From Ignavibacteria bacterium (lineage in GTDB: Bacteria; Bacteroidota; Ignavibacteria; Kapaibacteriales; Kapaibacteriaceae): 64,000 nucleotides of DNA. Below are positions 1-64,000 of this stretch, piece by piece (the first letter of the stretch is position 1; the number at the start of each line of letters is the position of its first letter). The translations under genes were made by a program, and so were the position numbers. Below the pieces are notes generated by a model, which was given only the letters and a program-made list of their open reading frames with translations, was not told the DNA's origin and did no database searches. The DNA lies in NCBI GenBank assembly GCA_013204605.1, contig JABMNI010000069.1, positions 1 to 64,000 on the forward strand, written 5' to 3'.

Positions 1-132
1 GGACGAACGAAATATTGCGAATTACGAATTACGAATAGAGAAGAGAATCGCGAATTAGCAGAATCGAATGCGATAAATACCGTGACAGAGTTAAGAGAAC
101 TAATGGGGCAACTAACTCAACACAATTGCTAA
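1..132 (+). CDS. Possible 3' end of a truncated gene (four-helix-bundle-like?)
   Basis: Frame 1 is open from the window edge to a TAA at 130-132 (43 codons), ending in a helix-prone stretch (TVTELRELMGQLTQHNC). The first half is made of repeated GAATTAC/GAATAGAG-like DNA and gives low-complexity protein. Degenerate tails of this kind are common after small four-helix-bundle (S23/IVS-type) genes in Bacteroidota, but nothing here proves that identity. It converges on the GT9 gene. It may equally be non-coding. Confidence 0.25.
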   Translation, partial: GRTKYCELRITNREENRELAESNAINTVTELRELMGQLTQHNC

Positions 133-136
133 TTCG

Positions 137-157
137 TCCCTCGTCGCGCTCGGGACT
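137..157. terminator. Possible hairpin between convergent genes
   Basis: GTCCC and GGGAC form arms about 11 bases apart, and AATT-rich flanks extend the symmetry. It lies between the end of the partial plus-strand frame and the stop of the minus-strand GT9 gene, so it could end transcription from either side. There is no long T-run, so this is weak. Confidence 0.25.
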
Positions 158-165
158 GCTAATTG

Positions 166-1239
166 CTAATCCTTAACTACTGCTTCAAAAACCGCGTCCA
201 CACTTAAGTGTTCCATACATGAGTAATTCGGATTCGTGCATGCATGCTGAAAAAAGCAGGTGCACTGCACATCGGGTTCCAAGATTGTGCCATATCCGTA
301 CAACTCAAACTCGTGCTTGTTGAAGATATTATTAAAAAGAACCAAGCGTTTTTTCAGGCCTATAGCAATATGCATTGCCATGGTGACGGCGGTTACAACC
401 ACATCGCACAAATTCACAACAGCTAAGAAATCCTTCAATGGAAACGTGCCGTAATATTCTGCCGAAGTATTTTTTTCTAAGTCAACATTTCTCTCATGCT
501 CAGCCGGACCACCAAGTAGCAACACGCGATATCCATTCTCGTGCAACTTCTGGATAAGCCCCTTCCAATAATCCAATGGCCACTCACGCGCCAGCCACCT
601 ATCGCCGCATCCGGTGTTCAAACCAACCACTAATTTGCCGTCGTTAGCCAAGGTAATTGGGGGCGCACCGGGCGCATCCATCACGTACGGCTGATTCTTG
701 TATTCGAAACCACACAACTCAATAATTTCTTGCGGGTACGAAACCGTGTTTGATTGATTGATGTCATCGAAAACGCCGGTCAAAAACTTTTTCTCGGCCA
801 ATTCATTAACCGGGGCGGGCAGCCCATCTTGCAACGTAAAACCAAATTTGTTTCTCGCATTCACCGTTTGCATTAGAGCGCAGGCAAACGTGTCCTTGTC
901 TAAGTTAATGGCCACATCAAATTCAACACCCTGCACCGTTAGCGCATTTTCCGCGTTGAATTTCAGGCGCTTGTGCACTTGGGTAGAAACGACCTCGGGG
1001 GTATGCGTTAACCACCAAATTTCGTGATTGGGGTAACGTTCTTGAAGGGGGCTAAGCAGTACTGAAGTTCGAATCACATCGCCAGCCGCACCCAACTTAA
1101 TTATCAGAATTCGTCCGGCTCTTTTCTCATAGTAACTGCAATCTGAGCAATGCACTCCGTGAAGCTTATGCGGCTTGCATGGAATGTCCCCTTTAAAATG
1201 AATGCAGTCGGTTTTAAGATCCACACCAGCAATCTTCAT
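166..1239 (-). CDS. Glycosyltransferase family 9 (ADP-heptose:LPS heptosyltransferase-like)
   Basis: 357 residues. The core is GT9-like: RILIIKLGAAGDVIRTSVLL near residue 43 is the N-terminal Rossmann motif. GLNTGCGDRWLAREWPLDYW near 208 and VLLLGGPAEHERN near 240 belong to the nucleotide-sugar-binding C-terminal half. Members move heptose or a related sugar onto lipid A-core or another glycan at the inner-membrane cytoplasmic face. Two Cys clusters are unusual: C12, C21, C31 and C34 before the domain, and CTC, CTNPNYSC near the C-terminus, possibly a metal site (inference). The start codon overlaps the stop of the upstream outer-membrane gene by one base (TGATG), so translation is probably coupled. 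It is the last gene of a three-gene glycan operon. Family confident, sugar specificity unknown. Confidence 0.85.
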   Translation of the reverse strand: MKIAGVDLKTDCIHFKGDIPCKPHKLHGVHCSDCSYYEKRAGRILIIKLGAAGDVIRTSVLLSPLQERYPNHEIWWLTHTPEVVSTQVHKRLKFNAENALTVQGVEFDVAINLDKDTFACALMQTVNARNKFGFTLQDGLPAPVNELAEKKFLTGVFDDINQSNTVSYPQEIIELCGFEYKNQPYVMDAPGAPPITLANDGKLVVGLNTGCGDRWLAREWPLDYWKGLIQKLHENGYRVLLLGGPAEHERNVDLEKNTSAEYYGTFPLKDFLAVVNLCDVVVTAVTMAMHIAIGLKKRLVLFNNIFNKHEFELYGYGTILEPDVQCTCFFQHACTNPNYSCMEHLSVDAVFEAVVKD

Positions 1240-2024
1240 CAGAGTCGAACCTGAATCATAAAGGTAAAATTCACGTGGTGAATGTATTGTTCTGATCCCT
1301 CGTTTTTTGCGAATGGAGTCAGCAATTCACCGCGACCACCTTCGGATGTAGTTCTAGTATCGCGTCCAAGCAAATTCATAACTCCGTATGCCACACTAGT
1401 ATTGAGAAACACCGGGTAGAGAATTTCTCCTTCAATACCCAATCGAAGCATACCGCCAACTCGCCAGGCAGATTCTTTCCCATTCGCGGACCGATCGATG
1501 GTGGGCACCCACACACCATTTACCAGTGTATTAGCTACTGATCGGATAACGTTTGCCCCTACATACATTGGACGAATCTCAGCGCCCGCAAAAGCACGTG
1601 CAAATGCAAGTGGAAATTCGATAAACGAATACTCAAATCCAATCATTGTGCTCACAATGGTGTTTTCATGCCGCACATTGTAGGTATATGTATTTCCGTT
1701 TAAAGCCTGCGCTCCGGAGTAGCTAAAAACATCAACTCCAATTGGAATTCTAATAATTTTCTGCTTATCTAAATCTGCGTAAAATTTTACACCATATCCA
1801 ATCTGCATACCATCAAAACCGCCACCAAAAGGGGCATCGAAATTTACAGAGTCTTCTGAATTGGAAAGACGTTTTGTGGCTGCGTTGTCGTTGGTAATCC
1901 AATCTGTCGACAAGCCGGCTGCCGCTCTGAACCTTACCTGGGCGTTCAACTCTGAATACCAAGTCGTCAATGAGGCAACGACAACAAAAACTAGAATTTT
2001 GCGATGCATATTAAAATTTATCAA
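1239..2024 (-). CDS. Outer-membrane beta-barrel-like protein, unknown function
   Basis: 261 residues with a signal peptide ending ...ELNA|Q, which puts Gln at +1. The mature part has alternating hydrophobic/aromatic strands and ends NFTFMIQVRL, an aromatic-rich last strand of the kind seen in outer-membrane barrels. The Met at residue 6 (2009) would give a more typical signal peptide; the first Met lies 3 bases after the stop of the GT2 gene. It sits between two glycosyltransferase genes and is coupled to the downstream one. I recognise no family, so the barrel call rests on strand pattern and C-terminus only. Confidence 0.6.
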   Translation of the reverse strand: MINFNMHRKILVFVVVASLTTWYSELNAQVRFRAAAGLSTDWITNDNAATKRLSNSEDSVNFDAPFGGGFDGMQIGYGVKFYADLDKQKIIRIPIGVDVFSYSGAQALNGNTYTYNVRHENTIVSTMIGFEYSFIEFPLAFARAFAGAEIRPMYVGANVIRSVANTLVNGVWVPTIDRSANGKESAWRVGGMLRLGIEGEILYPVFLNTSVAYGVMNLLGRDTRTTSEGGRGELLTPFAKNEGSEQYIHHVNFTFMIQVRL

Positions 2025-2027
2025 GTA

Positions 2028-3065
2028 TCACTCCAATTTATCACGAACGCTATATCGCTCGCTTTGAAGATTGTTTTTTACAATTAGTTCACCCACCAAC
2101 CCGATTGAGATTAGTTGTACGCCAACTATTATCATGGCCACGCCGAACAACGCTAACGGACGCTGGCTAAGTGACGTCAATCCCATAAACCACTCAACTA
2201 CCAAATACAGATCGGTTACAAAACCCACTATTGCAAACAATGAACCAACGGTTCCGAAGAAGTGCAATGGTCGCTTAATATATCGCGTTGTAAACATCAC
2301 TGTCAGTAAATCAAGGAACCCTTTTAGAAATCGACTTACACCAAATTTTGAAACGCCAAATTGACGTGGGTGATGTTGAACTGGTAATTCAGCTACTTTA
2401 AACCCTTCCCAATGCGCCAAAGCCGGGATGTACCTATGCATTTCACCATAAACTTGAACATTCTTTACCACAACATTTCTGTAGGCTTTAAGGCCGCAGT
2501 TGAAATCGTGGAGCTTAACGCCGCTCATTATAGATGTCACAATATTAAATAGTTTGGAAGGCAAGGTTTTATGCCAAGGATCAAATCTCTTTCGTTTCCA
2601 ACCTGAGATCAAGTCGTATCCTTCATCAAGCTTTGCAATCAACGCCGGTATTTCAGACGGATCATCTTGCAAGTCAGCATCCATAGTGATAACAACATCA
2701 CCTTTAACTTCCGCGAAAGCTACTGCGAGAGCTGCAGACTTACCGTAGTTTCTTCGAAAACGAATTGCTTTGAATCTTGAGTTCTTTGAATGAATGTGCT
2801 GAAGTACGCGAAAGGAATTGTCGGTCGACCCATCATCTATGAACCAAACATCGTATCGGTTCGGTGCAAGCGTATTCAAAACTTTTTCTAATCGGGAAGC
2901 GAGCTCCGTTAACGAATCTTCCTCATTTAACAATGGTATAACAACAGAGACTGTACCACGATCCATTTGCCGATACTGCGACGAATGACCTTCTGTCCTT
3001 TCAGGACGGGGCCGGTATCTGCGTCTATTATGCGACGACCTACTTTGTTGGGAATCTTCAGACAT
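2028..3065 (-). CDS. Glycosyltransferase family 2, polyprenyl-phosphate sugar transferase (DPM1/GtrB-like)
   Basis: 345 residues. An Arg-rich, probably disordered N-terminus (1-36) precedes a GT-A domain: VSVVIPLLNEEDSL near 40, VWFIDDGSTDNS near 73, and VVITMDADLQDDPSEIP near 124 with the DAD/QDDP metal- and donor-binding signature. Two transmembrane helices follow (about 258-283 and 300-330). Relatives transfer glucose, mannose or similar from a nucleotide sugar to undecaprenyl phosphate at the inner membrane. It leads an operon with an outer-membrane protein and a GT9 enzyme, which suggests lipid-linked glycan synthesis. Translation could instead begin at Met34 (MDRGTVSVV), removing the basic tail. 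There is no clear Shine-Dalgarno at either site. Confidence 0.88.
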   Translation of the reverse strand: MSEDSQQSRSSHNRRRYRPRPERTEGHSSQYRQMDRGTVSVVIPLLNEEDSLTELASRLEKVLNTLAPNRYDVWFIDDGSTDNSFRVLQHIHSKNSRFKAIRFRRNYGKSAALAVAFAEVKGDVVITMDADLQDDPSEIPALIAKLDEGYDLISGWKRKRFDPWHKTLPSKLFNIVTSIMSGVKLHDFNCGLKAYRNVVVKNVQVYGEMHRYIPALAHWEGFKVAELPVQHHPRQFGVSKFGVSRFLKGFLDLLTVMFTTRYIKRPLHFFGTVGSLFAIVGFVTDLYLVVEWFMGLTSLSQRPLALFGVAMIIVGVQLISIGLVGELIVKNNLQSERYSVRDKLE

Positions 3066-3076
3066 ACTGGAAGTTC

Positions 3077-3164
3077 TGATGTTGATGGTTTATTCTACAG
3101 ACGTTGATGGTTTATTCTACAGACGTTAATTGTTTACTCTACTGACGTTAATAGACAATTCTAC
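3077..3164. repeat. 22-bp tandem repeat, four degenerate copies
   Basis: Four consecutive 22-bp units, each ending TTCTAC (3077-3098, 3099-3120, 3121-3142, 3143-3164). The first two are nearly identical (GTTGATGGTTTATTCTAC core); the third and fourth diverge progressively. The array fills the gap before the GT2 gene and its last copy contains the TAG stop of the T9SS gene to the right. It could affect expression of the GT2 operon, but no promoter is evident in it. Confidence 0.85.
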
Positions 3165-3997
3165 TGTTTAACAAATGAATAGAAGCCCGTTACTTTATGC
3201 GCATCAAAGGTTCGTACCTGATACAAGCCCGGCGCCAATAACGAAGTGTCAAGTCCTACGAAGTCCACTCCCACTTTCTGGGAAAATGCAAGACGACCAT
3301 CCATGTAATATACCGCTATCATCTCGGTGTTTTTTACGATTTGTTTGACAAACAAATAATCGTTAACAGGATTGGGGAAGACCTGTACACCCTGGTTTTC
3401 TATTTCATCCGTTACACCAGACGTTTTACCATTGAACCAAACCAAGATTGTAAAACGATCCAACGCCGGATTGTCGGTAGACATCTTTACCCCATTTCCT
3501 AGTTTCACACTAAGAAAATTGTTCGGGTAATCACTATATCCGTCAACAATATACACGCTATCTACTTCTTTGGGAAGCTCTAACGGACGTAAAACTTCCA
3601 AAACACCGCCAGTCCAATTCACACGCAAATTGTAATCCACTCGAGTTGGCAAGCCACCACTATGTTTTCTTATCTCTAAGGGGCTTAACCAAATCGTCTC
3701 GGCAACTGGAGCCACCGCCCAAACATAGAAGACCGAACCCGGAAGCGGAATCGGTGGAATTTCAATTTCATTCAATCCAGCGTCAACTGAATCCGACGCA
3801 TTAGGATGCGCGGCGACAGTAAAAGCAAACTCCTTAGTGCCATCTGGTGTGACATTCAAGAACTGTAATGGCACGTCGATACGCTGTGCCACACTGCTTA
3901 AAGGTGCCACAACCAAAATAGCCAGTGCAATCTTCCAAATACTATTCATTAAATACTTCGAAACACTATTCGCTATACTCTTCGAAATAATGTTCAT
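3161..3997 (-). CDS. Secreted protein with T9SS type A sorting domain
   Basis: 278 residues. The signal peptide ends PLSSVA|Q. Starting at Met17 (3949) would give a normal 21-residue signal sequence, while Met1 adds 16 residues; neither has a clear Shine-Dalgarno. The middle is beta-rich with no recognised domain. The C-terminus from about residue 203 (VQVFPNPVNDYLFVKQ ... YYMDGRLAFSQ ... LAPGLYQVRTF) is a T9SS type A domain, which directs export across the outer membrane and is then usually cleaved for surface attachment. It follows the 4085-7195 gene, separated from it by a strong terminator, so it may have its own promoter. Confidence 0.8.
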   Translation of the reverse strand: MNIISKSIANSVSKYLMNSIWKIALAILVVAPLSSVAQRIDVPLQFLNVTPDGTKEFAFTVAAHPNASDSVDAGLNEIEIPPIPLPGSVFYVWAVAPVAETIWLSPLEIRKHSGGLPTRVDYNLRVNWTGGVLEVLRPLELPKEVDSVYIVDGYSDYPNNFLSVKLGNGVKMSTDNPALDRFTILVWFNGKTSGVTDEIENQGVQVFPNPVNDYLFVKQIVKNTEMIAVYYMDGRLAFSQKVGVDFVGLDTSLLAPGLYQVRTFDAHKVTGFYSFVKQ

Positions 3998-4033
3998 AAT
4001 ACGACCTGTTTTGAAGTTCGACTTACTTGGAAC

Positions 4034-4066
4034 AAAAAAGGGCAGCAGTTTCCTGCCACCCCTTTT
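4034..4066 (-). terminator. Rho-independent terminator of the 1036-residue T9SS gene
   Basis: Read on the minus strand, a stem of AAAAGGGGTGGCAG pairs with CTGCTGCCCTTTT around a GAAA tetraloop and is followed by further T residues. It begins about 20 bases after the stop codon of the 4085-7195 gene. Confidence 0.85.
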
Positions 4067-4084
4067 AATAACTGCGTTAATTAC

Positions 4085-7000
4085 TTAGCGAGCTACGGTC
4101 ACTGCATTAGTCACGACGTTTCCATTTGAAGAAACGCGGATCATATAGCGTCCGTTGGCAACTGAGGCTGTGTTAAGATCTAGAGAGTAAACTCCAGAAG
4201 CACGATATTCACTTAACAACGTATTAACTCTTACGCCAACTGCGTCGAACAGTTCAACTGTAACGTGTCCCGATTGAGGAACGCTAAGAGTAACAAATCC
4301 TGACACTGCAATTGGGTTTGGAGAAACGCTCACATCAAGCAATTTCAAATTAACTTCTTCACCTAACAACTTCACTGCGCTTGTACGCGAGTCCGTAACT
4401 AGGATGTGGTTATTTCTACCTGCAACAATATTTCCTAAAACTTGACCTGATACAGGATTTACAACAGTGTAACTATGAGTAGGGTTGTTCACGTTGATTG
4501 TAATAGGGAACTCAACGCCTTGCAATCTAATCAATGGGTTTGCTGCATCTTCAACGTATGATTCATTTGAGAAACGCACGTCGAATAAATTGTGAGGTGG
4601 AACTGGAGGTAGTTCAAATACATTCGCAGCTTCCATTTTACTATCTTCAGCAATGTAAAGATCGGCTGATTTACTGCTAGCATCTGAAACAACTACTACT
4701 GTTGAGTTACTGCGCATGTTCTCACGAACTGATGCGAAACTCACTCCAGATTTGAGAATTCCTTTTGCTTGCATTTTCAGGTATGCCTGACCACGGATCT
4801 TCATCCAGTAGCCCAAACCTGGCTCAATTGCAGATACTGCTTGATAGCCACGATTAGTAACATAACGATAGATGTCGCCTTCGATTGTCGGGAAGTTTCC
4901 ACCGCCACCGTATGGTAGTAGGTCAACAGTCTCTGTTGAGATTGCAGTAGACAATGAACCAATAGTATTCCATCCGTCATACATTCTAGTTGGGAAAGCT
5001 TCATCATTAATCTTAGTCAACCTAGAACCAGCAACTGATTTGTCTAAATCATCTGAATATTTAACAAAGAATCCAACACCTGGTGACAGGTTATCTTCTT
5101 CCTCGTATATGTTTTGTGCAAATTTAATTGGAACATTCAAAGCTTGTTTGAAAACGTCTTGCCAATAATTTGAAGAAGGATTCACAGGGAGTGATAGTAG
5201 ATTCCAACCCTTACTGATAACAGGGAATTGCACAACTTTAGGCAATGTGTACTCAATTACGAATGCATTAACGTCTGCGTCACGAATAGTAAACGAGTAC
5301 CTAGATCCACCAATACTAGTAGCATTTCGCATGTTTACGTTAAACCGTGAACCATTCAGAGTATCGCGAATGAACAATTCCGCACCTGGTGTGAAATCAT
5401 CGGTATCCCAAGCAACCACAACAGGGTAGTTAAGCGGGCTACCTGCATCAAAGCGCACTACGTAAGAAATGGTAGTATCTGAATAGATGTCACGTATATC
5501 TCTAGAAGCAGCTTTTGGACGGGTAGGAGTGGCTGCCCAAAGGTCACCAAGTCCGTACATAAACATGTCGTTACCCTCTTTGTTTTTTGGATACCAACGC
5601 GCACCAAATCCAGAAAGTGGACCACGATATACTGTTTCACCGAATAAAGTATCAACGGTATCACGAGCACGGGCACCGACACCAAACACCAAATAGGTTC
5701 TTTGTTGCGGGTTATTTGAGTTACGTACTTCGAGTCGCATAGCATCTGTCTTTGCACCACCGCGTTCAGCTTTCCAATTATCATTTTCATCGAAAATGTT
5801 TGGCTCAAATGGTGGTCGGAAGTATATAAAGGTAACTTTAATCTGAACTGGGGTAATATCAATATTCGCTGACTTAAAGGTCAGGTTTCCTACATAGATT
5901 CCTGCCAATTCACCGGCACCCGGCTGCCCAAGTGGAAGCTTATTAGGATCACAAATAATGCGCATGTTTAGGTCACGCTGCTGTATCGTAGCGTCACCCT
6001 GAGGTGTAATTCCAAGTGTAGTACCTAGAATACCTTTATCTAGTAAAGGGATGTATCCTTCGCGTACCGGTTGCGGGAACGGGTTAATTTCACCAACTCC
6101 ACCTTTTAGAAAAGATTTAAACAACAGCCAATCTGCATCCGACTGAACGGTAACGTCATAAGCTCTTGACCCTGTAACTGAGTTAATCACATCAATGTCG
6201 CGTGTACCAACACCGTTTACGTTATCATCGTACGTAGATCCTGAATCGATTGTGATAGGGTCTACAATAAACCAATTTGCACCATTAGTATTAGACACCG
6301 AATCCGTTAGGCGGAATTGTGGATCTGCAACGTTAGTGAATGATAGTTTTGGAATAAGGTCAGTAACCTCAACCCAAATCATGCCTGGACGTGAAGGACG
6401 TAGTGGATCACGGATTTGCTCAGCTAAGTTGGCATCAAAATAATAATTGTCAACGCCACCAAGACCAGCAAAGGTGCCCGGAAATGGATCACCAGGAAAT
6501 GGCAATGATTTTGTCATTTGAAAATCATTGTAGAACAATGTATCATTCGAAATAATAAGCGGCGTTCTTGCACTTACCGGATCTGCTGCCGGATTAGCAA
6601 TCACTCTGAAACGCAAATACACCAATTCAACATATGGACGTTGATCACAAGGAAGAGTAGGATCTCCTGTTTGTGGTAATTCTCTAGAACTAATTCCAGA
6701 AATCAACACGCGCTTACCGCGTTGACGGTTTTGAATCGGTGCCGCGATCACAGATTGATACGTTAAATCTCTAGCAACATTTGATGTGAATTCAAAATCC
6801 TTCGCTAAACATCCAATAGGCATGTTAAGTGGACCACGATTAGGACCATTCTTATCAACACCAGTAAACTCAAATGCAGTACTGTCGTACTGAATTTTAA
6901 ATTTAAAGCTGTAAATAGGGAAGGTCTTATATGTTTCTGTGCTTCTCCAGCAGTTTTTAATAAAAACTGGTACAAGCATGGTGCGCTCACCATTGGTGCC

Positions 7001-7195
7001 TCTGCGCGGAACCCAAATGCGACCGTCGGGGTAATAGGATGAGTTCCAACCAGAACCCGAACCCGTTAGAGTCAGTATTGGCATTTCAGGCTTCTGCGCA
7101 ACACTCACTTGAGAACCGATTCCAAATAACGCAACTATTAGCAAAGTCATACCAACCTTGGTAGCATTTGCTAAAACAGCGAATCGATTATTCAT
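4085..7195 (-). CDS. Large secreted protein with T9SS sorting domain
   Basis: 1036 residues. The start has a Shine-Dalgarno (GAGGAG, 5 bases before ATG). The signal peptide is residues 1-33, ending SVSVA|Q. Residues about 40-470 look like repeated beta-sandwich or cohesin-like segments (KFKIQYDSTAFEFTGV). A middle section ends in RDADVNAFVIEYTLP. Near residue 840 the segment FELPPVPPHNLFDVRF matches YELPNVPPEDVFDARW in the giant 10547 protein. From about 955 (VSPNPIAVSGFVTLSVP ... ANGRYMIRVSSNGNVV) is the T9SS sorting domain. It is probably co-transcribed after 7227-8390 (31-base gap) and ends at a strong terminator. Substrate or ligand unknown. Confidence 0.85.
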   Translation of the reverse strand: MNNRFAVLANATKVGMTLLIVALFGIGSQVSVAQKPEMPILTLTGSGSGWNSSYYPDGRIWVPRRGTNGERTMLVPVFIKNCWRSTETYKTFPIYSFKFKIQYDSTAFEFTGVDKNGPNRGPLNMPIGCLAKDFEFTSNVARDLTYQSVIAAPIQNRQRGKRVLISGISSRELPQTGDPTLPCDQRPYVELVYLRFRVIANPAADPVSARTPLIISNDTLFYNDFQMTKSLPFPGDPFPGTFAGLGGVDNYYFDANLAEQIRDPLRPSRPGMIWVEVTDLIPKLSFTNVADPQFRLTDSVSNTNGANWFIVDPITIDSGSTYDDNVNGVGTRDIDVINSVTGSRAYDVTVQSDADWLLFKSFLKGGVGEINPFPQPVREGYIPLLDKGILGTTLGITPQGDATIQQRDLNMRIICDPNKLPLGQPGAGELAGIYVGNLTFKSANIDITPVQIKVTFIYFRPPFEPNIFDENDNWKAERGGAKTDAMRLEVRNSNNPQQRTYLVFGVGARARDTVDTLFGETVYRGPLSGFGARWYPKNKEGNDMFMYGLGDLWAATPTRPKAASRDIRDIYSDTTISYVVRFDAGSPLNYPVVVAWDTDDFTPGAELFIRDTLNGSRFNVNMRNATSIGGSRYSFTIRDADVNAFVIEYTLPKVVQFPVISKGWNLLSLPVNPSSNYWQDVFKQALNVPIKFAQNIYEEEDNLSPGVGFFVKYSDDLDKSVAGSRLTKINDEAFPTRMYDGWNTIGSLSTAISTETVDLLPYGGGGNFPTIEGDIYRYVTNRGYQAVSAIEPGLGYWMKIRGQAYLKMQAKGILKSGVSFASVRENMRSNSTVVVVSDASSKSADLYIAEDSKMEAANVFELPPVPPHNLFDVRFSNESYVEDAANPLIRLQGVEFPITINVNNPTHSYTVVNPVSGQVLGNIVAGRNNHILVTDSRTSAVKLLGEEVNLKLLDVSVSPNPIAVSGFVTLSVPQSGHVTVELFDAVGVRVNTLLSEYRASGVYSLDLNTASVANGRYMIRVSSNGNVVTNAVTVAR

Positions 7196-7226
7196 ACAAA
7201 CTCCTCTAAAGAGATTATCAGCAATT

Positions 7227-8390
7227 TTATCTTAAAAATTTCATTACAATTTGATCAGAACCTACCATACAATTAACAAAGTATAGTCCGTTCGTGAGTT
7301 CTTGGACAGACAATCTCTTGGTACTGTTTAGATCGAGTGTTTCATTATAAACTTCCGACCCGTAAATATTAGAAATCACCACTTTCGCAAGATGTCCATG
7401 ATTATTTTGAATCTCTAACTCGCTTGTTGAGTTAATGTATTTGATTTCAAAACTGTCATTGACACCTCTATCGACCACCGACGTTGAAACTTTTTCTTGC
7501 TTTACAATCATCCGCCCAATTTTTGCAGGGCTTGTACATTCACAGTTTCCAACGTACTTCATTCCAACTTTCATGTCGTTTACATAGTCCAAATCTGATT
7601 CGGACTTAACTCGAAATGATATTTCGTGTTCTTTTATTGTTTTCAAAGTACAATGGACACTGGTTACGTCACTCACCGAGTCTCTTACTATACTATCAAT
7701 TACCATTCCAGAGCTCGAAGTAATGAAATCGCTGATCGAAATGTTTTTTGGTCCAACAAGCTCTATATCTATTTTTAATTTTTCACCAACAATACTGGAT
7801 GCATTCAAAACAATGGTACATATTGTGTCGGAACCTATTTGTTTAAGCCAGGTAGTGTCCTGCCTAAACCAAGCTCCTTGAAAGACACTAGGCATTTGTA
7901 TTCTTGTACTAACAAGCTCAGTCTCTTTCATTACCGTAACAACCCGCTTAAACTCAGAGTTGAACTCAGCCTCATAAGGAAAAAAGAGAGAGTCAAGCAA
8001 AGGGCAAGAGTCGACAAAATCACCAACTAAAGCAAATATTGGTTTATCACCTTTTACTGGAGTGTTTATCGTAAACGCCCCTGCGGTAATTATCCCTGGA
8101 ACTCGAAAATTAAAAAAAGGGCTAAACTCACCGTACCTCATAAACTCAGAGAGAGTTCCAATGTAAAGTCCGTCAGTAGGTCGAACCTTAGTGGTATCAT
8201 ATCCAATCGCAATATCAAAGGACATTAAACTATCAGAAAAGTAAATCTCGCCAAGTGTTACCGAGAGCAACCATTTTTTTTCTGAAGAACACATATCAAC
8301 TACTCGATGAGAGACAATTGACAATGTGTCGGCGGTGAGCGTGCTGGCCGCGCAAAGCCCGACCAGCACTATCGTCACCAAATACTTCAT
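7227..8390 (-). CDS. Secreted protein with T9SS sorting domain
   Basis: 387 residues. The signal peptide is about 20 residues (MKYLVTIVLVGLCAASTLTA|D), one of the few in the window without Gln at +1. The body is beta-rich (IAIGYDTTKVRPTDGLYIG resembles the cohesin-like opening strand of its neighbours). The C-terminal ~75 residues (SELEIQNNHGHLAKVVIS, NIYGSEVYN, LTNGLYFVNCMVGSD) fit the T9SS type A domain. The gene lies 18 bases after the 8409-10463 gene and 31 before the 4085-7195 gene, all on the minus strand. Function beyond surface display is not recognisable. Confidence 0.75.
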   Translation of the reverse strand: MKYLVTIVLVGLCAASTLTADTLSIVSHRVVDMCSSEKKWLLSVTLGEIYFSDSLMSFDIAIGYDTTKVRPTDGLYIGTLSEFMRYGEFSPFFNFRVPGIITAGAFTINTPVKGDKPIFALVGDFVDSCPLLDSLFFPYEAEFNSEFKRVVTVMKETELVSTRIQMPSVFQGAWFRQDTTWLKQIGSDTICTIVLNASSIVGEKLKIDIELVGPKNISISDFITSSSGMVIDSIVRDSVSDVTSVHCTLKTIKEHEISFRVKSESDLDYVNDMKVGMKYVGNCECTSPAKIGRMIVKQEKVSTSVVDRGVNDSFEIKYINSTSELEIQNNHGHLAKVVISNIYGSEVYNETLDLNSTKRLSVQELTNGLYFVNCMVGSDQIVMKFLR

Positions 8391-8408
8391 TTCACTAAGT
8401 CGTATATC

Positions 8409-10463
8409 TTATCGAACAATCGTCAAGATGGTTGACGAAGAGACACCAACACCATCAGATTTAATTACGTAGGCTCCAGGTGTAACACTAACGCCATCAG
8501 CATCTTTACCATTCCAGTTTACACTTAGAGTACCCTGAGTGGCATTTCCACTGAAGATGGTTGCTACAGATTTTCCAAATGTGTCATATACTTTAAGGGT
8601 CACAAGGGCACTGTTCGGAATTTCTACAGCTACAGAAACTTCACCCGCAGTTGGATTAGGGTAAACAGAAAGCCCGTTTCCTTGTTCCATATCCAAACCT
8701 TGAATTTTTGCGTTAGGCTGTTCCACTTCGTTGAATCTAATTTCAGAAACTTCGTACAATGACTTTTCAGGCATCGTTACATAAGCGACCGGCTGATCAG
8801 TTGCGAAAGATCCGCTACCAGTTACAACTGCAACATTCTCATTAGCCACGGCCGTTACAAATCCATCCGTTGGATTTACCGGAGTAATCTGAGAAATATT
8901 AGCGTCAGTACTAAACTTGAAACCAAAAGCTCTATTGTGGTTACCGTTCAGATATACTGGCACTCTAACCAATCCATTACCGATTGATGTTGGAGTTCCG
9001 AAATTGATATTGTCTGCCAATTCAATTGGAGCAACTTTTCCGAAATTCGGTCCAGTAGTATCATTATCATATACCCAAGGCAAATACGGAAGACGACCAG
9101 ATAAGTAACGCATAATCAACGCCGCATCATACTCAGTTACTTCATAGTAGATCTGATTAAGATTACTCAAATCCAACGCTCTACCATTAATTCCGTAGAG
9201 TCCTTCGCTTTCGTTTAACACACGTAAAACTTGCTTTCCAGTAGTACCATGAACATCTATCGCTCTTCTCCATTGGTCGATATCGATAGTTCTGCGCCAG
9301 ATAACAATTGCACCACTTCCATTCAATGAATCTGAACTGAAATCATTCTTAAGTTTTGAAAAGTAATATCGACCACTATGGTTAACGTCACCTTGGTAGG
9401 CTTGGCGTTTCCAAACTGAATCCAGTGGTTGCTTCATTACTATCGATTTAATAATTACTCTTGCATCATTAGCAGTAACGCGAATATTCTGAGCCGTACC
9501 ATCATGCCTTTGGTTACGAGCTGCCGAGGTGTCGGCATCCCCGTAACCCCATATATCAAATGTCAAGTACACGATTGACTGAAAACTGATAACTGCATCA
9601 CTTCGTCCACCAGACGGCTGCCATCTGAAAGTAGAATCTGTTCTGCTGTTTGCTCCCAACTGTGGACTGTAGATTAAACCATTCCAGAAGTCACTCAAGA
9701 ATCCAGGAAATCCTCCTGTACCTTTAATTCCAACCGTAGCACCTCTAGTAACGACAGTTGTGTTATTAGTATTGGGGTTACCGCCAACTTGTCCGTAAGC
9801 TAATTCAATATTACCTTGATAATTAGAATTAGCATCACTAGCGTACAGCCTAGCTTGGAAATTTGCAACGCTAGAATTGACACTAGCATCGTTGACATTC
9901 AAGTTTTTCCACTGAATAACTAATACAGGTCGAACAGGCTTAATTGTATCACACGATTCGTTTCTATCAACGTCCAATGCGTAAGAAATTTCGGAAGGCA
10001 TGTAGCCATTGATGACATCTAGAGACTTGCGAATCTTGTGATCACCCCAAAAAGGAGCAATTACGTTATCCGGATATGAAGACGAATTTATAAAAAGACC
10101 TTGAGCCTGCTTAGCAGGAAGCAACTTAGCTCCGTCAAATGTGATAAAACCGTTCACACTAACGTACATACCCGTGAATATTCGTCCGTTAAAGTTGAAT
10201 TGGAATCCACCAGGAAACGCAACAAATGCGTAACCATCATCCAAATCTGGTGCGTTAGTTGGAGGTAAAACGAACGAAGCGTTCGATATTACTCTCTTAG
10301 CAACTAGAGAAGCTGCGCATGCATCTAGATCTCTGTACGGGCGACCCACCAATAGTTGCGGCTGACGAAACTGATTAAAAATCTGTTGTGCCAATCCATC
10401 TACTGATCCGAATGCCACGGAACAGAGTACCACTGCTGTTGCAATGAATATCTGTCTTTTCAT
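8409..10463 (-). CDS. Secreted protein with FlgD-like/T9SS C-terminal domain and dockerin-like segment
   Basis: About 684 residues from the ATG at 10463, which has GGAG six bases upstream; an upstream in-frame ATG at 10487 lacks one. The signal peptide ends SVDGLA|QQ. Residues 60-270 hold a beta-sandwich with GFITFDG and FWGDHKI, as in nidogen-like surface domains. The segment GDVNHSGRYYFSK, near residue 360, resembles a dockerin-type calcium loop (DxNxxG). The end (SVYPNPTAGEVSVAVEIP ... VTLKVYDTFGKSVATIF ... DADGVSVTPGAYVIK) is a FlgD-Ig-like T9SS domain. It lies directly downstream of the giant beta-helix gene, with a hairpin between them. Confidence 0.8.
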   Translation of the reverse strand: MKRQIFIATAVVLCSVAFGSVDGLAQQIFNQFRQPQLLVGRPYRDLDACAASLVAKRVISNASFVLPPTNAPDLDDGYAFVAFPGGFQFNFNGRIFTGMYVSVNGFITFDGAKLLPAKQAQGLFINSSSYPDNVIAPFWGDHKIRKSLDVINGYMPSEISYALDVDRNESCDTIKPVRPVLVIQWKNLNVNDASVNSSVANFQARLYASDANSNYQGNIELAYGQVGGNPNTNNTTVVTRGATVGIKGTGGFPGFLSDFWNGLIYSPQLGANSRTDSTFRWQPSGGRSDAVISFQSIVYLTFDIWGYGDADTSAARNQRHDGTAQNIRVTANDARVIIKSIVMKQPLDSVWKRQAYQGDVNHSGRYYFSKLKNDFSSDSLNGSGAIVIWRRTIDIDQWRRAIDVHGTTGKQVLRVLNESEGLYGINGRALDLSNLNQIYYEVTEYDAALIMRYLSGRLPYLPWVYDNDTTGPNFGKVAPIELADNINFGTPTSIGNGLVRVPVYLNGNHNRAFGFKFSTDANISQITPVNPTDGFVTAVANENVAVVTGSGSFATDQPVAYVTMPEKSLYEVSEIRFNEVEQPNAKIQGLDMEQGNGLSVYPNPTAGEVSVAVEIPNSALVTLKVYDTFGKSVATIFSGNATQGTLSVNWNGKDADGVSVTPGAYVIKSDGVGVSSSTILTIVR

Positions 10464-10510
10464 AGATAACTCCATTATTTTCTTCATTTAATTTTCGTTG
10501 GTCGAAGCTG

Positions 10511-10537
10511 GTGGAAGCTGGAAATTCCAGCCTCCAC
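10511..10537. other. Strong intergenic hairpin between T9SS genes
   Basis: A 13-base stem with one mismatch (GTGGAAGCTGGAA / TTCCAGCCTCCAC) and a one-base spacer. It sits ten bases after the stop of the giant gene (minus strand). No T-run follows on that strand, so processing, mRNA stabilisation or partial attenuation is as likely as termination. On the plus strand it is followed by T-rich DNA. Confidence 0.6.
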
Positions 10538-10546
10538 TAACCATTT

Positions 10547-13500
10547 TTATTTTACAACTGATACTTGTTGAGTTACAGACTTCGAGCCGTCCGAAATTCT
10601 TACCGTGTACATTCCGTTAGAAACACCTGATGCGTTCCATTCTATCGAATACTGCCCAACACCGTACACCTGATTAGCAAGCGTGGCAACCTTTGTACCT
10701 ACTGAGTTATAAACTTCTACCGTAACTCGACTTGTTGCTGGTACGCTGAAAGCGATGTTTGTAGATGTTGCAAATGGATTTGGTGAAGTCTTGGTGATAG
10801 CTAAACCATCAGCAACCACAGGAACTTCATCATTTACATCAGTTGTGTAATCGTATACTATTATGAAACCACGAAGCGCGTCACGTATGATAATGATTGT
10901 ATCACACTCAGCACGTCCAGAATCATCATGATGCAAAATGTCAGCAGCTGAGCGTCCCTTACCAGTTTTCATATTGTAAGAGAAGTTCGCACCATTCGAG
11001 AAGTCATCACGTATATAATACGAACCAGGGTTCGTAGCGTCAACCGCTGGAATCTGACTCTTACACCATGTTAACGTCACAGGATAGTACGCTGAGCTTT
11101 GACTATTCTCGCCACCAGCTTGGAAGCGGGCACGGAATACCGACTCACCAGCTTGATTACTGAATGGATAGATGTTGCGTAGGATTCCATTCCGATTTGG
11201 AATAGTCCAACGTGCATCAAACACATCCTCTGGAGGAACATTAGGCAACTCATACTCACAATAATTAGAATCCAACATACCGTATGAGTTGAATTCGTCA
11301 CCGCGAGTAGCACGCTCTGATCCACCAAGACCAAATGTCAACAATTGGAATCCGCCTTGATAGTTTCTCACCGAAATATCTACCGTAAAGCGAGTCTCAG
11401 CTGAAACAGCAACTTTATAAGTCAAGGTGTCTTTAACGCCTTGCTTGTCAGTGACTTCAATCTGTATCGTAACCTTTCCATTCTCAACTGGGCCAGAGAA
11501 AGAAGTATTTGAGATCACGATTGTAGCTGTATCACTCATTGGACTACTCAATTTGTTTGGAGTAAATGTCCAAGTTCCACCGGCAGGCTTAATAACTGCG
11601 AACGTTAACTCTTCGTTAGAAGCCTGAGTACGACGAAGATCAATATCAGTGACTTTAATCGTGTCTGTGTATGGCTTATTAATATCAACACACTTAACTA
11701 TCGGCGAGGCCAATAAACGTGGGTTATGATTCACAGCATTAATCTTTAAGCTGACCGTTACAATATCCCACAATCCACCTGGATCCTGCACCAAAGCAGT
11801 AACCTGCACAGTTGTATCGCTGAATGGAACGTCTGTAACTCGTGGAGTGCCATAAAGCAAACCGCTGAACTCGTCGATCATCAACCACTTTGGAGTAGTC
11901 TTCTTTGACGCGTCGATGGCAATGAATCCTGATTCCCTAAAGTAAGGGTCAATATACATAGTATCATCTGGAGCATCAATGTAGATCAATTTGAATGTAT
12001 GATTTTGACCAAAGTTAGGATCGTAAACCCTAATTCTGCGATTAGAATCCAAAAGTGCCACGTTATAATCCGTGTCTTCAAGGGCGTCTTCCAAAGACAA
12101 CGTAGTAATTTTAGGTTGAACGTTTATAAACAACCTGCGAGTCAATGCGTTAATTCCGCCATGACCATCATTAACCACTATTGTCATCAACGTATCCGTA
12201 TTTAGGTCACCGTTAATCGGATTGCCCGGATTGATGTCATTTACAGGCTTCAATATTTGCAATGCTGTAGCAGCATCAATACGAATATTGATTTTACCTG
12301 ATGTTGTCAAATCTTGCGCAAATGGATCCGCTGTTTCAGCAGCGTTGTACTTGCGAAGATACTGGTTTGCCATCCAGATTGGACGCGCTGCTAGCAATTC
12401 ATCCAATGTAGTGTCACCTGGAGTTTCGTGAATCGACGTTGACAAGAAACCGTATGCAGTTTTTCCATAGCGGAAATCCCACTTACCAAATTGCTTGACA
12501 ACAAATCGACTGTCATCCACAGATGCCATGTCCTCAAACTCATCGTCAGTGTTTACATCGACAAGGAATCTTAATGAATCTGTAAGGTTAGCAACGAACT
12601 GAATATTTACGGTGTCGGCCTGACCCGCATTTGGACCAGAGGCATTGTAAATTTCATCTGTTATAGCATTAGGTTGTTGGAATCTTCTTCCCACGCGAGA
12701 CATAGTGTTCTTCATGCGAAGAGTATCAAGATAAACGCCATTCTCGTAAACATTCGAGTCTGTAGTAGTAGGATCCAAGACTATGGTTGTATCACCCTTC
12801 AACATTTCATTGAATGGCTGATTTCCAACTGCTCTATGAGCCCAAAGGAACCTTGGCATTGAATCAACAACGTGAATTTTAAACTTGTATGCAGTAGTAT
12901 CAAACCAGCCAAAGTTTACAGTATCCTGTTGTAAGAAGCGAGCATTTGTATTACTTGGGTCTCTTAAATTCAAGGCCAAAGCATTGTTGTGATATTCTTG
13001 TGCGTGGTAATACGATGGGTACAGGTAAATCCACTTGGAGATTTGCTGCTCTGACCAACCAGATTTACGCAAAGAATCAACCAACTCCACAGAAGGAGGA
13101 TAGTTTTTCGCAACTACTTCAACTTCTTCACCACCTGGAACGATGTAAGGATTAATTGGACGGCCACGTAGCATACGGTATCCGGTAGCACCCCACTTAG
13201 GATTTACGGCCGATGATGCGTACACTAGTGTATCACGCAACCAATAACGAAGAGCTGAATTAGGAGTCAAAATTGACCAGAAATAAGACAATTGTGAATT
13301 TAGTTTCGAATCCGTGATTACTCTTGGATCGTAAAACTTATTAGTATCTTTTGCAGTAATAGTAAAGATTGTATCGCGTTCACCGTTTCCGTAAGTAGAA
13401 GGCTCACTAAACCAGCTACCATTTCCGTCTGTCCTGCGCGATTGGGCAGCAGTGATAGGCGTATAGAGTCTGTTCTCCGTGATAAACACGCGATTACGGA

Positions 13501-16500
13501 ACGTTGGGTGCAGTTTTGTTGAAGTACCAAGAGTATCAGCCGCCCCTGTAAATACAGGAGGGTTGGTAGTATTACTAACAGTAAAGGTAAGCGAACCATT
13601 AATAGCATCAATTATGCCCTTTTTCCAAAGAGCAGTACGTGAAACTATCGTAACGCGGTCGCCTGCAATCACTGGAAGTGCGCGATAACGCTCGCCACCG
13701 AAGTAGGTTTCTTTTCCGCCATCCCCCGGCAATGTGTTCGACAATGGAAGTGAAGGACGATTACCTAGACGGAAGTTTGCTCCACCAAGTTCACCGTTTG
13801 CCGTAGAACCTGACCAGCGACGACCAGCAAAGGCACCTGAATCTTCACGAACTGCGTTGCGATTAAGGAACGACAACAAAGTTGCACCAGAACCATAAGT
13901 TGCTAGGCCTTCATAGGCACGACGAATGTTAGGATCACCACCGCGTGTTGAATCCGGTACTAATTCCACTCGTGCACGATATACAGTGTCTGTTACACCA
14001 ATCTGCTTCATGTTAACACGGATGAAATCTCCCGTGCGCTCATTTATTACGAAGTAGACCGACTCGTTGATGGCACGAATGTCATTGTTACTAATCTCAG
14101 ATGTCGCACTGTAGTCAGCACGAGCCTCTAAGAATAGCGGATAGCCAATTGGATGGGTACCAACAAACTCAGTTTGAACTTTAGCAATCACTGTATCCAC
14201 GTCTGCGTCGAACGGGTTACGGGTCATTCTCTTCACATACTTATTGAAGGAAGGAAAAGTGGAATTGCTAAACAATTTCATGGTTGGAGGAATACCAACT
14301 GCAAAGTCCTCAACAGGTGACATCCTTCTGTTAGAATAGTCAGCCGTTTTGATATCAGTACCTTTATCAAAGATGTCGTAGATACGACCTTCCATCAACA
14401 AAGTATCTGGAATCTGCCATGTTGGAATTGCTTTGTAAGTAATTCTCCATGTAGACTCAAATGGACCTTGATCGTTAGGATTAATAGAGTTTCTAACAAA
14501 ACCTAGATGTGTTTTTCCATTACCGGCAATAAAGAATGTTTCCTGAACTCTTTGGAAAGTTTGGTTAGCAGTGATAGGTAAAATAGTATTAACATTTACC
14601 TCTGTCTGACCCCAGTAGTTTCCACGAAGTGTATCAACACCACCAAAACCAATTCCTGTAGTTCCTGCCAACACACCTTTAGTGTCTTGAGCATCCGGCA
14701 AGCGGATTGTAAATCGGGCATCATTGTCGTAGATCGAGTTAGCAGCAGTACTGTAAGTCGTCCAAGGCAACGGTCCAACTACTTCACCGTAAAGAACTGC
14801 GCCAGCTAAATCAGAAGAAGCAGGGAATTCATTGTTAAACAATGGACCTTGAATCGTGTCATTTGAGCGGCCAGTTGTTGAAGTGGCTTTATTGTTTGTA
14901 ATCAGCGTGCGGGTTAGAGCAAGCTTAAGATCAAAATTATCAGAGTAGATAGCAGCACCTGAGTGAGCTACGTTTCCTTGAATACGTACACGGTCGAAGC
15001 CAAATGTGTCAACTCGAACGCGAACACTGTCGAGGATATAAAGTGCACCACCCAGACCAGTCCCATTTTCACGGAGTGTCGTACCAGGGTGCATAAACTT
15101 AATATCGCCTTCTTGTGTAGTACCACTTCCCTGACGAGCTGGGTTTGGATAAGCCATGTTGTCATAGAAACGAGTCAACATTCTTTCATCAGCTCCAGGA
15201 GCAGTAGTTCCAAACGTAAACACGTCGTTGCGAGGAGTATATCCTGTAGCCACACCTTGAGCGTTAAATGAAACGTCATCAAGATCTGTTACCATGAACC
15301 TTCTGCGTGTAAGTGTATCTGGGGTCACAACGGCAACAGCGCCACCGTTTCCATTCCATACTTTATTAGCACGGAATTCTACGCCTTTTACTACGTTCAG
15401 ATCAGCATTGATACTATACAGTCCACCACCACCGCGAACGATGCTCTTAAGTGAATCTGCAACGTCACCAACACGGTTGTTTACAAACTGAGCGCGAATA
15501 AAGCGCAGGTTACGACGCGAAATTGGCAACTCTGAAGGAAGCATAGCGGCAATACCGCCACCATTATATCCAGCAGTGTTATTTGACAATTCAACACCAT
15601 AGTTAGTACCATAAATCCATAATGGACCACTGGCTCCACCAGCACCGTACATAAACATGTTACGCTCTGTATGAATTGCTCCACCAGATGCAACAGCCTT
15701 GTTATCACGGAACTTAATGTTATAACCGTAGTTACGTGCATTAATTATTCCATCAGATCCACCAACGTATGGTGAAGGTACTGGATCACTGTTATTATTT
15801 GATACATAAACGGCACCACCTCTACCAGATGTATTTCCTAAGAAATGCGTAGGTGGGTTGTTATCCAATCCACCACGGATCTGCAATTGCATTGCCGTAG
15901 TTGAAGCATAAATGGCACCACCATGCGAATAAGTCGCATTAGCGTTTGCCAAATTTGCCGTACTTAGATTCGGAATGTAAGGAGCGGTGGTTTTATTTGT
16001 AGTAAACCTACCAGTAAGTACCAGACTAGTATTGTCACCCAGGTAGATAGCACCACCGCGAGCTCCGTTTGTTACTTGATTACCCGCTTGAGTGCTTGGC
16101 TGACGGTTTTCAGCATAGTTGCTGGTAAACTCCATAGTATCTTTACCTTGGAAATCGTTAATTCCAAGACCAATTGTCATTGGAGTACGACCCGAGATAT
16201 ATAGAGCACCACCAAAGGCGTCATTTTTACGAGAGCGGTCAATATTGGCGTGTACAGTTGCTGCACGGTCTGCATCAGTTACTACTCGAACTCCACCAAT
16301 ACGAACGGTGTCTACATCGGACAACAACACTCTGTTATTAATGAATCGAAGTTGACGAATACGTCCAAGGTAAACTGCTAAACGCGCATCATCAATTGAC
16401 TGACGATCAACGTCTGTTAAACTCGGCTCTGCGCCTGAGTCAAACAACCAATCCAAGGCTGTTAGTTGCTGATCATACGGTTGAGCCGTATTTGGATTAG

Positions 16501-17524
16501 TCAACCAAGAGTTTGTTTGAGCTGAATATTTTGGAAGAGCTGCCATTGTAGTAGAACTAACTACCGGATACAATTGCAAGCTGCTTCCCGCGAACTGGTC
16601 AACCGGAGCCTGCAAAATCTGAAGCGCGCCACCATGGTAGCGAGCTGTATTGTTTCGGAAGGTACAACCAACTAACCATGTACGTATCGAGAAAGTAGTG
16701 ATTGCTCCACCGCTACCATTTGTCGCACGTAAAAGGTTGTCGTTAGCTGAAGCTGCCTGAGCAGCTGAAAATTGAGTTCCACTTGAGTTTGCTAGGTACA
16801 CAGATTGATTATCAACCGTTGTGTCCTTGCGGAAGTTCAAGAAGTCAACGTCACGGAAAAATGCCGCACGAGCTCCAGGTAGCACAACTATGTGCCCCCA
16901 CTCGCGCGAGAAGTTGTTCACGTCACCAGCTATAAATGTAATCCTTGCTGGACGCACATTAATTGCTGTTCCAGCCTTTTCACGGAACCAAGGATTCAAA
17001 CGAATCGTCGAAATCACAGTACCTAGACTCAAGCGCGCAGCCATGTAAACCATGGCCTTGGCTGGAGTCAAATTCTGCAAATTCGGATCCGAACCCAAGT
17101 TAACGTTGAAAATTGTTCCGTACTTCGACGAATGTATCGTCGGTTCTGTCGCAATTGTCGACGTTAAGACCCCGGTTGCCCCAAAGTAGGCAGGGTCGTC
17201 GTAGCCTGTGTAAGGCGGAAACAAAGCGTTCGCAGCATTAGCAGTGTACGTTGCCGAAGCACGTCCATCTGCAATGATGCGTCCACCCGTAGAGTCAATT
17301 AACCGACCATTCGGTAAGAACTCTATACGTGTCCCAGGTTCTATGATAAGTGTACCGCCAATGGCATATGTGCCACTGATGCGATATACAGTATCTCGTA
17401 CGAATACTCGTACTGAACCAGGTGGAAGACTACCGCGAACGGATACATAGTCCTGTGCAAGAACTACTGAACACGCAGCGGTCAGTACAAGCAGCATGCT
17501 GCTCAATCGGAACCAACGTTGCAT
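10547..17524 (-). CDS. Giant Pmp-like beta-helix surface protein secreted by T9SS
   Basis: About 2325 residues. The ATG at 17524 (MQRWFRLSS) is preceded by GGAGG four bases upstream; an in-frame ATG at 17578 lacks a Shine-Dalgarno. The signal peptide is 23 residues, ending VVLA|Q. Residues about 40-950 are a right-handed beta-helix with at least ten GGA[I/L/V] turns (HGGALQI, FGGALYISG, RGGAIYLGD, HGGAIYAST, SGGAIHTER) alternating with FxxN motifs (FRNN, FTSN, FRDN, FVNN), as in Chlamydia polymorphic membrane proteins. Later come cadherin/dystroglycan-like domains (SGLLYGTPRVTDVPFSDTTV) and a module with YELPNVPPEDVFDARW. The last ~90 residues (SPNPFATSTNIAFSVP ... SNGMYTVRISDG) form the T9SS sorting domain. 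Probably a large adhesin or surface fibre (inference). Confidence 0.88.
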   Translation of the reverse strand: MQRWFRLSSMLLVLTAACSVVLAQDYVSVRGSLPPGSVRVFVRDTVYRISGTYAIGGTLIIEPGTRIEFLPNGRLIDSTGGRIIADGRASATYTANAANALFPPYTGYDDPAYFGATGVLTSTIATEPTIHSSKYGTIFNVNLGSDPNLQNLTPAKAMVYMAARLSLGTVISTIRLNPWFREKAGTAINVRPARITFIAGDVNNFSREWGHIVVLPGARAAFFRDVDFLNFRKDTTVDNQSVYLANSSGTQFSAAQAASANDNLLRATNGSGGAITTFSIRTWLVGCTFRNNTARYHGGALQILQAPVDQFAGSSLQLYPVVSSTTMAALPKYSAQTNSWLTNPNTAQPYDQQLTALDWLFDSGAEPSLTDVDRQSIDDARLAVYLGRIRQLRFINNRVLLSDVDTVRIGGVRVVTDADRAATVHANIDRSRKNDAFGGALYISGRTPMTIGLGINDFQGKDTMEFTSNYAENRQPSTQAGNQVTNGARGGAIYLGDNTSLVLTGRFTTNKTTAPYIPNLSTANLANANATYSHGGAIYASTTAMQLQIRGGLDNNPPTHFLGNTSGRGGAVYVSNNNSDPVPSPYVGGSDGIINARNYGYNIKFRDNKAVASGGAIHTERNMFMYGAGGASGPLWIYGTNYGVELSNNTAGYNGGGIAAMLPSELPISRRNLRFIRAQFVNNRVGDVADSLKSIVRGGGGLYSINADLNVVKGVEFRANKVWNGNGGAVAVVTPDTLTRRRFMVTDLDDVSFNAQGVATGYTPRNDVFTFGTTAPGADERMLTRFYDNMAYPNPARQGSGTTQEGDIKFMHPGTTLRENGTGLGGALYILDSVRVRVDTFGFDRVRIQGNVAHSGAAIYSDNFDLKLALTRTLITNNKATSTTGRSNDTIQGPLFNNEFPASSDLAGAVLYGEVVGPLPWTTYSTAANSIYDNDARFTIRLPDAQDTKGVLAGTTGIGFGGVDTLRGNYWGQTEVNVNTILPITANQTFQRVQETFFIAGNGKTHLGFVRNSINPNDQGPFESTWRITYKAIPTWQIPDTLLMEGRIYDIFDKGTDIKTADYSNRRMSPVEDFAVGIPPTMKLFSNSTFPSFNKYVKRMTRNPFDADVDTVIAKVQTEFVGTHPIGYPLFLEARADYSATSEISNNDIRAINESVYFVINERTGDFIRVNMKQIGVTDTVYRARVELVPDSTRGGDPNIRRAYEGLATYGSGATLLSFLNRNAVREDSGAFAGRRWSGSTANGELGGANFRLGNRPSLPLSNTLPGDGGKETYFGGERYRALPVIAGDRVTIVSRTALWKKGIIDAINGSLTFTVSNTTNPPVFTGAADTLGTSTKLHPTFRNRVFITENRLYTPITAAQSRRTDGNGSWFSEPSTYGNGERDTIFTITAKDTNKFYDPRVITDSKLNSQLSYFWSILTPNSALRYWLRDTLVYASSAVNPKWGATGYRMLRGRPINPYIVPGGEEVEVVAKNYPPSVELVDSLRKSGWSEQQISKWIYLYPSYYHAQEYHNNALALNLRDPSNTNARFLQQDTVNFGWFDTTAYKFKIHVVDSMPRFLWAHRAVGNQPFNEMLKGDTTIVLDPTTTDSNVYENGVYLDTLRMKNTMSRVGRRFQQPNAITDEIYNASGPNAGQADTVNIQFVANLTDSLRFLVDVNTDDEFEDMASVDDSRFVVKQFGKWDFRYGKTAYGFLSTSIHETPGDTTLDELLAARPIWMANQYLRKYNAAETADPFAQDLTTSGKINIRIDAATALQILKPVNDINPGNPINGDLNTDTLMTIVVNDGHGGINALTRRLFINVQPKITTLSLEDALEDTDYNVALLDSNRRIRVYDPNFGQNHTFKLIYIDAPDDTMYIDPYFRESGFIAIDASKKTTPKWLMIDEFSGLLYGTPRVTDVPFSDTTVQVTALVQDPGGLWDIVTVSLKINAVNHNPRLLASPIVKCVDINKPYTDTIKVTDIDLRRTQASNEELTFAVIKPAGGTWTFTPNKLSSPMSDTATIVISNTSFSGPVENGKVTIQIEVTDKQGVKDTLTYKVAVSAETRFTVDISVRNYQGGFQLLTFGLGGSERATRGDEFNSYGMLDSNYCEYELPNVPPEDVFDARWTIPNRNGILRNIYPFSNQAGESVFRARFQAGGENSQSSAYYPVTLTWCKSQIPAVDATNPGSYYIRDDFSNGANFSYNMKTGKGRSAADILHHDDSGRAECDTIIIIRDALRGFIIVYDYTTDVNDEVPVVADGLAITKTSPNPFATSTNIAFSVPATSRVTVEVYNSVGTKVATLANQVYGVGQYSIEWNASGVSNGMYTVRISDGSKSVTQQVSVVK

Positions 17525-17589
17525 ACAACCTCCAGTTGTCAAAACCATATGCTTTATTTTATTCAAACTATTTTTCATTTTCAGAATTC

Positions 17590-17610
17590 ATAAAAGGCAC
17601 AAAATGCCGT
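17590..17610 (-). terminator. Weak terminator after the TPR gene
   Basis: On the minus strand GGCA-TTTTG-TGCC followed by TTTTA forms a short 4-bp stem with a T-tract. It begins shortly after the stop of the TPR gene and before the giant gene's start. It could reduce read-through but is weak. Confidence 0.35.
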
Positions 17611-17617
17611 TGCTTTA

Positions 17618-18319
17618 CTAATCAATTGCCATGCCAAGCCTTGCGAGGCCCCCTTTTGCAAGGGGAGCAGCGTCAGACTGTTCATAGCGCTTGATTATGT
17701 CAGTAAATAGTTGACCCGCCTTAGACTTATCTCCTGCTTTTTCATAGCAGAATCCGGCATAAAGCAGGCATTTCTCTTCTAATCCAGTTTTAATGCCGCG
17801 CTGGGCAGCTTGCTCATAAAGTGCTGCAGCTCCCGCGAAATCTTTGTTAGATTCCTTACATGCAGCTAAACCTTGCAGTGCTCCAGCTTCAATTATTGCC
17901 GAGGGTGATCCCTTAGCAATTTCAAATTGTGCCGCCGCCTCTGAAGGTTTTCCAAGGTTCAAATAACAATTTCCCGCCATCAACGCAGCTACTTTCCCCG
18001 CGTCGGTCCCAGAATATTGTTCGCTTATCTGCGCCAAACCCAAAATTGGAGACTCGTCTAATTGAGGAACTCCTTGTGCGTTTAAGGCTTTTTCGTATTC
18101 GCCCGACTCATATGTTGCGCGAATTCTAGACAATTGATGCACGGCTTCGTTATTATTCTGGACAGCCTCATTGCTGTACCAGAAATAGCCAGCAATTGCC
18201 ACAGTTGCCACCAAGGCAACCACAACTAACACTTTCCATTGCTGTTGAGCTCTTTCTATCCAGTCTGTAGAACCTTTTCCACCAGTACTAGGGCTATTTA
18301 TTTCTTCCGTACTCATCAA
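17618..18319 (-). CDS. Membrane-anchored TPR protein (YfgM-like)
   Basis: 233 residues. A short cytoplasmic N-terminus (1-27) is followed by one transmembrane helix (about 30-49, VLVVVALVATVAIAGYFWYS) and then tetratricopeptide repeats (ALNAQGVPQLDES, AALMAGNCYLNLGKPSEAAA, ALYEQAAQRG, CLLYAGFCYEKAGDKSKAG). The layout matches YfgM/TPR_21 proteins, which sit in the inner membrane and associate with SecYEG and periplasmic chaperones; that role is inferred by layout. It has its own promoter and a long leader with a palindrome, and lies before the giant T9SS gene, which makes an export-related role attractive. Confidence 0.75.
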   Translation of the reverse strand: MMSTEEINSPSTGGKGSTDWIERAQQQWKVLVVVALVATVAIAGYFWYSNEAVQNNNEAVHQLSRIRATYESGEYEKALNAQGVPQLDESPILGLAQISEQYSGTDAGKVAALMAGNCYLNLGKPSEAAAQFEIAKGSPSAIIEAGALQGLAACKESNKDFAGAAALYEQAAQRGIKTGLEEKCLLYAGFCYEKAGDKSKAGQLFTDIIKRYEQSDAAPLAKGGLARLGMAID

Positions 18320-18394
18320 AACCTTTAAACTCTAGTATCCTATATCTCTTGCAAAATGCAGCTGCAAAAATCTTCGCTTGCGCACACCCATTGG

Positions 18395-18414
18395 GTTTAT
18401 TGTTAACAATAAAC
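18395..18414. promoter_or_regulatory. Perfect 20-bp palindrome in the TPR gene leader
   Basis: GTTTATTGTT is followed by its exact reverse complement, and CATTG/CAATG flanks extend the symmetry with a two-base offset. It lies about 30-50 bases downstream of the predicted transcription start, so it could be a repressor site or an RNA hairpin in the leader. Confidence 0.6.
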
Positions 18415-18450
18415 AATGTTAGGCATACCTCGCCCTTTGCATAAAGAGTG

Positions 18451-18482
18451 CAAAGATAGGGTGAAGTAGAGAAATACACAAA
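18451..18482 (-). promoter_or_regulatory. Bacteroidota-type promoter for the TPR gene
   Basis: On the minus strand TTTG (18482-18479), 20 bases, then TATCTTTG (18458-18451) match the known Bacteroidota -33/-7 consensus TTTG-N19-21-TAnnTTTG exactly. It predicts a leader of about 125 bases before the ATG at 18319. Confidence 0.7.
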
Positions 18483-18637
18483 CTTTCAACCACCCAGAAT
18501 GTTAAGTAAGGTGGTTTTTTAATTGAGATTTACGAAAAATGGTTTAGACTCAGTTGACTGTGGAATGCAATTCACACACTATGAAGCCCCTTTCACTAAA
18601 ATCGCACTCCATTCACCATAAAGAGTAGCCTCTTTCA

Positions 18638-20788
18638 CTAAAATGACATTGTTTTGCGCACTGCTAACACAATGTCTTCCACAGACAATAGTGTGGCTTT
18701 CTCCAAACTTTTGGCAAAACCGACTGGGGTAAACTTCGAACCCACCCTAGCCACAGGCGCATCTAGATATCGGAAAAGCTCTTCGTTAATGCACGAAGCC
18801 ACCTCTCCACCAAACCCGCCAATCACTTTGTCTTCATGTGCTACCACTACCCTGCTCGTTTGCTTAACGTGTTCAAAGACCATCTCTTTATCCCAAGGTG
18901 CCAGTGATCGTAAGTCTATTACCGCTACCGAGATACCTTCTTGCTGCAAGAGCTCGGCTGCTTGCAAACTCCAGTGGACGGCGGTTCCATACGACACTAT
19001 AGTTACGTTTTTCCCAGATCTGCGCACTTTAGCCCTTCCAAATGGAATTATGTAGTCTTCCGGCGGCATCGGCGTAGAGGTTGGTCTGTAATTGTATAGA
19101 AATTTAGGTTCGAGGTACATAGTAGTGCCCCTTGACCTGATGGCATTTCGCATAAGTCCAACGGCATCGTCGGCAAAAGCCGGAATCACAACCCGCAAGC
19201 CCGGTAATGTGGTAAAGGTCCCTTCAAGGTTCTGTGAATGGTACAGCCCACCTTGAATATACCCGCCCGATGCCAATCGAATTACCATGGCTGGGCTAAA
19301 CTGACCCCTAGTCCGCCAATAGTCATGTGTACATTCAATGAGTTGTTCCATTGCTGGCCAAAAATAATCGGCAAATTCGGCCCCCTCTACAACTACCCGG
19401 ATATCTTCCCGATATCTAGTCATTCCGTTCGCTGTTCCAACTATGTAGTCTTCAGCAATTGGAGCGTTAAACACCCGATCGTTGCCAAATTCATCCAAAA
19501 GACCCTTGCAAACGTTAAAAATCCCCTGTTTTTTGTGCGATGCAACATCCTGACCAAACAGAAATGTGTTGGGATTTCTTCTGAATTCTTCAATTAAAGC
19601 GCCGTTTATGCCCTCTCGAAACGTAACCAGGGGAGCATCGGCCGGTGGTGTCCATGAAAACTCACTCTGATTGTCAAGGCCAACCACTGGTTCCGGGATT
19701 ACAAACTGGCTGTACGTCGAAGGGTCTGGGTCGGGAAGGGGCTCAACTGCATCCGCAGCTGCAAAAATTGCTACTTTATTGGCTTCCTCAATAGTAGCCA
19801 GTTGCTCGTCAGTTGCCATTCCCGCAGCTATCAAAGAAGCTCTCATCCTAGGAAGCGGATCCCTGTGCTTCATTTCTTCTATGTCAGATTTTTCGCGATA
19901 AAGCTCCTGATTGTCTGAATTAGAGTGCGATCCAATACGGTCACAATCCGCGTGTACCATGGCAGGACCCATTCCCGACAACGCATAATCTCTGGCTTGC
20001 TCCATCACTTTGAAGGAATCCATTGGATTCCTTCCGTCACAATAAAATATCTTGAGATTGGTAAAGCCGCTAAAGTTTTCCGCTACTATGGGATTGGTCG
20101 TTTGCTCAGATAATGGTACAGAAATGCCGTACTTGTTGTTCTGAATGACAAAAACCAAGGGCAATTTCTCACGGTCAGCTCCATTAACCGACTCGTAATA
20201 GTATCCCTCTGATGTCGTAGAATCGCCTGTCGAACAGTAAACCACTTCGTCGCCAGCATATTTTTTGATGGCTCTGGCAGTTCCCGCTGCCTGCTGGCAG
20301 TGGTTACCCGTACACGAAGACGAATTTTCAAGATTAATGGAGATTTTAGCGAAGTGGTTGCTCATGTGCCTTCCGCCTCCGGCTACATCAGCATCCTTAC
20401 TAAGCCCGTTAGCAATAATTTCTTCAACCGTAACGCCGGCCGCTATCGAGGTTAGCATATCTCGGTAGTACGGAAATAAGTAGTCTTTACCCCCGCGAAA
20501 CACCTTCCCCAACGCCAACTGAATTCCATCGTGACCGGCAAAGGGTGCATGGTATGACCAGCCCTTCGCCATTTTTAGGTAATTGGCAGCCTTTTCATCC
20601 AGCCTTCTTGCCAAATGTTGAACCTGATACCATTCTAGTAGGGTCTCCTTATCGAAATCCTGCAAATCAAACAGCTCCACCGTTGAGCTCACCTGCAACG
20701 CGGTTCCGTTTTTAATTTCTTTACCACCATCAACGTTTGTCGTCTTAGGTGACGTCTTATCTGAATTCTTCGACTTGGCCTTAGCCAT
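18638..20788 (-). CDS. 2-oxoisovalerate dehydrogenase-type E1, fused alpha and beta subunits
   Basis: 716 residues: alpha part about 40-370, beta part about 385-716. Alpha holds the ThDP region GDSTTSEGYYYESVNGA ... VIQNNKYGIS; the Ser after GD, instead of Gly, is what I recall as usual in Bacteroidota fused E1s. Beta holds FREGINGALIEEF, FGQDVASHKKQGIFNV, RLASGGYIQGG and AHEDKVIGGFGGEVAS. It decarboxylates branched-chain 2-oxoacids and passes the acyl group to E2 lipoyl; no E2 or E3 gene is in the window. It is the last gene of the minus-strand operon, 15 bases after the branched-chain aminotransferase, which supports branched-chain substrates over pyruvate. Confidence 0.85.
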   Translation of the reverse strand: MAKAKSKNSDKTSPKTTNVDGGKEIKNGTALQVSSTVELFDLQDFDKETLLEWYQVQHLARRLDEKAANYLKMAKGWSYHAPFAGHDGIQLALGKVFRGGKDYLFPYYRDMLTSIAAGVTVEEIIANGLSKDADVAGGGRHMSNHFAKISINLENSSSCTGNHCQQAAGTARAIKKYAGDEVVYCSTGDSTTSEGYYYESVNGADREKLPLVFVIQNNKYGISVPLSEQTTNPIVAENFSGFTNLKIFYCDGRNPMDSFKVMEQARDYALSGMGPAMVHADCDRIGSHSNSDNQELYREKSDIEEMKHRDPLPRMRASLIAAGMATDEQLATIEEANKVAIFAAADAVEPLPDPDPSTYSQFVIPEPVVGLDNQSEFSWTPPADAPLVTFREGINGALIEEFRRNPNTFLFGQDVASHKKQGIFNVCKGLLDEFGNDRVFNAPIAEDYIVGTANGMTRYREDIRVVVEGAEFADYFWPAMEQLIECTHDYWRTRGQFSPAMVIRLASGGYIQGGLYHSQNLEGTFTTLPGLRVVIPAFADDAVGLMRNAIRSRGTTMYLEPKFLYNYRPTSTPMPPEDYIIPFGRAKVRRSGKNVTIVSYGTAVHWSLQAAELLQQEGISVAVIDLRSLAPWDKEMVFEHVKQTSRVVVAHEDKVIGGFGGEVASCINEELFRYLDAPVARVGSKFTPVGFAKSLEKATLLSVEDIVLAVRKTMSF

Positions 20789-20803
20789 GTTACGCTCCGT
20801 TTT

Positions 20804-21763
20804 CTATGCTTTCGTTTTCTTGTTTTTTACTGAAGTCTTAGTTTCTGGCACAAATGTCAACCACCCATATGGATCTTCGCCCATTACCGTGATTTTCTGA
20901 AATGCCTTCTGAATTTTCTTTGTTAGGGGGCCTACCCTGCCGCGACCCACAGCAATCCTATCCACGCTTGTAACAGGGGTTATCTCTACAGCAGTACCTG
21001 TTAGGAACATTTCATCAGCAACATACAAACTCGCTCTTGAGATATTCTCAACAACAACCGGAATACCCAGTTGCCTAGCCAAGGTAACCACGGTTTCACG
21101 TGTTATTCCAGGTAGGAGAGAGCTGGATGCCGGTGGAGTTACCAATACTCCATCTATAACCACAAAAACGTTCTCGCCGCTGCCTTCGGCAACATTGCCA
21201 TAAGCATCTAAACAAATTCCTTCGGCGTATCCATTTTCGATGGCTTCCATCTTAACTAACTGCGAGTTCATGTAATTGCCGCCAGCCTTTGCAATTGATG
21301 GCAAGGAATTCGGTGTAATCCGGTCCCATGATGAAACACAAACATCCACGCCTTTTTCTACAGCGTCTTCGCCCAAATATCCACCCCAAGCCCACGATGC
21401 TATATAAACCTCTAACGGACAGCGCAAGGCATACACTCCCATGTCGCCAAAACCGCGCATAGCAAACGGACGGATATAACAGGTTTTAAGATCATTTACT
21501 TGCAAAAGCTTAATTACGGCATCTGACAGCTCGTCAATCCGATAAGGAAGTACAGTTCTATATACCTTTAGCGAGTTCTGAAACCGCTGCATATGCTCCT
21601 GAAGCCTGAAAACAGCGGTTCCCTTAGCCGTTTCATAAGCACGAATTCCTTCAAACCATGAGGTTCCGTAATGCAATGCGTGCGACAATACATGTACCGA
21701 CGCCTTATGAAAGGGAATAAATTCCCCATTTCTCCAAATTTTATTTGTCGGTTCTATTGGCAT
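20804..21763 (-). CDS. ilvE: Branched-chain amino acid aminotransferase (class IV)
   Basis: 319 residues, full length. Motifs: KIWRNGEFIPFHKASVHVLS, HYGTSWFEGIRAYET, YIRPFAMRG, and SIAKAGGNYMNSQLVKMEA with the PLP Schiff-base lysine. GYAEGICLD followed by EGSGENVFVV and DEMFLTGTAVEITPV complete the class IV signature. It interconverts Val, Leu and Ile with their 2-oxoacids using glutamate/2-oxoglutarate in the cytoplasm. It lies 15 bases before the E1 gene and 15 after gatB on the minus strand. Placement beside E1 and the IcmF parts suggests a catabolic or branched-chain acyl-CoA supply role. Confidence 0.92.
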   Translation of the reverse strand: MPIEPTNKIWRNGEFIPFHKASVHVLSHALHYGTSWFEGIRAYETAKGTAVFRLQEHMQRFQNSLKVYRTVLPYRIDELSDAVIKLLQVNDLKTCYIRPFAMRGFGDMGVYALRCPLEVYIASWAWGGYLGEDAVEKGVDVCVSSWDRITPNSLPSIAKAGGNYMNSQLVKMEAIENGYAEGICLDAYGNVAEGSGENVFVVIDGVLVTPPASSSLLPGITRETVVTLARQLGIPVVVENISRASLYVADEMFLTGTAVEITPVTSVDRIAVGRGRVGPLTKKIQKAFQKITVMGEDPYGWLTFVPETKTSVKNKKTKA

Positions 21764-21778
21764 AAATCTCCCATTACA

Positions 21779-23239
21779 TTACTCCCCAACTTCCATTTCG
21801 AGCGCCTCTTTCATAATACTGCATACCACCGAAGGGTTAGCTGATCCGCCGGAAGCCTTTAACGCCTGACCCACAAGGAAACCAAACAAATTGGTTTTGC
21901 CCTGCTTCAATTTTTCTACGCTTTCAGCATTTACAAGTAAAACCTGAGCGACTAACTCCTTAATTGTACTCTCATCTGACACTTGCTCCAGCCCACGTTC
22001 CTTAATAATTTGTTGGGCCGTTACATCCGAACCGAACATATCAGGAAGTATTTCCTTTGCAACCTTGTGGCTAATCGATCCGTTGGCAACCACGTCTACT
22101 AATGAAGCCAGTTGTGCTGCTCCGATCCCAGTTTCCCTAATATTAACTTTCTTCTCCGACATTTCCCGCATAAGTTCTGTTAATATCCAATTCGACACCA
22201 TTTTGCAGGCTTCTTCACTTCTTTCCGACAATGCCTGACAGGCCTCTTCGTAGTACAAGGCTAGTTGCACGTCATCGGTCAAAATGGCCGCATCGTAGGC
22301 AGGCAGGCCATACTCCAACATAAATCTTCTCTTTTTCTGAAGCCCAAGTTCCGGTATTAACCCAGTCTGCTTTTCAATCATTACGCTGTCAACCGTTACA
22401 CCCAACAAATCAGGTTCAGCGAAATACCGATAGTCATGAGCCTCTTCCTTACTTCTCATCACCTTCGTTTTACCCGATCCCGCATCCCACATCATCGTCT
22501 GGTGCTGCACCTCATTACCATCCTCCATTAGCGCTATCTGCCGGTCAATCTCATATCCGATGGCCTTTTCAACATTTCTAAAGGAGTTCAGATTCTTCAC
22601 CTCCGACTTGGTATTTAGGTGAGTGTCGCCCTTTTTACGTACCGAAACGTTCGCATCGCACCTCAAGGAACCTTCCTCCAAATTGCCATCGCATATTCCC
22701 AAAAACACCAATGTCTGCCGGATTCCAAGTAAATACTGATAGGCCTCATGAGCCGTCCGAATATCCGGTTCACTAACAATTTCTATAAGGGGTATTCCAG
22801 AGCGGTTCAAATCTACTAATGTGTCGATATCTAAGTCGTGAATAGACTTTCCCGCATCCTCTTCCATATGGATACGAGTTATTCCAATGTTTTTCTCCCC
22901 TGCGTCTGTTTCAATCTCCACCCAACCGTTGTAACAGATCGGATCTGAATACTGCGAAATTTGGTATCCCTTGGGTAGGTCAGGGTAAAAGTAGTTTTTA
23001 CGAGAAAAAGTTGAATGTTCCCTGATCGAGCAGTTAGTGGCCAGCCCCATTCTAACAGCAAACGCAACGAGGTTTTCATTTAACACGGGTAACGTGCCGG
23101 GGTGACCCAAACAAATAGGACACACATTTACATTTGGCTGTGCGCCGTATACGGTTGGGCACGAGCAAAAAGCCTTACTCTCAGTCTTTAACTGAGCATG
23201 CACTTCTAGTCCAATAACGGCTTCGTAGCCCGATTTCAT
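21779..23239 (-). CDS. gatB: Aspartyl/glutamyl-tRNA(Asn/Gln) amidotransferase subunit B
   Basis: 486 residues. N-terminus MKSGYEAVIGLEVHAQLKTE, then CSCPTVYGAQPNVNVCPICL (zinc Cys cluster), GHPGTLPVLNE, FYPDLPKGYQISQYSDPIC, and EEDAGKS. The C-terminal YqeY-like tail runs to SVVCSIMKEALEMEVGE. GatB binds the misacylated tRNA and works with GatA and GatC to convert Glu-tRNA(Gln) or Asp-tRNA(Asn) to the amide form. No gatA or gatC is in the window. It sits inside the branched-chain operon with no evident functional link. Confidence 0.95.
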   Translation of the reverse strand: MKSGYEAVIGLEVHAQLKTESKAFCSCPTVYGAQPNVNVCPICLGHPGTLPVLNENLVAFAVRMGLATNCSIREHSTFSRKNYFYPDLPKGYQISQYSDPICYNGWVEIETDAGEKNIGITRIHMEEDAGKSIHDLDIDTLVDLNRSGIPLIEIVSEPDIRTAHEAYQYLLGIRQTLVFLGICDGNLEEGSLRCDANVSVRKKGDTHLNTKSEVKNLNSFRNVEKAIGYEIDRQIALMEDGNEVQHQTMMWDAGSGKTKVMRSKEEAHDYRYFAEPDLLGVTVDSVMIEKQTGLIPELGLQKKRRFMLEYGLPAYDAAILTDDVQLALYYEEACQALSERSEEACKMVSNWILTELMREMSEKKVNIRETGIGAAQLASLVDVVANGSISHKVAKEILPDMFGSDVTAQQIIKERGLEQVSDESTIKELVAQVLLVNAESVEKLKQGKTNLFGFLVGQALKASGGSANPSVVCSIMKEALEMEVGE

Positions 23240-23319
23240 GCCTACCTAACATTTTTTTTAGAGCCCCGAAAATACGGAATAGCCAGTCGGCATCCTTGCA
23301 CTGTGTGCTACTCTCTGTA

Positions 23320-24270
23320 TTATTCCGTCGCGGCGAATGGTAACCGCGATACATCAACATTACCGCCACTAATAATCACGCCAACTCTTTTTCCAAGAAA
23401 ATGGGCGTTGTTCTGCATTATAGCTGCTAACGGAACGGCCCCCGATGGCTCAACCACCAATTTTACACGCTCCATTATAATCCGCATTGCTGCAATAATA
23501 TTGGGTTCGCTGGCAGTAACAATGTCGGTCACATATTGTTGAATTATAGGGAAGGTCAGGGTTCCAAGTGATGTAAGCAAACCATCGGCAATAGTTTGGG
23601 GCTGAATGCTGGGTTGAATACTCCCAGCACGAATCGATCTCAATGCATCATCGGCAGCTTCTGGTTCAGCCCCATAGCAAAGAATTACTGAATTTGCTCC
23701 ATGAATAGATAATAACGTCCCACTCAGCAGACCACCGCCACCCACCGGTGCTATTATCACGTCTAAATTTTGAACTTGCTCCATCAATTCAAGTGCAGCC
23801 GTACCCTGACCCGCAATCACCCTTTCATCGTTAAACGGTAGCACAACATGCGAGCCCGTTCTTTCCACTACGCGCTGCAATGCTTCTTCGCGATCAGCCA
23901 GACTAGGCTCGCAGAACTCAATTTCAGCGCCGTAACCGCGCACGCCGTTGATTTTTATGGAGGGGGCTGTGTGGGGAATAACAATAGTACAAGGTATCCC
24001 TCTAATTTTTGCTGCGTAAGCCAACGCCTGTGCATGGTTGCCAGACGAATGGGTACAAACACCCAAGGCGGCTTGTTTATCCGTTAATGAAAAGACTGCA
24101 TTGCATGCACCGCGGGCTTTAAATGCGCCTACCTTTTGCAGGTTCTCGCATTTGAAATACAGCTCGCAGCCGAACATTTCATTTATCGAAACTGATGACA
24201 TCACAGGGGTGCGATGTATGTAGTTCGATATTCTCGCTTGAGCTTCTAAAACGCTGTTAAAATCAACCAT
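23320..24270 (-). CDS. PLP-dependent threonine/serine dehydratase (serine racemase-like)
   Basis: 316 residues, fold type II. Motifs: YIHRTPVMSSVSINE, LYFKCENLQKVGAFKARGA (PLP lysine in FKARGA), SSGNHAQALAYAA and the phosphate-binding VGGGGLLSG. The length matches catabolic threonine dehydratase/serine racemase and lacks the regulatory ACT domains of biosynthetic IlvA. It would convert threonine to 2-oxobutyrate and ammonia, or act on serine. 2-Oxobutyrate is a substrate of branched-chain E1 enzymes, which fits the operon. 80 bases separate it from gatB. Confidence 0.85.
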   Translation of the reverse strand: MVDFNSVLEAQARISNYIHRTPVMSSVSINEMFGCELYFKCENLQKVGAFKARGACNAVFSLTDKQAALGVCTHSSGNHAQALAYAAKIRGIPCTIVIPHTAPSIKINGVRGYGAEIEFCEPSLADREEALQRVVERTGSHVVLPFNDERVIAGQGTAALELMEQVQNLDVIIAPVGGGGLLSGTLLSIHGANSVILCYGAEPEAADDALRSIRAGSIQPSIQPQTIADGLLTSLGTLTFPIIQQYVTDIVTASEPNIIAAMRIIMERVKLVVEPSGAVPLAAIMQNNAHFLGKRVGVIISGGNVDVSRLPFAATE

Positions 24271-24296
24271 TTATTTCAATCGAGAGGACGAAGTTT

Positions 24297-25067
24297 TTAC
24301 AGTTTGATATAGTCGATACCCGCATAACCCCTTACTCGTTTGCACACTTCGTGTCCGGGAGTACAACCATCAGCGTGAATATTCGCCTCGATTGTTTCCA
24401 TAAACTCACCGTAGAATCCCGTTACAACTCCCACGTTAATCCATTCGGCTTGATCGGTCCTACTTCGTTGTGCAAAAATGGTGCCCGGTCCCAACTCTTC
24501 CTTGTTAATGGTTCCATTTTTCAAAAGTTCTTCCGGGACAAATATTTGGGCTTCCCGCGCGTGACGAACTAGTTCATTGCATGAATTCGATCCGTCAATT
24601 GGTGAACGTTTTCTGCTCCGCTTATCCTGCGCCTGCCTAATTACATGCGAAACAAAAGCTGCATTCCAACTATTAAATTCGCCTGATTTTTCCCCTGCAT
24701 AGAGTCTAACCCATGGACCTTGGTTTTGTCCGCCCACTTCACGCGGGTGCCATTTCAAATGCTGCCTGGCAGCACTAACAACGCGCTCAGAGAATGACTC
24801 CGCCGTAGTGTATAGCCTTCTTAATGACTTTGTCATTGGCGCTATTAATGTTCTCATTGTTTCTTCATCCACAACACCGGTTGGATGAAGTTTGTACTTG
24901 GTTTGGAGCTTTCTCACAGCTGCTTGAGTTGCGGGTCCAAAGTCTCCATCTATTCTACAATGGCAGTCGTGCAAACAAAGCCACTCTTGAACAAGTCGCA
25001 CTGCCACACCCTTCATGCCCCTTTCAATAGGGATCATTACATGGTATTCAATAGGCAATTTCATCAC
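24297..25067 (-). CDS. Peptidoglycan-binding plus CHAP-like protein lacking catalytic Cys and His
   Basis: 256 residues with no signal peptide. Residues 15-75 form a PG_binding_1 domain (VQEWLCLHDCHCRIDGDFGP, VRKLQTKYKLHPTGVVDEET). The rest resembles a CHAP amidase: HLKWHPREVGGQNQGPWVRL, FNSWNAAFVSHVIRQAQ and INVGVVTGFYGEFMETIEAN. In active relatives the equivalents read roughly W-C-A-A-F-V-S and x-H-V-G-I-V, so both the nucleophile Cys and the His appear to be Asn here. It is probably a binding protein or pseudoenzyme, or it uses other residues. It lies nine bases after the mutase gene. Domain recognised; activity doubtful. Confidence 0.7.
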   Translation of the reverse strand: MMKLPIEYHVMIPIERGMKGVAVRLVQEWLCLHDCHCRIDGDFGPATQAAVRKLQTKYKLHPTGVVDEETMRTLIAPMTKSLRRLYTTAESFSERVVSAARQHLKWHPREVGGQNQGPWVRLYAGEKSGEFNSWNAAFVSHVIRQAQDKRSRKRSPIDGSNSCNELVRHAREAQIFVPEELLKNGTINKEELGPGTIFAQRSRTDQAEWINVGVVTGFYGEFMETIEANIHADGCTPGHEVCKRVRGYAGIDYIKL

Positions 25068-25076
25068 TCACTCCGC

Positions 25077-27044
25077 TTACATGTTTCGTCGATACTGACC
25101 CCCAACCTCATACAGTGCATTAGTCAACTGACCCAACGAACTCACCTTCGCTGCATCCATCAGAGAAGCAAAAATATTTCGATTATGTACCGAGTCATCC
25201 TGCAGCTTTGTTATTGCTGCGCCGATTTTTTCTCTGTTTCGTTCTTGAAAACTACGAACATTCTTGATTTGTTGTTCTTTTTCTTCAGTTGTAGATCGAA
25301 TAACTTCTTGCGGGATCACGGTTGGTGAACCTTTCGAACTCAAAAAGGTGTTAACGCCAACAATCGGGTACTCTCCACTATGTTTTAGCTGCTCGTAGTA
25401 CAAAGATTCTTCTTGAATTTTATTACGTTGGTACATGTTTTCCATAGCACCCAACACTCCGCCCCTTTCAGTAATTCTTCGAAACTCGGTTAATACCGCT
25501 TCTTCAACGAGGTCTGTAAGTTCTTCAATGATAAAAGATCCTTGAAGCGGGTTTTCGTTCTTAGCCAGACCAAGTTCGCGATTGATGATTAGCTGTATGG
25601 CAATTGCTCGGCGAACGCTTTCTTCTGTAGGAGTTGTAATTGCTTCGTCGTAAGCATTTGTGTGAAGCGAGTTGCAGTTATCGTAAATCGCATACAAAGC
25701 TTGAAGTGTTGTGCGAATATCATTAAAATCAATTTCCTGCGCATGTAGGGAACGTCCTGATGTTTGAATGTGATACTTCAACATTTGAGAGCGTTCGTTT
25801 CCGCCATATTTCAACTTTATCGCCTTGGCCCAAATACGTCGTGCCACTCTGCCAATTACACTGTATTCCGGATCAACTCCATTGCTGAAAAAGAACGATA
25901 GGTTTGGTGCAAAGTCGTCGATTTTCATACCTCGAGATAGGTAATATTCTACATACGTAAAACCGTTGGAAATAGTAAACGCCAGCTGACTAATAGGATT
26001 CGCCCCAGCCTCGGCTATGTGATAACCGGATATCGAAACCGAATAAAAATTTCTCACTTTTTCGGCAATGAAGTACTCTTGCACATCACCCATCATTCGC
26101 AAGGCAAACTCAGTTGAAAATATGCACGTGTTTTGCGCTTGGTCTTCTTTCAGAATGTCGGCTTGAACTGTGCCGCGCACACTGCTCAACGCTTTGATTT
26201 TGCATTCGTTATATACGTCTTGTGGAAGAACTTGATCGCCAGTTACACCTAGCAACAACAGTCCTAAGCCATTGTTTCCTTCGGGCAGAGCATTGCTTCC
26301 GTCCTCGTCTAAGTACACCGGTCGCGCCATTCCTGAATCTCGGTACAATTCTTCTATCAGCTTTTCAGTTTGTTCTACAAGGTTGTTCGCAACAATGTAC
26401 TTCTCGCACTCCTGATCTATGGCTGCATTCATATAATAGGCAAGAATCATGGGCGCAGGACCATTGATGGTCATCGAGACTGACGTTGTAGGAGAACTTA
26501 AATCGAAACCCGAGTACAGCTTTTTTGCATCGTCTAGCGTTGCTATACTCACACCCGAATTCCCAATTTTACCGTAAATGTCGGGACGATAATCGGGGTC
26601 TTCACCGTACAATGTAACACTGTCGAATGCCGTAGATAATCTTGCAGCTGGCATCCCCTTAGATAGGTAATGGAAACGTTTGTTAGTTCTCTCCGGGCTT
26701 CCTTCGCCAGCAAACATGCGGGTGGGATCTTCATTCATCCGCTTAAATGGATAAACTCCAGCAGTATAAGGGAACTCTCCGGGAACATTCTCTTGCATGC
26801 TCCATTTTACTATTTCGCCCCAGTCTTTAAATCGGGGTAGGAGAATCTTAGGAATCTTGGTGTGCGACAAAGATTCAACGTAATTCTCAACCTTTATTTC
26901 TTTACCTCGAACCGTGTAGGAATAGAACTCTCCTTTGTAAGAAGCCTTCTTTTTTTCCCACGACTCGAGTAACTTTTTTACCTCTTGACTTAATTGTTGC
27001 TGAAGATCGATCTCAAGATTCTCCAACTCTTTGATGGCGCTCAT
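25077..27044 (-). CDS. icmF: Isobutyryl-CoA mutase, mutase (TIM-barrel) half of a split IcmF
   Basis: 655 residues. The N-terminal helical linker (1-45) and [20 protein letters not shown] match the IcmF linker. The barrel has [48 protein letters not shown] and [27 protein letters not shown] carries the Gln that marks isobutyryl-CoA/IcmF-type enzymes where methylmalonyl-CoA mutase has Arg. It lacks a B12-binding domain; that domain and the G-protein chaperone are in the gene at 28485-29882. Its ATG overlaps the stop of the DUF4397 lipoprotein gene by one base (TGATG). The predicted reaction is isobutyryl-CoA <-> butyryl-CoA. Confidence 0.88.
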
Positions 27045-28411
27045 CAGTTGTGCTTTATTAGATAGAAATCAATATTTGAATTAGCCTTTGTACCGCTAAC
27101 AAATAACGTATAAATCTTTCCCGCTTCGAACGTCAATGGAGCACTCCTCTTCACCTCTAAACTGTCTTTAGAATTCTTAACATAAATGGGTGCAGTTGTT
27201 GCAGGGAAGCTAAGAAAACTGAGACCCGATGTGCCTGATATTGCCACGCTCCTGAATTTCATCCCTTGGGTATATGGGATTGGATACGGCGTTGGTATAT
27301 CTGCGAAGAACGAAAGAGAATCAATGTCAGGAACTAGATTGATAATTCGCATTAGAGCAGCAGCCGCGTTGGGAATAGTAACGTCTTCCAACACAATTGG
27401 CGCTACATTCGAAGGAAGAATCGATCCAGTTGAAAATACGGAGTAACTCTTTCTGGTTTGAGTTGCGATAGTTGAGTTTGAAATCACTGCCGTAGCATTT
27501 GCAGACACGGAGTACGTATGACTTCCGGACGCAAAGGTTATATACGGTGTTGAAGCGCCAAACGCAAGGTTGGTTACCTGCGCTACAGATCCGTCAACTG
27601 CAACGTCAATTTTGGATGCACCATTCAAAGCATTCACGAATGCAATTTGCGCTGTCGAGGCCGCCTTCTTCAAATCAGTATAGGTGTTTCCATCTCCGAT
27701 GTCGTTGAACATTCTTATAGCAAATTCGTAAGAGTCAGTTTCGGATAAGGTGCCAATAATCGCAAAAGAAAACGCACCCGCCGAGCTTAGAAAAACCGAC
27801 TCATAATCTATGGACCAATCTGGCTTGTCCGGACTAGTAAGTGACAACGAATACGATCCTGATATTACATCCGAATATTGCGTTGCTTGGGCTATGCTAA
27901 CCGGTCCTCTCAAAGTATTCGATGCCCCTGTAATTCTCAACTCAAGCCTACCACCATCAGTACAGGCATTTATCAATTTAATTCTGCACTTATCAACCGT
28001 GGTGTATCTCGGATCATTCTGAAAAGCTACAGCAAGTGCCGCCGCAGGTCCGTAGCAATAAACACTAAAATCACCGCCTTCAGTCAATTCCTCAAGTGAA
28101 CTTACTCGTGTCAATCCGGTTGCTGAATTATGCACGGAAATAGTTCGTTTACCGGGAGTAGTTGTAAAATACTTTCCCGTATTTCCGTACGTGGTACTGC
28201 TGGATATTACATCTCCGTCGACCTTAAGATCAAGCCCGGCTCCATCATACACGAGGTTCATTAGTCTGAGTCTGGAAGGGGCTTTATCAGGCCCGTTAGT
28301 GGATGTATCTGCGCAGCTTGCAATCAGACCAACCACGGCAATTAATAGCAACCCTTGGCACAAATCTCGAACACTAGCATTTTTCATTATTTTCCTCAAC
28401 TTTTGTTTCAT
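27044..28411 (-). CDS. DUF4397 lipoprotein lying between the two icmF halves
   Basis: 455 residues. The lipoprotein signal has lipobox LIAS|C near residue 33 ([19 protein letters not shown]). Two DUF4397-type units follow ([20 protein letters not shown] and a second starting near [20 protein letters not shown]), each a beta-sandwich of unknown function; members are extracytoplasmic. It is coupled to the mutase gene by a TGATG overlap, and a 73-base gap with TTTACGTAAA-type repeats precedes it, so it may have its own promoter. A cell-surface or periplasmic lipoprotein has no evident part in the cytoplasmic mutase reaction. Confidence 0.85.
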
Positions 28412-28484
28412 ACTACTGTGTCAATTACTACCGCAAATGAAATACTTTACGTAAAATACTTTATGTAAATTATTTCACGCAATA
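28412..28484. promoter_or_regulatory. Gap with paired TACTTTAYGTAAA repeats before the DUF4397 gene
   Basis: TTTACGTAAA (28446-28455, a perfect palindrome) and TTTATGTAAA (28460-28469) form a direct repeat with a 14-base period, followed by a third partial unit. They sit between the first icmF half and the lipoprotein gene. Such a pair could be an operator. No clear -33/-7 boxes are visible. Confidence 0.4.
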
Positions 28485-29882
28485 CTATTTCTTTAACATT
28501 TCAACTGTACTTTTAACCTGCCACAATTTTCTGGCTATATCTGATTGCGATTCCACATACGCGTCATACCGTTCATTCTCTTCAGCAATCTCCGCAAGGT
28601 ACCTAGTTCTTTCGGGCGGAATAATGTAAATTTTTTCGCTCATTTCCTCCGAAATGGAATACGAAGATTTCCAGCCCACCGCACAACGATCATTCAATAG
28701 AGTTATAATCTCGCTGTATAACGTGTTCGTACCAGGATCGTTAAACTGCGAGGCAATAGTGCCAAACACTGGCATTGTATCGGGGCTAACGTTGAATGCG
28801 GTTCTACTCCGTTGCATTTGTTTTTTTACGTCTCTCAACGCATCCAATGCGCCCCTTTTATCAAACTTATTGAGTGCCACTATGTCGGCATAATCTATCA
28901 TGTCGATTTTTTCAAGTTGAGAGGCGGCCCCATACTCCGGCGTCATAACGTACATAGATACATCCGCAACTTCCGTTATTTGCGAATCGCTTTGGCCAAT
29001 ACCGGCGGTTTCCACTAGGATCAAGTCGAAGCCAGCGTACGAAAGTATCTTTACTACGTCACCAACATGTTTGTTAATAGCAACATTTGCTTCGCGCGTT
29101 GCAATGGAACGCATGTAAACCCGTGGGCTACTCACCGAATTCATGCGTATGCGGTCACCAAGCAAGGCTCCGCCGGTCTTGCGTTTCGACGGGTCGACGC
29201 TTATTACGCCCAGGCGTTTGTCCGGGAAGTCTGCTAAGAACCTCCTTATCAGCTCGTCGGTAAGAGATGATTTACCTGCTCCGCCTGTACCGGTAATTCC
29301 CAACACTGGTGACTGCTTAGCCCCCTTCACAAAATCAATCGATGCCATATCATTCCGCTCGGCTGCTGAAATTGCCTGCGCTATTGCGGCAGGGTTTCGT
29401 TCAGCAACAGCGGTACTGAGGTTGGCGGCAAATATATTAGGGGTTACAAAGTCCGATTGTTCCACGAGATCATTTATCATGCCTTGCAGACCCATGTGCC
29501 GTCCGTCATCGGGGGAGTAGACACGCGCTATTCCGTGCGCTTGCAGTTCTTCGATTTCTACCGGCAAAATTGTACCACCGCCGCCGGCAAAAATTTTGAC
29601 GTGCCCTGCATGTTGCTCGTGCAAAAGGTCGTACATATACTTGAGGTACTCAATGTGCCCACCCTGGTAGGATGTCATAGCTATGGACTGCACGTCTTCT
29701 TGTATAGCACAACTCACCACGTCCGCAACAGATCGGTTATGTCCGAGGTGAATTACCTCGCAACCGGTGGCCTGAATTATGCGCCTCATTACGTTAATAG
29801 CCGCATCATGTCCGTCGAACAGTGACGCAGCCGTAACTATCCGCACTTTATTAGTCGTTTTATAAGGCGCAACTGTTTCCAT
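28485..29882 (-). CDS. icmF: B12-binding domain fused to MeaB-like G-protein chaperone (N-terminal half of split IcmF)
   Basis: About 465 residues from the ATG at 29882; a GTG six codons upstream is also open. Cobalamin domain (about 15-145): [30 protein letters not shown] and [10 protein letters not shown]. GTPase domain (about 185-420): P-loop [42 protein letters not shown] and the base-binding NKFD. The chain ends in a helix ([14 protein letters not shown]), where fused IcmF would continue through the linker into the mutase. The G domain normally gates cofactor loading and repair. First gene of the operon; the missing mutase domain is encoded two genes downstream. Confidence 0.88.
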
Positions 29883-29983
29883 TGGCTCCAAAACTAACAC
29901 CCTAAATCCACATGGAGACTGAATATGCTGATCGCAGGGCTGAATTTGACCATTGGTCCTATGTTCATTAGTACTTTTACAAG

Positions 29984-31342
29984 ATGAAGGCAGAACTTAC
30001 CATGTTGGGTGGAGCGGAGGAGATTGGGGCTAACTGTTGCTTTCTCAATATCGACGGCACCGGTATTCTCATAGATGCCGGACTGCACCCCCAAAGTAGG
30101 GCGAGTAACGCATTTCCAGACGTGAGCGCGATTGGCGATGCCGCCGTGAATGCCCTGTTGGTAACACATGCCCATACGGATCATCTTGGTGGCCTTCCTT
30201 TCGTAATGCGTAAGTGGCCGCACTTAAAACCGTATATGACCCGAGCTACTCGAGATATTAGCGATGTAATGCTCAACAACACTCGAAAGTTGCTAAAGTC
30301 AGACGTTACTAATTGGTTTGAGAAGGGGGCTTTGGAGTACTATACCAGCGATCAAATTTTACTTCTCAGGCATTCCTTTCAAGCAGTCGATTATAACGTT
30401 CCGTTTGTTATCAAGTCAAATCTGAGTCCGATACACGTAACATATCACTGGGCGGGTCACATATTGGGAAGCGCCTATGTGGCCATAGAGTGCTCCGGAA
30501 AACGAATAATCCATACCGGCGATATTCAGTTTCAAAACCAGTCGATAATTTCCAAAGCAAGAGTTATAACCACGCATGCCGATGTACTTATTACCGAGGC
30601 AACCAACGGTGCTTCAACTTTCGAAGGCGACTTTAAAACCGAAACAAAACGACTTGCTTCTTTTATTAATCGAATATCAAGTAAAAACGGTTCAATCCTG
30701 ATTCCTGTATTCGCACTCGGAAAACTTCAGGAACTTCTTGGAGTGATGTACTCACTTATGCAAAGGAGCTCAATACCCAGACTTCCGATATACACCGGTG
30801 GAATGGGGACAGAAATCAGCAAAATTTACGATCACTATTGTTATACAGAACCTATGAAGGTTCCAGGCTTTGAAGTCTCTAACATTCCACAAGAACGTAT
30901 AAGGTTCGACACATTATTCAACGGACCGTATATGAAAACCCCTTCTATAGTGTTGGCGTCATCCGGTATGGTTAATCAGGGGACAACCAGTTTTGCGTTG
31001 TCAAATTTGTGGCTAACGAAACCGAATTTCGGTATGGCCTTTATTGGCTACCAAGACCCAACGTCACCCGGTCATTCTATTCTCCACTCAGAACTCGGCA
31101 AGCCGTTCAATCTGGCAGGGCGTTCTGTTGTAAGAACGTGCGAAATTGAACGGCTGCGATTTAGTGCGCACGCCTCACTTGAGGACCTAGCGTTGTTTGC
31201 TTCTGAAATTCGGCCGAACACCGTGGTGATTGTGCACGGCTCCATAGAAGCATGCGAAAACTTAGCGTTGAGTATTAGAGAGCGGCTGCCGAGAACTAGA
31301 ATAATTATTCCACGTCATGGAATTTGCTACGATTTACTGTAG
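29984..31342 (+). CDS. Beta-CASP metallo-beta-lactamase ribonuclease-like protein
   Basis: 452 residues. MBL motifs: [11 protein letters not shown] (HxHxDH zinc site), [19 protein letters not shown] and VLITEATNG. Beta-CASP motifs: [62 protein letters not shown] and the C-terminal His in [14 protein letters not shown]. The group (CPSF73/RNase J relatives) cleaves RNA using two zinc ions in the cytoplasm. It has no KH domain or RNase J C-terminal domain, so it is most like the shorter YSH1-type bacterial members. It is divergent from the icmF operon with a ~100-base gap and ends 17 bases from a convergent T9SS gene. Confidence 0.85.
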
Positions 31343-31359
31343 AGTTTTAATCACGATTG

Positions 31360-32049
31360 CTAGCGGTTTATAACCAACGAGGCAGTGCCAACTCGCTCCG
31401 TACCGTTAAATAACGCAGCTTGATACATGCCCTGAGCATATCCTGAAACATCAATCGTGGCTGCCTCTGCACCAGTTTCCACGTGATATCGTGCAACCGT
31501 TAATCCACATACATCAGTTACAACAACATTGTCCGCTTTCACCGACTTCCAACTGATTTCAAAAATATGATTAGCCGGGTTGGGTCTGACAACAATCAAA
31601 GCTTCAGCATCAATCTCGTTCACACCCGCAACGATGGGTTGCATTCTTTGTATAGTAACAAAGCTCTCGCTTAAGTCCATTGTGTGGGGTTTTATTGCAT
31701 CTCGTACAACAAATCTGATTTTTCGACTATCGTCCAGATTTTGTGGAATCTGCCAGATGTATTTTTCGAGTTGAGCTGGTATACCTTTAGCAATTGTAGT
31801 GGTTGTACCAGATTCACCGTTCCAAAACTCAATATCAACCAGAGGAGCATCGAATTGAATTTTCCAAGTTATAGTTACACTACCTCCTTGTGTAAGGGGC
31901 TTTTCTCGCGCACCGCCTGATGGAAAAACATCAGCTGTCAAAGTAATGTTACTCAAAATGAGAGTAGCAATACACAAAATGAGAGTCGTGGTGAAGGGTT
32001 TTACACAGTGGCTAGTTGGTTTAACTAGCCGTTCAAAAGAAGTTTTCAT
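31360..32049 (-). CDS. Small secreted protein: Kre9/KNH-like domain plus T9SS domain
   Basis: 229 residues. The N-terminal signal (about 1-40) is long and ends near ITLTA|D. Residues 45-135 (KPLTQGGSVTITWKIQFDAP, DIEFWNGESGTTTTIA, YIWQIPQNLDDSRKIRFVV) match the Kre9/KNH-like Ig fold, which also begins the 55979 protein. The C-terminus (VVRPNPANHIFEISWKSVKA ... VTDVCGLTVARYHV ... YAQGMYQAALFNG) is a T9SS type A domain. The gene is preceded by a heptanucleotide tandem repeat (32072-32127) in the leader or spacer, which may make its expression variable. Confidence 0.8.
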   Translation of the reverse strand: MKTSFERLVKPTSHCVKPFTTTLILCIATLILSNITLTADVFPSGGAREKPLTQGGSVTITWKIQFDAPLVDIEFWNGESGTTTTIAKGIPAQLEKYIWQIPQNLDDSRKIRFVVRDAIKPHTMDLSESFVTIQRMQPIVAGVNEIDAEALIVVRPNPANHIFEISWKSVKADNVVVTDVCGLTVARYHVETGAEAATIDVSGYAQGMYQAALFNGTERVGTASLVINR

Positions 32050-32071
32050 TATATGTTTCCTGATTAAAGTT

Positions 32072-32127
32072 TATGGTCTATAGTTTATGGTCTATGGTCT
32101 ATGGTCTATGGTCTATGGTCTATGGTT
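32072..32127. repeat. Heptanucleotide tandem repeat (TATGGTC)8
   Basis: Eight consecutive 7-bp units: six perfect TATGGTC, plus TATAGTT (second) and TATGGTT (last). The array overlaps the TAG stop of the upstream gene (32120-32122) and ends 22 bases before the start codon at 32049. A period of seven is not a multiple of three, and such short arrays slip readily during replication. Because it sits in the leader or promoter of a T9SS protein gene, changes in copy number would alter spacing rather than reading frame. Confidence 0.9.
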
Positions 32128-33136
32128 GAAGATAGATAAATGGTTTTACGAATGGTTTGCCGTTACCGAGTTCGCAAACAATCACGTATAAGCCCTGAGG
32201 TAGTTCAAGAGGAACTTGTTGTAGTTGTTGCGAACCGGCAAAGACATTCATTGAGACAAGGGTGCCGTGCAAGTTGAAAATTCTACACATAGTTGCAGTA
32301 CAGTTACGAAAATTGAGACGATGATTGATTTGATCACATTCGACAGAAATACCAGAAGCTCCAGCAGATTCCGAAACCGCTGAAGTGATTTTTTTGTACC
32401 AAGCAGTGAATATCACAGTGTCTCTTTGTGGCCAACACCTGTGTTCAATTACTTGATTCGACCCACTAGGCGAGTATGGAATTCCATCTGCACTGCACGT
32501 CCAATGAGAGAATTGTAAACTGTCTGTTTGTGACACCGTATTAATTCTGAGCTTTGAAGAAATCGGTTGTATCACACTATCCAATGGTGGCATTGTTTCT
32601 GTATCTGCAAAGACGATCTCTTCAGTACCAATCATTCGCGCCACTGTGTATGCACGAAGCACGTTTTGCTTTTGGAAAAACCTCTGCTGTATCAGATCTG
32701 AACCGGCGGCCCAGTAGCCGCATATCACCACCATTTTGTACGTGGCAACCTCGGTTGGATCAGATAGGTGAGATACGAATGGCTCGAGAAACTTTATAAC
32801 CATCGTCTTCGCTCCAACACCACAGTTCGTAGCGGTGTTCACTTCAATGTATTCACCAAGTTCATTTTTCCTAAACACCTTTACACATTGTGTTACCGTA
32901 CTCTTCGGATCTCGTCCCTCAATGAAATCGAGAGAGTTGATCACTAACGAGTCCATACAATATGGCAGATTACTGTTGCCGAATAGACCTTCAATTTCAC
33001 TCGGACAAATGCTTTGAAATTTGTCTACAAATTCACTCTTGGACTCCGTGCCTACCTGACTGGTAACAATTTGTTCCTGACTAAACGAACAATAGTGTGC
33101 GGCCAAAATTGTGAACAATGCAATTATCATTTTCAT
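32120..33136 (-). CDS. Secreted protein with T9SS-like C-terminal domain
   Basis: 338 residues from the Met at 33136 (MKMIIALFTILAAHYCSFS|Q). The frame is open to an ATG at 33169, directly after the TAA of the previous gene, but those 11 residues contain acidic amino acids unsuited to a signal peptide. The middle includes FSHWTCSADGIPYSPSGSNQ, a MAM/InlB-like 'distance' repeat also seen in its neighbour. The end (HRLNFRNCTATMCRIFNLHG ... LPQGLYVIVCELGNGKP) is T9SS-like, although the PNP motif is missing. Probably in an operon with the 33170-36412 gene. Confidence 0.7.
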   Translation of the reverse strand: MKMIIALFTILAAHYCSFSQEQIVTSQVGTESKSEFVDKFQSICPSEIEGLFGNSNLPYCMDSLVINSLDFIEGRDPKSTVTQCVKVFRKNELGEYIEVNTATNCGVGAKTMVIKFLEPFVSHLSDPTEVATYKMVVICGYWAAGSDLIQQRFFQKQNVLRAYTVARMIGTEEIVFADTETMPPLDSVIQPISSKLRINTVSQTDSLQFSHWTCSADGIPYSPSGSNQVIEHRCWPQRDTVIFTAWYKKITSAVSESAGASGISVECDQINHRLNFRNCTATMCRIFNLHGTLVSMNVFAGSQQLQQVPLELPQGLYVIVCELGNGKPFVKPFIYLQP

Positions 33137-33169
33137 AGTGCTGCTTTCTTCTAATGTGACTAATCGCAT

Positions 33170-36100
33170 TTATCGTACTACCATCCTTGACACATATAGT
33201 TTGCCAATCAATGTGTACGTTGTGTTGGGGTGTTTAAGAGTTATGTACGGGGCTGTTGATGTAATAACGCCCCAGCCATTTCCTGCGCCGGCAAGGTGAG
33301 TACCCTCTCCAAGATATTCGTCCTGTTCATCTATTGGAAGAAGTCCCTGTATTAAACGAGAACCAAGGGCTATAACATCCGGAAGTACTGTGCGCCAATC
33401 TACTTCGCCCTTTTTATCCTCAACTTGGTACGATTCTACTCGTTCCCTTACTTCATCCAAAAGGTCGTATACATTGTTTACCAGACAGTCGTTCTTGTCC
33501 TTGCAATCTTCATCGTAACTAACAATGTGGATATATGCTAGATCCTTATAGTCCATCCAGTATGGTTCCACCCACAACAATTTCTCGGAATATTCCTGCG
33601 GTCCGTTCTTGTCTGAGTGGGGTATTGTACACTCTTCAACCGGCGTTCCTTGCTGCTCCCGACAATCAGGAATTCGCTTGAATCCTATATCAGTATGATG
33701 AGCTTTTTCCACTGCGAGATTTGCTCCGTACACTACTTGATATGTTTCGCCATAGTTGGGAAGAATGAAGTCCAAGTCACCATCATACGCATAGTTGATT
33801 GACTTCAAATGGTAACCCACTCCAGGCAGTTCCATAGTTGCGAGCGCAAAAGTTGATTTTGTTAAAAGGGGCTTGCCGGTTAATGATTTTATCGATCTAA
33901 GGCAGGTTAACTCGAAATTTCCGAAGTGTAGTGCCTGTAATCTTGGTGAGGTTCTTGGATCGCATATTGCAAACTCTACAGTAGTAATAGGGGAACCATC
34001 TGCCGGATAATAATTGATGTGCGCACCATCGAATGATTCAACCTTGAAATCTAGTCCTCGCAGCGCTGGGTCGGTTACTAGTATGTTGTTTACAGACTCA
34101 GCCGTCATCCCACCTTCTATTATTGTTCGCACATCAATAGGAGCGGTGAACTTTACTTTTACATGCGTTCCACGACGTGGAATGTATTGGAGGTGCCTTC
34201 CACTGCGAGGTTCATCGGCCAACTCGTCATAGTATATAGCAGGATCGAGCCATCGCTCAGTAAAAAACGAATTAGCCCTGTCTTCACCGTTTTTGATTCG
34301 AACGCGCAATGCAATTGATTCGATTCCGAATTGTTGCTCGAAACACCCGCGCACTCGAATTTCCGGAATGTCCTCGTCTGCACCGTTGCAAGATGACATA
34401 GTAAACTTGGCCAATTGTGTTTGTACAACCAACGAATAAATCGATTCGGTTCCTTGCTTGCCACCTCCATCTGGAATCACATAGTTAACAGGTTGACTGA
34501 AGTACTTCCAAACTTCACCTCGCAGTGTTGAACCTGAACACAACAGTCGCAACTCATCTCCGCACTGAAACATCTGTCCGCCAAATGCAATGTTTTTATC
34601 TCTACACGAATACTGATTGTAAGTTTTCCAACTTGTTGCACCGGAACTTAATTGTACTTTTTTTTGAACGGTGATTTTCGATTCCGGATGGGGCACTTGG
34701 TCTTTTGCAATGTCGTTTGGATCATCCGATGCTAATAACACTCTATCAATTCGCAACGCAATCTGCTTACGACGACCAAAAAACGTTACCACATTTTCTG
34801 GATTAGTCATATCCGCTTCAACGCAATATTCGCCCACCCCTAAATCGAAATTCATTGATTTACCAGTAGCCGAAACTGAATAACCAATTATCTCCCAACA
34901 TGGCTGAGCTTTCACACAAAGTGCTCGTTTCCCTGTTTGCACATCTTCGTAATTTTTTTCAGTAGTGAAACCCACAGCATCGTTAATGTCGAACAATTTG
35001 TCGGCATCCACATCGCTCAGCTGACCCCGCAGACGGAAGTTTTCGTACGGCGTTAATGGTATTACTGGACCAAAGTTTGCCGTATTTAATTGTAATTGAA
35101 CCGATAAGGCGTTGGGTCCGAACATCGTTTGCGCATTAACAATGATGGTCGCGGCCGGGTTGCCGTTATTACCACCCTGTGTTGCACTCCAAGACGTTAA
35201 CGTACTTCCTGAAGCTGGTATGGCCATCAGTCTATACTCCGGATAATCATCCGTGATATACAGCGTGTCCTTTTGTTCTATGGTCTTTATCAACCTACCT
35301 TCTCCACTGTACACTTGCACAGCCCCCTTTCCATTAACTGAAATCTGGGTTGTGATAGTATCGATTCGTTCAATAATCGCATAAATCGGGATCTCCGCCA
35401 TTAGCAATTCACAGCTAATTGTTACATGGGCAAATGCGGTTGATATGGACTGTTGGAACGCGGGACTTTCCCACCGGACAAATTGCCAGCGGTTGCCAAG
35501 GTCTTCGGGGCATGATAGGGTAAGGGGCTCTGTGTTTGTGGTTACCACGTTGTTGGATGATAGCTGTTCCGAAATGTATTCGGGCACTTCTCTACCATCT
35601 GCAGAGACAGCGGTAACTACTACCTTTCCTGCATTCCTGACCGGAACCATCCACTCTTTTCTGTCTAAGGGATTGCCGGTAACTATACTTAGATCAAGAA
35701 CTACATGGATGCTTTTCCCAACCTCCCATGAATGTAGTGGGAGTATCGACAGCGCATTCTGAATTGGGTTGGGGATCAACTGCACATCAGCTGGTTGCCA
35801 ATTCTGATTGTCCATGGGTGACGTTTGTTCTACTCTTAATGCCCGAACAATGTCTGCCGGTGTTAGAGTAGCACCGCTGAACTGAAAGTTGATCGGCTGG
35901 GTACACGTAAATACACGAAACGAATCGAGGCTGCAAGTTTCAATTTGTGGAACAAGCGATGTGGTAGTGAAATAGAAATCTAGTTTCGACGCTGGAATGG
36001 GTCCGTTAGGTGACTGCAAGAAGATATCGGAAACAATACATCGGTACCTTGTATCGGCGAGAAGTCCAAATGGTTTAAATCGGACCGTTCTTACATCAGC

Positions 36101-36412
36101 AAATTCATACTTCCCGTATATCGTTTTTCTATACCATTTCGATGGATCGGTATCACGAGATTCGGCTTCCGAAATTAATGTGATGGTTGGCCGATGGGCG
36201 GTGTAGCCAAGATCATTTGCATCGGGGTATGAAGCGGTTACACTGGGTGGGATAATGGGCATTATTGCCCGTAAAACAATGGACGCATCGGTGCCAACGT
36301 TTGTCTGGTTTTCAACAGGGAATACCGCGTAGATATTTGCCTGCTGAGCTTGAATAATTGTTCGCGCTCCGAATAACATCAAAAACAGCGCGACGAAAAG
36401 TGGCCTGCACAT
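33170..36412 (-). CDS. Large secreted Ig-like (SbsA/Big_5-type) protein
   Basis: About 1080 residues. The ATG at 36412 has GGAGG five bases upstream; the frame is also open from a TTG at 36424. The signal peptide ends RTIIQA|QQ. Two Big_5-like units near the N-terminus (VFPVENQTNVGTDASIVLRA, FKPFGLLADTRYRCIV) and another near residue 740 (GTHVKVKFTAPIDVRTIIEG) resemble bacterial Ig-like surface domains. The C-terminus (TTYTLIGKLYVSRMVVR) does not look like a standard T9SS domain, so its export route is unclear. Its stop abuts the frame of the next gene (TAAATG). Function unknown. Confidence 0.7.
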   Translation of the reverse strand: MCRPLFVALFLMLFGARTIIQAQQANIYAVFPVENQTNVGTDASIVLRAIMPIIPPSVTASYPDANDLGYTAHRPTITLISEAESRDTDPSKWYRKTIYGKYEFADVRTVRFKPFGLLADTRYRCIVSDIFLQSPNGPIPASKLDFYFTTTSLVPQIETCSLDSFRVFTCTQPINFQFSGATLTPADIVRALRVEQTSPMDNQNWQPADVQLIPNPIQNALSILPLHSWEVGKSIHVVLDLSIVTGNPLDRKEWMVPVRNAGKVVVTAVSADGREVPEYISEQLSSNNVVTTNTEPLTLSCPEDLGNRWQFVRWESPAFQQSISTAFAHVTISCELLMAEIPIYAIIERIDTITTQISVNGKGAVQVYSGEGRLIKTIEQKDTLYITDDYPEYRLMAIPASGSTLTSWSATQGGNNGNPAATIIVNAQTMFGPNALSVQLQLNTANFGPVIPLTPYENFRLRGQLSDVDADKLFDINDAVGFTTEKNYEDVQTGKRALCVKAQPCWEIIGYSVSATGKSMNFDLGVGEYCVEADMTNPENVVTFFGRRKQIALRIDRVLLASDDPNDIAKDQVPHPESKITVQKKVQLSSGATSWKTYNQYSCRDKNIAFGGQMFQCGDELRLLCSGSTLRGEVWKYFSQPVNYVIPDGGGKQGTESIYSLVVQTQLAKFTMSSCNGADEDIPEIRVRGCFEQQFGIESIALRVRIKNGEDRANSFFTERWLDPAIYYDELADEPRSGRHLQYIPRRGTHVKVKFTAPIDVRTIIEGGMTAESVNNILVTDPALRGLDFKVESFDGAHINYYPADGSPITTVEFAICDPRTSPRLQALHFGNFELTCLRSIKSLTGKPLLTKSTFALATMELPGVGYHLKSINYAYDGDLDFILPNYGETYQVVYGANLAVEKAHHTDIGFKRIPDCREQQGTPVEECTIPHSDKNGPQEYSEKLLWVEPYWMDYKDLAYIHIVSYDEDCKDKNDCLVNNVYDLLDEVRERVESYQVEDKKGEVDWRTVLPDVIALGSRLIQGLLPIDEQDEYLGEGTHLAGAGNGWGVITSTAPYITLKHPNTTYTLIGKLYVSRMVVR

Positions 36413-36437
36413 AGCAACCTCCAAAAAAAGTGTGGTG

Positions 36438-36462
36438 AGTAAAACCGCAGAAAGAATGCGGT
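36438..36462 (-). terminator. Possible terminator upstream of the 33170-36412 gene
   Basis: On the minus strand ACCGCA-TTCTTTC-TGCGGT is followed by TTTT. It lies about 125 bases beyond the frame-restored end of the phosphatase gene and 26 bases before the next start, so it could end the cyclase/phosphatase transcript. The stem is only six base pairs. Confidence 0.4.
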
Positions 36463-36486
36463 GTACTTGCCGTGCTATGCCGACAT

Positions 36487-36545
36487 AAAAACGTGACTAT
36501 TTATGTGAAAATATTTATGATTTTCTATGTAAAAATATTTACGTC
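36487..36545. repeat. AT-rich direct repeats upstream of the 33170-36412 gene
   Basis: Two similar segments (TATGTGAAAATATTTATG near 36505, TATGTAAAAATATTTACG near 36534) recur about 27 bases apart. Each is a near-palindrome around AATATT. The inner GTAAAxATATTTAC of the second closely matches the centre of the palindrome at 63877-63898. They may be sites for a common regulator or simply AT-rich spacer. Confidence 0.4.
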
Positions 36546-36586
36546 CTTCCTGTTGAAATTATTAACCTCTGATTAAGTGTTTGACA

Positions 36587-36699
36587 CTACATCTTGTCTC
36601 TGTTCTTTACTGAGATTGTTTGATAGGTTTCTAAATCTATAGCGGTGAGAAACCCAAAGCCCCCTAAATTTTTATAAACACAGCCGGTATCAATAATTA
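36587..36699 (-). pseudogene. Out-of-frame C-terminal remnant of the metallophosphatase
   Basis: Reading on from the A6 run at 36700-36705 in the -1 frame (equivalent to adding one A) gives IIIDTGCVYKNLGGF, then GFLTAIDLETYQTIS, to a TAG at 36587-36589. IDTGCVY plus a following G-x-L-x-A-x-D-L is the conserved closing segment of PP1/PP2A-like bacterial metallophosphatases. The current frame stops at TAA just before it. The stretch also carries one copy of the dispersed AGCCCCCTA motif. Confidence 0.85.
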
Positions 36700-37254
36700 T
36701 TTTTTGTCGGAATCGATGCGTTGCTTCATGTTATCAATTGTAGTTGGAGTGTGACCACAAACAAGACGTTTATTTTTTGTTTCGGAAATGTCTGATTCTA
36801 GCCGCAACCACATAAGCGCATTGAAGTCTAGGTGAGGTGTGGAATGATGTGAGTTGAAGGATGCGTGAACACAAATACTCTTGTCCTCCTCGTAATACAT
36901 TTCCATTGTGTCGATGTAGTCGCAATACTCCACGGGAATTTCTGCGTGCGAATCGCAACGGAAGCTCATGAGCGTTTGAATGGCGCCGCTTTGAAGGTGG
37001 TGTAACTCCTGGCTTGCGTCTAGTCTGCCACGAACCAACAAATCATCGTGATTGCCACGCAGAACCGTGGTGTGATGTCCGTCTAAGCTAAGTTGATGCA
37101 GGTAGTCCAAAACTCCCTTTGAGTCTGGCCCTCTATCAATGTAGTCACCCAAAAACACAACGTGATCAGTTTTTGCTAACCCAATTTTCTCCTCGACCAA
37201 ACATCGTAATGTTAGCAAACAGCCGTGTACATCACCGATGGCAAACGAGCTCAT
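36697..37254 (-). CDS. Metallophosphatase (PPP family), truncated by an A6 frameshift
   Basis: 185 residues as read. The PPP motifs are present: AIGDVHG (10), FLGDYIDRGPDSKGVL (34), VLRGNHDDL (65) and VCGHTPT (165). They coordinate two metals for Ser/Thr-phosphoprotein or dinucleotide phosphatase activity. The conserved end with IDTGCVY is missing from this frame and lies immediately downstream, one base out of frame after six A residues (see 36587-36699). Its ATG overlaps the stop of the upstream glutaminyl cyclase by four bases (ATGA), so translation is coupled. It may be a sequencing error, a true loss, a phase switch, or a -1 frameshift product. Confidence 0.85.
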   Translation of the reverse strand: MSSFAIGDVHGCLLTLRCLVEEKIGLAKTDHVVFLGDYIDRGPDSKGVLDYLHQLSLDGHHTTVLRGNHDDLLVRGRLDASQELHHLQSGAIQTLMSFRCDSHAEIPVEYCDYIDTMEMYYEEDKSICVHASFNSHHSTPHLDFNALMWLRLESDISETKNKRLVCGHTPTTIDNMKQRIDSDKK

Positions 37255-38069
37255 TCCATTACGCTAATCTGATATATATGCGGCCAATTTTTTCCCGTCA
37301 CGTATATCGCCTTTGTTTTTGTGTTGTAGGCAATTCCGTTTAACACGTCGGTGTTTGCCGTTCGCTCTGAATCATCTAACAATCCGGTCAGGTCTACCAC
37401 CGACTTCACAATTCCGGTGCGAGGATCTATTCGAACTATGTTGTTGGTCCGCCAAACATTTGCCCAAATTTCGCCTTCTATCCACTCGAGTTCATTCAGG
37501 TGGTTGCACGGCAGACCGTTTAGCATTACTCCCACGGATCCTAACATGTGTCCGTCGGTTGCATCGCGCTGTGTAATAACGTGCGTTCCGTTGCTCATGT
37601 ATAATGTAGTTCCATCTGTCGTTAAACCCCACCCTTCACCTGCGTACAGAAACTGTCCAATTTTTTCCAGCTTCTTGTCATCAAAAATCATAGTGAGTTG
37701 ATTCAACCAACTCAGCACAAAAACCTTTCCATCAACAACGGCTAGACCCTCTCCAAAAATTCTCGCTTCAAGCGGCTGAAGCGTTAAAATTTTTCCCGTT
37801 GCAACTTCAACTCTACGAACAGAAGATGTTCCATATCCACCCGTGCTTTCGTAAAAAACTCCGTTGTGAATTTGAAGTCCTTGCGTAAATGCCTTTGTGT
37901 TGTGCGGAAGCACGCGTTCCACCTTGTACGACAGAATTTTTGCTGTAAGGGGCTTTGTGGGAGCTTCCACTTCTAACTTTACCGGTGTAAGTTTTGCTGC
38001 TTCCTGTTGGCATCCTACTGCTACCAAAACAACAAGTGCTGCGCAAAGAATGTTCGTGAGGTTTTTCAT
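37251..38069 (-). CDS. Glutaminyl-peptide cyclotransferase lipoprotein
   Basis: 272 residues. The lipobox is VAVG|C at about residue 20. The beta-propeller body has VLPHNTKAFTQGLQIHNGVFYESTGGYGTS, here split as AFTQGLQIHNGVFYEST and GGYGTSSVRRV, typical of plant-type glutamine cyclotransferases, plus LEWIEGEIWANVW and VLNGIAYNTKTKAIYVTGK. It cyclises N-terminal Gln to pyroglutamate in the periplasm. Most predicted signal-peptidase I products in this window begin with Gln, so they are its likely substrates; the enzyme is essential in some Bacteroidota. It is coupled to the downstream phosphatase. Confidence 0.9.
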   Translation of the reverse strand: MKNLTNILCAALVVLVAVGCQQEAAKLTPVKLEVEAPTKPLTAKILSYKVERVLPHNTKAFTQGLQIHNGVFYESTGGYGTSSVRRVEVATGKILTLQPLEARIFGEGLAVVDGKVFVLSWLNQLTMIFDDKKLEKIGQFLYAGEGWGLTTDGTTLYMSNGTHVITQRDATDGHMLGSVGVMLNGLPCNHLNELEWIEGEIWANVWRTNNIVRIDPRTGIVKSVVDLTGLLDDSERTANTDVLNGIAYNTKTKAIYVTGKNWPHIYQISVME

Positions 38070-38136
38070 ATCGCTTCAAAAGTACTAACCCCAACGCCAA
38101 GCCATCCGGTTTGTTTTGTAAGTTTGCGTCATCAAA

Positions 38137-39246
38137 ATGCAGCATTATTCAGCATCCAAGCGCATCCTACTCCTAGGGTTATTCACACTTCTTACCAGCC
38201 TTTGTTTTGCTTGTGGTGGCAACTTCGGTACAGAGGAGGTGGCAGACCGCGTTTGTGCCGACTCTTTAGAAAAAGTGGCGGAAATGCGTGCAGCTCACAT
38301 AGACAGCCTTCGAAATAGATTCGGGCCGATTAAGTATTCTAGAGTTCACGTTAGTAATTCAAGGGTGCTGGATAGCATTCGCCGAACGTTCGCGAAAACA
38401 TCTGATACATGGCTGAACTACCGGGTATTGACCCTACTTAACCGGAAGGACCTTCAGTTTGTGAGAATTGGAGATTCGCTGGTTTTGCCCGACAGCGTTG
38501 TAAAGGACCTTCGGGCGTACTCAGTTTTTCCGCAGTACTACCCCGCGGCCGACACTATTCCCAAGCTCTTGTTAATCAGCAATGTTTGGCAATCTTATGC
38601 CTGTTATAGGTATGGCGAATTGGTCCGATTTGCCGCCGCTAATACCGGATCTGAGCGTAAGCCCACGCTTCCAGGTAGATACGCTGTCAACTGGAAACAA
38701 ATCAAACGCCTCTCGAGTTTAGATAGTACTTGGGTATTGCCCTTTACCATAAACTTTCATCAGTACGCGGGAAACGCGTTCCATCAATTTGAGATGCCTG
38801 GAAGGCCCGTTTCACATTCGTGTGTTAGGCAGTTTTTGGTTGATGCTGAGTGGTTGTATAAATGGGTTCGGCCCGCCAAACTGGATTCGAATCGGCGACC
38901 TATTCCGTTCACAGGAACACCGGTAGTCATCATAGACTACTTTGATTATTCCCGACGTAGGGGTGGTGATTGGTTGGAGTTGGCTAATAACTCACCCGTG
39001 GTAAAATCGATGCCGGCCGATCCAATGTCGACCGAAGAAGCCTTGATACCTATGAGCCAAATTCCCAAGGACGTCAGAGGAGCCCTTCCTAACAGGAAAA
39101 TGAATCTTGCTGCCGATAGCATACTTCGGTTTCGAGGGGTAATACGAGATCATGTTTCGTTATCAGAGAGCATCGACTTCAATAAGTTGCGTCGTGCGAA
39201 ACGCGCGGCTCAGGAAAAGAACAAAGTAAAACGTGACAGTCTGTAG
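38137..39246 (+). CDS. L,D-transpeptidase (YkuD) lipoprotein
   Basis: 369 residues. The lipoprotein signal has lipobox LCFA|C near residue 25. A LysM-like segment is at about 95-130 (NYRVLTLLNRKDLQFVRIGD). The YkuD core ends in HQFEMPGRPVSHSCVRQFL, with the catalytic Cys in SHSCVR; most relatives have SHGC(I/V)R, so the Gly-to-Ser change is a small oddity. It would form 3-3 crosslinks in peptidoglycan or attach proteins to it. The C-terminal ~100 residues are basic and poorly conserved. It starts a plus-strand block, divergent from glutaminyl cyclase by 67 bases. Confidence 0.85.
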   Translation: MQHYSASKRILLLGLFTLLTSLCFACGGNFGTEEVADRVCADSLEKVAEMRAAHIDSLRNRFGPIKYSRVHVSNSRVLDSIRRTFAKTSDTWLNYRVLTLLNRKDLQFVRIGDSLVLPDSVVKDLRAYSVFPQYYPAADTIPKLLLISNVWQSYACYRYGELVRFAAANTGSERKPTLPGRYAVNWKQIKRLSSLDSTWVLPFTINFHQYAGNAFHQFEMPGRPVSHSCVRQFLVDAEWLYKWVRPAKLDSNRRPIPFTGTPVVIIDYFDYSRRRGGDWLELANNSPVVKSMPADPMSTEEALIPMSQIPKDVRGALPNRKMNLAADSILRFRGVIRDHVSLSESIDFNKLRRAKRAAQEKNKVKRDSL

Positions 39247-39393
39247 GCTTGATTAAAGTAAGTATTCCTCATACAAAAACATACCGGAAACCAAATTTTA
39301 GCGGTAAATCGTGTTTCTAAATGAAACCCGCAGTACAACAATCTTTAAAAACAAGAGTTATTTACGCGCGTACTTGGTTATTTTTGCCGGTAA

Positions 39394-40032
39394 ATGGCAA
39401 TCAAAAAACCAAAATGGTATGTAGTGTGGACCGGGCACAGTCCAGGGCTATACTCTTCGTGGGAAAAGTGCAAAGATCAAGTTGATGGCTTTCCTGGTGC
39501 TAAGTACAAGGCGTACGATACACTTACACAGGCAAAAGCGGCTATGGAATCAGGTATTCCAGCTTCGTTAATGCGTAAAACAGCCGCCGAAAGACTGGCC
39601 GAAAAGAAGCCCAGAAGGGGCAGGGGACCGGTTGTTCCCTCGGTTTCTGTGGATGCTGCATGCAACATGACCACCGGCGAAATGGAGTATAGAGGCGTGG
39701 ATACCGCCACGGGAACCGAACTTTTCCGCATGGGTCCATTCTCCGATTCCACAAATAATATAGGCGAATTCCTGGCCGTTGTTCACGGACTAGGAATGCT
39801 GGCCCGCCAGGAGAGTACAATTCCCGTGTATACGGATTCGCGCACGGCCATGGCCTGGGTAAAACAGCGCACCGCTAAAACCACTATAAAGCGTACGAGA
39901 AAGAATACCGACGTTTTTGCGCTTATGGAGCGAGCCCAAGAATGGCTTCGAGCAAATGATTACCCTAATCGAGTTTCGAAATGGGAAACGGATAAATGGG
40001 GTGAAAACCCAGCAGACTTTGGACGCAAGTAA
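39394..40032 (+). CDS. rnhA: Ribonuclease HI with N-terminal viroplasmin (Cauli_VI) domain
   Basis: 212 residues. Residues 1-50 (KWYVVWTGHSPGLYSSWEKC, YKAYDTLTQAKAAM) form the hybrid-binding viroplasmin domain. Residues 75-212 form the RNase H fold with acidic residues in SVDAACNMTTGE, NIGEFLAVVHGL and YTDSRTAMAW. It cleaves RNA in RNA:DNA hybrids such as Okazaki primers and R-loops. A 147-base AT-rich gap precedes it. A TATTTTTG box lies just before the ATG, but no -33 partner is visible. The stop is close to or overlaps the start of dut. Confidence 0.9.
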   Translation: MAIKKPKWYVVWTGHSPGLYSSWEKCKDQVDGFPGAKYKAYDTLTQAKAAMESGIPASLMRKTAAERLAEKKPRRGRGPVVPSVSVDAACNMTTGEMEYRGVDTATGTELFRMGPFSDSTNNIGEFLAVVHGLGMLARQESTIPVYTDSRTAMAWVKQRTAKTTIKRTRKNTDVFALMERAQEWLRANDYPNRVSKWETDKWGENPADFGRK

Positions 40033-40045
40033 TAATCCCGCAACA

Positions 40046-40507
40046 TTGCAGAACGTAAATGTTGTTTCGGTAGATATAAACGTTCTTCCCCATGGCGCCC
40101 ACCTTCCTTTGCCCGCGCCGGCCACTTCGGGCTCGGCTGGCATGGACGTTTTTGCCGCAATCAGTGAGCCCCTTGTGCTTGTTGCTGGCGGAATAACTCG
40201 TGTGCCTACCGGAATTGCTATTGCCCTTCCCGCCGGTTTTGAGTGTCAAGTTCGCTCCCGCAGTGGCCTTGCCGCAAAAAATGGAGTGTTCGCTTTAAAT
40301 GCACCCGGAACTGTCGACAGCGATTATCGAGGCGAAATTCAGATTATTCTAGCAAACTTTTCTGCCGAAAATTATACCATCGAACCCGGTTCAAGAATTG
40401 CCCAATTAGTTGTTGCCGCCTACTCAGCCGTAGCCTGGAACAGCGTAGACTCGCTTGATTTAACTGAAAGGGGCGATGGGGGATTTGGTAGCACCGGAGG
40501 ACACTGA
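40046..40507 (+). CDS. dut: dUTP diphosphatase
   Basis: About 153 residues from a TTG at 40046. The frame is also open upstream to ATGs at 39956 and 39917 inside rnhA, but nothing before VDINVLPHGAHLPLPAPAT looks like dUTPase. Trimeric dUTPase motifs: SGSAGMDVFA, RSRSGLAAKNG, NAPGTVDSDYRGE, PGSRIAQLVV and the C-terminal RGDGGFGSTG lid. It hydrolyses dUTP to dUMP and pyrophosphate, protecting DNA from uracil. The stop is followed two bases later by rpiB. Confidence 0.9.
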   Translation: MQNVNVVSVDINVLPHGAHLPLPAPATSGSAGMDVFAAISEPLVLVAGGITRVPTGIAIALPAGFECQVRSRSGLAAKNGVFALNAPGTVDSDYRGEIQIILANFSAENYTIEPGSRIAQLVVAAYSAVAWNSVDSLDLTERGDGGFGSTGGH

Positions 40508-40509
40508 GC

Positions 40510-40953
40510 ATGACAGTTAGCATTGGTTCTGACCACGCCGGCTTTGAATACAAAACGGCTCTGATTGCACTTCTCAAGGAGTTGCATCATACAGTAATTG
40601 ATGTTGGCACAAATTCTACCGACCGTGCAGACTACCCTGATTACGGCGTAGCCGCTGCCAAACTAGTCAGTAACAAGACCGCCGATTACGGCGTTATTAT
40701 TTGTGGTACCGGGATTGGTATCAGCATAGCTGCAAATAAGGTGAACGGTATTCGTGCCGCAAATTGCGTTACCGTAAAAATGGCTCAACTTGCCCGACAG
40801 CATAACAATGCTAACATGGTTGCCATCGGCCAACGCCTAGTAAACATCGAACTCGCAAAGAAGATTGTATCGGAATTTTTATCTACGCAATTCGAAGGCG
40901 GACGCCACACAGCCCGGGTTGAAAAAATTCACAAGCTGGGAGACATAGGTTGA
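40510..40953 (+). CDS. rpiB: Ribose-5-phosphate isomerase B
   Basis: 147 residues, full length. SDHAGFEYKTAL, DRADYPDYGVAAA, IICGTGIGISIAANKVNGIRAA (catalytic Cys in ICGTG) and NNANMVAIGQRLV match RpiB. It interconverts ribose 5-phosphate and ribulose 5-phosphate in the pentose phosphate pathway. The stop TGA overlaps the TTG start of bshB1 (TTGA), so the two are translationally coupled. Confidence 0.95.
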   Translation: MTVSIGSDHAGFEYKTALIALLKELHHTVIDVGTNSTDRADYPDYGVAAAKLVSNKTADYGVIICGTGIGISIAANKVNGIRAANCVTVKMAQLARQHNNANMVAIGQRLVNIELAKKIVSEFLSTQFEGGRHTARVEKIHKLGDIG

Positions 40954-41681
40954 ACTGCGACGTGATGGTTGTTTCGCCGCACCCCGATGATGCCGAAATA
41001 GGCTGCGGCGGTGTGATTAAAAATCTCACAGACCTTGGTAAGAGTGTGGTGTTTGTGGATTGTACTCGTGGCGAATTGGGTACAAGGGGCTCGGCAGAAC
41101 TTCGAGCAACAGAAGCTGAATCTGCTGGAAAAATTCTTGGTGTTTCCAATAGAGTAAACCTTGAAATGCCGGATTGCGCGGTTGAGTACAACACGGCTAC
41201 CGTACATAAGCTTGCAACTGCCATTCGAAAATTTACACCTTTGCTCGTTTTAATTCCGCCTCCGCAAGAACGCCATCCTGATCATGTTGCTGTCCATCAA
41301 ATTTGCAAAGCCGCCAACTTCGTTTCGGGTGTAAAGAACGTTCTGTTGTCAGATAACGGAAATGACTTATCAACGCACCGCGCAAAGACCTTGGTGTGTT
41401 ACCAACTGCAATACGACTTCCCATCGCTCCCTGATTTTTACGTTGATGTTACGGACACATTCAAGTCAAAGATGGACGCAATATTGGCCTATCAGTCTCA
41501 GTTTCACGTTGAAAATTCTAAGCATAACACCGAGCCCCCTACATTTATATCGCGTCCGGAGTATTTGTTGGAACTAGAGGCGCGTGCGCGGTATTACGGC
41601 AGCCGCATAGGCACCACGTATGCCGAGGCGTTTTTCTGCGTAGAGCCGCTGGGGCTGTCCTCACTCTCGGTCCTGTTGTAA
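40950..41681 (+). CDS. bshB1: Bacillithiol biosynthesis deacetylase BshB1
   Basis: 243 residues, starting at TTG (MNCDVMVVSPHPDDAEIG). PIG-L family motifs: SPHPDDAEIGCGG (zinc), CTRGELGTRGSAELRATEAE, and PPPQERHPDHVAVH (zinc/active site). It removes acetate from GlcNAc-malate in bacillithiol synthesis, a low-molecular-weight thiol used by Bacillota and many Bacteroidota/Chlorobi-type bacteria instead of glutathione. bshA and bshC are not in the window. One copy of the dispersed motif AAGGGGCT encodes part of TRGS. The stop is one base before rsmH. Confidence 0.93.
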   Translation: MNCDVMVVSPHPDDAEIGCGGVIKNLTDLGKSVVFVDCTRGELGTRGSAELRATEAESAGKILGVSNRVNLEMPDCAVEYNTATVHKLATAIRKFTPLLVLIPPPQERHPDHVAVHQICKAANFVSGVKNVLLSDNGNDLSTHRAKTLVCYQLQYDFPSLPDFYVDVTDTFKSKMDAILAYQSQFHVENSKHNTEPPTFISRPEYLLELEARARYYGSRIGTTYAEAFFCVEPLGLSSLSVLL

Positions 41682-41682
41682 C

Positions 41683-42609
41683 ATGGCTCGGCTTTCCGAA
41701 GAACAATATCATGTTCCGGTAATGCTTACGGAATGCATGGACCTGCTCAGCATACGTTGTGGATATACATACGCAGATGCCACATTAGGCGGAGGTGGGC
41801 ACAGTGCAGAAATATTGAAGCGTATTGAAGAACAATGTGCACGATCAACAGACCAAACGGGACTGTTAATTTCAACCGATGCCGATGAAGTAGCAATTGC
41901 CAAATGCACCTCAAGGTTCGCTGAGTATTTAGATGTTCAGCCTCCGCTGTTCAAAATTGTGCACGCAAATTTTTCAGAATTGCCGAGCGTTTTAGAGGGC
42001 CATATATTAGGCGGCGTGTTGTTCGATCTTGGAGTATCATCGTTTCAATTCGATCATCACGAACGTGGTTTTTCGTTTCGTGCAAATGCCCCGTTGGACA
42101 TGCGGTTTACGCCCACAGGCAAGAATGCGGCAGACATAGTAAACACCTACTCCGAGGCCGAGCTGACGGATATATTTTACCGGTACGCCGAGGATCCGTC
42201 GTCGAGAAGAATTGCAAAAGTTATCGTACAAAGTAGAAATCTGTCGCCAATTTACACTACGTTCGATTTGCGAGAACTAGTAGTACAGGTAGTGCCAACG
42301 CAACATCAGTCCAAAACCATGGCGCGTATTTTTCAGGCGCTTCGAATTGAAGTCAACAACGAGCTACAGCGTCTCGAGTCAACGCTGCATCGAATGATTC
42401 AAATGCTAGCACCAACCGGTAGAATAGTGGTAATGAGTTACCACTCACTCGAAGACGGAATTGTTAAAAACGTTTTCAAGGAATACTCAGATGCCTCAAG
42501 CAAGGTTGTATCCCTTCTAACAAAAAAACCGATTACTCCATCCGCAAACGAGGTTTCTCAAAACCCACGTTCCCGGAGCGCACGCTTAAGAGCGATTGAA
42601 CGATTGTAA
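41683..42609 (+). CDS. rsmH: 16S rRNA m4C1402 methyltransferase
   Basis: 308 residues. N-terminus YHVPVMLTECMDLL, SAM motif ADATLGGGGHSAEIL, GVLFDLGVSSFQFDHHERGF, FRANAPLDMRF, VVMSYHSLEDGIVKN and the C-terminal NPRSRSARLRAIERL are all canonical for RsmH (MraW). It N4-methylates C1402 in the ribosomal decoding centre. It normally opens the division/cell-wall (dcw) cluster, but here it follows bshB1 and is followed directly by murF without ftsL, ftsI or murE. Its last codons overlap an alternative murF start. Confidence 0.97.
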   Translation: MARLSEEQYHVPVMLTECMDLLSIRCGYTYADATLGGGGHSAEILKRIEEQCARSTDQTGLLISTDADEVAIAKCTSRFAEYLDVQPPLFKIVHANFSELPSVLEGHILGGVLFDLGVSSFQFDHHERGFSFRANAPLDMRFTPTGKNAADIVNTYSEAELTDIFYRYAEDPSSRRIAKVIVQSRNLSPIYTTFDLRELVVQVVPTQHQSKTMARIFQALRIEVNNELQRLESTLHRMIQMLAPTGRIVVMSYHSLEDGIVKNVFKEYSDASSKVVSLLTKKPITPSANEVSQNPRSRSARLRAIERL

Positions 42610-42619
42610 TTTGCACCTT

Positions 42620-44005
42620 ATGCAAGAAGAGGCTGTTTTCACATATTCCGATTTGGTGCAAGTGGTAGGCGCACAAAACCTACGGCTCGACGCAAACTTC
42701 GCGGCACGGGGCGTTAGCACCGACACTCGCACGTTGCAACCGAACAGCATTTTTGTGGCGTTGAAAGGCGAAAACTTTGACGGACACGATCACGTAGAAA
42801 ATGCTTTTTTAAAGGGGGCTTCTGCAGCCGTTGTAAGCGAAGAGTTTTATAATCAACACAGCAGAAACAAACAACTTATCAAGGCGCCGCAGTCGCCACT
42901 GAACACTCTTGGTGCACTTGCGTGGTATCACCGCCGGCGGTATGAAATTCCTGTGATTGCCATTGCGGGGGCAGCCGGTAAGACCTCTACCAAGGAAATT
43001 GTAGCGCACGTATTGAGCAGAAAGTTCAACGTGCTTAAAACGGCCGCTAACTATAATAATCAAATTGGAACTCCACTTACTTTGTTGGAGCTGACTCAAG
43101 AGCACAGTGCAGCAGTAGTTGAAATTGGTACCAACCAACCCGGCGAAATTGAAATACTCGCAGCCATGGTACAGCCCACTCATGGTTTGATTACCAACAT
43201 TGGTAAGGAACACTTAGAACAGTTAATTGATATCGATGGCGTGGAAACTGAAGAGCGAGCATTGTTTGATTATTTACACGACCACAGTGGAATTTGTTTT
43301 GTAAACGTGGATGATGAGCGCCTGGCTAAGTACGCGCATCAGGTGGGCAGGGCAATTACATTTGGATTGACGCGAGAAGCCGACATTACGTTGTCGGTAA
43401 GTTATGATGGTGAGTTGAATCCCAAGCTGAGCATAGTGAAGGGTGCATTCACCTTTAATGCCACTATGCAAACTCCCGGAATTGCTGCTGCACTCAATGC
43501 TACATGTGCCGTTGCAATCGCATGGGCATTAGGCATGAACGCTGCCGAAGTTCGCCACCAACTTCAATCATATCAGATGCCGGCATCGCATGGCTATGGC
43601 AGAATGAATGTAGTTACATTGACACTCGGAACCATCCTAAACGATACGTATAACGCCAACCCTGATTCGATGCAACTTGCATTGCAGACTCTACACCACC
43701 ACCCTTCGGCTAGAAAGATCGCGGTACTTGGCGACATGCTAGAATTGGGTCCGACCTCAGAGGAAGAGCACATGCAGGTATTAGATTCTGCTTGTGCCGT
43801 TTCGGATCTGGTAATTCTGTATGGCGAAGAATTTCGTCGTGCTGCCGATCATATTTCGCACAGTAATATTGTCTGGTGTGGAACAATCAACGGGTGTGTA
43901 AACGAGGTAAGGGGCTGTGTGGATGCGGATTCGGTTATCTTGGTCAAAGGATCACGCGGAATGGCAATGGAAAATGTGGTTTTGCAACTAACTTCTGGCA
44001 ACTAA
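42620..44005 (+). CDS. murF: UDP-N-acetylmuramoyl-tripeptide--D-alanyl-D-alanine ligase
   Basis: 461 residues from the ATG at 42620; a TTG at 42596 inside rsmH is also in frame. Mur-ligase motifs: GVSTDTRTLQPNSIFVALKG, IAGAAGKTSTKEIVAHVLS (P-loop GxxGKTS), NYNNQIGTPLTLL, VEIGTNQPGEIE, DTYNANPDSM and AVLGDMLELG. It adds D-Ala-D-Ala to the UDP-MurNAc tripeptide in the cytoplasm. It sits directly between rsmH and mraY. Two copies of the dispersed motif occur in it, encoding LKGAS and VRGCV. Confidence 0.96.
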   Translation: MQEEAVFTYSDLVQVVGAQNLRLDANFAARGVSTDTRTLQPNSIFVALKGENFDGHDHVENAFLKGASAAVVSEEFYNQHSRNKQLIKAPQSPLNTLGALAWYHRRRYEIPVIAIAGAAGKTSTKEIVAHVLSRKFNVLKTAANYNNQIGTPLTLLELTQEHSAAVVEIGTNQPGEIEILAAMVQPTHGLITNIGKEHLEQLIDIDGVETEERALFDYLHDHSGICFVNVDDERLAKYAHQVGRAITFGLTREADITLSVSYDGELNPKLSIVKGAFTFNATMQTPGIAAALNATCAVAIAWALGMNAAEVRHQLQSYQMPASHGYGRMNVVTLTLGTILNDTYNANPDSMQLALQTLHHHPSARKIAVLGDMLELGPTSEEEHMQVLDSACAVSDLVILYGEEFRRAADHISHSNIVWCGTINGCVNEVRGCVDADSVILVKGSRGMAMENVVLQLTSGN

Positions 44006-44020
44006 TCAACGGACAAATTC

Positions 44021-45151
44021 ATGCTGTATCAGTTAGTACTTTGGTTAAAGACGTTTACAGACTTTCCCGGAATAAACTTGTTCGGCTTTGTGACTTTCCG
44101 AGCTGCCGCAGCCGCGATATTTGCGTTGTTGATTTCGTTGTTGGTTGCGCCTAGAATTATCCGCGCCTTGAAAAAACTACAGATTGGTGAGCAGGCTAAA
44201 CCGGAGTTACAGGCCGTTGGGCAACATGCCACCAAGGCTGGTACGCCTACCATGGGTGGTTTGATAGTGTTAGCTGCCATTATCATACCTACGGTACTGT
44301 TGGGTAATATCTTGAACATGTATATCGTGATGGCGGTGTTTGTAACAGTGACACTGGGGGCTGTGGGATTCCTAGATGACTATTTAAAGGTAATCAAGAA
44401 GTTGCCCAAAGGGCTAATAGGTAGGTACAAAATTGTTGGTCAGGTTTTCACCGGATTGGTTGTTGGTTGTTCGATCTATTTCTTTCCTGAGTGGTATTCC
44501 ACTACGCTTAGTAGCGTGAGCACGTTAACCACCGTTCCATTTCAAAAGATGATCAACTTCGATTTTGGAATAATGTATATCCCTATTGTGGTGCTCATTA
44601 TTACGGGTACTAGTAACGCTGTAAATCTTACCGACGGACTAGATGGACTCTGCATTGGAACTGTCGGAATAAGTGCGTTAACGTTAGCTGTGGTTGCATA
44701 CTTCAGTGGTAATGCATTTTTTGCGGACTATATCAACATCATGCACTTGCGTGGTACAGATGAATTGGCAATATTCTGCGCTGCAATAGTTGGTGCGGTT
44801 ATGGGATTCTTGTGGTATAATTCGTACCCGGCACAAGTATTTATGGGCGACACCGGATCACTAGCACTTGGTGGTGCAATTGGTGTGTTGTGCGTACTCA
44901 TCAAAAAAGAGTTTCTTTTGCCAATTGTAGGTGGAGTGTTTTTTGCGGAGACGCTTTCGGTTGTACTTCAGGTATTGTATTTCAAATACACCAGAAAACG
45001 ATATGGCGAAGGGCGACGAATATTTAAGATGGCGCCATTGCACCACCACTTTGAAAAAAGTGGTTGGCACGAATCGAAAATCGTGACTAGATTTTACATC
45101 GTATCCATTATGTTGGCCATTTTAACGATGGCCTCGTTCAAGGTCAGGTAA
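44021..45151 (+). CDS. mraY: Phospho-N-acetylmuramoyl-pentapeptide transferase
   Basis: 376 residues with about ten transmembrane helices. Motifs: ATKAGTPTMGGL, GFLDDYLKVIKK (catalytic Asp pair), NAVNLTDGLDGL, FMGDTGSLALGG and APLHHHFEKSGWHESKIVTR. It transfers phospho-MurNAc-pentapeptide to undecaprenyl phosphate to form lipid I. The start lies 15 bases after murF. The cluster ends here: the next gene is a convergent TonB receptor rather than murD/ftsW. Confidence 0.97.
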   Translation: MLYQLVLWLKTFTDFPGINLFGFVTFRAAAAAIFALLISLLVAPRIIRALKKLQIGEQAKPELQAVGQHATKAGTPTMGGLIVLAAIIIPTVLLGNILNMYIVMAVFVTVTLGAVGFLDDYLKVIKKLPKGLIGRYKIVGQVFTGLVVGCSIYFFPEWYSTTLSSVSTLTTVPFQKMINFDFGIMYIPIVVLIITGTSNAVNLTDGLDGLCIGTVGISALTLAVVAYFSGNAFFADYINIMHLRGTDELAIFCAAIVGAVMGFLWYNSYPAQVFMGDTGSLALGGAIGVLCVLIKKEFLLPIVGGVFFAETLSVVLQVLYFKYTRKRYGEGRRIFKMAPLHHHFEKSGWHESKIVTRFYIVSIMLAILTMASFKVR

Positions 45152-45199
45152 AGTGGATTCCGGTTTTTGAACCACAAAGCCCCCTACAAAGAGATTTCA

Positions 45200-47380
45200 C
45201 TACGGCGTGAATTTTAGATAGATACTTCCAGTTATGTTTCGCGGGAGTCCGGATTCGATGTAGGGGATTCCACCGGCGGTGTTATCGGGGTTAATCCAAG
45301 CCGACGCCATGTAGGTGGAATTAAGAACGTTATTTACACGAATCATGGCTGTGCAGTTTAGAAATTTTGAAACGATTTCAATTGTTCCTCCAGTGGCAAC
45401 ATCAATGGTTTGCATGGCATCTACCTGGAGCGCGTTCGCATCGTCGGCGTAGTAACCTGATATGTTTCTCCATTCTATTTCGGCGAATAAACCAGTGTAG
45501 TCTGGAGAGTCATACCGAAGTCGTAATGTTGACGACATTGGAGGAATTCCTGGCATCGAATTTCCGGCGTAGGATGTTGTGTGGCCAGCCACGGTTGTGT
45601 CTATAAAGCCCGAGTCGATAGCATACGTTTTGTATTCGGATTTCATTATTGATAACGCGCCGTACAACGACAAATGAATGTTAGTTTTTACAGCAAAACC
45701 TAGCTCTGCACCGATACGTGTGGAGTGCCCGGCTGTCATGTAAAAACGGCCATTTCTGTACGGAACAATGTCGTTTTTTACATCTATAAAAAACAACGCT
45801 GCATCGTACGTAACGCTTGCAAAGAACGATTCGAATCCTTCGGCGCCCTTGATACCCAACTCGTATGTGGTGCTTCTAATTGGTTCCAGCAGCGGGTTAA
45901 TGGAGGTAATGGTGTCTTCGCCTCTAACCGACGGCGGATCAGTTTCATTTCCCGCAGGTACTTCTATCCCGCCGCCAAGGTTTGCATATATGCTAGCCCC
46001 CTCGTTCAATTTGTACGTGGCACCAAGTTTGGGAATAACCTGTTGAAATGTTTTGTCTGAGTTAATAGTTGGCACAATTCTGTTTTCGTAGAAGTAGCTT
46101 ATAGCGTCGAACCGAAGTCCACCAATCAAACTAAACTCTTCTGTCATATACTCAGCCTGTACAAAACCACCAACATCCAGTGCTCCCTCGCGCTTGTTGT
46201 CTCTCAGTTCAGTTCCCCTACTCTTCGTTGCCGTATCTAGTGAGTAAAACAGAATCGCCCCGTCTTGATATTGCAAATCAGTACCCAGCAGAACTTTAAA
46301 CAACGAATTTTGTCCAACGGCTGTAGTGTTCCGGTATACGGCATTACCACCCGTATGATAACGTGTAAAATCCCGCCACGTATTTCGCTCTGACCTTTCA
46401 AGAGCCTTACTCTGAACGTACATCGTGCCCATCAAACCATTGGAGTTATCAAAGGCGTGGTCGAACGTTGCACCAATCCGCCCCAGTTTATTATTCCGCA
46501 TTTCATCACGTAAAGTATACGTTGGGTTGTACACTGCCGGATTGGTTTGTGCCTGTTGCGGGTTGGCTTCGTATTGCTCCTTGGTTAGCGCGCCTGGAAT
46601 TCTGTACACATTCGAGGCCGCGGTGGCAAATATTCCAACGTTCGTTCGGTTACTTGGGTGAAGTACGAAGCCCACTGTTCCCTGCACCAGCGATGACGCC
46701 GAATGTGCCCGCCATCCGTCCATAGAAGTGTTGTTTATGGAAACATACGCCTGCCCATTACCCAAAGGTGTATTTGCCAGCAGCGCGTTTTGCATAAACC
46801 CAAAGCTTCCAACCGCCGATGATGCATTTATAAGGGGCTCGGTGGTTGCCGGCACAGACGACAACATTATTACTCCGCCCGAGGCATTACCCCAAAGCGC
46901 GCTGGCATTTGACCGAATCACCTCTATACGCGAGGCATGAACCATATTCAGCAAATCAAACGATGTGCGTCCATCCGGTTCGGTTTCCGGAATTCCATCC
47001 TGATAGTACCTAACTCCACGTGACGTTCCGGCGTTTGAGCGTTGTCCTGAGCCGCGAGCCCCAAAGCCCCTTACCTGAATTCGAACATCGTTACCGCCCG
47101 TACGAGATTGGGCCACCACACCGGGCACCAAGGTAAGCGCCTGGTCGAGTCCAAACCCCCGCTGCGTTTGCAAGGAAACCTGGGGTACCACCGTTATTGC
47201 CAGTGGGATTTCACGAATTTCTTCGGAAACTCGCCCAACGGTTACCAGTACCGTGTCGGACTTGATTTTCGTAGTGTCTTGCTGAGCAAATGTGGTACCC
47301 ATGCTAAATATCAGAGCTGCGATGGCCATGCTGGTGTGCATAACGCCGTAACGTGATGATGTTGTTACTTTTACGATCAT
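45200..47380 (-). CDS. TonB-dependent outer-membrane receptor (FecA/siderophore-like)
   Basis: 726 residues. The signal peptide ends MGTTFA|QQ; a start at Met14 (47341) is possible. The plug domain runs from about 55 to 175 (LAITVVPQ, DQALTLVPGVVAQSRTGGND, QVRGFGARGSGQRSNAGTSR, YYQDGIPETEPDGRTSFDLL, IEVIRSNASALWGNASGGVI). The rest is a 22-strand barrel ending in an aromatic-rich strand (ITGSIYLKF). The motifs fit ferric-siderophore or similar receptors. Adjacent genes give no substrate hint. It is convergent with mraY and divergent from the first arylsulfotransferase gene. Confidence 0.9.
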   Translation of the reverse strand: MIVKVTTSSRYGVMHTSMAIAALIFSMGTTFAQQDTTKIKSDTVLVTVGRVSEEIREIPLAITVVPQVSLQTQRGFGLDQALTLVPGVVAQSRTGGNDVRIQVRGFGARGSGQRSNAGTSRGVRYYQDGIPETEPDGRTSFDLLNMVHASRIEVIRSNASALWGNASGGVIMLSSVPATTEPLINASSAVGSFGFMQNALLANTPLGNGQAYVSINNTSMDGWRAHSASSLVQGTVGFVLHPSNRTNVGIFATAASNVYRIPGALTKEQYEANPQQAQTNPAVYNPTYTLRDEMRNNKLGRIGATFDHAFDNSNGLMGTMYVQSKALERSERNTWRDFTRYHTGGNAVYRNTTAVGQNSLFKVLLGTDLQYQDGAILFYSLDTATKSRGTELRDNKREGALDVGGFVQAEYMTEEFSLIGGLRFDAISYFYENRIVPTINSDKTFQQVIPKLGATYKLNEGASIYANLGGGIEVPAGNETDPPSVRGEDTITSINPLLEPIRSTTYELGIKGAEGFESFFASVTYDAALFFIDVKNDIVPYRNGRFYMTAGHSTRIGAELGFAVKTNIHLSLYGALSIMKSEYKTYAIDSGFIDTTVAGHTTSYAGNSMPGIPPMSSTLRLRYDSPDYTGLFAEIEWRNISGYYADDANALQVDAMQTIDVATGGTIEIVSKFLNCTAMIRVNNVLNSTYMASAWINPDNTAGGIPYIESGLPRNITGSIYLKFTP

Positions 47381-47446
47381 TTATTTATGTAACCTAACCA
47401 CCGAAATTGGGTTATGGTAAATCTGGTGTGAGAAAGTATTGGATTG

Positions 47447-47467
47447 CGATTTACTGGCACTAAATCG
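47447..47467. promoter_or_regulatory. Inverted repeat between divergent TonB receptor and ASST genes
   Basis: CGATTTA (47447-47453) and TAAATCG (47461-47467) form perfect 7-bp arms around a 7-base spacer. The site lies between the divergent starts at 47380 and 47502 and could be an operator shared by both genes. Confidence 0.45.
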
Positions 47468-47501
47468 AGATGCACTCTTGGGTAAACTGAACTTAATAAA
47501 C

Positions 47502-50500
47502 ATGTATAAATTCAACCATAGCAAATTACAACCAAGAGTGATTTTAATAATTACTCTTTTAGCCGTGCTTTCGTGCATTGGTGGACGGATTAGTGCACAA
47601 GTGGGACTGAGAGACTTTGAAGTTCAGGTACTGGGTCATCCGGCTCCCGGTTACGTGTTTATGGCTCCCGTATCGATGGACAGTTTTGGCATTTTGGACC
47701 ACTCAGGAAAGAATGTATATCGTTTTGCAAATGCAGGCACATTGAATTTACACGTGCAAACCGATGGCACACTTTTGTTTGTGAATTCTGCGAAGAAGGT
47801 GGTGTATAGGATGAACGCTCAGTTCCAAATTATAGATACGTTGAGGTTTTACGGGGCGGGCACTTTCGATTTTCATGAGTGCAGAATGACGGGGAAGAAT
47901 CAGTACGTCATTAACGGGACTGAGACGCGGTTTATGGACATGTCGAAAATTGTTCCAAACGGAAAAAAAGACGCCTCTGTACTTGGATCGATTATTCAAG
48001 AAGTAAATCTTAGTGGCCAGATACTTTTTCAATGGAAGTCGTTAGATCATATTCCGGTTAGTCAAGCAACAGACGATGTTGATTTATCCCAGCAAATTAT
48101 CGATTACATTCACGTAAATGCTATTAATCTAGATAACGACGGGAACTTCATAGTATCTGGCCGCAACATCGATCAGGTTTTTAAGATCAACCGAACCACC
48201 GGTGACCTGATGTGGCAGATGGGTGGCAGTGCTGCAAAAAAATCGGATTTCAAATTTGTTAATGACACAGTAGATGGTTTTGTTGGTTTTTCACATCAGC
48301 ACGATGCCCAAAGACTACCAAACGGAAACTTGATTCTTTTCGACAACGGCAATCTTAAGCCTAATCCTTACACAAGAGCTGTAGAGTATGAAATTGACGA
48401 GCTAAACAGGAAAGTAAAAAAGGTTTGGGAGTATAGAAAGTCACCAGACGTGTTTGCTGCGGCAACAGGTAGCGTTCAAGTGTTACCAAACAACAGTGTA
48501 TTGATAGGATGGGGAGGAACTGGCGGACGCGTAACCGCAGAGGAAGTGGACAGAGATAAAAAAATACAGGCAGTTTGGTTGGCAGCCGATGGAACTGCTT
48601 ATGGTTCGTACAGAGTTAAAAAAACCGTGTTTGCTATGACCGGCATTGACAAAAATATTTCGACAGTTGGTTCAACAGAGTTCAGTAATCAAGATTCTAC
48701 CACTCACGTTTCGTTGGATGTGCGGACGTCAACTAAATCTACTTCTGTAATTGTGGAGCACCACAACTACCGCCCATTTAATGCGAGCTTTTCAACAAGC
48801 GAGGATGCCGAGGAAGTAGCTACAAGGTGGATAGTTCGCGTGAAAGAAAAGAATGCTTTGACAGGTAATCTAGTATTTGATTTTTCTAAACTTCCAATTG
48901 TGATTTCACCGAAAAACGTCAGATTGTATAGACGCCAAACCGAGGGTATTGGAGACTTTACCTATGTCCCTGGTGTTTATGATTCAGTTCGTAAAACCAT
49001 GACAATTGATTTTGCCGCTGGAGAGTACGTGCCAGGATACTTGATCAAATTGAATCCCGTTATTACTTTACCAGTAGCTAATTCAAGTGTTAATACTGAG
49101 GCCGTAAAATTTAACTGGACAAGAGCTTTGGAAGCAACCAACTATGAAGTTGTCATCTCTAAAAATTCAAATTTTGCGTTGCCGATTTATAGCACACAAA
49201 CAACAGACACTTCCGTTACGTATCAGCTGGATTTCGGTACAAGGTATTATTGGCAAGTTCGGGTTAAGCGCGGCAACGTTGCCGGTAACTGGGTTGCTTC
49301 TGCCTTTTCAACGGGACTCTTGTCGGGCAAGCAAGTTGCACCAACCGTTACTGCGGGAGTTTGGAATGGCGAGATTCCGTTCAAGTGGAGGTCTTCAAAG
49401 AGCGCCAACACTTATCACGTTGTAATTAGTGATCCGCTATATGCAAATATCACCGTGCTTGACACCATGGTTAGTGATACCTCAATGTTGGTAAAACGCA
49501 CGCTGAAACCAAACAAGAATTATAACTGGAGAGTACGTCCTGAGCGGAGTCCGGTTTTGGGTGATTGGACGAGAGACACTTTGTTCACCGTCGGTCCACC
49601 CGCTCCTTTCCTAACTCTTCCTCTCGAGGACCAAGTTAGTGTATCACCTGTTGAGGTTAAGATTGCCTGGAATCAAGTTGAGGAAGTTCGAAAATTTAGA
49701 ATTCAATTGCGTCAGCTTGATAGCACTAACAATATTGTAAATTCTAAAGTTCAAGGCCATTCGCTTATTGTGGCTGGTCTTGCTTATGGCACTACCTACG
49801 AATGGCGCGGCAGAAGTATTGGTAAAAATGGTGCTGGTGATTGGGGAAATTGGCGTAGGTTTTCTACAGCTATACAGACGTTGTTGTTAGGTGTACCTGA
49901 TGCCTTGTCACCTGCCGGTGAGGTTTTGCCTACTAATGTAGAATTTAAATGGACGGCGGTAAAGTACGCTACGTCATACCGAATTCAAGTTTCACTGACT
50001 GATGATTTCAGCAGATTAGAATTTGATCGAGAAGTGATTGCCGACACGATGTCTGTCATTCAAAAGTTGTCGGCCCGTACTAATTATCAATGGCGGGTAA
50101 GAGCTGAGTTTGAAGGTGTACTTGGTTTTTGGTCTGATACGATAATGATCAAAACCTTGGGAACTGCACAAGCATTAGCACCAATATCACCAGCTATTGG
50201 CGCTGAAAATATAGATGTATATGGTGAGGTGCGGTACGTAACGGGTGAAGAATATGTTGGTTATCAGGTTGAATTGGCAACTGATTCAATGTTTACCAAT
50301 TTTACCAAGCTTGATGGAACAGAAAATGCAATACTGTTCGGTCCATTAGTCAAGGGTGTCACTTACTACTGGCGGACGATTGGTATTAAGACTGATAATT
50401 CCACAGATACCGGGGCAGTATCATACTTTACAACTGAGCGCGAAGTGATTTCTGGAGTAAATGATGGTGTTCCATATGACGCATTGATCACGACTTCGCT

Positions 50501-50717
50501 GAACTCCGGTTCTATTTTACTTGAAACATCCGATGTTGGCATTAGAGATGTTGAGTGCTACATGTATACAGGGGAGTTAGTTTATTCAGCTTCCTATCCT
50601 TCTACTACAAAAATGGTTCGATTGGATGTGCCAAACGTTAACTCCAACATCATCATTTTGGTAGTTCAACTTGGTAACAACCAAATTTACCGACGTGTTG
50701 TATTGATTAATCGGTAA
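47502..50717 (+). CDS. Secreted arylsulfotransferase (ASST)-like protein with FN3 repeats and T9SS-like domain, copy 1
   Basis: About 1071 residues from the ATG at 47502 (MYKFNHSKLQPR); the frame is also open upstream. The signal ends GGRISA|Q. Residues about 25-370 match Arylsulfotran_2: TFDFHECRMTGKNQYVINGT, YIHVNAINLDNDGNFIVSGR, WQMGG, GFSHQHDAQRLPNGNLILFD and SVQVLPNNSVLIGWG, with several conserved His. FN3-like repeats follow (YYWQVRVKRGN, YNWRVRPERSP, YQWRVRAEFEG). The C-terminus resembles a degenerate T9SS domain. ASSTs move sulfate between phenolic acceptors. It is a paralogue of 52514-55726, and its 3' end overlaps the convergent propeller gene by 11 bases. Confidence 0.82.
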   Translation: MYKFNHSKLQPRVILIITLLAVLSCIGGRISAQVGLRDFEVQVLGHPAPGYVFMAPVSMDSFGILDHSGKNVYRFANAGTLNLHVQTDGTLLFVNSAKKVVYRMNAQFQIIDTLRFYGAGTFDFHECRMTGKNQYVINGTETRFMDMSKIVPNGKKDASVLGSIIQEVNLSGQILFQWKSLDHIPVSQATDDVDLSQQIIDYIHVNAINLDNDGNFIVSGRNIDQVFKINRTTGDLMWQMGGSAAKKSDFKFVNDTVDGFVGFSHQHDAQRLPNGNLILFDNGNLKPNPYTRAVEYEIDELNRKVKKVWEYRKSPDVFAAATGSVQVLPNNSVLIGWGGTGGRVTAEEVDRDKKIQAVWLAADGTAYGSYRVKKTVFAMTGIDKNISTVGSTEFSNQDSTTHVSLDVRTSTKSTSVIVEHHNYRPFNASFSTSEDAEEVATRWIVRVKEKNALTGNLVFDFSKLPIVISPKNVRLYRRQTEGIGDFTYVPGVYDSVRKTMTIDFAAGEYVPGYLIKLNPVITLPVANSSVNTEAVKFNWTRALEATNYEVVISKNSNFALPIYSTQTTDTSVTYQLDFGTRYYWQVRVKRGNVAGNWVASAFSTGLLSGKQVAPTVTAGVWNGEIPFKWRSSKSANTYHVVISDPLYANITVLDTMVSDTSMLVKRTLKPNKNYNWRVRPERSPVLGDWTRDTLFTVGPPAPFLTLPLEDQVSVSPVEVKIAWNQVEEVRKFRIQLRQLDSTNNIVNSKVQGHSLIVAGLAYGTTYEWRGRSIGKNGAGDWGNWRRFSTAIQTLLLGVPDALSPAGEVLPTNVEFKWTAVKYATSYRIQVSLTDDFSRLEFDREVIADTMSVIQKLSARTNYQWRVRAEFEGVLGFWSDTIMIKTLGTAQALAPISPAIGAENIDVYGEVRYVTGEEYVGYQVELATDSMFTNFTKLDGTENAILFGPLVKGVTYYWRTIGIKTDNSTDTGAVSYFTTEREVISGVNDGVPYDALITTSLNSGSILLETSDVGIRDVECYMYTGELVYSASYPSTTKMVRLDVPNVNSNIIILVVQLGNNQIYRRVVLINR

Positions 50718-52515
50718 CGTCACTCCATTTTATAACGCCAATCTTTCCTGCGTCGGTAATGAACAAGAGTTGATCATCGTATAGCGCAGTTTTGCGGATG
50801 AACTTTGCATCTGCAATTGGAATAAATTTCCAAGATTTACTTTTTACGCTCAACACGTACAATCCGGCACTGGCCGATGCAATTACATTGCCTTCAATTT
50901 CATTGATGTCAAAACAGTACTTCTTGGTGCTCATGTCATCATCAAAATCGACCCGTCTAGTTTCGCCTGTAGGCCCTATTAAAAAAAGCTCGCCTCTTGC
51001 AGCGTAGTAAATTCCACGCGCGGTTTTTACGGCCCATTCGGCCTGCGTACTATCTACCGACGAAGCATAACGGTTCCATGTACTGGCGGCATCCGATGTC
51101 TGAAACAACCCCTTACTGGTAGATATTAAAGCTTGCCCGTCCGACGAGGATTCCATTTGCATCACCATATAGGATGACTCAACCGGACTATTTTGTTTTA
51201 CCCAAGTCTCTCCAAGATTCGTTGTGCTATACACCACGTTATCATCTACACTAAGTATCACTTTTTTGTCGCTAACAGCCGCAAAAAATTCATTGCCATT
51301 TCTGGTAGGTAATGGCGCGCGCACTAGTTCACCGGAGCAATCCTTTAACACATACAATCCTAGAATTCTCGAAACAAACCACCAATGACCTTGCGCTTCG
51401 AAAATTGACGCAACTGCACTATAGTCGATGCCACTACTAATTGGAACCAATGCCCGACCGTCAAAGTCAGCATAGTAACAGCCATTGTCGCGCGAACCAA
51501 CCAGCACCCTTGCAGACTCTATCAACACCGTAGCTATATCTATTCCACTCGTCGTTAACATTGGTGGTACTCGCAGTACTGCTCCCGAATTCGGTTCGTA
51601 TTTGAATAGCCCGCCCTGCTCGCCATTTATTCCCAGGTAAATAACTCCATTTCTTGGTTCAACCTGTGTTATCACACCATCGGAGGCTTCATCAATCTTG
51701 GTCATACCAGCCTCACCAATTTTCAGATTCACCCACTCAAGTCCGCCGCGGTGATAACCAACCCACAATTTGTCATTTTCTAATCCTGCACCCGACCAAG
51801 CCCACGAATTCAAACCATACTGCGAGTAATTTCCGTTGGTATTGTACACGCACACAGTGTCATCAATCATAACTATAACATACTGACTATCGCATAGCAA
51901 TTTTGATTTTCGCACCGAATGTTTCTTAAATAGGCTTTTCTGTTTCCCAAGAACGTCCCACCAAATCTCACCCTCCGCGTCTTGCCCAACAAGTTCATCT
52001 CCGCAAAATGCAATTGCGCTAAACCGTTTAGCCCCTTTCACTACACTCCACGAGTTCCCCCAATTCGTTGAGGTAACGGGCTTTCCAGACTGTGTAAGCC
52101 CAACAATCATATTTTTTTTACGCTGAATGGATGACAACCCGTCCGTGTTTTCAAGTGCATCTAGCGTTTTCCATGACAATCCCAAATTTGTTGTGAAAGC
52201 CAATGTTCCTGTATTCGATAGCACCAGAATAGTGTCGGCATTCGAGACAATTGACACCACATTTTTATTACGTAAAGGTGGGCAGAGTGGAAGCCAATCT
52301 TTCCCCTTGTTGTACGACCGTAAAAGCGTATTTTGCGAGGCTATGATTAGTGCTTCGTTGCAAGCGGTTACAAGGTTGACTCCGGCTATTTCAATGCCAG
52401 ATAGGTAAGTGACTTGAGCGTGTGTTTTTTGAGCAAAGACATTGGTAGGTGTGGAAGCTAAGCACAGTAAAACTATTTCAAGTAGAGCAAACTTTTCGAA
52501 AATGATAAGTAACAT
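50707..52515 (-). CDS. Secreted BNR/sialidase-like beta-propeller protein
   Basis: 602 residues. The signal peptide ends PTNVFA|QK. Repeated blades with Asp-box-like cores follow (LRSYNKGKDWLPLCPP, FTTNLGLSWKTLDALEN, SWSVVKGAKRFSAIAFCG, STTNLGETWVKQ, TSDAASTWNRYASS), as in BNR/Ycf48-type propellers. There is no T9SS domain at its end (GVIKWSDVTD). Its ATG (52515-52513) shares the CATG at 52513-52516 with the divergent ASST gene. No other in-frame ATG, GTG or TTG is available before the signal cleavage site. It lies between two ASST paralogues. Confidence 0.75.
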   Translation of the reverse strand: MLLIIFEKFALLEIVLLCLASTPTNVFAQKTHAQVTYLSGIEIAGVNLVTACNEALIIASQNTLLRSYNKGKDWLPLCPPLRNKNVVSIVSNADTILVLSNTGTLAFTTNLGLSWKTLDALENTDGLSSIQRKKNMIVGLTQSGKPVTSTNWGNSWSVVKGAKRFSAIAFCGDELVGQDAEGEIWWDVLGKQKSLFKKHSVRKSKLLCDSQYVIVMIDDTVCVYNTNGNYSQYGLNSWAWSGAGLENDKLWVGYHRGGLEWVNLKIGEAGMTKIDEASDGVITQVEPRNGVIYLGINGEQGGLFKYEPNSGAVLRVPPMLTTSGIDIATVLIESARVLVGSRDNGCYYADFDGRALVPISSGIDYSAVASIFEAQGHWWFVSRILGLYVLKDCSGELVRAPLPTRNGNEFFAAVSDKKVILSVDDNVVYSTTNLGETWVKQNSPVESSYMVMQMESSSDGQALISTSKGLFQTSDAASTWNRYASSVDSTQAEWAVKTARGIYYAARGELFLIGPTGETRRVDFDDDMSTKKYCFDINEIEGNVIASASAGLYVLSVKSKSWKFIPIADAKFIRKTALYDDQLLFITDAGKIGVIKWSDVTD

Positions 52516-55500
52516 GGAAAAATGCAGCGTGAAACTGCGAATAACGAAATGCCTTCAATGGTATTTCACTGTTTGCGTTAGTCTTCTATGGGTCAGCTCA
52601 GCTATCTCGCAGGACAACTCTTTGCGCGACGTCGTAGTTGCTAATATAACTGTACCGAGTCCAGGTTATATATTTATATGTCCTGTTTCAATTGATTCGA
52701 TTAGCATTGTGGATAATACCGGACGCCATATTTGGAAGGATGAAAATCATTTTACTGCGAACTTAATGGTCGGTAAAAACGGAACTCTGACTCATTATAA
52801 CGGGCCTGCCAGAGCGTTTGTAAGAAGAAATGCTAAGATGGAGGTAATAGATACGTTACGCGCATCCGATGGTTACGATACTGACTTTCATGAGCTACTT
52901 ATACTCGACAAGAATAAGTATCTAATTACAGGGTTAAAAAACGTTCCAACTGACATGTCTCTTATCGTGCCTGGTGGAAGGACCGACGCTATTGTACTTG
53001 ATCACGTAATTCAAATTAGAACGTTCAAAGGCGAAACCCTTTTTGAATGGCACTCTATAGATCATTTCCCCGTAACGGTGGCTTGTGACGATGTAAGTCT
53101 CACTCAATTTGCAATAGACCCCGTCCACATCAATTCCGTGATTTTCGACGCCGATAGTAACCTTATTGTATCATGCAGAAATATGGATGCCGTAATAAAA
53201 ATAGATTTTTCTACCGGCAATGTTATTTGGGTTATAGGTGGGAGTAAATGCAAGGTTAACCAGTTCAAGTTTCTGAATGACACGGTAAATTCTTTTGTCG
53301 GTTTTACTCATCAACATTCAGTTTCCAGGCTGAGGAATGGGAATATTATCATGTTTGATAATGGTAATCTAAAAGCAATTCAAGAATCTCGAGTTGTTGA
53401 ATACCAGATTGATGAAACCAATAAGACTATCAAAAAGATTTGGGAATACCGAGGTACCGAATCAAGGTATGCGCCTACGATGGGCAGCGTTCAAGAGCTA
53501 TCAAACGGGCGGCTTGTTGTTGGCTGGGGAAGTTCCTCAAGTCCGTTTATCGGAGAGGAGATAGATAAACTATTGAATGTGTACACAACATGGAGTAGTC
53601 CTTCGGGAATGGACGTTAATGTGTACAGGTTGAGAAAGTATGTTTTCTTTATGACGGGTTTTGAAAAAACCATCACTACTCCAGGCGTAACAAACTTTTC
53701 TGATGCTGATAGCAACACCTATGTAAGCATAGATGCGAGCACAGTGAATACGTCCGTATATGCCGTTGTTGAACGCCATTCATACCAAGCTCATAACTTC
53801 AAGATTTCAACCGGTACTCCTTGTACAACTTATCCCATGAGGTGGACGGTCCGCTATACTGCACCCACTTCCATTGAAGGAAATTTAAAGTTTGCCCTTG
53901 GTGGCGTTGCCGGTATTGTTAACCCAAGTGTGTGCACGATTTATCGTAGGACAACTGAAGGTACTGGGGATTTCTTTCTGGTAACAACAACGTACGACGC
54001 GTTAACCAAGACGATTACCGCTCCGCTCGCCAGCGGTGAGTATGTAATTGGCAGCAATGTTTGTTTGAATCCAAAAACTATTTTACCACAGCTTGACTCC
54101 GTTACCAGTTTAAACAAGGTTACATTTACTTGGAGTCGTGGAATTGAAAATTCAGGCTATGTTTTTCAGGTTTCTACCAATCCTGAATTTTCGACTTTAT
54201 TGATTAACAAGAATGTAACAGACACATTCACCACGGCTGATATCGATAGGGGGGTGATCTACTTTTGGCGCGTATCATCAAAAAGAAACACTGAGCCCCC
54301 TACTTGGAATGGCTCCAGCTTTATTAGCAATTTGAATCCGGTTACGCTGTTGAGTCCCATCTTATTGACTGATACGGTTTCATTTGGTGGCGATAGTGAA
54401 TTTTTGTGGACCGTATCAAAGAATGCAACGCAATACAGATTGAGAGTTACAAATGGCGTGTCAGGCTTGAATACCGTTGACACTGTGATAGCGGATACTT
54501 CCGCTTTGATAACTATACGATTGCCCGGAAGTACGGGCATGCTATGGAAGGTACAAGCAATTCGAGGTGAAAGGGTGTCGGCATGGTCGGCCGAGCAAAA
54601 ATTGTACACCGGCATCATCCCACCAATTTTGATAAGCCCCTTAGATAATGAAATAGAAGTAAACTCATCATATGCTGAGTTAAAGTGGGCACCTGTGGCT
54701 GGAGTAACCATGTATCGCCTGCGTGCCACGTCAACCTATGGTTCAAGCACTACTACGTTGTTCGATGGGGTTGTATCTGGAACATCAAGGGTCTTTTCCG
54801 CACTTCCAAATTCATCTACTGTTCACTGGCAGGTTCTGAGTATTGGCAAGTACGGCGAGGGTCAATGGTCGTTCATTTGGAGCTTCAGAACAACTACCTT
54901 TAACGCCTTCCCGAAAGCCATCACTATATCGCCCAAGTTGAAGTCTGGTATTGAAAATGTCCGATTTGTTTGGAATAAGGTGAAAGGGGCTACGTATTAC
55001 ACATTCCAACTCACAACTAAGACAGATTTCAGTAAGCCAGAAACTACAATAACTGATATCGCCGATACATCCGTAGATGTTGGTTTGCTTCGACCAGAAA
55101 CCTCATACCGTTGGCGCATTGTTGGTTTGAGTGATATTGGTAATGGTGCTTGGTCAGATGCGGCAGACTTTTTCACAAGCCCTGATTCTATTCCATTGTA
55201 CCCTATCTATCCAAAAAGAGGAGATACCATTTATGCCTCGAGCGATGACGCTATTTTCACCGAGGGTAGTACCTACTCAAGGTATTCCGTGACAATAGAT
55301 TCAGATAGCACTTTTGCGACTCCGTCTGTTTACACTACTCTAAGTTCACCTGTTCGCCTTAGTGGGTTGCAGGAAGGCGCGCGATATTGGTGGTATGTAA
55401 CTGGAATCAAGCCCGATTCTACCAGTCGAAGTGGAATAGTTTCAAACTTCTCGGTTGGTCAGTTGTCTGAAGTTGAAGGTTCGAAACCACCAACAACCAA

Positions 55501-55726
55501 TCCAACGATAAAGTTGCAAAACGATGTGCTTTACATTTTTGCAGAAAAGCCCATTGAAAGTGTGTATCTATTTGATATTAAAGGGAATACGATTTTCAAA
55601 ACTGACGATAAAGCAAATGTCGCCCTCGGTATTAGTCTCAACGATCTTGCAAATGGTATTGTCTTGGTCCGCATAAACTACATAGGCGGAAATTCGACAA
55701 AATCAATAATTTTAGTTCAGCATTGA
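52514..55726 (+). CDS. Secreted arylsulfotransferase (ASST)-like protein with FN3 repeats and T9SS domain, copy 2
   Basis: About 1070 residues from the ATG at 52514; MISN four codons upstream is an alternative. The signal ends WVSSAIS|Q. The ASST region parallels copy 1: DTDFHELLILDKNKYLITGL, VHINSVIFDADSNLIVSCRN, GFTHQHSVSRLRNGNIIMFD, SVQELSNGRLVVGWG. FN3-like repeats follow (YFWRVSSKRN, HWQVLSIGKYGEG, YRWRIVGLSDIGNG). The C-terminus (LYIFAEKPIESVYLFDIKGN ... LANGIVLVRINYIGGNS) is T9SS-like. Two copies of the dispersed motif lie in the FN3 part. The start codon overlaps that of the divergent propeller gene. Confidence 0.82.
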   Translation: MEKCSVKLRITKCLQWYFTVCVSLLWVSSAISQDNSLRDVVVANITVPSPGYIFICPVSIDSISIVDNTGRHIWKDENHFTANLMVGKNGTLTHYNGPARAFVRRNAKMEVIDTLRASDGYDTDFHELLILDKNKYLITGLKNVPTDMSLIVPGGRTDAIVLDHVIQIRTFKGETLFEWHSIDHFPVTVACDDVSLTQFAIDPVHINSVIFDADSNLIVSCRNMDAVIKIDFSTGNVIWVIGGSKCKVNQFKFLNDTVNSFVGFTHQHSVSRLRNGNIIMFDNGNLKAIQESRVVEYQIDETNKTIKKIWEYRGTESRYAPTMGSVQELSNGRLVVGWGSSSSPFIGEEIDKLLNVYTTWSSPSGMDVNVYRLRKYVFFMTGFEKTITTPGVTNFSDADSNTYVSIDASTVNTSVYAVVERHSYQAHNFKISTGTPCTTYPMRWTVRYTAPTSIEGNLKFALGGVAGIVNPSVCTIYRRTTEGTGDFFLVTTTYDALTKTITAPLASGEYVIGSNVCLNPKTILPQLDSVTSLNKVTFTWSRGIENSGYVFQVSTNPEFSTLLINKNVTDTFTTADIDRGVIYFWRVSSKRNTEPPTWNGSSFISNLNPVTLLSPILLTDTVSFGGDSEFLWTVSKNATQYRLRVTNGVSGLNTVDTVIADTSALITIRLPGSTGMLWKVQAIRGERVSAWSAEQKLYTGIIPPILISPLDNEIEVNSSYAELKWAPVAGVTMYRLRATSTYGSSTTTLFDGVVSGTSRVFSALPNSSTVHWQVLSIGKYGEGQWSFIWSFRTTTFNAFPKAITISPKLKSGIENVRFVWNKVKGATYYTFQLTTKTDFSKPETTITDIADTSVDVGLLRPETSYRWRIVGLSDIGNGAWSDAADFFTSPDSIPLYPIYPKRGDTIYASSDDAIFTEGSTYSRYSVTIDSDSTFATPSVYTTLSSPVRLSGLQEGARYWWYVTGIKPDSTSRSGIVSNFSVGQLSEVEGSKPPTTNPTIKLQNDVLYIFAEKPIESVYLFDIKGNTIFKTDDKANVALGISLNDLANGIVLVRINYIGGNSTKSIILVQH

Positions 55727-55867
55727 AAGTTTGTTTACTATATATCCTAATGATTGTTTGTTAATACATAATATTAGTGTAGTTTTATAGCTAGGTGTAT
55801 TGTAATAGTTATCCACAATCTCGATCAAAACGGAATAAGTAACATTATTATGTGTTGATTGTTGTTG

Positions 55868-55915
55868 CTGGTGTAATTGCCTGCCGTACGACTGGTGTAA
55901 TTGCCTGCCGTACGA
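55868..55915. repeat. Perfect 24-bp tandem duplication upstream of the Ig-like T9SS gene
   Basis: Two identical adjacent 24-mers (55868-55891, 55892-55915), each starting CTGGTGTAATTGCC and ending CCGTACGA. They lie in a 252-base gap, about 65 bases before the start at 55979. The rest of the gap is AT-rich without a clear gene. Exact identity indicates a recent duplication or a functional paired site. Confidence 0.85.
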
Positions 55916-55978
55916 TAAACACGGAATTAAAATCGAAACAAAAATATTTTTACTCATAATTTTAAAAGGATTTATGTT

Positions 55979-58663
55979 ATGAAAAGACAACTACTCTTTT
56001 CTTTCATAGTCGCGTCAGCCGTAGTGCTGATGTCTCTTGCACTAAGCATCACAGATGTGAAAGCGCAAAATGTTTACTGTAGCTACGGTTACGGCAGTTA
56101 CACCGTCTCCGCACCGACATCTGGGGCAGTATTTACTCAGGGCGATGCCATGAGTGTTAAGTGGACGTGTACGTATAACCCGAGCAACTACAGTCTTGGT
56201 CAAGAAATTTACATTTCGACCAACGGAGGGTCAACTTGGACGTTTTTACAAGCAGTGTCGCCAACCACAAATAATGGTGGTGATACGTGGACCATTCCAA
56301 AAACATACGCTACCGGTACAAATTTTAGGTTGTTGGTGACTGATAAGCCAGATAACAGAAGCTGGTACTGTAACCTAAACAACAACGGGATGAGCGGAAT
56401 TTTTACCATCCTTCTAGGTTGTGCTGCTCCAAAGTATACAACACAGATTAAAGCGGCTTCTCCTTGCGTTAACACAAACCATACTATTAGTGTAACGTCG
56501 GGCATGACGAACGGAACGTATGATTGGAGAAAAGACGGAGTGATCCGCGCTACTACTACAACTCCATCGTACACTATTAATAACATACAATTAACTGATG
56601 CAGGATATTGGGATGTGATAGGTACTGATAATTGCGATCGTACTATAGCTTTCTCTACAAGTATTGCTGCGTTGATTACCGTGTTGGAGCCGCCAGTTGT
56701 TACAGTACAACCAGTTGCAACAATGACGATCTGTGAGGCGGGAAAGAATACATTGAGCGTTACAGCATCAGGTGCTAGTTTAACGTATCAGTGGAGACAG
56801 AATGACGTCAATCTTCCTGGCGAAACCGGTACAAGTTTATTGATAGATAACGCTGTTTCTGCCAAAGAAGGTTCGTATACATGTGTGGTTAGTGGCACAT
56901 GTGCCCCTCCCGCAACTAGTAACGCCACTGTAGTTACCGTTATACTTCGTCCAAGAATCGTACAAAACCCAGTTTCAACTGGTGTGTGTCCGGGAGCTAC
57001 CGCCACGCTTTCAATCACCACTCAACCTGCTCCAAATTTGGTGTACCAGTGGTTTAGAAATTTGAAGCCAATCGTGGGTGCTAACAGCACTTCACTAGTT
57101 TTGTCTAACTACGACTACAATATGGATGGTCAGTATCAGTGCGTTGTTACGGTTAACGTTCCAAACCCTCTGAACTGCGTTATTACTGCAAATTCGGCTA
57201 TCGCCGACGTTATGGGTTATCAGGGACCAGTTGTTAAGAAAAGCCCAGATACTTCTGATGTATGCCTTGATGGAAACATTACGCTAAAATCTCAGTTTGA
57301 TGGTCCTGGTTTGTCTTACCAGTGGAATTTGAATGGTAGCCCAATTCCCGGCGCTAACTCGAATTCGCTAACTCTTACAAACGCCAAGCCTTCCCAGGCA
57401 GGTATGTATACTGTTACTGCCACCACCGGCACGTGTAATTTGGCTGCCACGGCTATGCCCGCAATGTTGAACGTATTAGGTAAGCCTTCGTTTACAGCCC
57501 AGCCAACTGATCAGAAGTTAATGGTAGGAGATAAGCTAACCTTAACTGCAACTGCAACAGATGCTCGTATGATGCAGTGGACAAAAGATAGCAAGCCAAT
57601 TGCCGGAGCAACTGGCATGACCTATACGATTGACAAAGTAAAGATGTCGGATGCCGGTTACTACAACGTACTAGTATCGAATGCTTGCGCAGGCGGAACT
57701 TCTTCAGCTTACGCGCAGGTTTCTGTTAAAGATCCTTCGCTTGATGTTCCTGAGTTGACCCTGTCTCAGAACACTGCCGGTTTGGGTGAAATTCCAATCG
57801 GATATAGCAAAAGCATGACCCTTACTGATCTGATTCAGAACACCGGATTGGCTCCAATGGACGTTACCGGTATTTCAATCTCAGGCCCTGGTTTTGAAAT
57901 CGTGACTTCAACACCAACTCCATTTACGCTAAATGCTACAATGAAGTCGACAGTTGAGTTCAAAACAACACCTTTGGCAATCGGTCCTCAGTCAGGTACA
58001 ATCACAATTACTACAAACGCTCCTAACCCCACTGGTACCGTTACACTAACAGCTCTTTCTGTTCTTCGCTACGATAACCCTAAGTCATCTGACTATGGTA
58101 TGGTTGAAGAGACAAAAACTAAAGAGCAGTGCATTGCAATCAACAACACATCTGGTATCGACATCACCCTTGAGTCTATTACGGTTGGTGGAACAGATGC
58201 AAGTGCGTTCACAGTTCTAACTACAATGCCACTTGCAATTGCTGCAGGTGCAACTGAAAACGTTTGTGTTCGCTTTGCTCCAGGTACTCAAGGTGCCAAA
58301 TCAGGTACACTTTCAGTTGTTTCGTCTACCGGTGGAAATTCAACAATTGCCCTTACGGGTGAAGGTGTTCCTACTGTAGGTGTCGAGGACGCTGTTGCAG
58401 CTGGAATCTCGGTATCTCCAAACCCAATGCGCGATAACGTTGAAATCAGATTTGGTAAACCAATGGCGACGGTTAACATCGATGTTATTTCTAACAACGG
58501 TCAGATTGTTGCTCAGCTAACTAACCAAGAGAGTTCAACTTCTTCCGTGGTACGTTGGAACGGTCAAGGCGCAAACGGTGCTGTAGTTGCCTCGGGTGCG
58601 TATACAATTGTAGTTCGTACTTCAAACGCTACATACTCAATTCCGCTTTCAATCGTTCGCTAA
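55979..58663 (+). CDS. Secreted multi-Ig protein with KNH-like and T9SS domains
   Basis: 894 residues. The signal peptide ends TDVKA|Q. Residues about 40-150 form a Kre9/KNH-like domain (VSAPTSGAVFTQGDAMSVKW, IYISTNGGSTWTFLQ). Then come five Ig-like repeats with the pattern LxYQWxxN ... AxxxGxYTCVV (LTYQWRQNDVNLPGETG, LVYQWFRNLKPIVGAN, LSYQWNLNGSPIPGAN, MMQWTKDSKPIAGATG). An ASH-like domain covers about 600-790. The C-terminus (ISVSPNPMRDNVEIRFGKP ... ANGAVVASGAYTIVVRTS) is a FlgD-like T9SS sorting domain. It is monocistronic, ending at a strong terminator, with a 24-bp tandem repeat upstream. Probably an adhesin-like surface protein (inference). Confidence 0.87.
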   Translation: MKRQLLFSFIVASAVVLMSLALSITDVKAQNVYCSYGYGSYTVSAPTSGAVFTQGDAMSVKWTCTYNPSNYSLGQEIYISTNGGSTWTFLQAVSPTTNNGGDTWTIPKTYATGTNFRLLVTDKPDNRSWYCNLNNNGMSGIFTILLGCAAPKYTTQIKAASPCVNTNHTISVTSGMTNGTYDWRKDGVIRATTTTPSYTINNIQLTDAGYWDVIGTDNCDRTIAFSTSIAALITVLEPPVVTVQPVATMTICEAGKNTLSVTASGASLTYQWRQNDVNLPGETGTSLLIDNAVSAKEGSYTCVVSGTCAPPATSNATVVTVILRPRIVQNPVSTGVCPGATATLSITTQPAPNLVYQWFRNLKPIVGANSTSLVLSNYDYNMDGQYQCVVTVNVPNPLNCVITANSAIADVMGYQGPVVKKSPDTSDVCLDGNITLKSQFDGPGLSYQWNLNGSPIPGANSNSLTLTNAKPSQAGMYTVTATTGTCNLAATAMPAMLNVLGKPSFTAQPTDQKLMVGDKLTLTATATDARMMQWTKDSKPIAGATGMTYTIDKVKMSDAGYYNVLVSNACAGGTSSAYAQVSVKDPSLDVPELTLSQNTAGLGEIPIGYSKSMTLTDLIQNTGLAPMDVTGISISGPGFEIVTSTPTPFTLNATMKSTVEFKTTPLAIGPQSGTITITTNAPNPTGTVTLTALSVLRYDNPKSSDYGMVEETKTKEQCIAINNTSGIDITLESITVGGTDASAFTVLTTMPLAIAAGATENVCVRFAPGTQGAKSGTLSVVSSTGGNSTIALTGEGVPTVGVEDAVAAGISVSPNPMRDNVEIRFGKPMATVNIDVISNNGQIVAQLTNQESSTSSVVRWNGQGANGAVVASGAYTIVVRTSNATYSIPLSIVR

Positions 58664-58685
58664 TCAATTAGCCTTCATGTAAATT

Positions 58686-58718
58686 AAGTGCCTCCATTTA
58701 TGGGGGCACTTTTTTTTT
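58686..58718 (+). terminator. Rho-independent terminator after the Ig-like T9SS gene
   Basis: AAGTGCCTCC-ATTTAT-GGGGGCACTT followed by a run of T residues. It ends 18 bases before the ispD start. Confidence 0.92.
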
Positions 58719-58735
58719 GTACTAAATTGTTCATT

Positions 58736-59455
58736 ATGAAACCAGACGAAACCCACGTAATGCCTTTCGCCGTAGTTATTCCAGCCGCTGGGGTTGGAAG
58801 GCGTATGGACAGCACGACACCAAAACAGTACCTCCAATTGGATGGCATACCAGTCATAATTCGTACTCTAACCACCGTACTTTCTATCCCGCAAGTATCT
58901 GTGGTGGTGGTTGCGTTACATAAAGACGACTCCCACTTTAAGCGGATTTGCGTGGAATTTGGGCTAGACGTGAATCGAATTCAAACCGTCATTGGGGGAG
59001 CTGAACGCCAAAACTCCATCGAAAACGCAATTCTGAGCTTAGATTTCGAGGGTCCTACCAACCCACAGATTGTCCTTATTCACGATGCCGTGCGTCCATT
59101 TGCCTCCGCCAGACTATTCCTACAAATTGCCCTCGAAGCGTCGAAAAGCGGTGCGGCTGTGCCTGCACTGCCTACTACCGACACTATCAAAGAAGTTAAC
59201 GATGCCAATTTCGTAGTCCAAACCCTTAACAGATCGGCTCTCCGACATATACAAACTCCTCAGGGGTTTCGTTTAGCCCCCTACAAAATTGCCCTGCAAA
59301 GTGCCATTAAAAGTGGCATTAATTACCCAGATGATGCAGCCGTGTTTGAGGCAGGGGGCTTTCCCGTTGCATGTATTACCGGCGAGCTAAATAACATCAA
59401 AATCACAAATCAAGCAGATTTAGCCATTGCAGAGAGAATATTGTCTATTATTTAG
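58736..59455 (+). CDS. ispD: 2-C-methyl-D-erythritol 4-phosphate cytidylyltransferase
   Basis: 239 residues from the ATG at 58736 (MKPDETHVMPFAVVIPAAGV); upstream codons lie in the terminator. Motifs: PAAGVGRRMDSTTPKQYLQL (nucleotide-binding), GAERQNSIENAIL, ILIHDAVRPF written here as VLIHDAVRPF, TDTIKEV, LRHIQTPQGF and DDAAVFEAGG. It couples MEP with CTP to form CDP-ME in the non-mevalonate isoprenoid pathway. No other MEP gene is in the window. The preceding strong terminator means it needs its own promoter, which I cannot identify. Confidence 0.95.
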   Translation: MKPDETHVMPFAVVIPAAGVGRRMDSTTPKQYLQLDGIPVIIRTLTTVLSIPQVSVVVVALHKDDSHFKRICVEFGLDVNRIQTVIGGAERQNSIENAILSLDFEGPTNPQIVLIHDAVRPFASARLFLQIALEASKSGAAVPALPTTDTIKEVNDANFVVQTLNRSALRHIQTPQGFRLAPYKIALQSAIKSGINYPDDAAVFEAGGFPVACITGELNNIKITNQADLAIAERILSII

Positions 59456-59503
59456 TAACAAATAAATTTTATTTCGTAACAAATAAACATTATTCAAGTT
59501 TTA

Positions 59504-59535
59504 TTTGCGTCTCCGGCCTCCCGCGTGTATATTCG
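59504..59535 (+). promoter_or_regulatory. Bacteroidota-type promoter for the DUF2795 gene
   Basis: TTTG (59504-59507), 20 bases, then TATATTCG (59528-59535) match the -33/-7 consensus with one deviation in the -7 box. A leader of about 35 bases precedes the ATG at 59576. A repeated TAACAAATAAA (near 59456 and 59477) lies just upstream. Confidence 0.5.
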
Positions 59536-59575
59536 CGCCCGTTAAATTTTGCGGCAATTCACAAGGATTTAAATT

Positions 59576-59815
59576 ATGTTCTGGACACCTGAGCTTGCAT
59601 CTTTCTTGGAAGACGCTCCATGGCCAGCAACCAAAGACGAGCTAATCGACTACTGCGACAGGACTGCAGCACCGTTTCAGGTTATTGATAACTTGATGGA
59701 ATTGGATGATCCGGAGGATCCTGTCTATGAAGGAATTGAAGACCTTTGGCCTGAATACGAAGAAGCATCGGACGATTTTTTCTTCAGCGAAGATGATGAA
59801 CTGAGTGAATATTGA
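59576..59815 (+). CDS. DUF2795 family small acidic protein
   Basis: 79 residues, strongly acidic at the C-terminus. APWPATKDELIDYCDRTAAP, VIDNLMELDDPEDPVYEGIE and DLWPEY match the DUF2795 pattern, a family of small bacterial proteins of unknown function widespread in Bacteroidota and relatives. It has its own promoter and its own strong terminator, so it is a single-gene transcript. Function unknown. Confidence 0.85.
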   Translation: MFWTPELASFLEDAPWPATKDELIDYCDRTAAPFQVIDNLMELDDPEDPVYEGIEDLWPEYEEASDDFFFSEDDELSEY

Positions 59816-59834
59816 AATGTTTGCGTGTTTTTTT

Positions 59835-59874
59835 AAAGCCCAATAGCGTTAAAGCTCTTGGGCTTTTCTTTTTG
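59835..59874 (+). terminator. Rho-independent terminator after the DUF2795 gene
   Basis: AAAGCCCAATAGC pairs with GCTCTTGGGCTTT across a short loop and is followed by TTCTTTTTG. It ends 28 bases before the GTG start of the Omp85 gene. Confidence 0.88.
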
Positions 59875-59901
59875 TGTGGTGCTTACCAGTATTTTTGAAC
59901 C

Positions 59902-62247
59902 GTGAGTACTTTACTCGTCTGTAAAAAATATTTCCTCTTCGCACATTTGTGTGCTGCATTGCTGTGTTGTATTACGTTTAGCAGTGTTTCGCAGCATGTG
60001 CTTAATGCTGACGCTAATCAAGACGTTCGGAGTGGCTACAATGACTCTCAAGAACTCCAAGATTTAAAGATAGTCGGCTGTGAAGTAACAACACCAGAAC
60101 AAATTTTGGGAGTCATTCATAGTCGTCAGAGTGAAGTGAGTGTCACCCGAAAACTCACTGAGTATTACTATTTAAATCTTAAAGAAAATTCCTCTACTCC
60201 ACCCGCTGTAATGCGCACGCTTTCCGGATTGTACAAGGATTTGGTTTTGGAAATTCGGTATTACAACAGAAACAAGGCCCAGGATGATAGTGCAGCCATT
60301 TTGGTTTTCCTACAACAGAATGGCTTTCACAATTCTACGGTGAATTACACCTACGGTTTTGTGGAAGAAGATCAGGCAAATGTTCTTCAGTTTACCATTT
60401 TTGAAGGTGTACGAGCTGTTGTTGATACCGTTATGTATTTGGGAGTGGACAGAGTAGATCCGGAAGTATTACGTACCGCGTTTGATGTTAGGTCAATACA
60501 AAATGGAACCCCGTTCTCGGAGGTAGACGTGGAGTCAGAAGTAAAGAGTGTGGTTGCTGAACTTCAAAACAATGGTTATTTCCGGTGTTCACATGATGCA
60601 CCGTTGGTTGTCACGTCAAATGATGGGTTACACGATTCAATTTTTGTTCGGATAAATCCAGGACGTCGAGTAAGGATAGCGCAAATAGTATTTGAAGAGA
60701 ATTTGAACAACCAACCGAGCGTTACAGAAGGTACTCGTCGAAGGCAATTGGACTTTAAAGAGGGTGAGTGGTTCAATAAGAAGAAAATTGAGGCCTCTCG
60801 TGCAAATTTGATTTCCTTAGGGGTATTCGAAACTGTGACGATCGACACTATATCCGTTGAGTTCGTAGATAATAAAGGGGCTTCCACTACTGACTCCAAT
60901 ATTGCGCTTCGAGTTTTCACGAAGAATGTTAAGGTTTATGATGTTGGTCTTAACCTTTTACTTTATCAAACTTCAATTGACAACTATTTGAACGGTGGTG
61001 TGGGTCTTAATGCTCAATACAAGAATCTGTTTGGAGGTGCTCAAGTTGCTAGTGCCACTTTCCAATATGTGTTGCAAGATCTGAGTCGCGCTTTCCAGAA
61101 ACAAAACATCGAAACCGAAGCGTTAGCCTCTATGGTTTTGGCTTGGCCGAATATCGCGAGAGTGTTCGACAATCGCGTGGGTATACAGATGAATACTTTT
61201 TACTCTCTACGTGTACTCGTTTTTCCTTTCAAATTGGAGTCGTTTAATGTTACGGCTCGCGCACCGATAAGTCTTTATCGGTACACGATTTTTAATGGTG
61301 TCGACCTGAGTATTGGTTTGGAGCGTCAGGTTCCACGTGACTTTAGGGAAACTAAAGACTCAGCCCTAGGTGAAGCGAAATCATCTCAGGATTCCGCTTT
61401 TGTGCTGTCGACATTTAACCAATTCATCGTTCTAGACGATTACCTTCACAACTCTACCGGATTTTTTACCGGTGTGTACGCTGGTATAAGCTTCAAAGGG
61501 GAACACCGCGATAACCTAACCAATCCTACTCGTGGAACATTTACAAACCTGGCCACTGAAATTGGTTTGGGGGCTGGACAGTTTGTGAGAATTCAATTTT
61601 TTAATACAGCTGCTATAAGTTTAGCTCCTAGAACTGTTTTTGCAACTAAGGTCAGATTGGGCCACATAGCGTTGCTTGGGTTCTCTCGCAATAGTTCTAC
61701 CGATACAAACACCTATGTACCGCTAGAACGGCAATTTTTTGCCGGGGGCGCTGCTAGTATCCGTTCATATCCATCTCGAACCTTACATGATCCCCATTCT
61801 GGCTTTATTGTAAACCCCGACTCAAATAGCACAGACCCACTTTCAAGCAACAGAATTTTATCCAATGTAATTGGAAGCGGCTCATTAATTGAGTTAGGTT
61901 TTGAGTTTAGGTACACTTTTGCGCGTCCGAGAGGAATAGATGATACCTGGGCTTCCTTAATTGAACGAAGCGGTTTTGCGTTCTTTACAGATATTGGGAA
62001 TGCCTTTAACAGGCTAACTCCCTCCTTGTACGGTAAAATGCGCCTAGAGGACCTCTGGAGGGGCTCTGTTGTGGCAATGGGAGTCGGTTACCGGTTCGAA
62101 ACACCGGTTGGCCCGTTTAGGGTTGATTATGCGACCAGTGTATACGACCCTTTGCGCACTGACGGTAAGTTCATCTTTGATGGACGCAAAAATTTAATGG
62201 GTTTTGGCAATTGGCAGCTTAGCATAGGGCTTGGCCAAGCTTTCTAA
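59902..62247 (+). CDS. Omp85-family outer-membrane assembly protein (BamA/TamA-like)
   Basis: 781 residues, starting at GTG. The signal peptide ends TFSSVS|Q. POTRA-like domains cover about 55-330 (GTPFSEVDVESEVKSVVAEL, GEWFNKKKIEASRANLISLG, VFETVTIDTISV). The D15/Omp85 barrel covers about 350-781, with FFAGGAASIRSYPSRTL near residue 615 and GPFRVDYATSVYDP near the end. The usual lid-loop motif is IRGF/IRGY; here it is IRSY, a Gly-to-Ser change. The POTRA number (about three) and length suggest TamA rather than BamA. It would insert or fold barrel proteins. One motif AAGGGGCT encodes NKGAS. Confidence 0.85.
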   Translation: MSTLLVCKKYFLFAHLCAALLCCITFSSVSQHVLNADANQDVRSGYNDSQELQDLKIVGCEVTTPEQILGVIHSRQSEVSVTRKLTEYYYLNLKENSSTPPAVMRTLSGLYKDLVLEIRYYNRNKAQDDSAAILVFLQQNGFHNSTVNYTYGFVEEDQANVLQFTIFEGVRAVVDTVMYLGVDRVDPEVLRTAFDVRSIQNGTPFSEVDVESEVKSVVAELQNNGYFRCSHDAPLVVTSNDGLHDSIFVRINPGRRVRIAQIVFEENLNNQPSVTEGTRRRQLDFKEGEWFNKKKIEASRANLISLGVFETVTIDTISVEFVDNKGASTTDSNIALRVFTKNVKVYDVGLNLLLYQTSIDNYLNGGVGLNAQYKNLFGGAQVASATFQYVLQDLSRAFQKQNIETEALASMVLAWPNIARVFDNRVGIQMNTFYSLRVLVFPFKLESFNVTARAPISLYRYTIFNGVDLSIGLERQVPRDFRETKDSALGEAKSSQDSAFVLSTFNQFIVLDDYLHNSTGFFTGVYAGISFKGEHRDNLTNPTRGTFTNLATEIGLGAGQFVRIQFFNTAAISLAPRTVFATKVRLGHIALLGFSRNSSTDTNTYVPLERQFFAGGAASIRSYPSRTLHDPHSGFIVNPDSNSTDPLSSNRILSNVIGSGSLIELGFEFRYTFARPRGIDDTWASLIERSGFAFFTDIGNAFNRLTPSLYGKMRLEDLWRGSVVAMGVGYRFETPVGPFRVDYATSVYDPLRTDGKFIFDGRKNLMGFGNWQLSIGLGQAF

Positions 62248-62261
62248 AAAACGTAGCCAGC

Positions 62262-62302
62262 AAATCTAATTGTAGCTCTCCAATTGCTACTCTTAGATTT
62301 TT
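62262..62302. terminator. Bidirectional terminator between convergent genes
   Basis: AAATCTAA-TT-GTAGC ... GCTAC-TC-TTAGATTT forms an interrupted stem with A- and T-runs on both sides, between the Omp85 gene and coaX. The coaX stop codon (62293-62295) lies in the distal arm. Confidence 0.75.
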
Positions 62303-63120
62303 GCAATTACTGTGTCTTGAAGATCTGAAATTTTTGCATCTGCTAACAGTCGCAAAATTCCATCAGTCACAATATTGCTATCTTCTCTAACAGTAAGCCC
62401 CTTTGCCTCCAAACCACGTTGTACAAACCGACTCTCACCGCCCGTAAGTACGATTGGAACTTTTTCACCGCCGAAAAATGCCTTTTGAAAATTTTCTACC
62501 GTGTACAAAATGCTGCCGATGGCAGATGAAACCACCCCCGACAATAGAGACTCCTTGGTGTTGATGCCACTCGTACCCTCGGGTTCCTCCATGGGGATGA
62601 GTGCAATTGCCGCAGTTTGCTTGGAAAGTCCAAATATCTGAGTTGACATTCCAGCAAAAATGACGCCGCCTAAAAATACTTTTTCCGACGACACCGCATT
62701 GATGGTAATAGCTGTTCCACAGTCCACAGTGATCAACGGTGGTGGAGCTACTTGCATTGCTCCAATTGTTCCCAACAACCTGTCTATACCGGCACTCTCA
62801 ACATTTCCAAACTGCAAAAGCCCCTGATTTCGCATCAACAACGAGTGCACGTTGAGCGTTTTGTGTCCCAGTATACGTTGCAACACCTTTACTATCGCTG
62901 TCGTGTGTTTTGGGTTCACACTGCTTAACCCTATTAAATACTTTTGGGTTGTGTGATCGCGGAAATGATGCTGAACATTTTTCTTCCACTCTTTGTCGTA
63001 TGGAAAGGAAAGTTCTACATTATCATGGTGAATTTTCACCCTACTGTTGCCTACATCAATACCGCAAATACCGTATTCTACGTTATTGAGTTCAATCTTC
63101 GTATCGTATAGTGTCGACAT
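62293..63120 (-). CDS. coaX: Type III pantothenate kinase
   Basis: 275 residues from Met at 63120 (MSTLYDTKIELNNVEYGICG); the frame is open further to 63153 inside birA. Motifs: CGIDVGNSRVKIH (phosphate-binding DxGN), SAGIDRLLGTIGAM, ITVDCGTAITINAV, GGVIFAGMSTQ and LTGGES. It phosphorylates pantothenate, the first step to coenzyme A. It overlaps the 3' end of birA by about 29 bases in another frame; the same birA-coaX pairing occurs in many genomes. Confidence 0.92.
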   Translation of the reverse strand: MSTLYDTKIELNNVEYGICGIDVGNSRVKIHHDNVELSFPYDKEWKKNVQHHFRDHTTQKYLIGLSSVNPKHTTAIVKVLQRILGHKTLNVHSLLMRNQGLLQFGNVESAGIDRLLGTIGAMQVAPPPLITVDCGTAITINAVSSEKVFLGGVIFAGMSTQIFGLSKQTAAIALIPMEEPEGTSGINTKESLLSGVVSSAIGSILYTVENFQKAFFGGEKVPIVLTGGESRFVQRGLEAKGLTVREDSNIVTDGILRLLADAKISDLQDTVIAKI

Positions 63121-63835
63121 CTGATACTGTCCGTTCAATTTGTGTGACAACATTGCGTGCTACCAATCTTCCGTCCTCTTGCACTCTAACCACAATCCAA
63201 ATTCCATTTTCTGAAAATATTCTAATAGACTTTCCAACGATGTTCAATTCATGCACCCAATTTTCATACAGCTTTTGCACGCCTGCATATTGAAGTTCAG
63301 TGTACGTTTTTTTTAACAGATTTATGATATTAGATAAGTCAGCATCCGCACCAAGTAGTCGTAGTGACGTGCAACGCTGTGTGATAGTATCTGGAAACTC
63401 TACCTGGTCCACGTTGATCCCAATTCCCACTATTGTACTCTCACATTTTCCACCTTGAAACTCATGTTCAACAATGGTTCCAGCAATTTTATACCATTCA
63501 CCGTCAATAGAGGATATTACATCGTTGGGATACTTGAGCGTTGAAAGTGTGTTAGGAGCGGCCATTCTTACCACTTTTAATGCTGCCAAAGCCCCCTTAG
63601 CCATAAATATTGATAGTTCCTGAACACTTTGAGGTTGTGTGTGTTTTATTCCAATTGAACAGTACACATTTGCTCCAAAGTCGCCATGCCAAATGCGACC
63701 CTTTCTTCCCCTCCCATTTGTTTGATGCAATGCGCTTACAAAAACATATGGATAGGTTCTTAATAGTTCTTTAGCGTAGTCGTTAGTGCTAGTGACCGAC
63801 GGCAGATGAAATTCTATGGGTGTGATTGTGCTCAT
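63092..63835 (-). CDS. birA: Biotin--[acetyl-CoA-carboxylase] ligase without DNA-binding domain
   Basis: 247 residues. Motifs: LPSVTSTNDYAKELL, TNGRGRKGRIWHG (biotinyl-AMP loop GRGRxG), LKYPNDVISSIDGEWYKIAG and VGIGINVDQVEFP. KYPND replaces the usual KWPND. It starts directly at the catalytic domain and lacks the N-terminal helix-turn-helix of regulatory BirA, so it should only biotinylate carboxylase carrier proteins. It is divergent from mnmE across a 98-base region with a perfect palindrome. Confidence 0.93.
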   Translation of the reverse strand: MSTITPIEFHLPSVTSTNDYAKELLRTYPYVFVSALHQTNGRGRKGRIWHGDFGANVYCSIGIKHTQPQSVQELSIFMAKGALAALKVVRMAAPNTLSTLKYPNDVISSIDGEWYKIAGTIVEHEFQGGKCESTIVGIGINVDQVEFPDTITQRCTSLRLLGADADLSNIINLLKKTYTELQYAGVQKLYENWVHELNIVGKSIRIFSENGIWIVVRVQEDGRLVARNVVTQIERTVSDVDTIRYED

Positions 63836-63876
63836 TCGATTGTAGGTTCAAAGTTAATCCCTTTATCAATCAAAAT

Positions 63877-63898
63877 TATAGTAAATATATTTACTATA
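63877..63898. promoter_or_regulatory. Perfect 22-bp palindrome between birA and mnmE
   Basis: TATAGTAAATA followed by its exact reverse complement. It is centred in the 98-base divergent region, 42 bases from the birA start and 36 from mnmE, so it could control both. Its core GTAAATATATTTAC differs by one base from the site near 36536. Confidence 0.65.
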
Positions 63899-63933
63899 CA
63901 AGTACCACTTCCAACTCCGTAATTTACAGTTCT

Positions 63934-64000
63934 ATGAATGTACCATTACCAGATACAATTTGCGCCGTTGCAACTCCAATTGGAGTGGCAGGGTTAGCAG
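63934..64000 (+). CDS. mnmE: tRNA modification GTPase MnmE, 5' end (cut by window edge)
   Basis: ATG at 63934, then 22 codons to the edge: MNVPLPDTICAVATPIGVAG, then LA. The TI-AVATP-G-AG signature is the conserved MnmE N-terminus (formyl-THF-binding domain start). MnmE with MnmG modifies U34 of certain tRNAs. The rest lies outside the window. Confidence 0.8.
   Translation, partial: MNVPLPDTICAVATPIGVAGLA

Follow-up and report, generated by a model that had tools for sequence, protein, structure and literature searches.

The question raised by this locus is whether a gene that stops one base out of frame with its own C-terminus has been disrupted, or whether the interruption is put to use. 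The window (the whole stretch of DNA that was analyzed, 64,000 nucleotides of an Ignavibacteria bacterium contig) contains on the minus strand an open reading frame of 185 amino acids, from ATG to TAA (36697..37254), assigned to a PPP-type metallophosphatase on the basis of its Pfam match (PF00149, Metallophos; E = 7.8e-15, residues 5-172) and of its invariant columns. At its 3' end the strand reads ...ATC GAT TCC GAC AAA AAA TAA, and the place of the frame break, identified from the sequence and from the in-frame counterpart in relatives, is the A6 run (AAA AAA; 36700..36705, minus strand) directly ahead of the premature TAA (36697..36699, minus strand). Read in the -1 frame from 36700, the same strand encodes 37 further residues (IIIDTGCVYKNLGGFGFLTAIDLETYQTISVKNRDKM), including IDTGCVY and the peptide NLGGFGFLTAIDLETYQTISVK, followed by a TAG at 36589-36587; both the coordinates and the translation of this remnant (36587..36700), recognized by homology to relatives, agree with the original prediction. 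The break sits inside a 90-kb contig, away from the contig ends. The frequency of the 9-mer AAAAAATAA in the window was unremarkable (2 observed, 2.3 expected). A second copy of AAAAAATAA, 73 bases upstream, together with the near-repeat TTCCGA(AA)CAAAAAATAA, was considered as a template for the change and rejected, given that codon-shuffled genes matched themselves as strongly in 74 of 200 trials.

The catalytic part of the enzyme lies entirely upstream of the break. The motifs GDVHG, GDYIDRG, GNHD, VHA and GHTP were all found intact within the interrupted frame, in agreement with the metal-binding pattern of PPP-type metallophosphatases (GDxHG, GDxxDRG, GNHE/D, H, GH), and the same holds for the invariant residues D8, H10, D37, N68, H130 and H168, which we take to be the six expected metal ligands of the family. 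The IDTGCVY motif of the tail, previously described as family-defining, was indeed conserved, but it does not define the enzyme, since the metal-binding motifs are all upstream and intact. No NCBIfam equivalog cut-off was reached by the phosphatase, with scores far below them, and no substrate was assigned. What falls out of frame in the window is the complete set of C-terminal beta-strands that follows GHTP in intact relatives. In one of these (L037, 38% identical; predicted with a pLDDT of 91) three strands were predicted after GHTP (E192-194, E209-215 and E219-224), and the tail also bears a conserved Asp. The predicted fold of this relative matched bacterial PPP-type metallophosphatases (Foldseek E = 5.6e-12 to 3e-8), among them lambda-phosphatase (1g5b), the phosphatase domain of bacterial PnkP (4j6o), ApaH (9ojd) and Rhizobiales-like phosphatase 2 (5vjv). 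The window gene shares the motifs of these enzymes and differs from them in having its C-terminal strands out of frame.

The gene stands in a conserved neighborhood on the minus strand. Upstream, a glutamine cyclotransferase (Glu_cyclase_2; 37251..38069; Pfam E = 2.4e-86) overlaps the phosphatase start by ATGA, and downstream lies a frame from the open reading frame list (33170..36424) for a large protein of 1084 amino acids, with no Pfam family match and no assigned function, which is also the neighbor at loci L003-L006. The order glutamine cyclotransferase, phosphatase, large protein (33170-38069 in the window) was kept at these loci, which belong to two other genera of the family. Elsewhere in the window, two predicted plus-strand frames (39394-40032 and 39917-40507) overlap by 116 bases, and the true start of the latter is probably further downstream than listed.

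The out-of-frame tail retains the character of coding sequence. It was 46% identical over 37 amino acids to the C-terminus of the phosphatases at L003, L004 and L005 (E = 8e-5 to 6e-4), and the junction was exact, RIDSDKK+IIIDTG aligning without gaps to RIDSGRKIILDSG of L003 (RIDSGRK-IILDSG). Across eleven other long genes of the window, stops were absent from only 4% of the 37-codon stretches read in the -1 frame; given this and the identity to relatives, the open frame and its homology are more than would be expected by chance. Mean identity to 16 relatives was 0.37 for the tail and 0.40 for the body; values so close imply that the constraint on the body applied to the tail as well until very recently, if it does not still do so in the real organism, and that decay has had no time to set in. 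The earlier observation that the remnant is undecayed thus held, the tail being open across 37 codons and about as similar to relatives as the body (mean 37% versus 40% identity). This lack of decay is suited equally to an error, a recent mutation and recoding, and does not discriminate among them.

The comparison with relatives was more informative with respect to how widely the break is shared. The phosphatase was matched in 55 of the 123 genomes of the order (presence called at E <= 1e-15), and the window copy was the only one broken within the enzyme; the sole other flagged stop, in genome G074, falls past the normal end of the protein (...NID-stop-stop). The four nearest copies run straight through the corresponding position (AAA ATT ATT CTT, AAG ATC ATC GTC or similar, e.g. 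GGA CGG AAA ATT ATT), and the nearest relatives do not retain an A-run at the position of the break. AT-rich relatives had longer in-frame A-runs in the same region, up to A8. Since the other copies are intact and read through, neither a conserved short form nor a conserved shift site was found in any of the other 54 gene-bearing genomes of the order; a short form shared by relatives had been named at the outset as an outcome contrary to the original prediction, and it did not emerge. In a scan of contigs for nearer relatives only matches of 32-41% identity were obtained, and the searches yielded no further genome from the genus.

A break in a single genome, an undecayed remnant and intact orthologs, the features expected of a lesion at a homopolymer, were thus all observed, and a one-base lesion of this ordinary kind, whether genuine or an artefact, explains all the observations and is very probably the correct reading. 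The A-run near the 3' end of the phosphatase is one base shorter in this single genome than the frame of all the relatives needs, so that the TAA follows immediately and the final 37 residues fall out of frame. The predicted product would be a protein of 185 residues with the metal ligands and without the three final beta-sandwich strands. As three predicted strands would be removed, even though the six ligands are spared, this short product is probably misfolded, unstable or inactive. The frequency of indels climbs with the length of homonucleotide runs, from 3 to 8 bases (PMC3812077), and A/T tracts in bacteria can mutate at high frequency (PMC2831843). Homopolymer frameshift pseudogenes and disrupted alleles in draft genomes show the same one-base break, single-genome occurrence, undecayed remnant and intact relatives, and no difference from them was identified.

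Three rival explanations would put the interruption to use. That the 185-residue protein is functional and its tail dispensable is extremely unlikely: GHTP and the full set of expected metal ligands do lie within the short frame, most of which was predicted confidently (mean pLDDT 88, a value that drew on an alignment of intact homologs and tells little about stability), but residues 173-177 and 180-185 fell below a pLDDT of 50, the missing tail carries the three strands and the conserved Asp of the intact relative, and the short form was absent from every other genome with the gene. A phase switch, in which frequent lengthening and shortening of the A-run would leave only some of the cells producing the enzyme, is very improbable as well. 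Reversible switching by A/T tracts is possible (PMC2831843) and the tail is intact, as a switch would have it; yet a run of six is short and far from rare (1.05 Mb of the genome contains 935 A/T runs of exactly this length), such tracts are found preferentially toward gene 5' ends (PMC2831843) whereas the A6 is near the 3' end of its gene, the run was not kept at the break position in the nearest relatives, and a predicted cytoplasmic phosphatase is not a typical contingency gene.

The remaining rival is a utilized -1 recoding event, in which ribosomes would stall at the TAA while tRNA-Lys occupies the P site and slip back one base on the A-run, or RNA polymerase would add an A, yielding some full-length enzyme; this we consider very unlikely, although slightly less so than the phase switch. 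Besides the intact -1 tail, the AAA before the stop would let tRNA-Lys re-pair one base back, Z_ZZN being the minimal -1 motif (PMC5009743), and the second AAA could in principle support such a minimal slip. A tRNA-Lys with the UUU anticodon was found, and in a laboratory system even runs of only 4 bases were bypassed (PMC3812077). Slippage at A-runs can rescue some full-length protein, so that live recoding may occur here, a point against a simple lesion. The canonical -1 sites of bacteria, however, are A_AAA_AAG and, less prone to shift in E. coli, A_AAA_AAA (PMC5009743), and the window site, C_AAA_AAA_TAA, does not fit the slippery heptamer X_XXY_YYZ: at C_AAA_AAA the first Lys tRNA would meet CAA once slipped. 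No unusual stimulatory RNA structure was found by folding 161 and 79 bases around or after the site in a model without pseudoknots (z = 0.57 and 0.32), and a candidate hairpin was rejected on the basis of these scores; an upstream Shine-Dalgarno-like stimulator was not seen by eye, and the arrangement occurs in no relative. Programmed -1 frameshifting at A_AAA_AAR, as in dnaX, magnesium chelatase and insertion sequence elements, shares the A-run and the -1 continuation with the window gene, which differs in its hexamer and in lacking both stimulators and conservation. In another genome of the comparison (G004:C1, about 998600-998900; L220), an insertion-sequence transposase breaks frame at a canonical A_AAA_AAA (GCA AAA AAA TGG), a site that the window gene does not have. 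It is very doubtful that this lineage relies on P-site slippage at AAA-TAA, or on transcriptional slippage on the A6, to produce the phosphatase in a short and a full-length version; were it so, the stop directly after the A-run would set the amount of full-length enzyme. Of the three explanations that had been offered for the break, an indel (an error or a recent mutation) is favored by the intact copies elsewhere, the presence of other lesions, a tail free of decay and the absence of any conserved or canonical shift site or RNA stimulator, while no positive evidence was obtained for a phase switch or for programmed -1 frameshifting.

Other lesions were surveyed in 1.05 of the 2.69 Mb of the genome against the open reading frames of two genomes of the same family and other loci, with about 539 kb covered. 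At the start of contig C14 (L125, 191-1705), three lesions were found within 1.7 kb in two neighboring conserved genes, named here from motif reading: a TAG nonsense codon in a cyclic-nucleotide-domain-like gene (191-835) and two single-base frame breaks in a gene of the metallo-beta-lactamase fold (884-1705). Either the contig end is of poor quality or the two genes are fresh pseudogenes. A single TAA (C36:17409; L247) was detected in a histidine-kinase-like gene, likewise named from motif reading, 52% identical to an intact relative (SLL-stop-ALPHEYRTP), and a decayed transposase was located at the end of C4. In G004 and G008 (458 and 132 kb covered, respectively) the same frame-break scan gave nothing beyond insertion-sequence cases and a single weak partial match, and on this comparison the assembly seems richer in lesions than its relatives. 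Several in-frame stops returned by the scan were discarded as antisense shadows, gene fusions or upstream extensions, and the apparent frame breaks at C14:25433-26496, C6:35879-37367 and 10284-17251 of the window were traced to adjacent genes, to fusions in the relative or to antisense shadows. Within the window, an apparent frame break at 20556-21328 was an opposite-strand match. A minus-strand frame of 2343 amino acids (10547-17578) was matched on its opposite strand, which is full of stops, by a 2338-codon open frame of G008 (998 bits, 30% identity), probably as the antisense shadow of a large repetitive protein.

With respect to the origin of the one-base lesion, the assembly itself offers some indications. 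Contig C18 ends in 58 consecutive G (L129, 8252-8309), which looks like a two-colour Illumina poly-G artefact; a run of 1803 N, either a scaffold gap or sequence that was withheld, was also noted in the middle of C3 (L193, about 63491-65293). Illumina rarely miscounts an A6, which weakens the case for a consensus error, and if the 58-G run points to two-colour Illumina data, a miscount of the A6 in the middle of a contig becomes less likely. Polymerase slippage at the run, giving a recent mutation or a minority allele that entered the consensus, would then have close to an even chance of being the cause and a consensus error somewhat under an even chance, so that the two possibilities stand roughly in balance.

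As no relative shares it, the break is an ordinary event. Its meaning is mainly one of annotation hygiene: the phosphatase is best annotated with a note that its frame is interrupted, and the genome handled as one that carries several such lesions.
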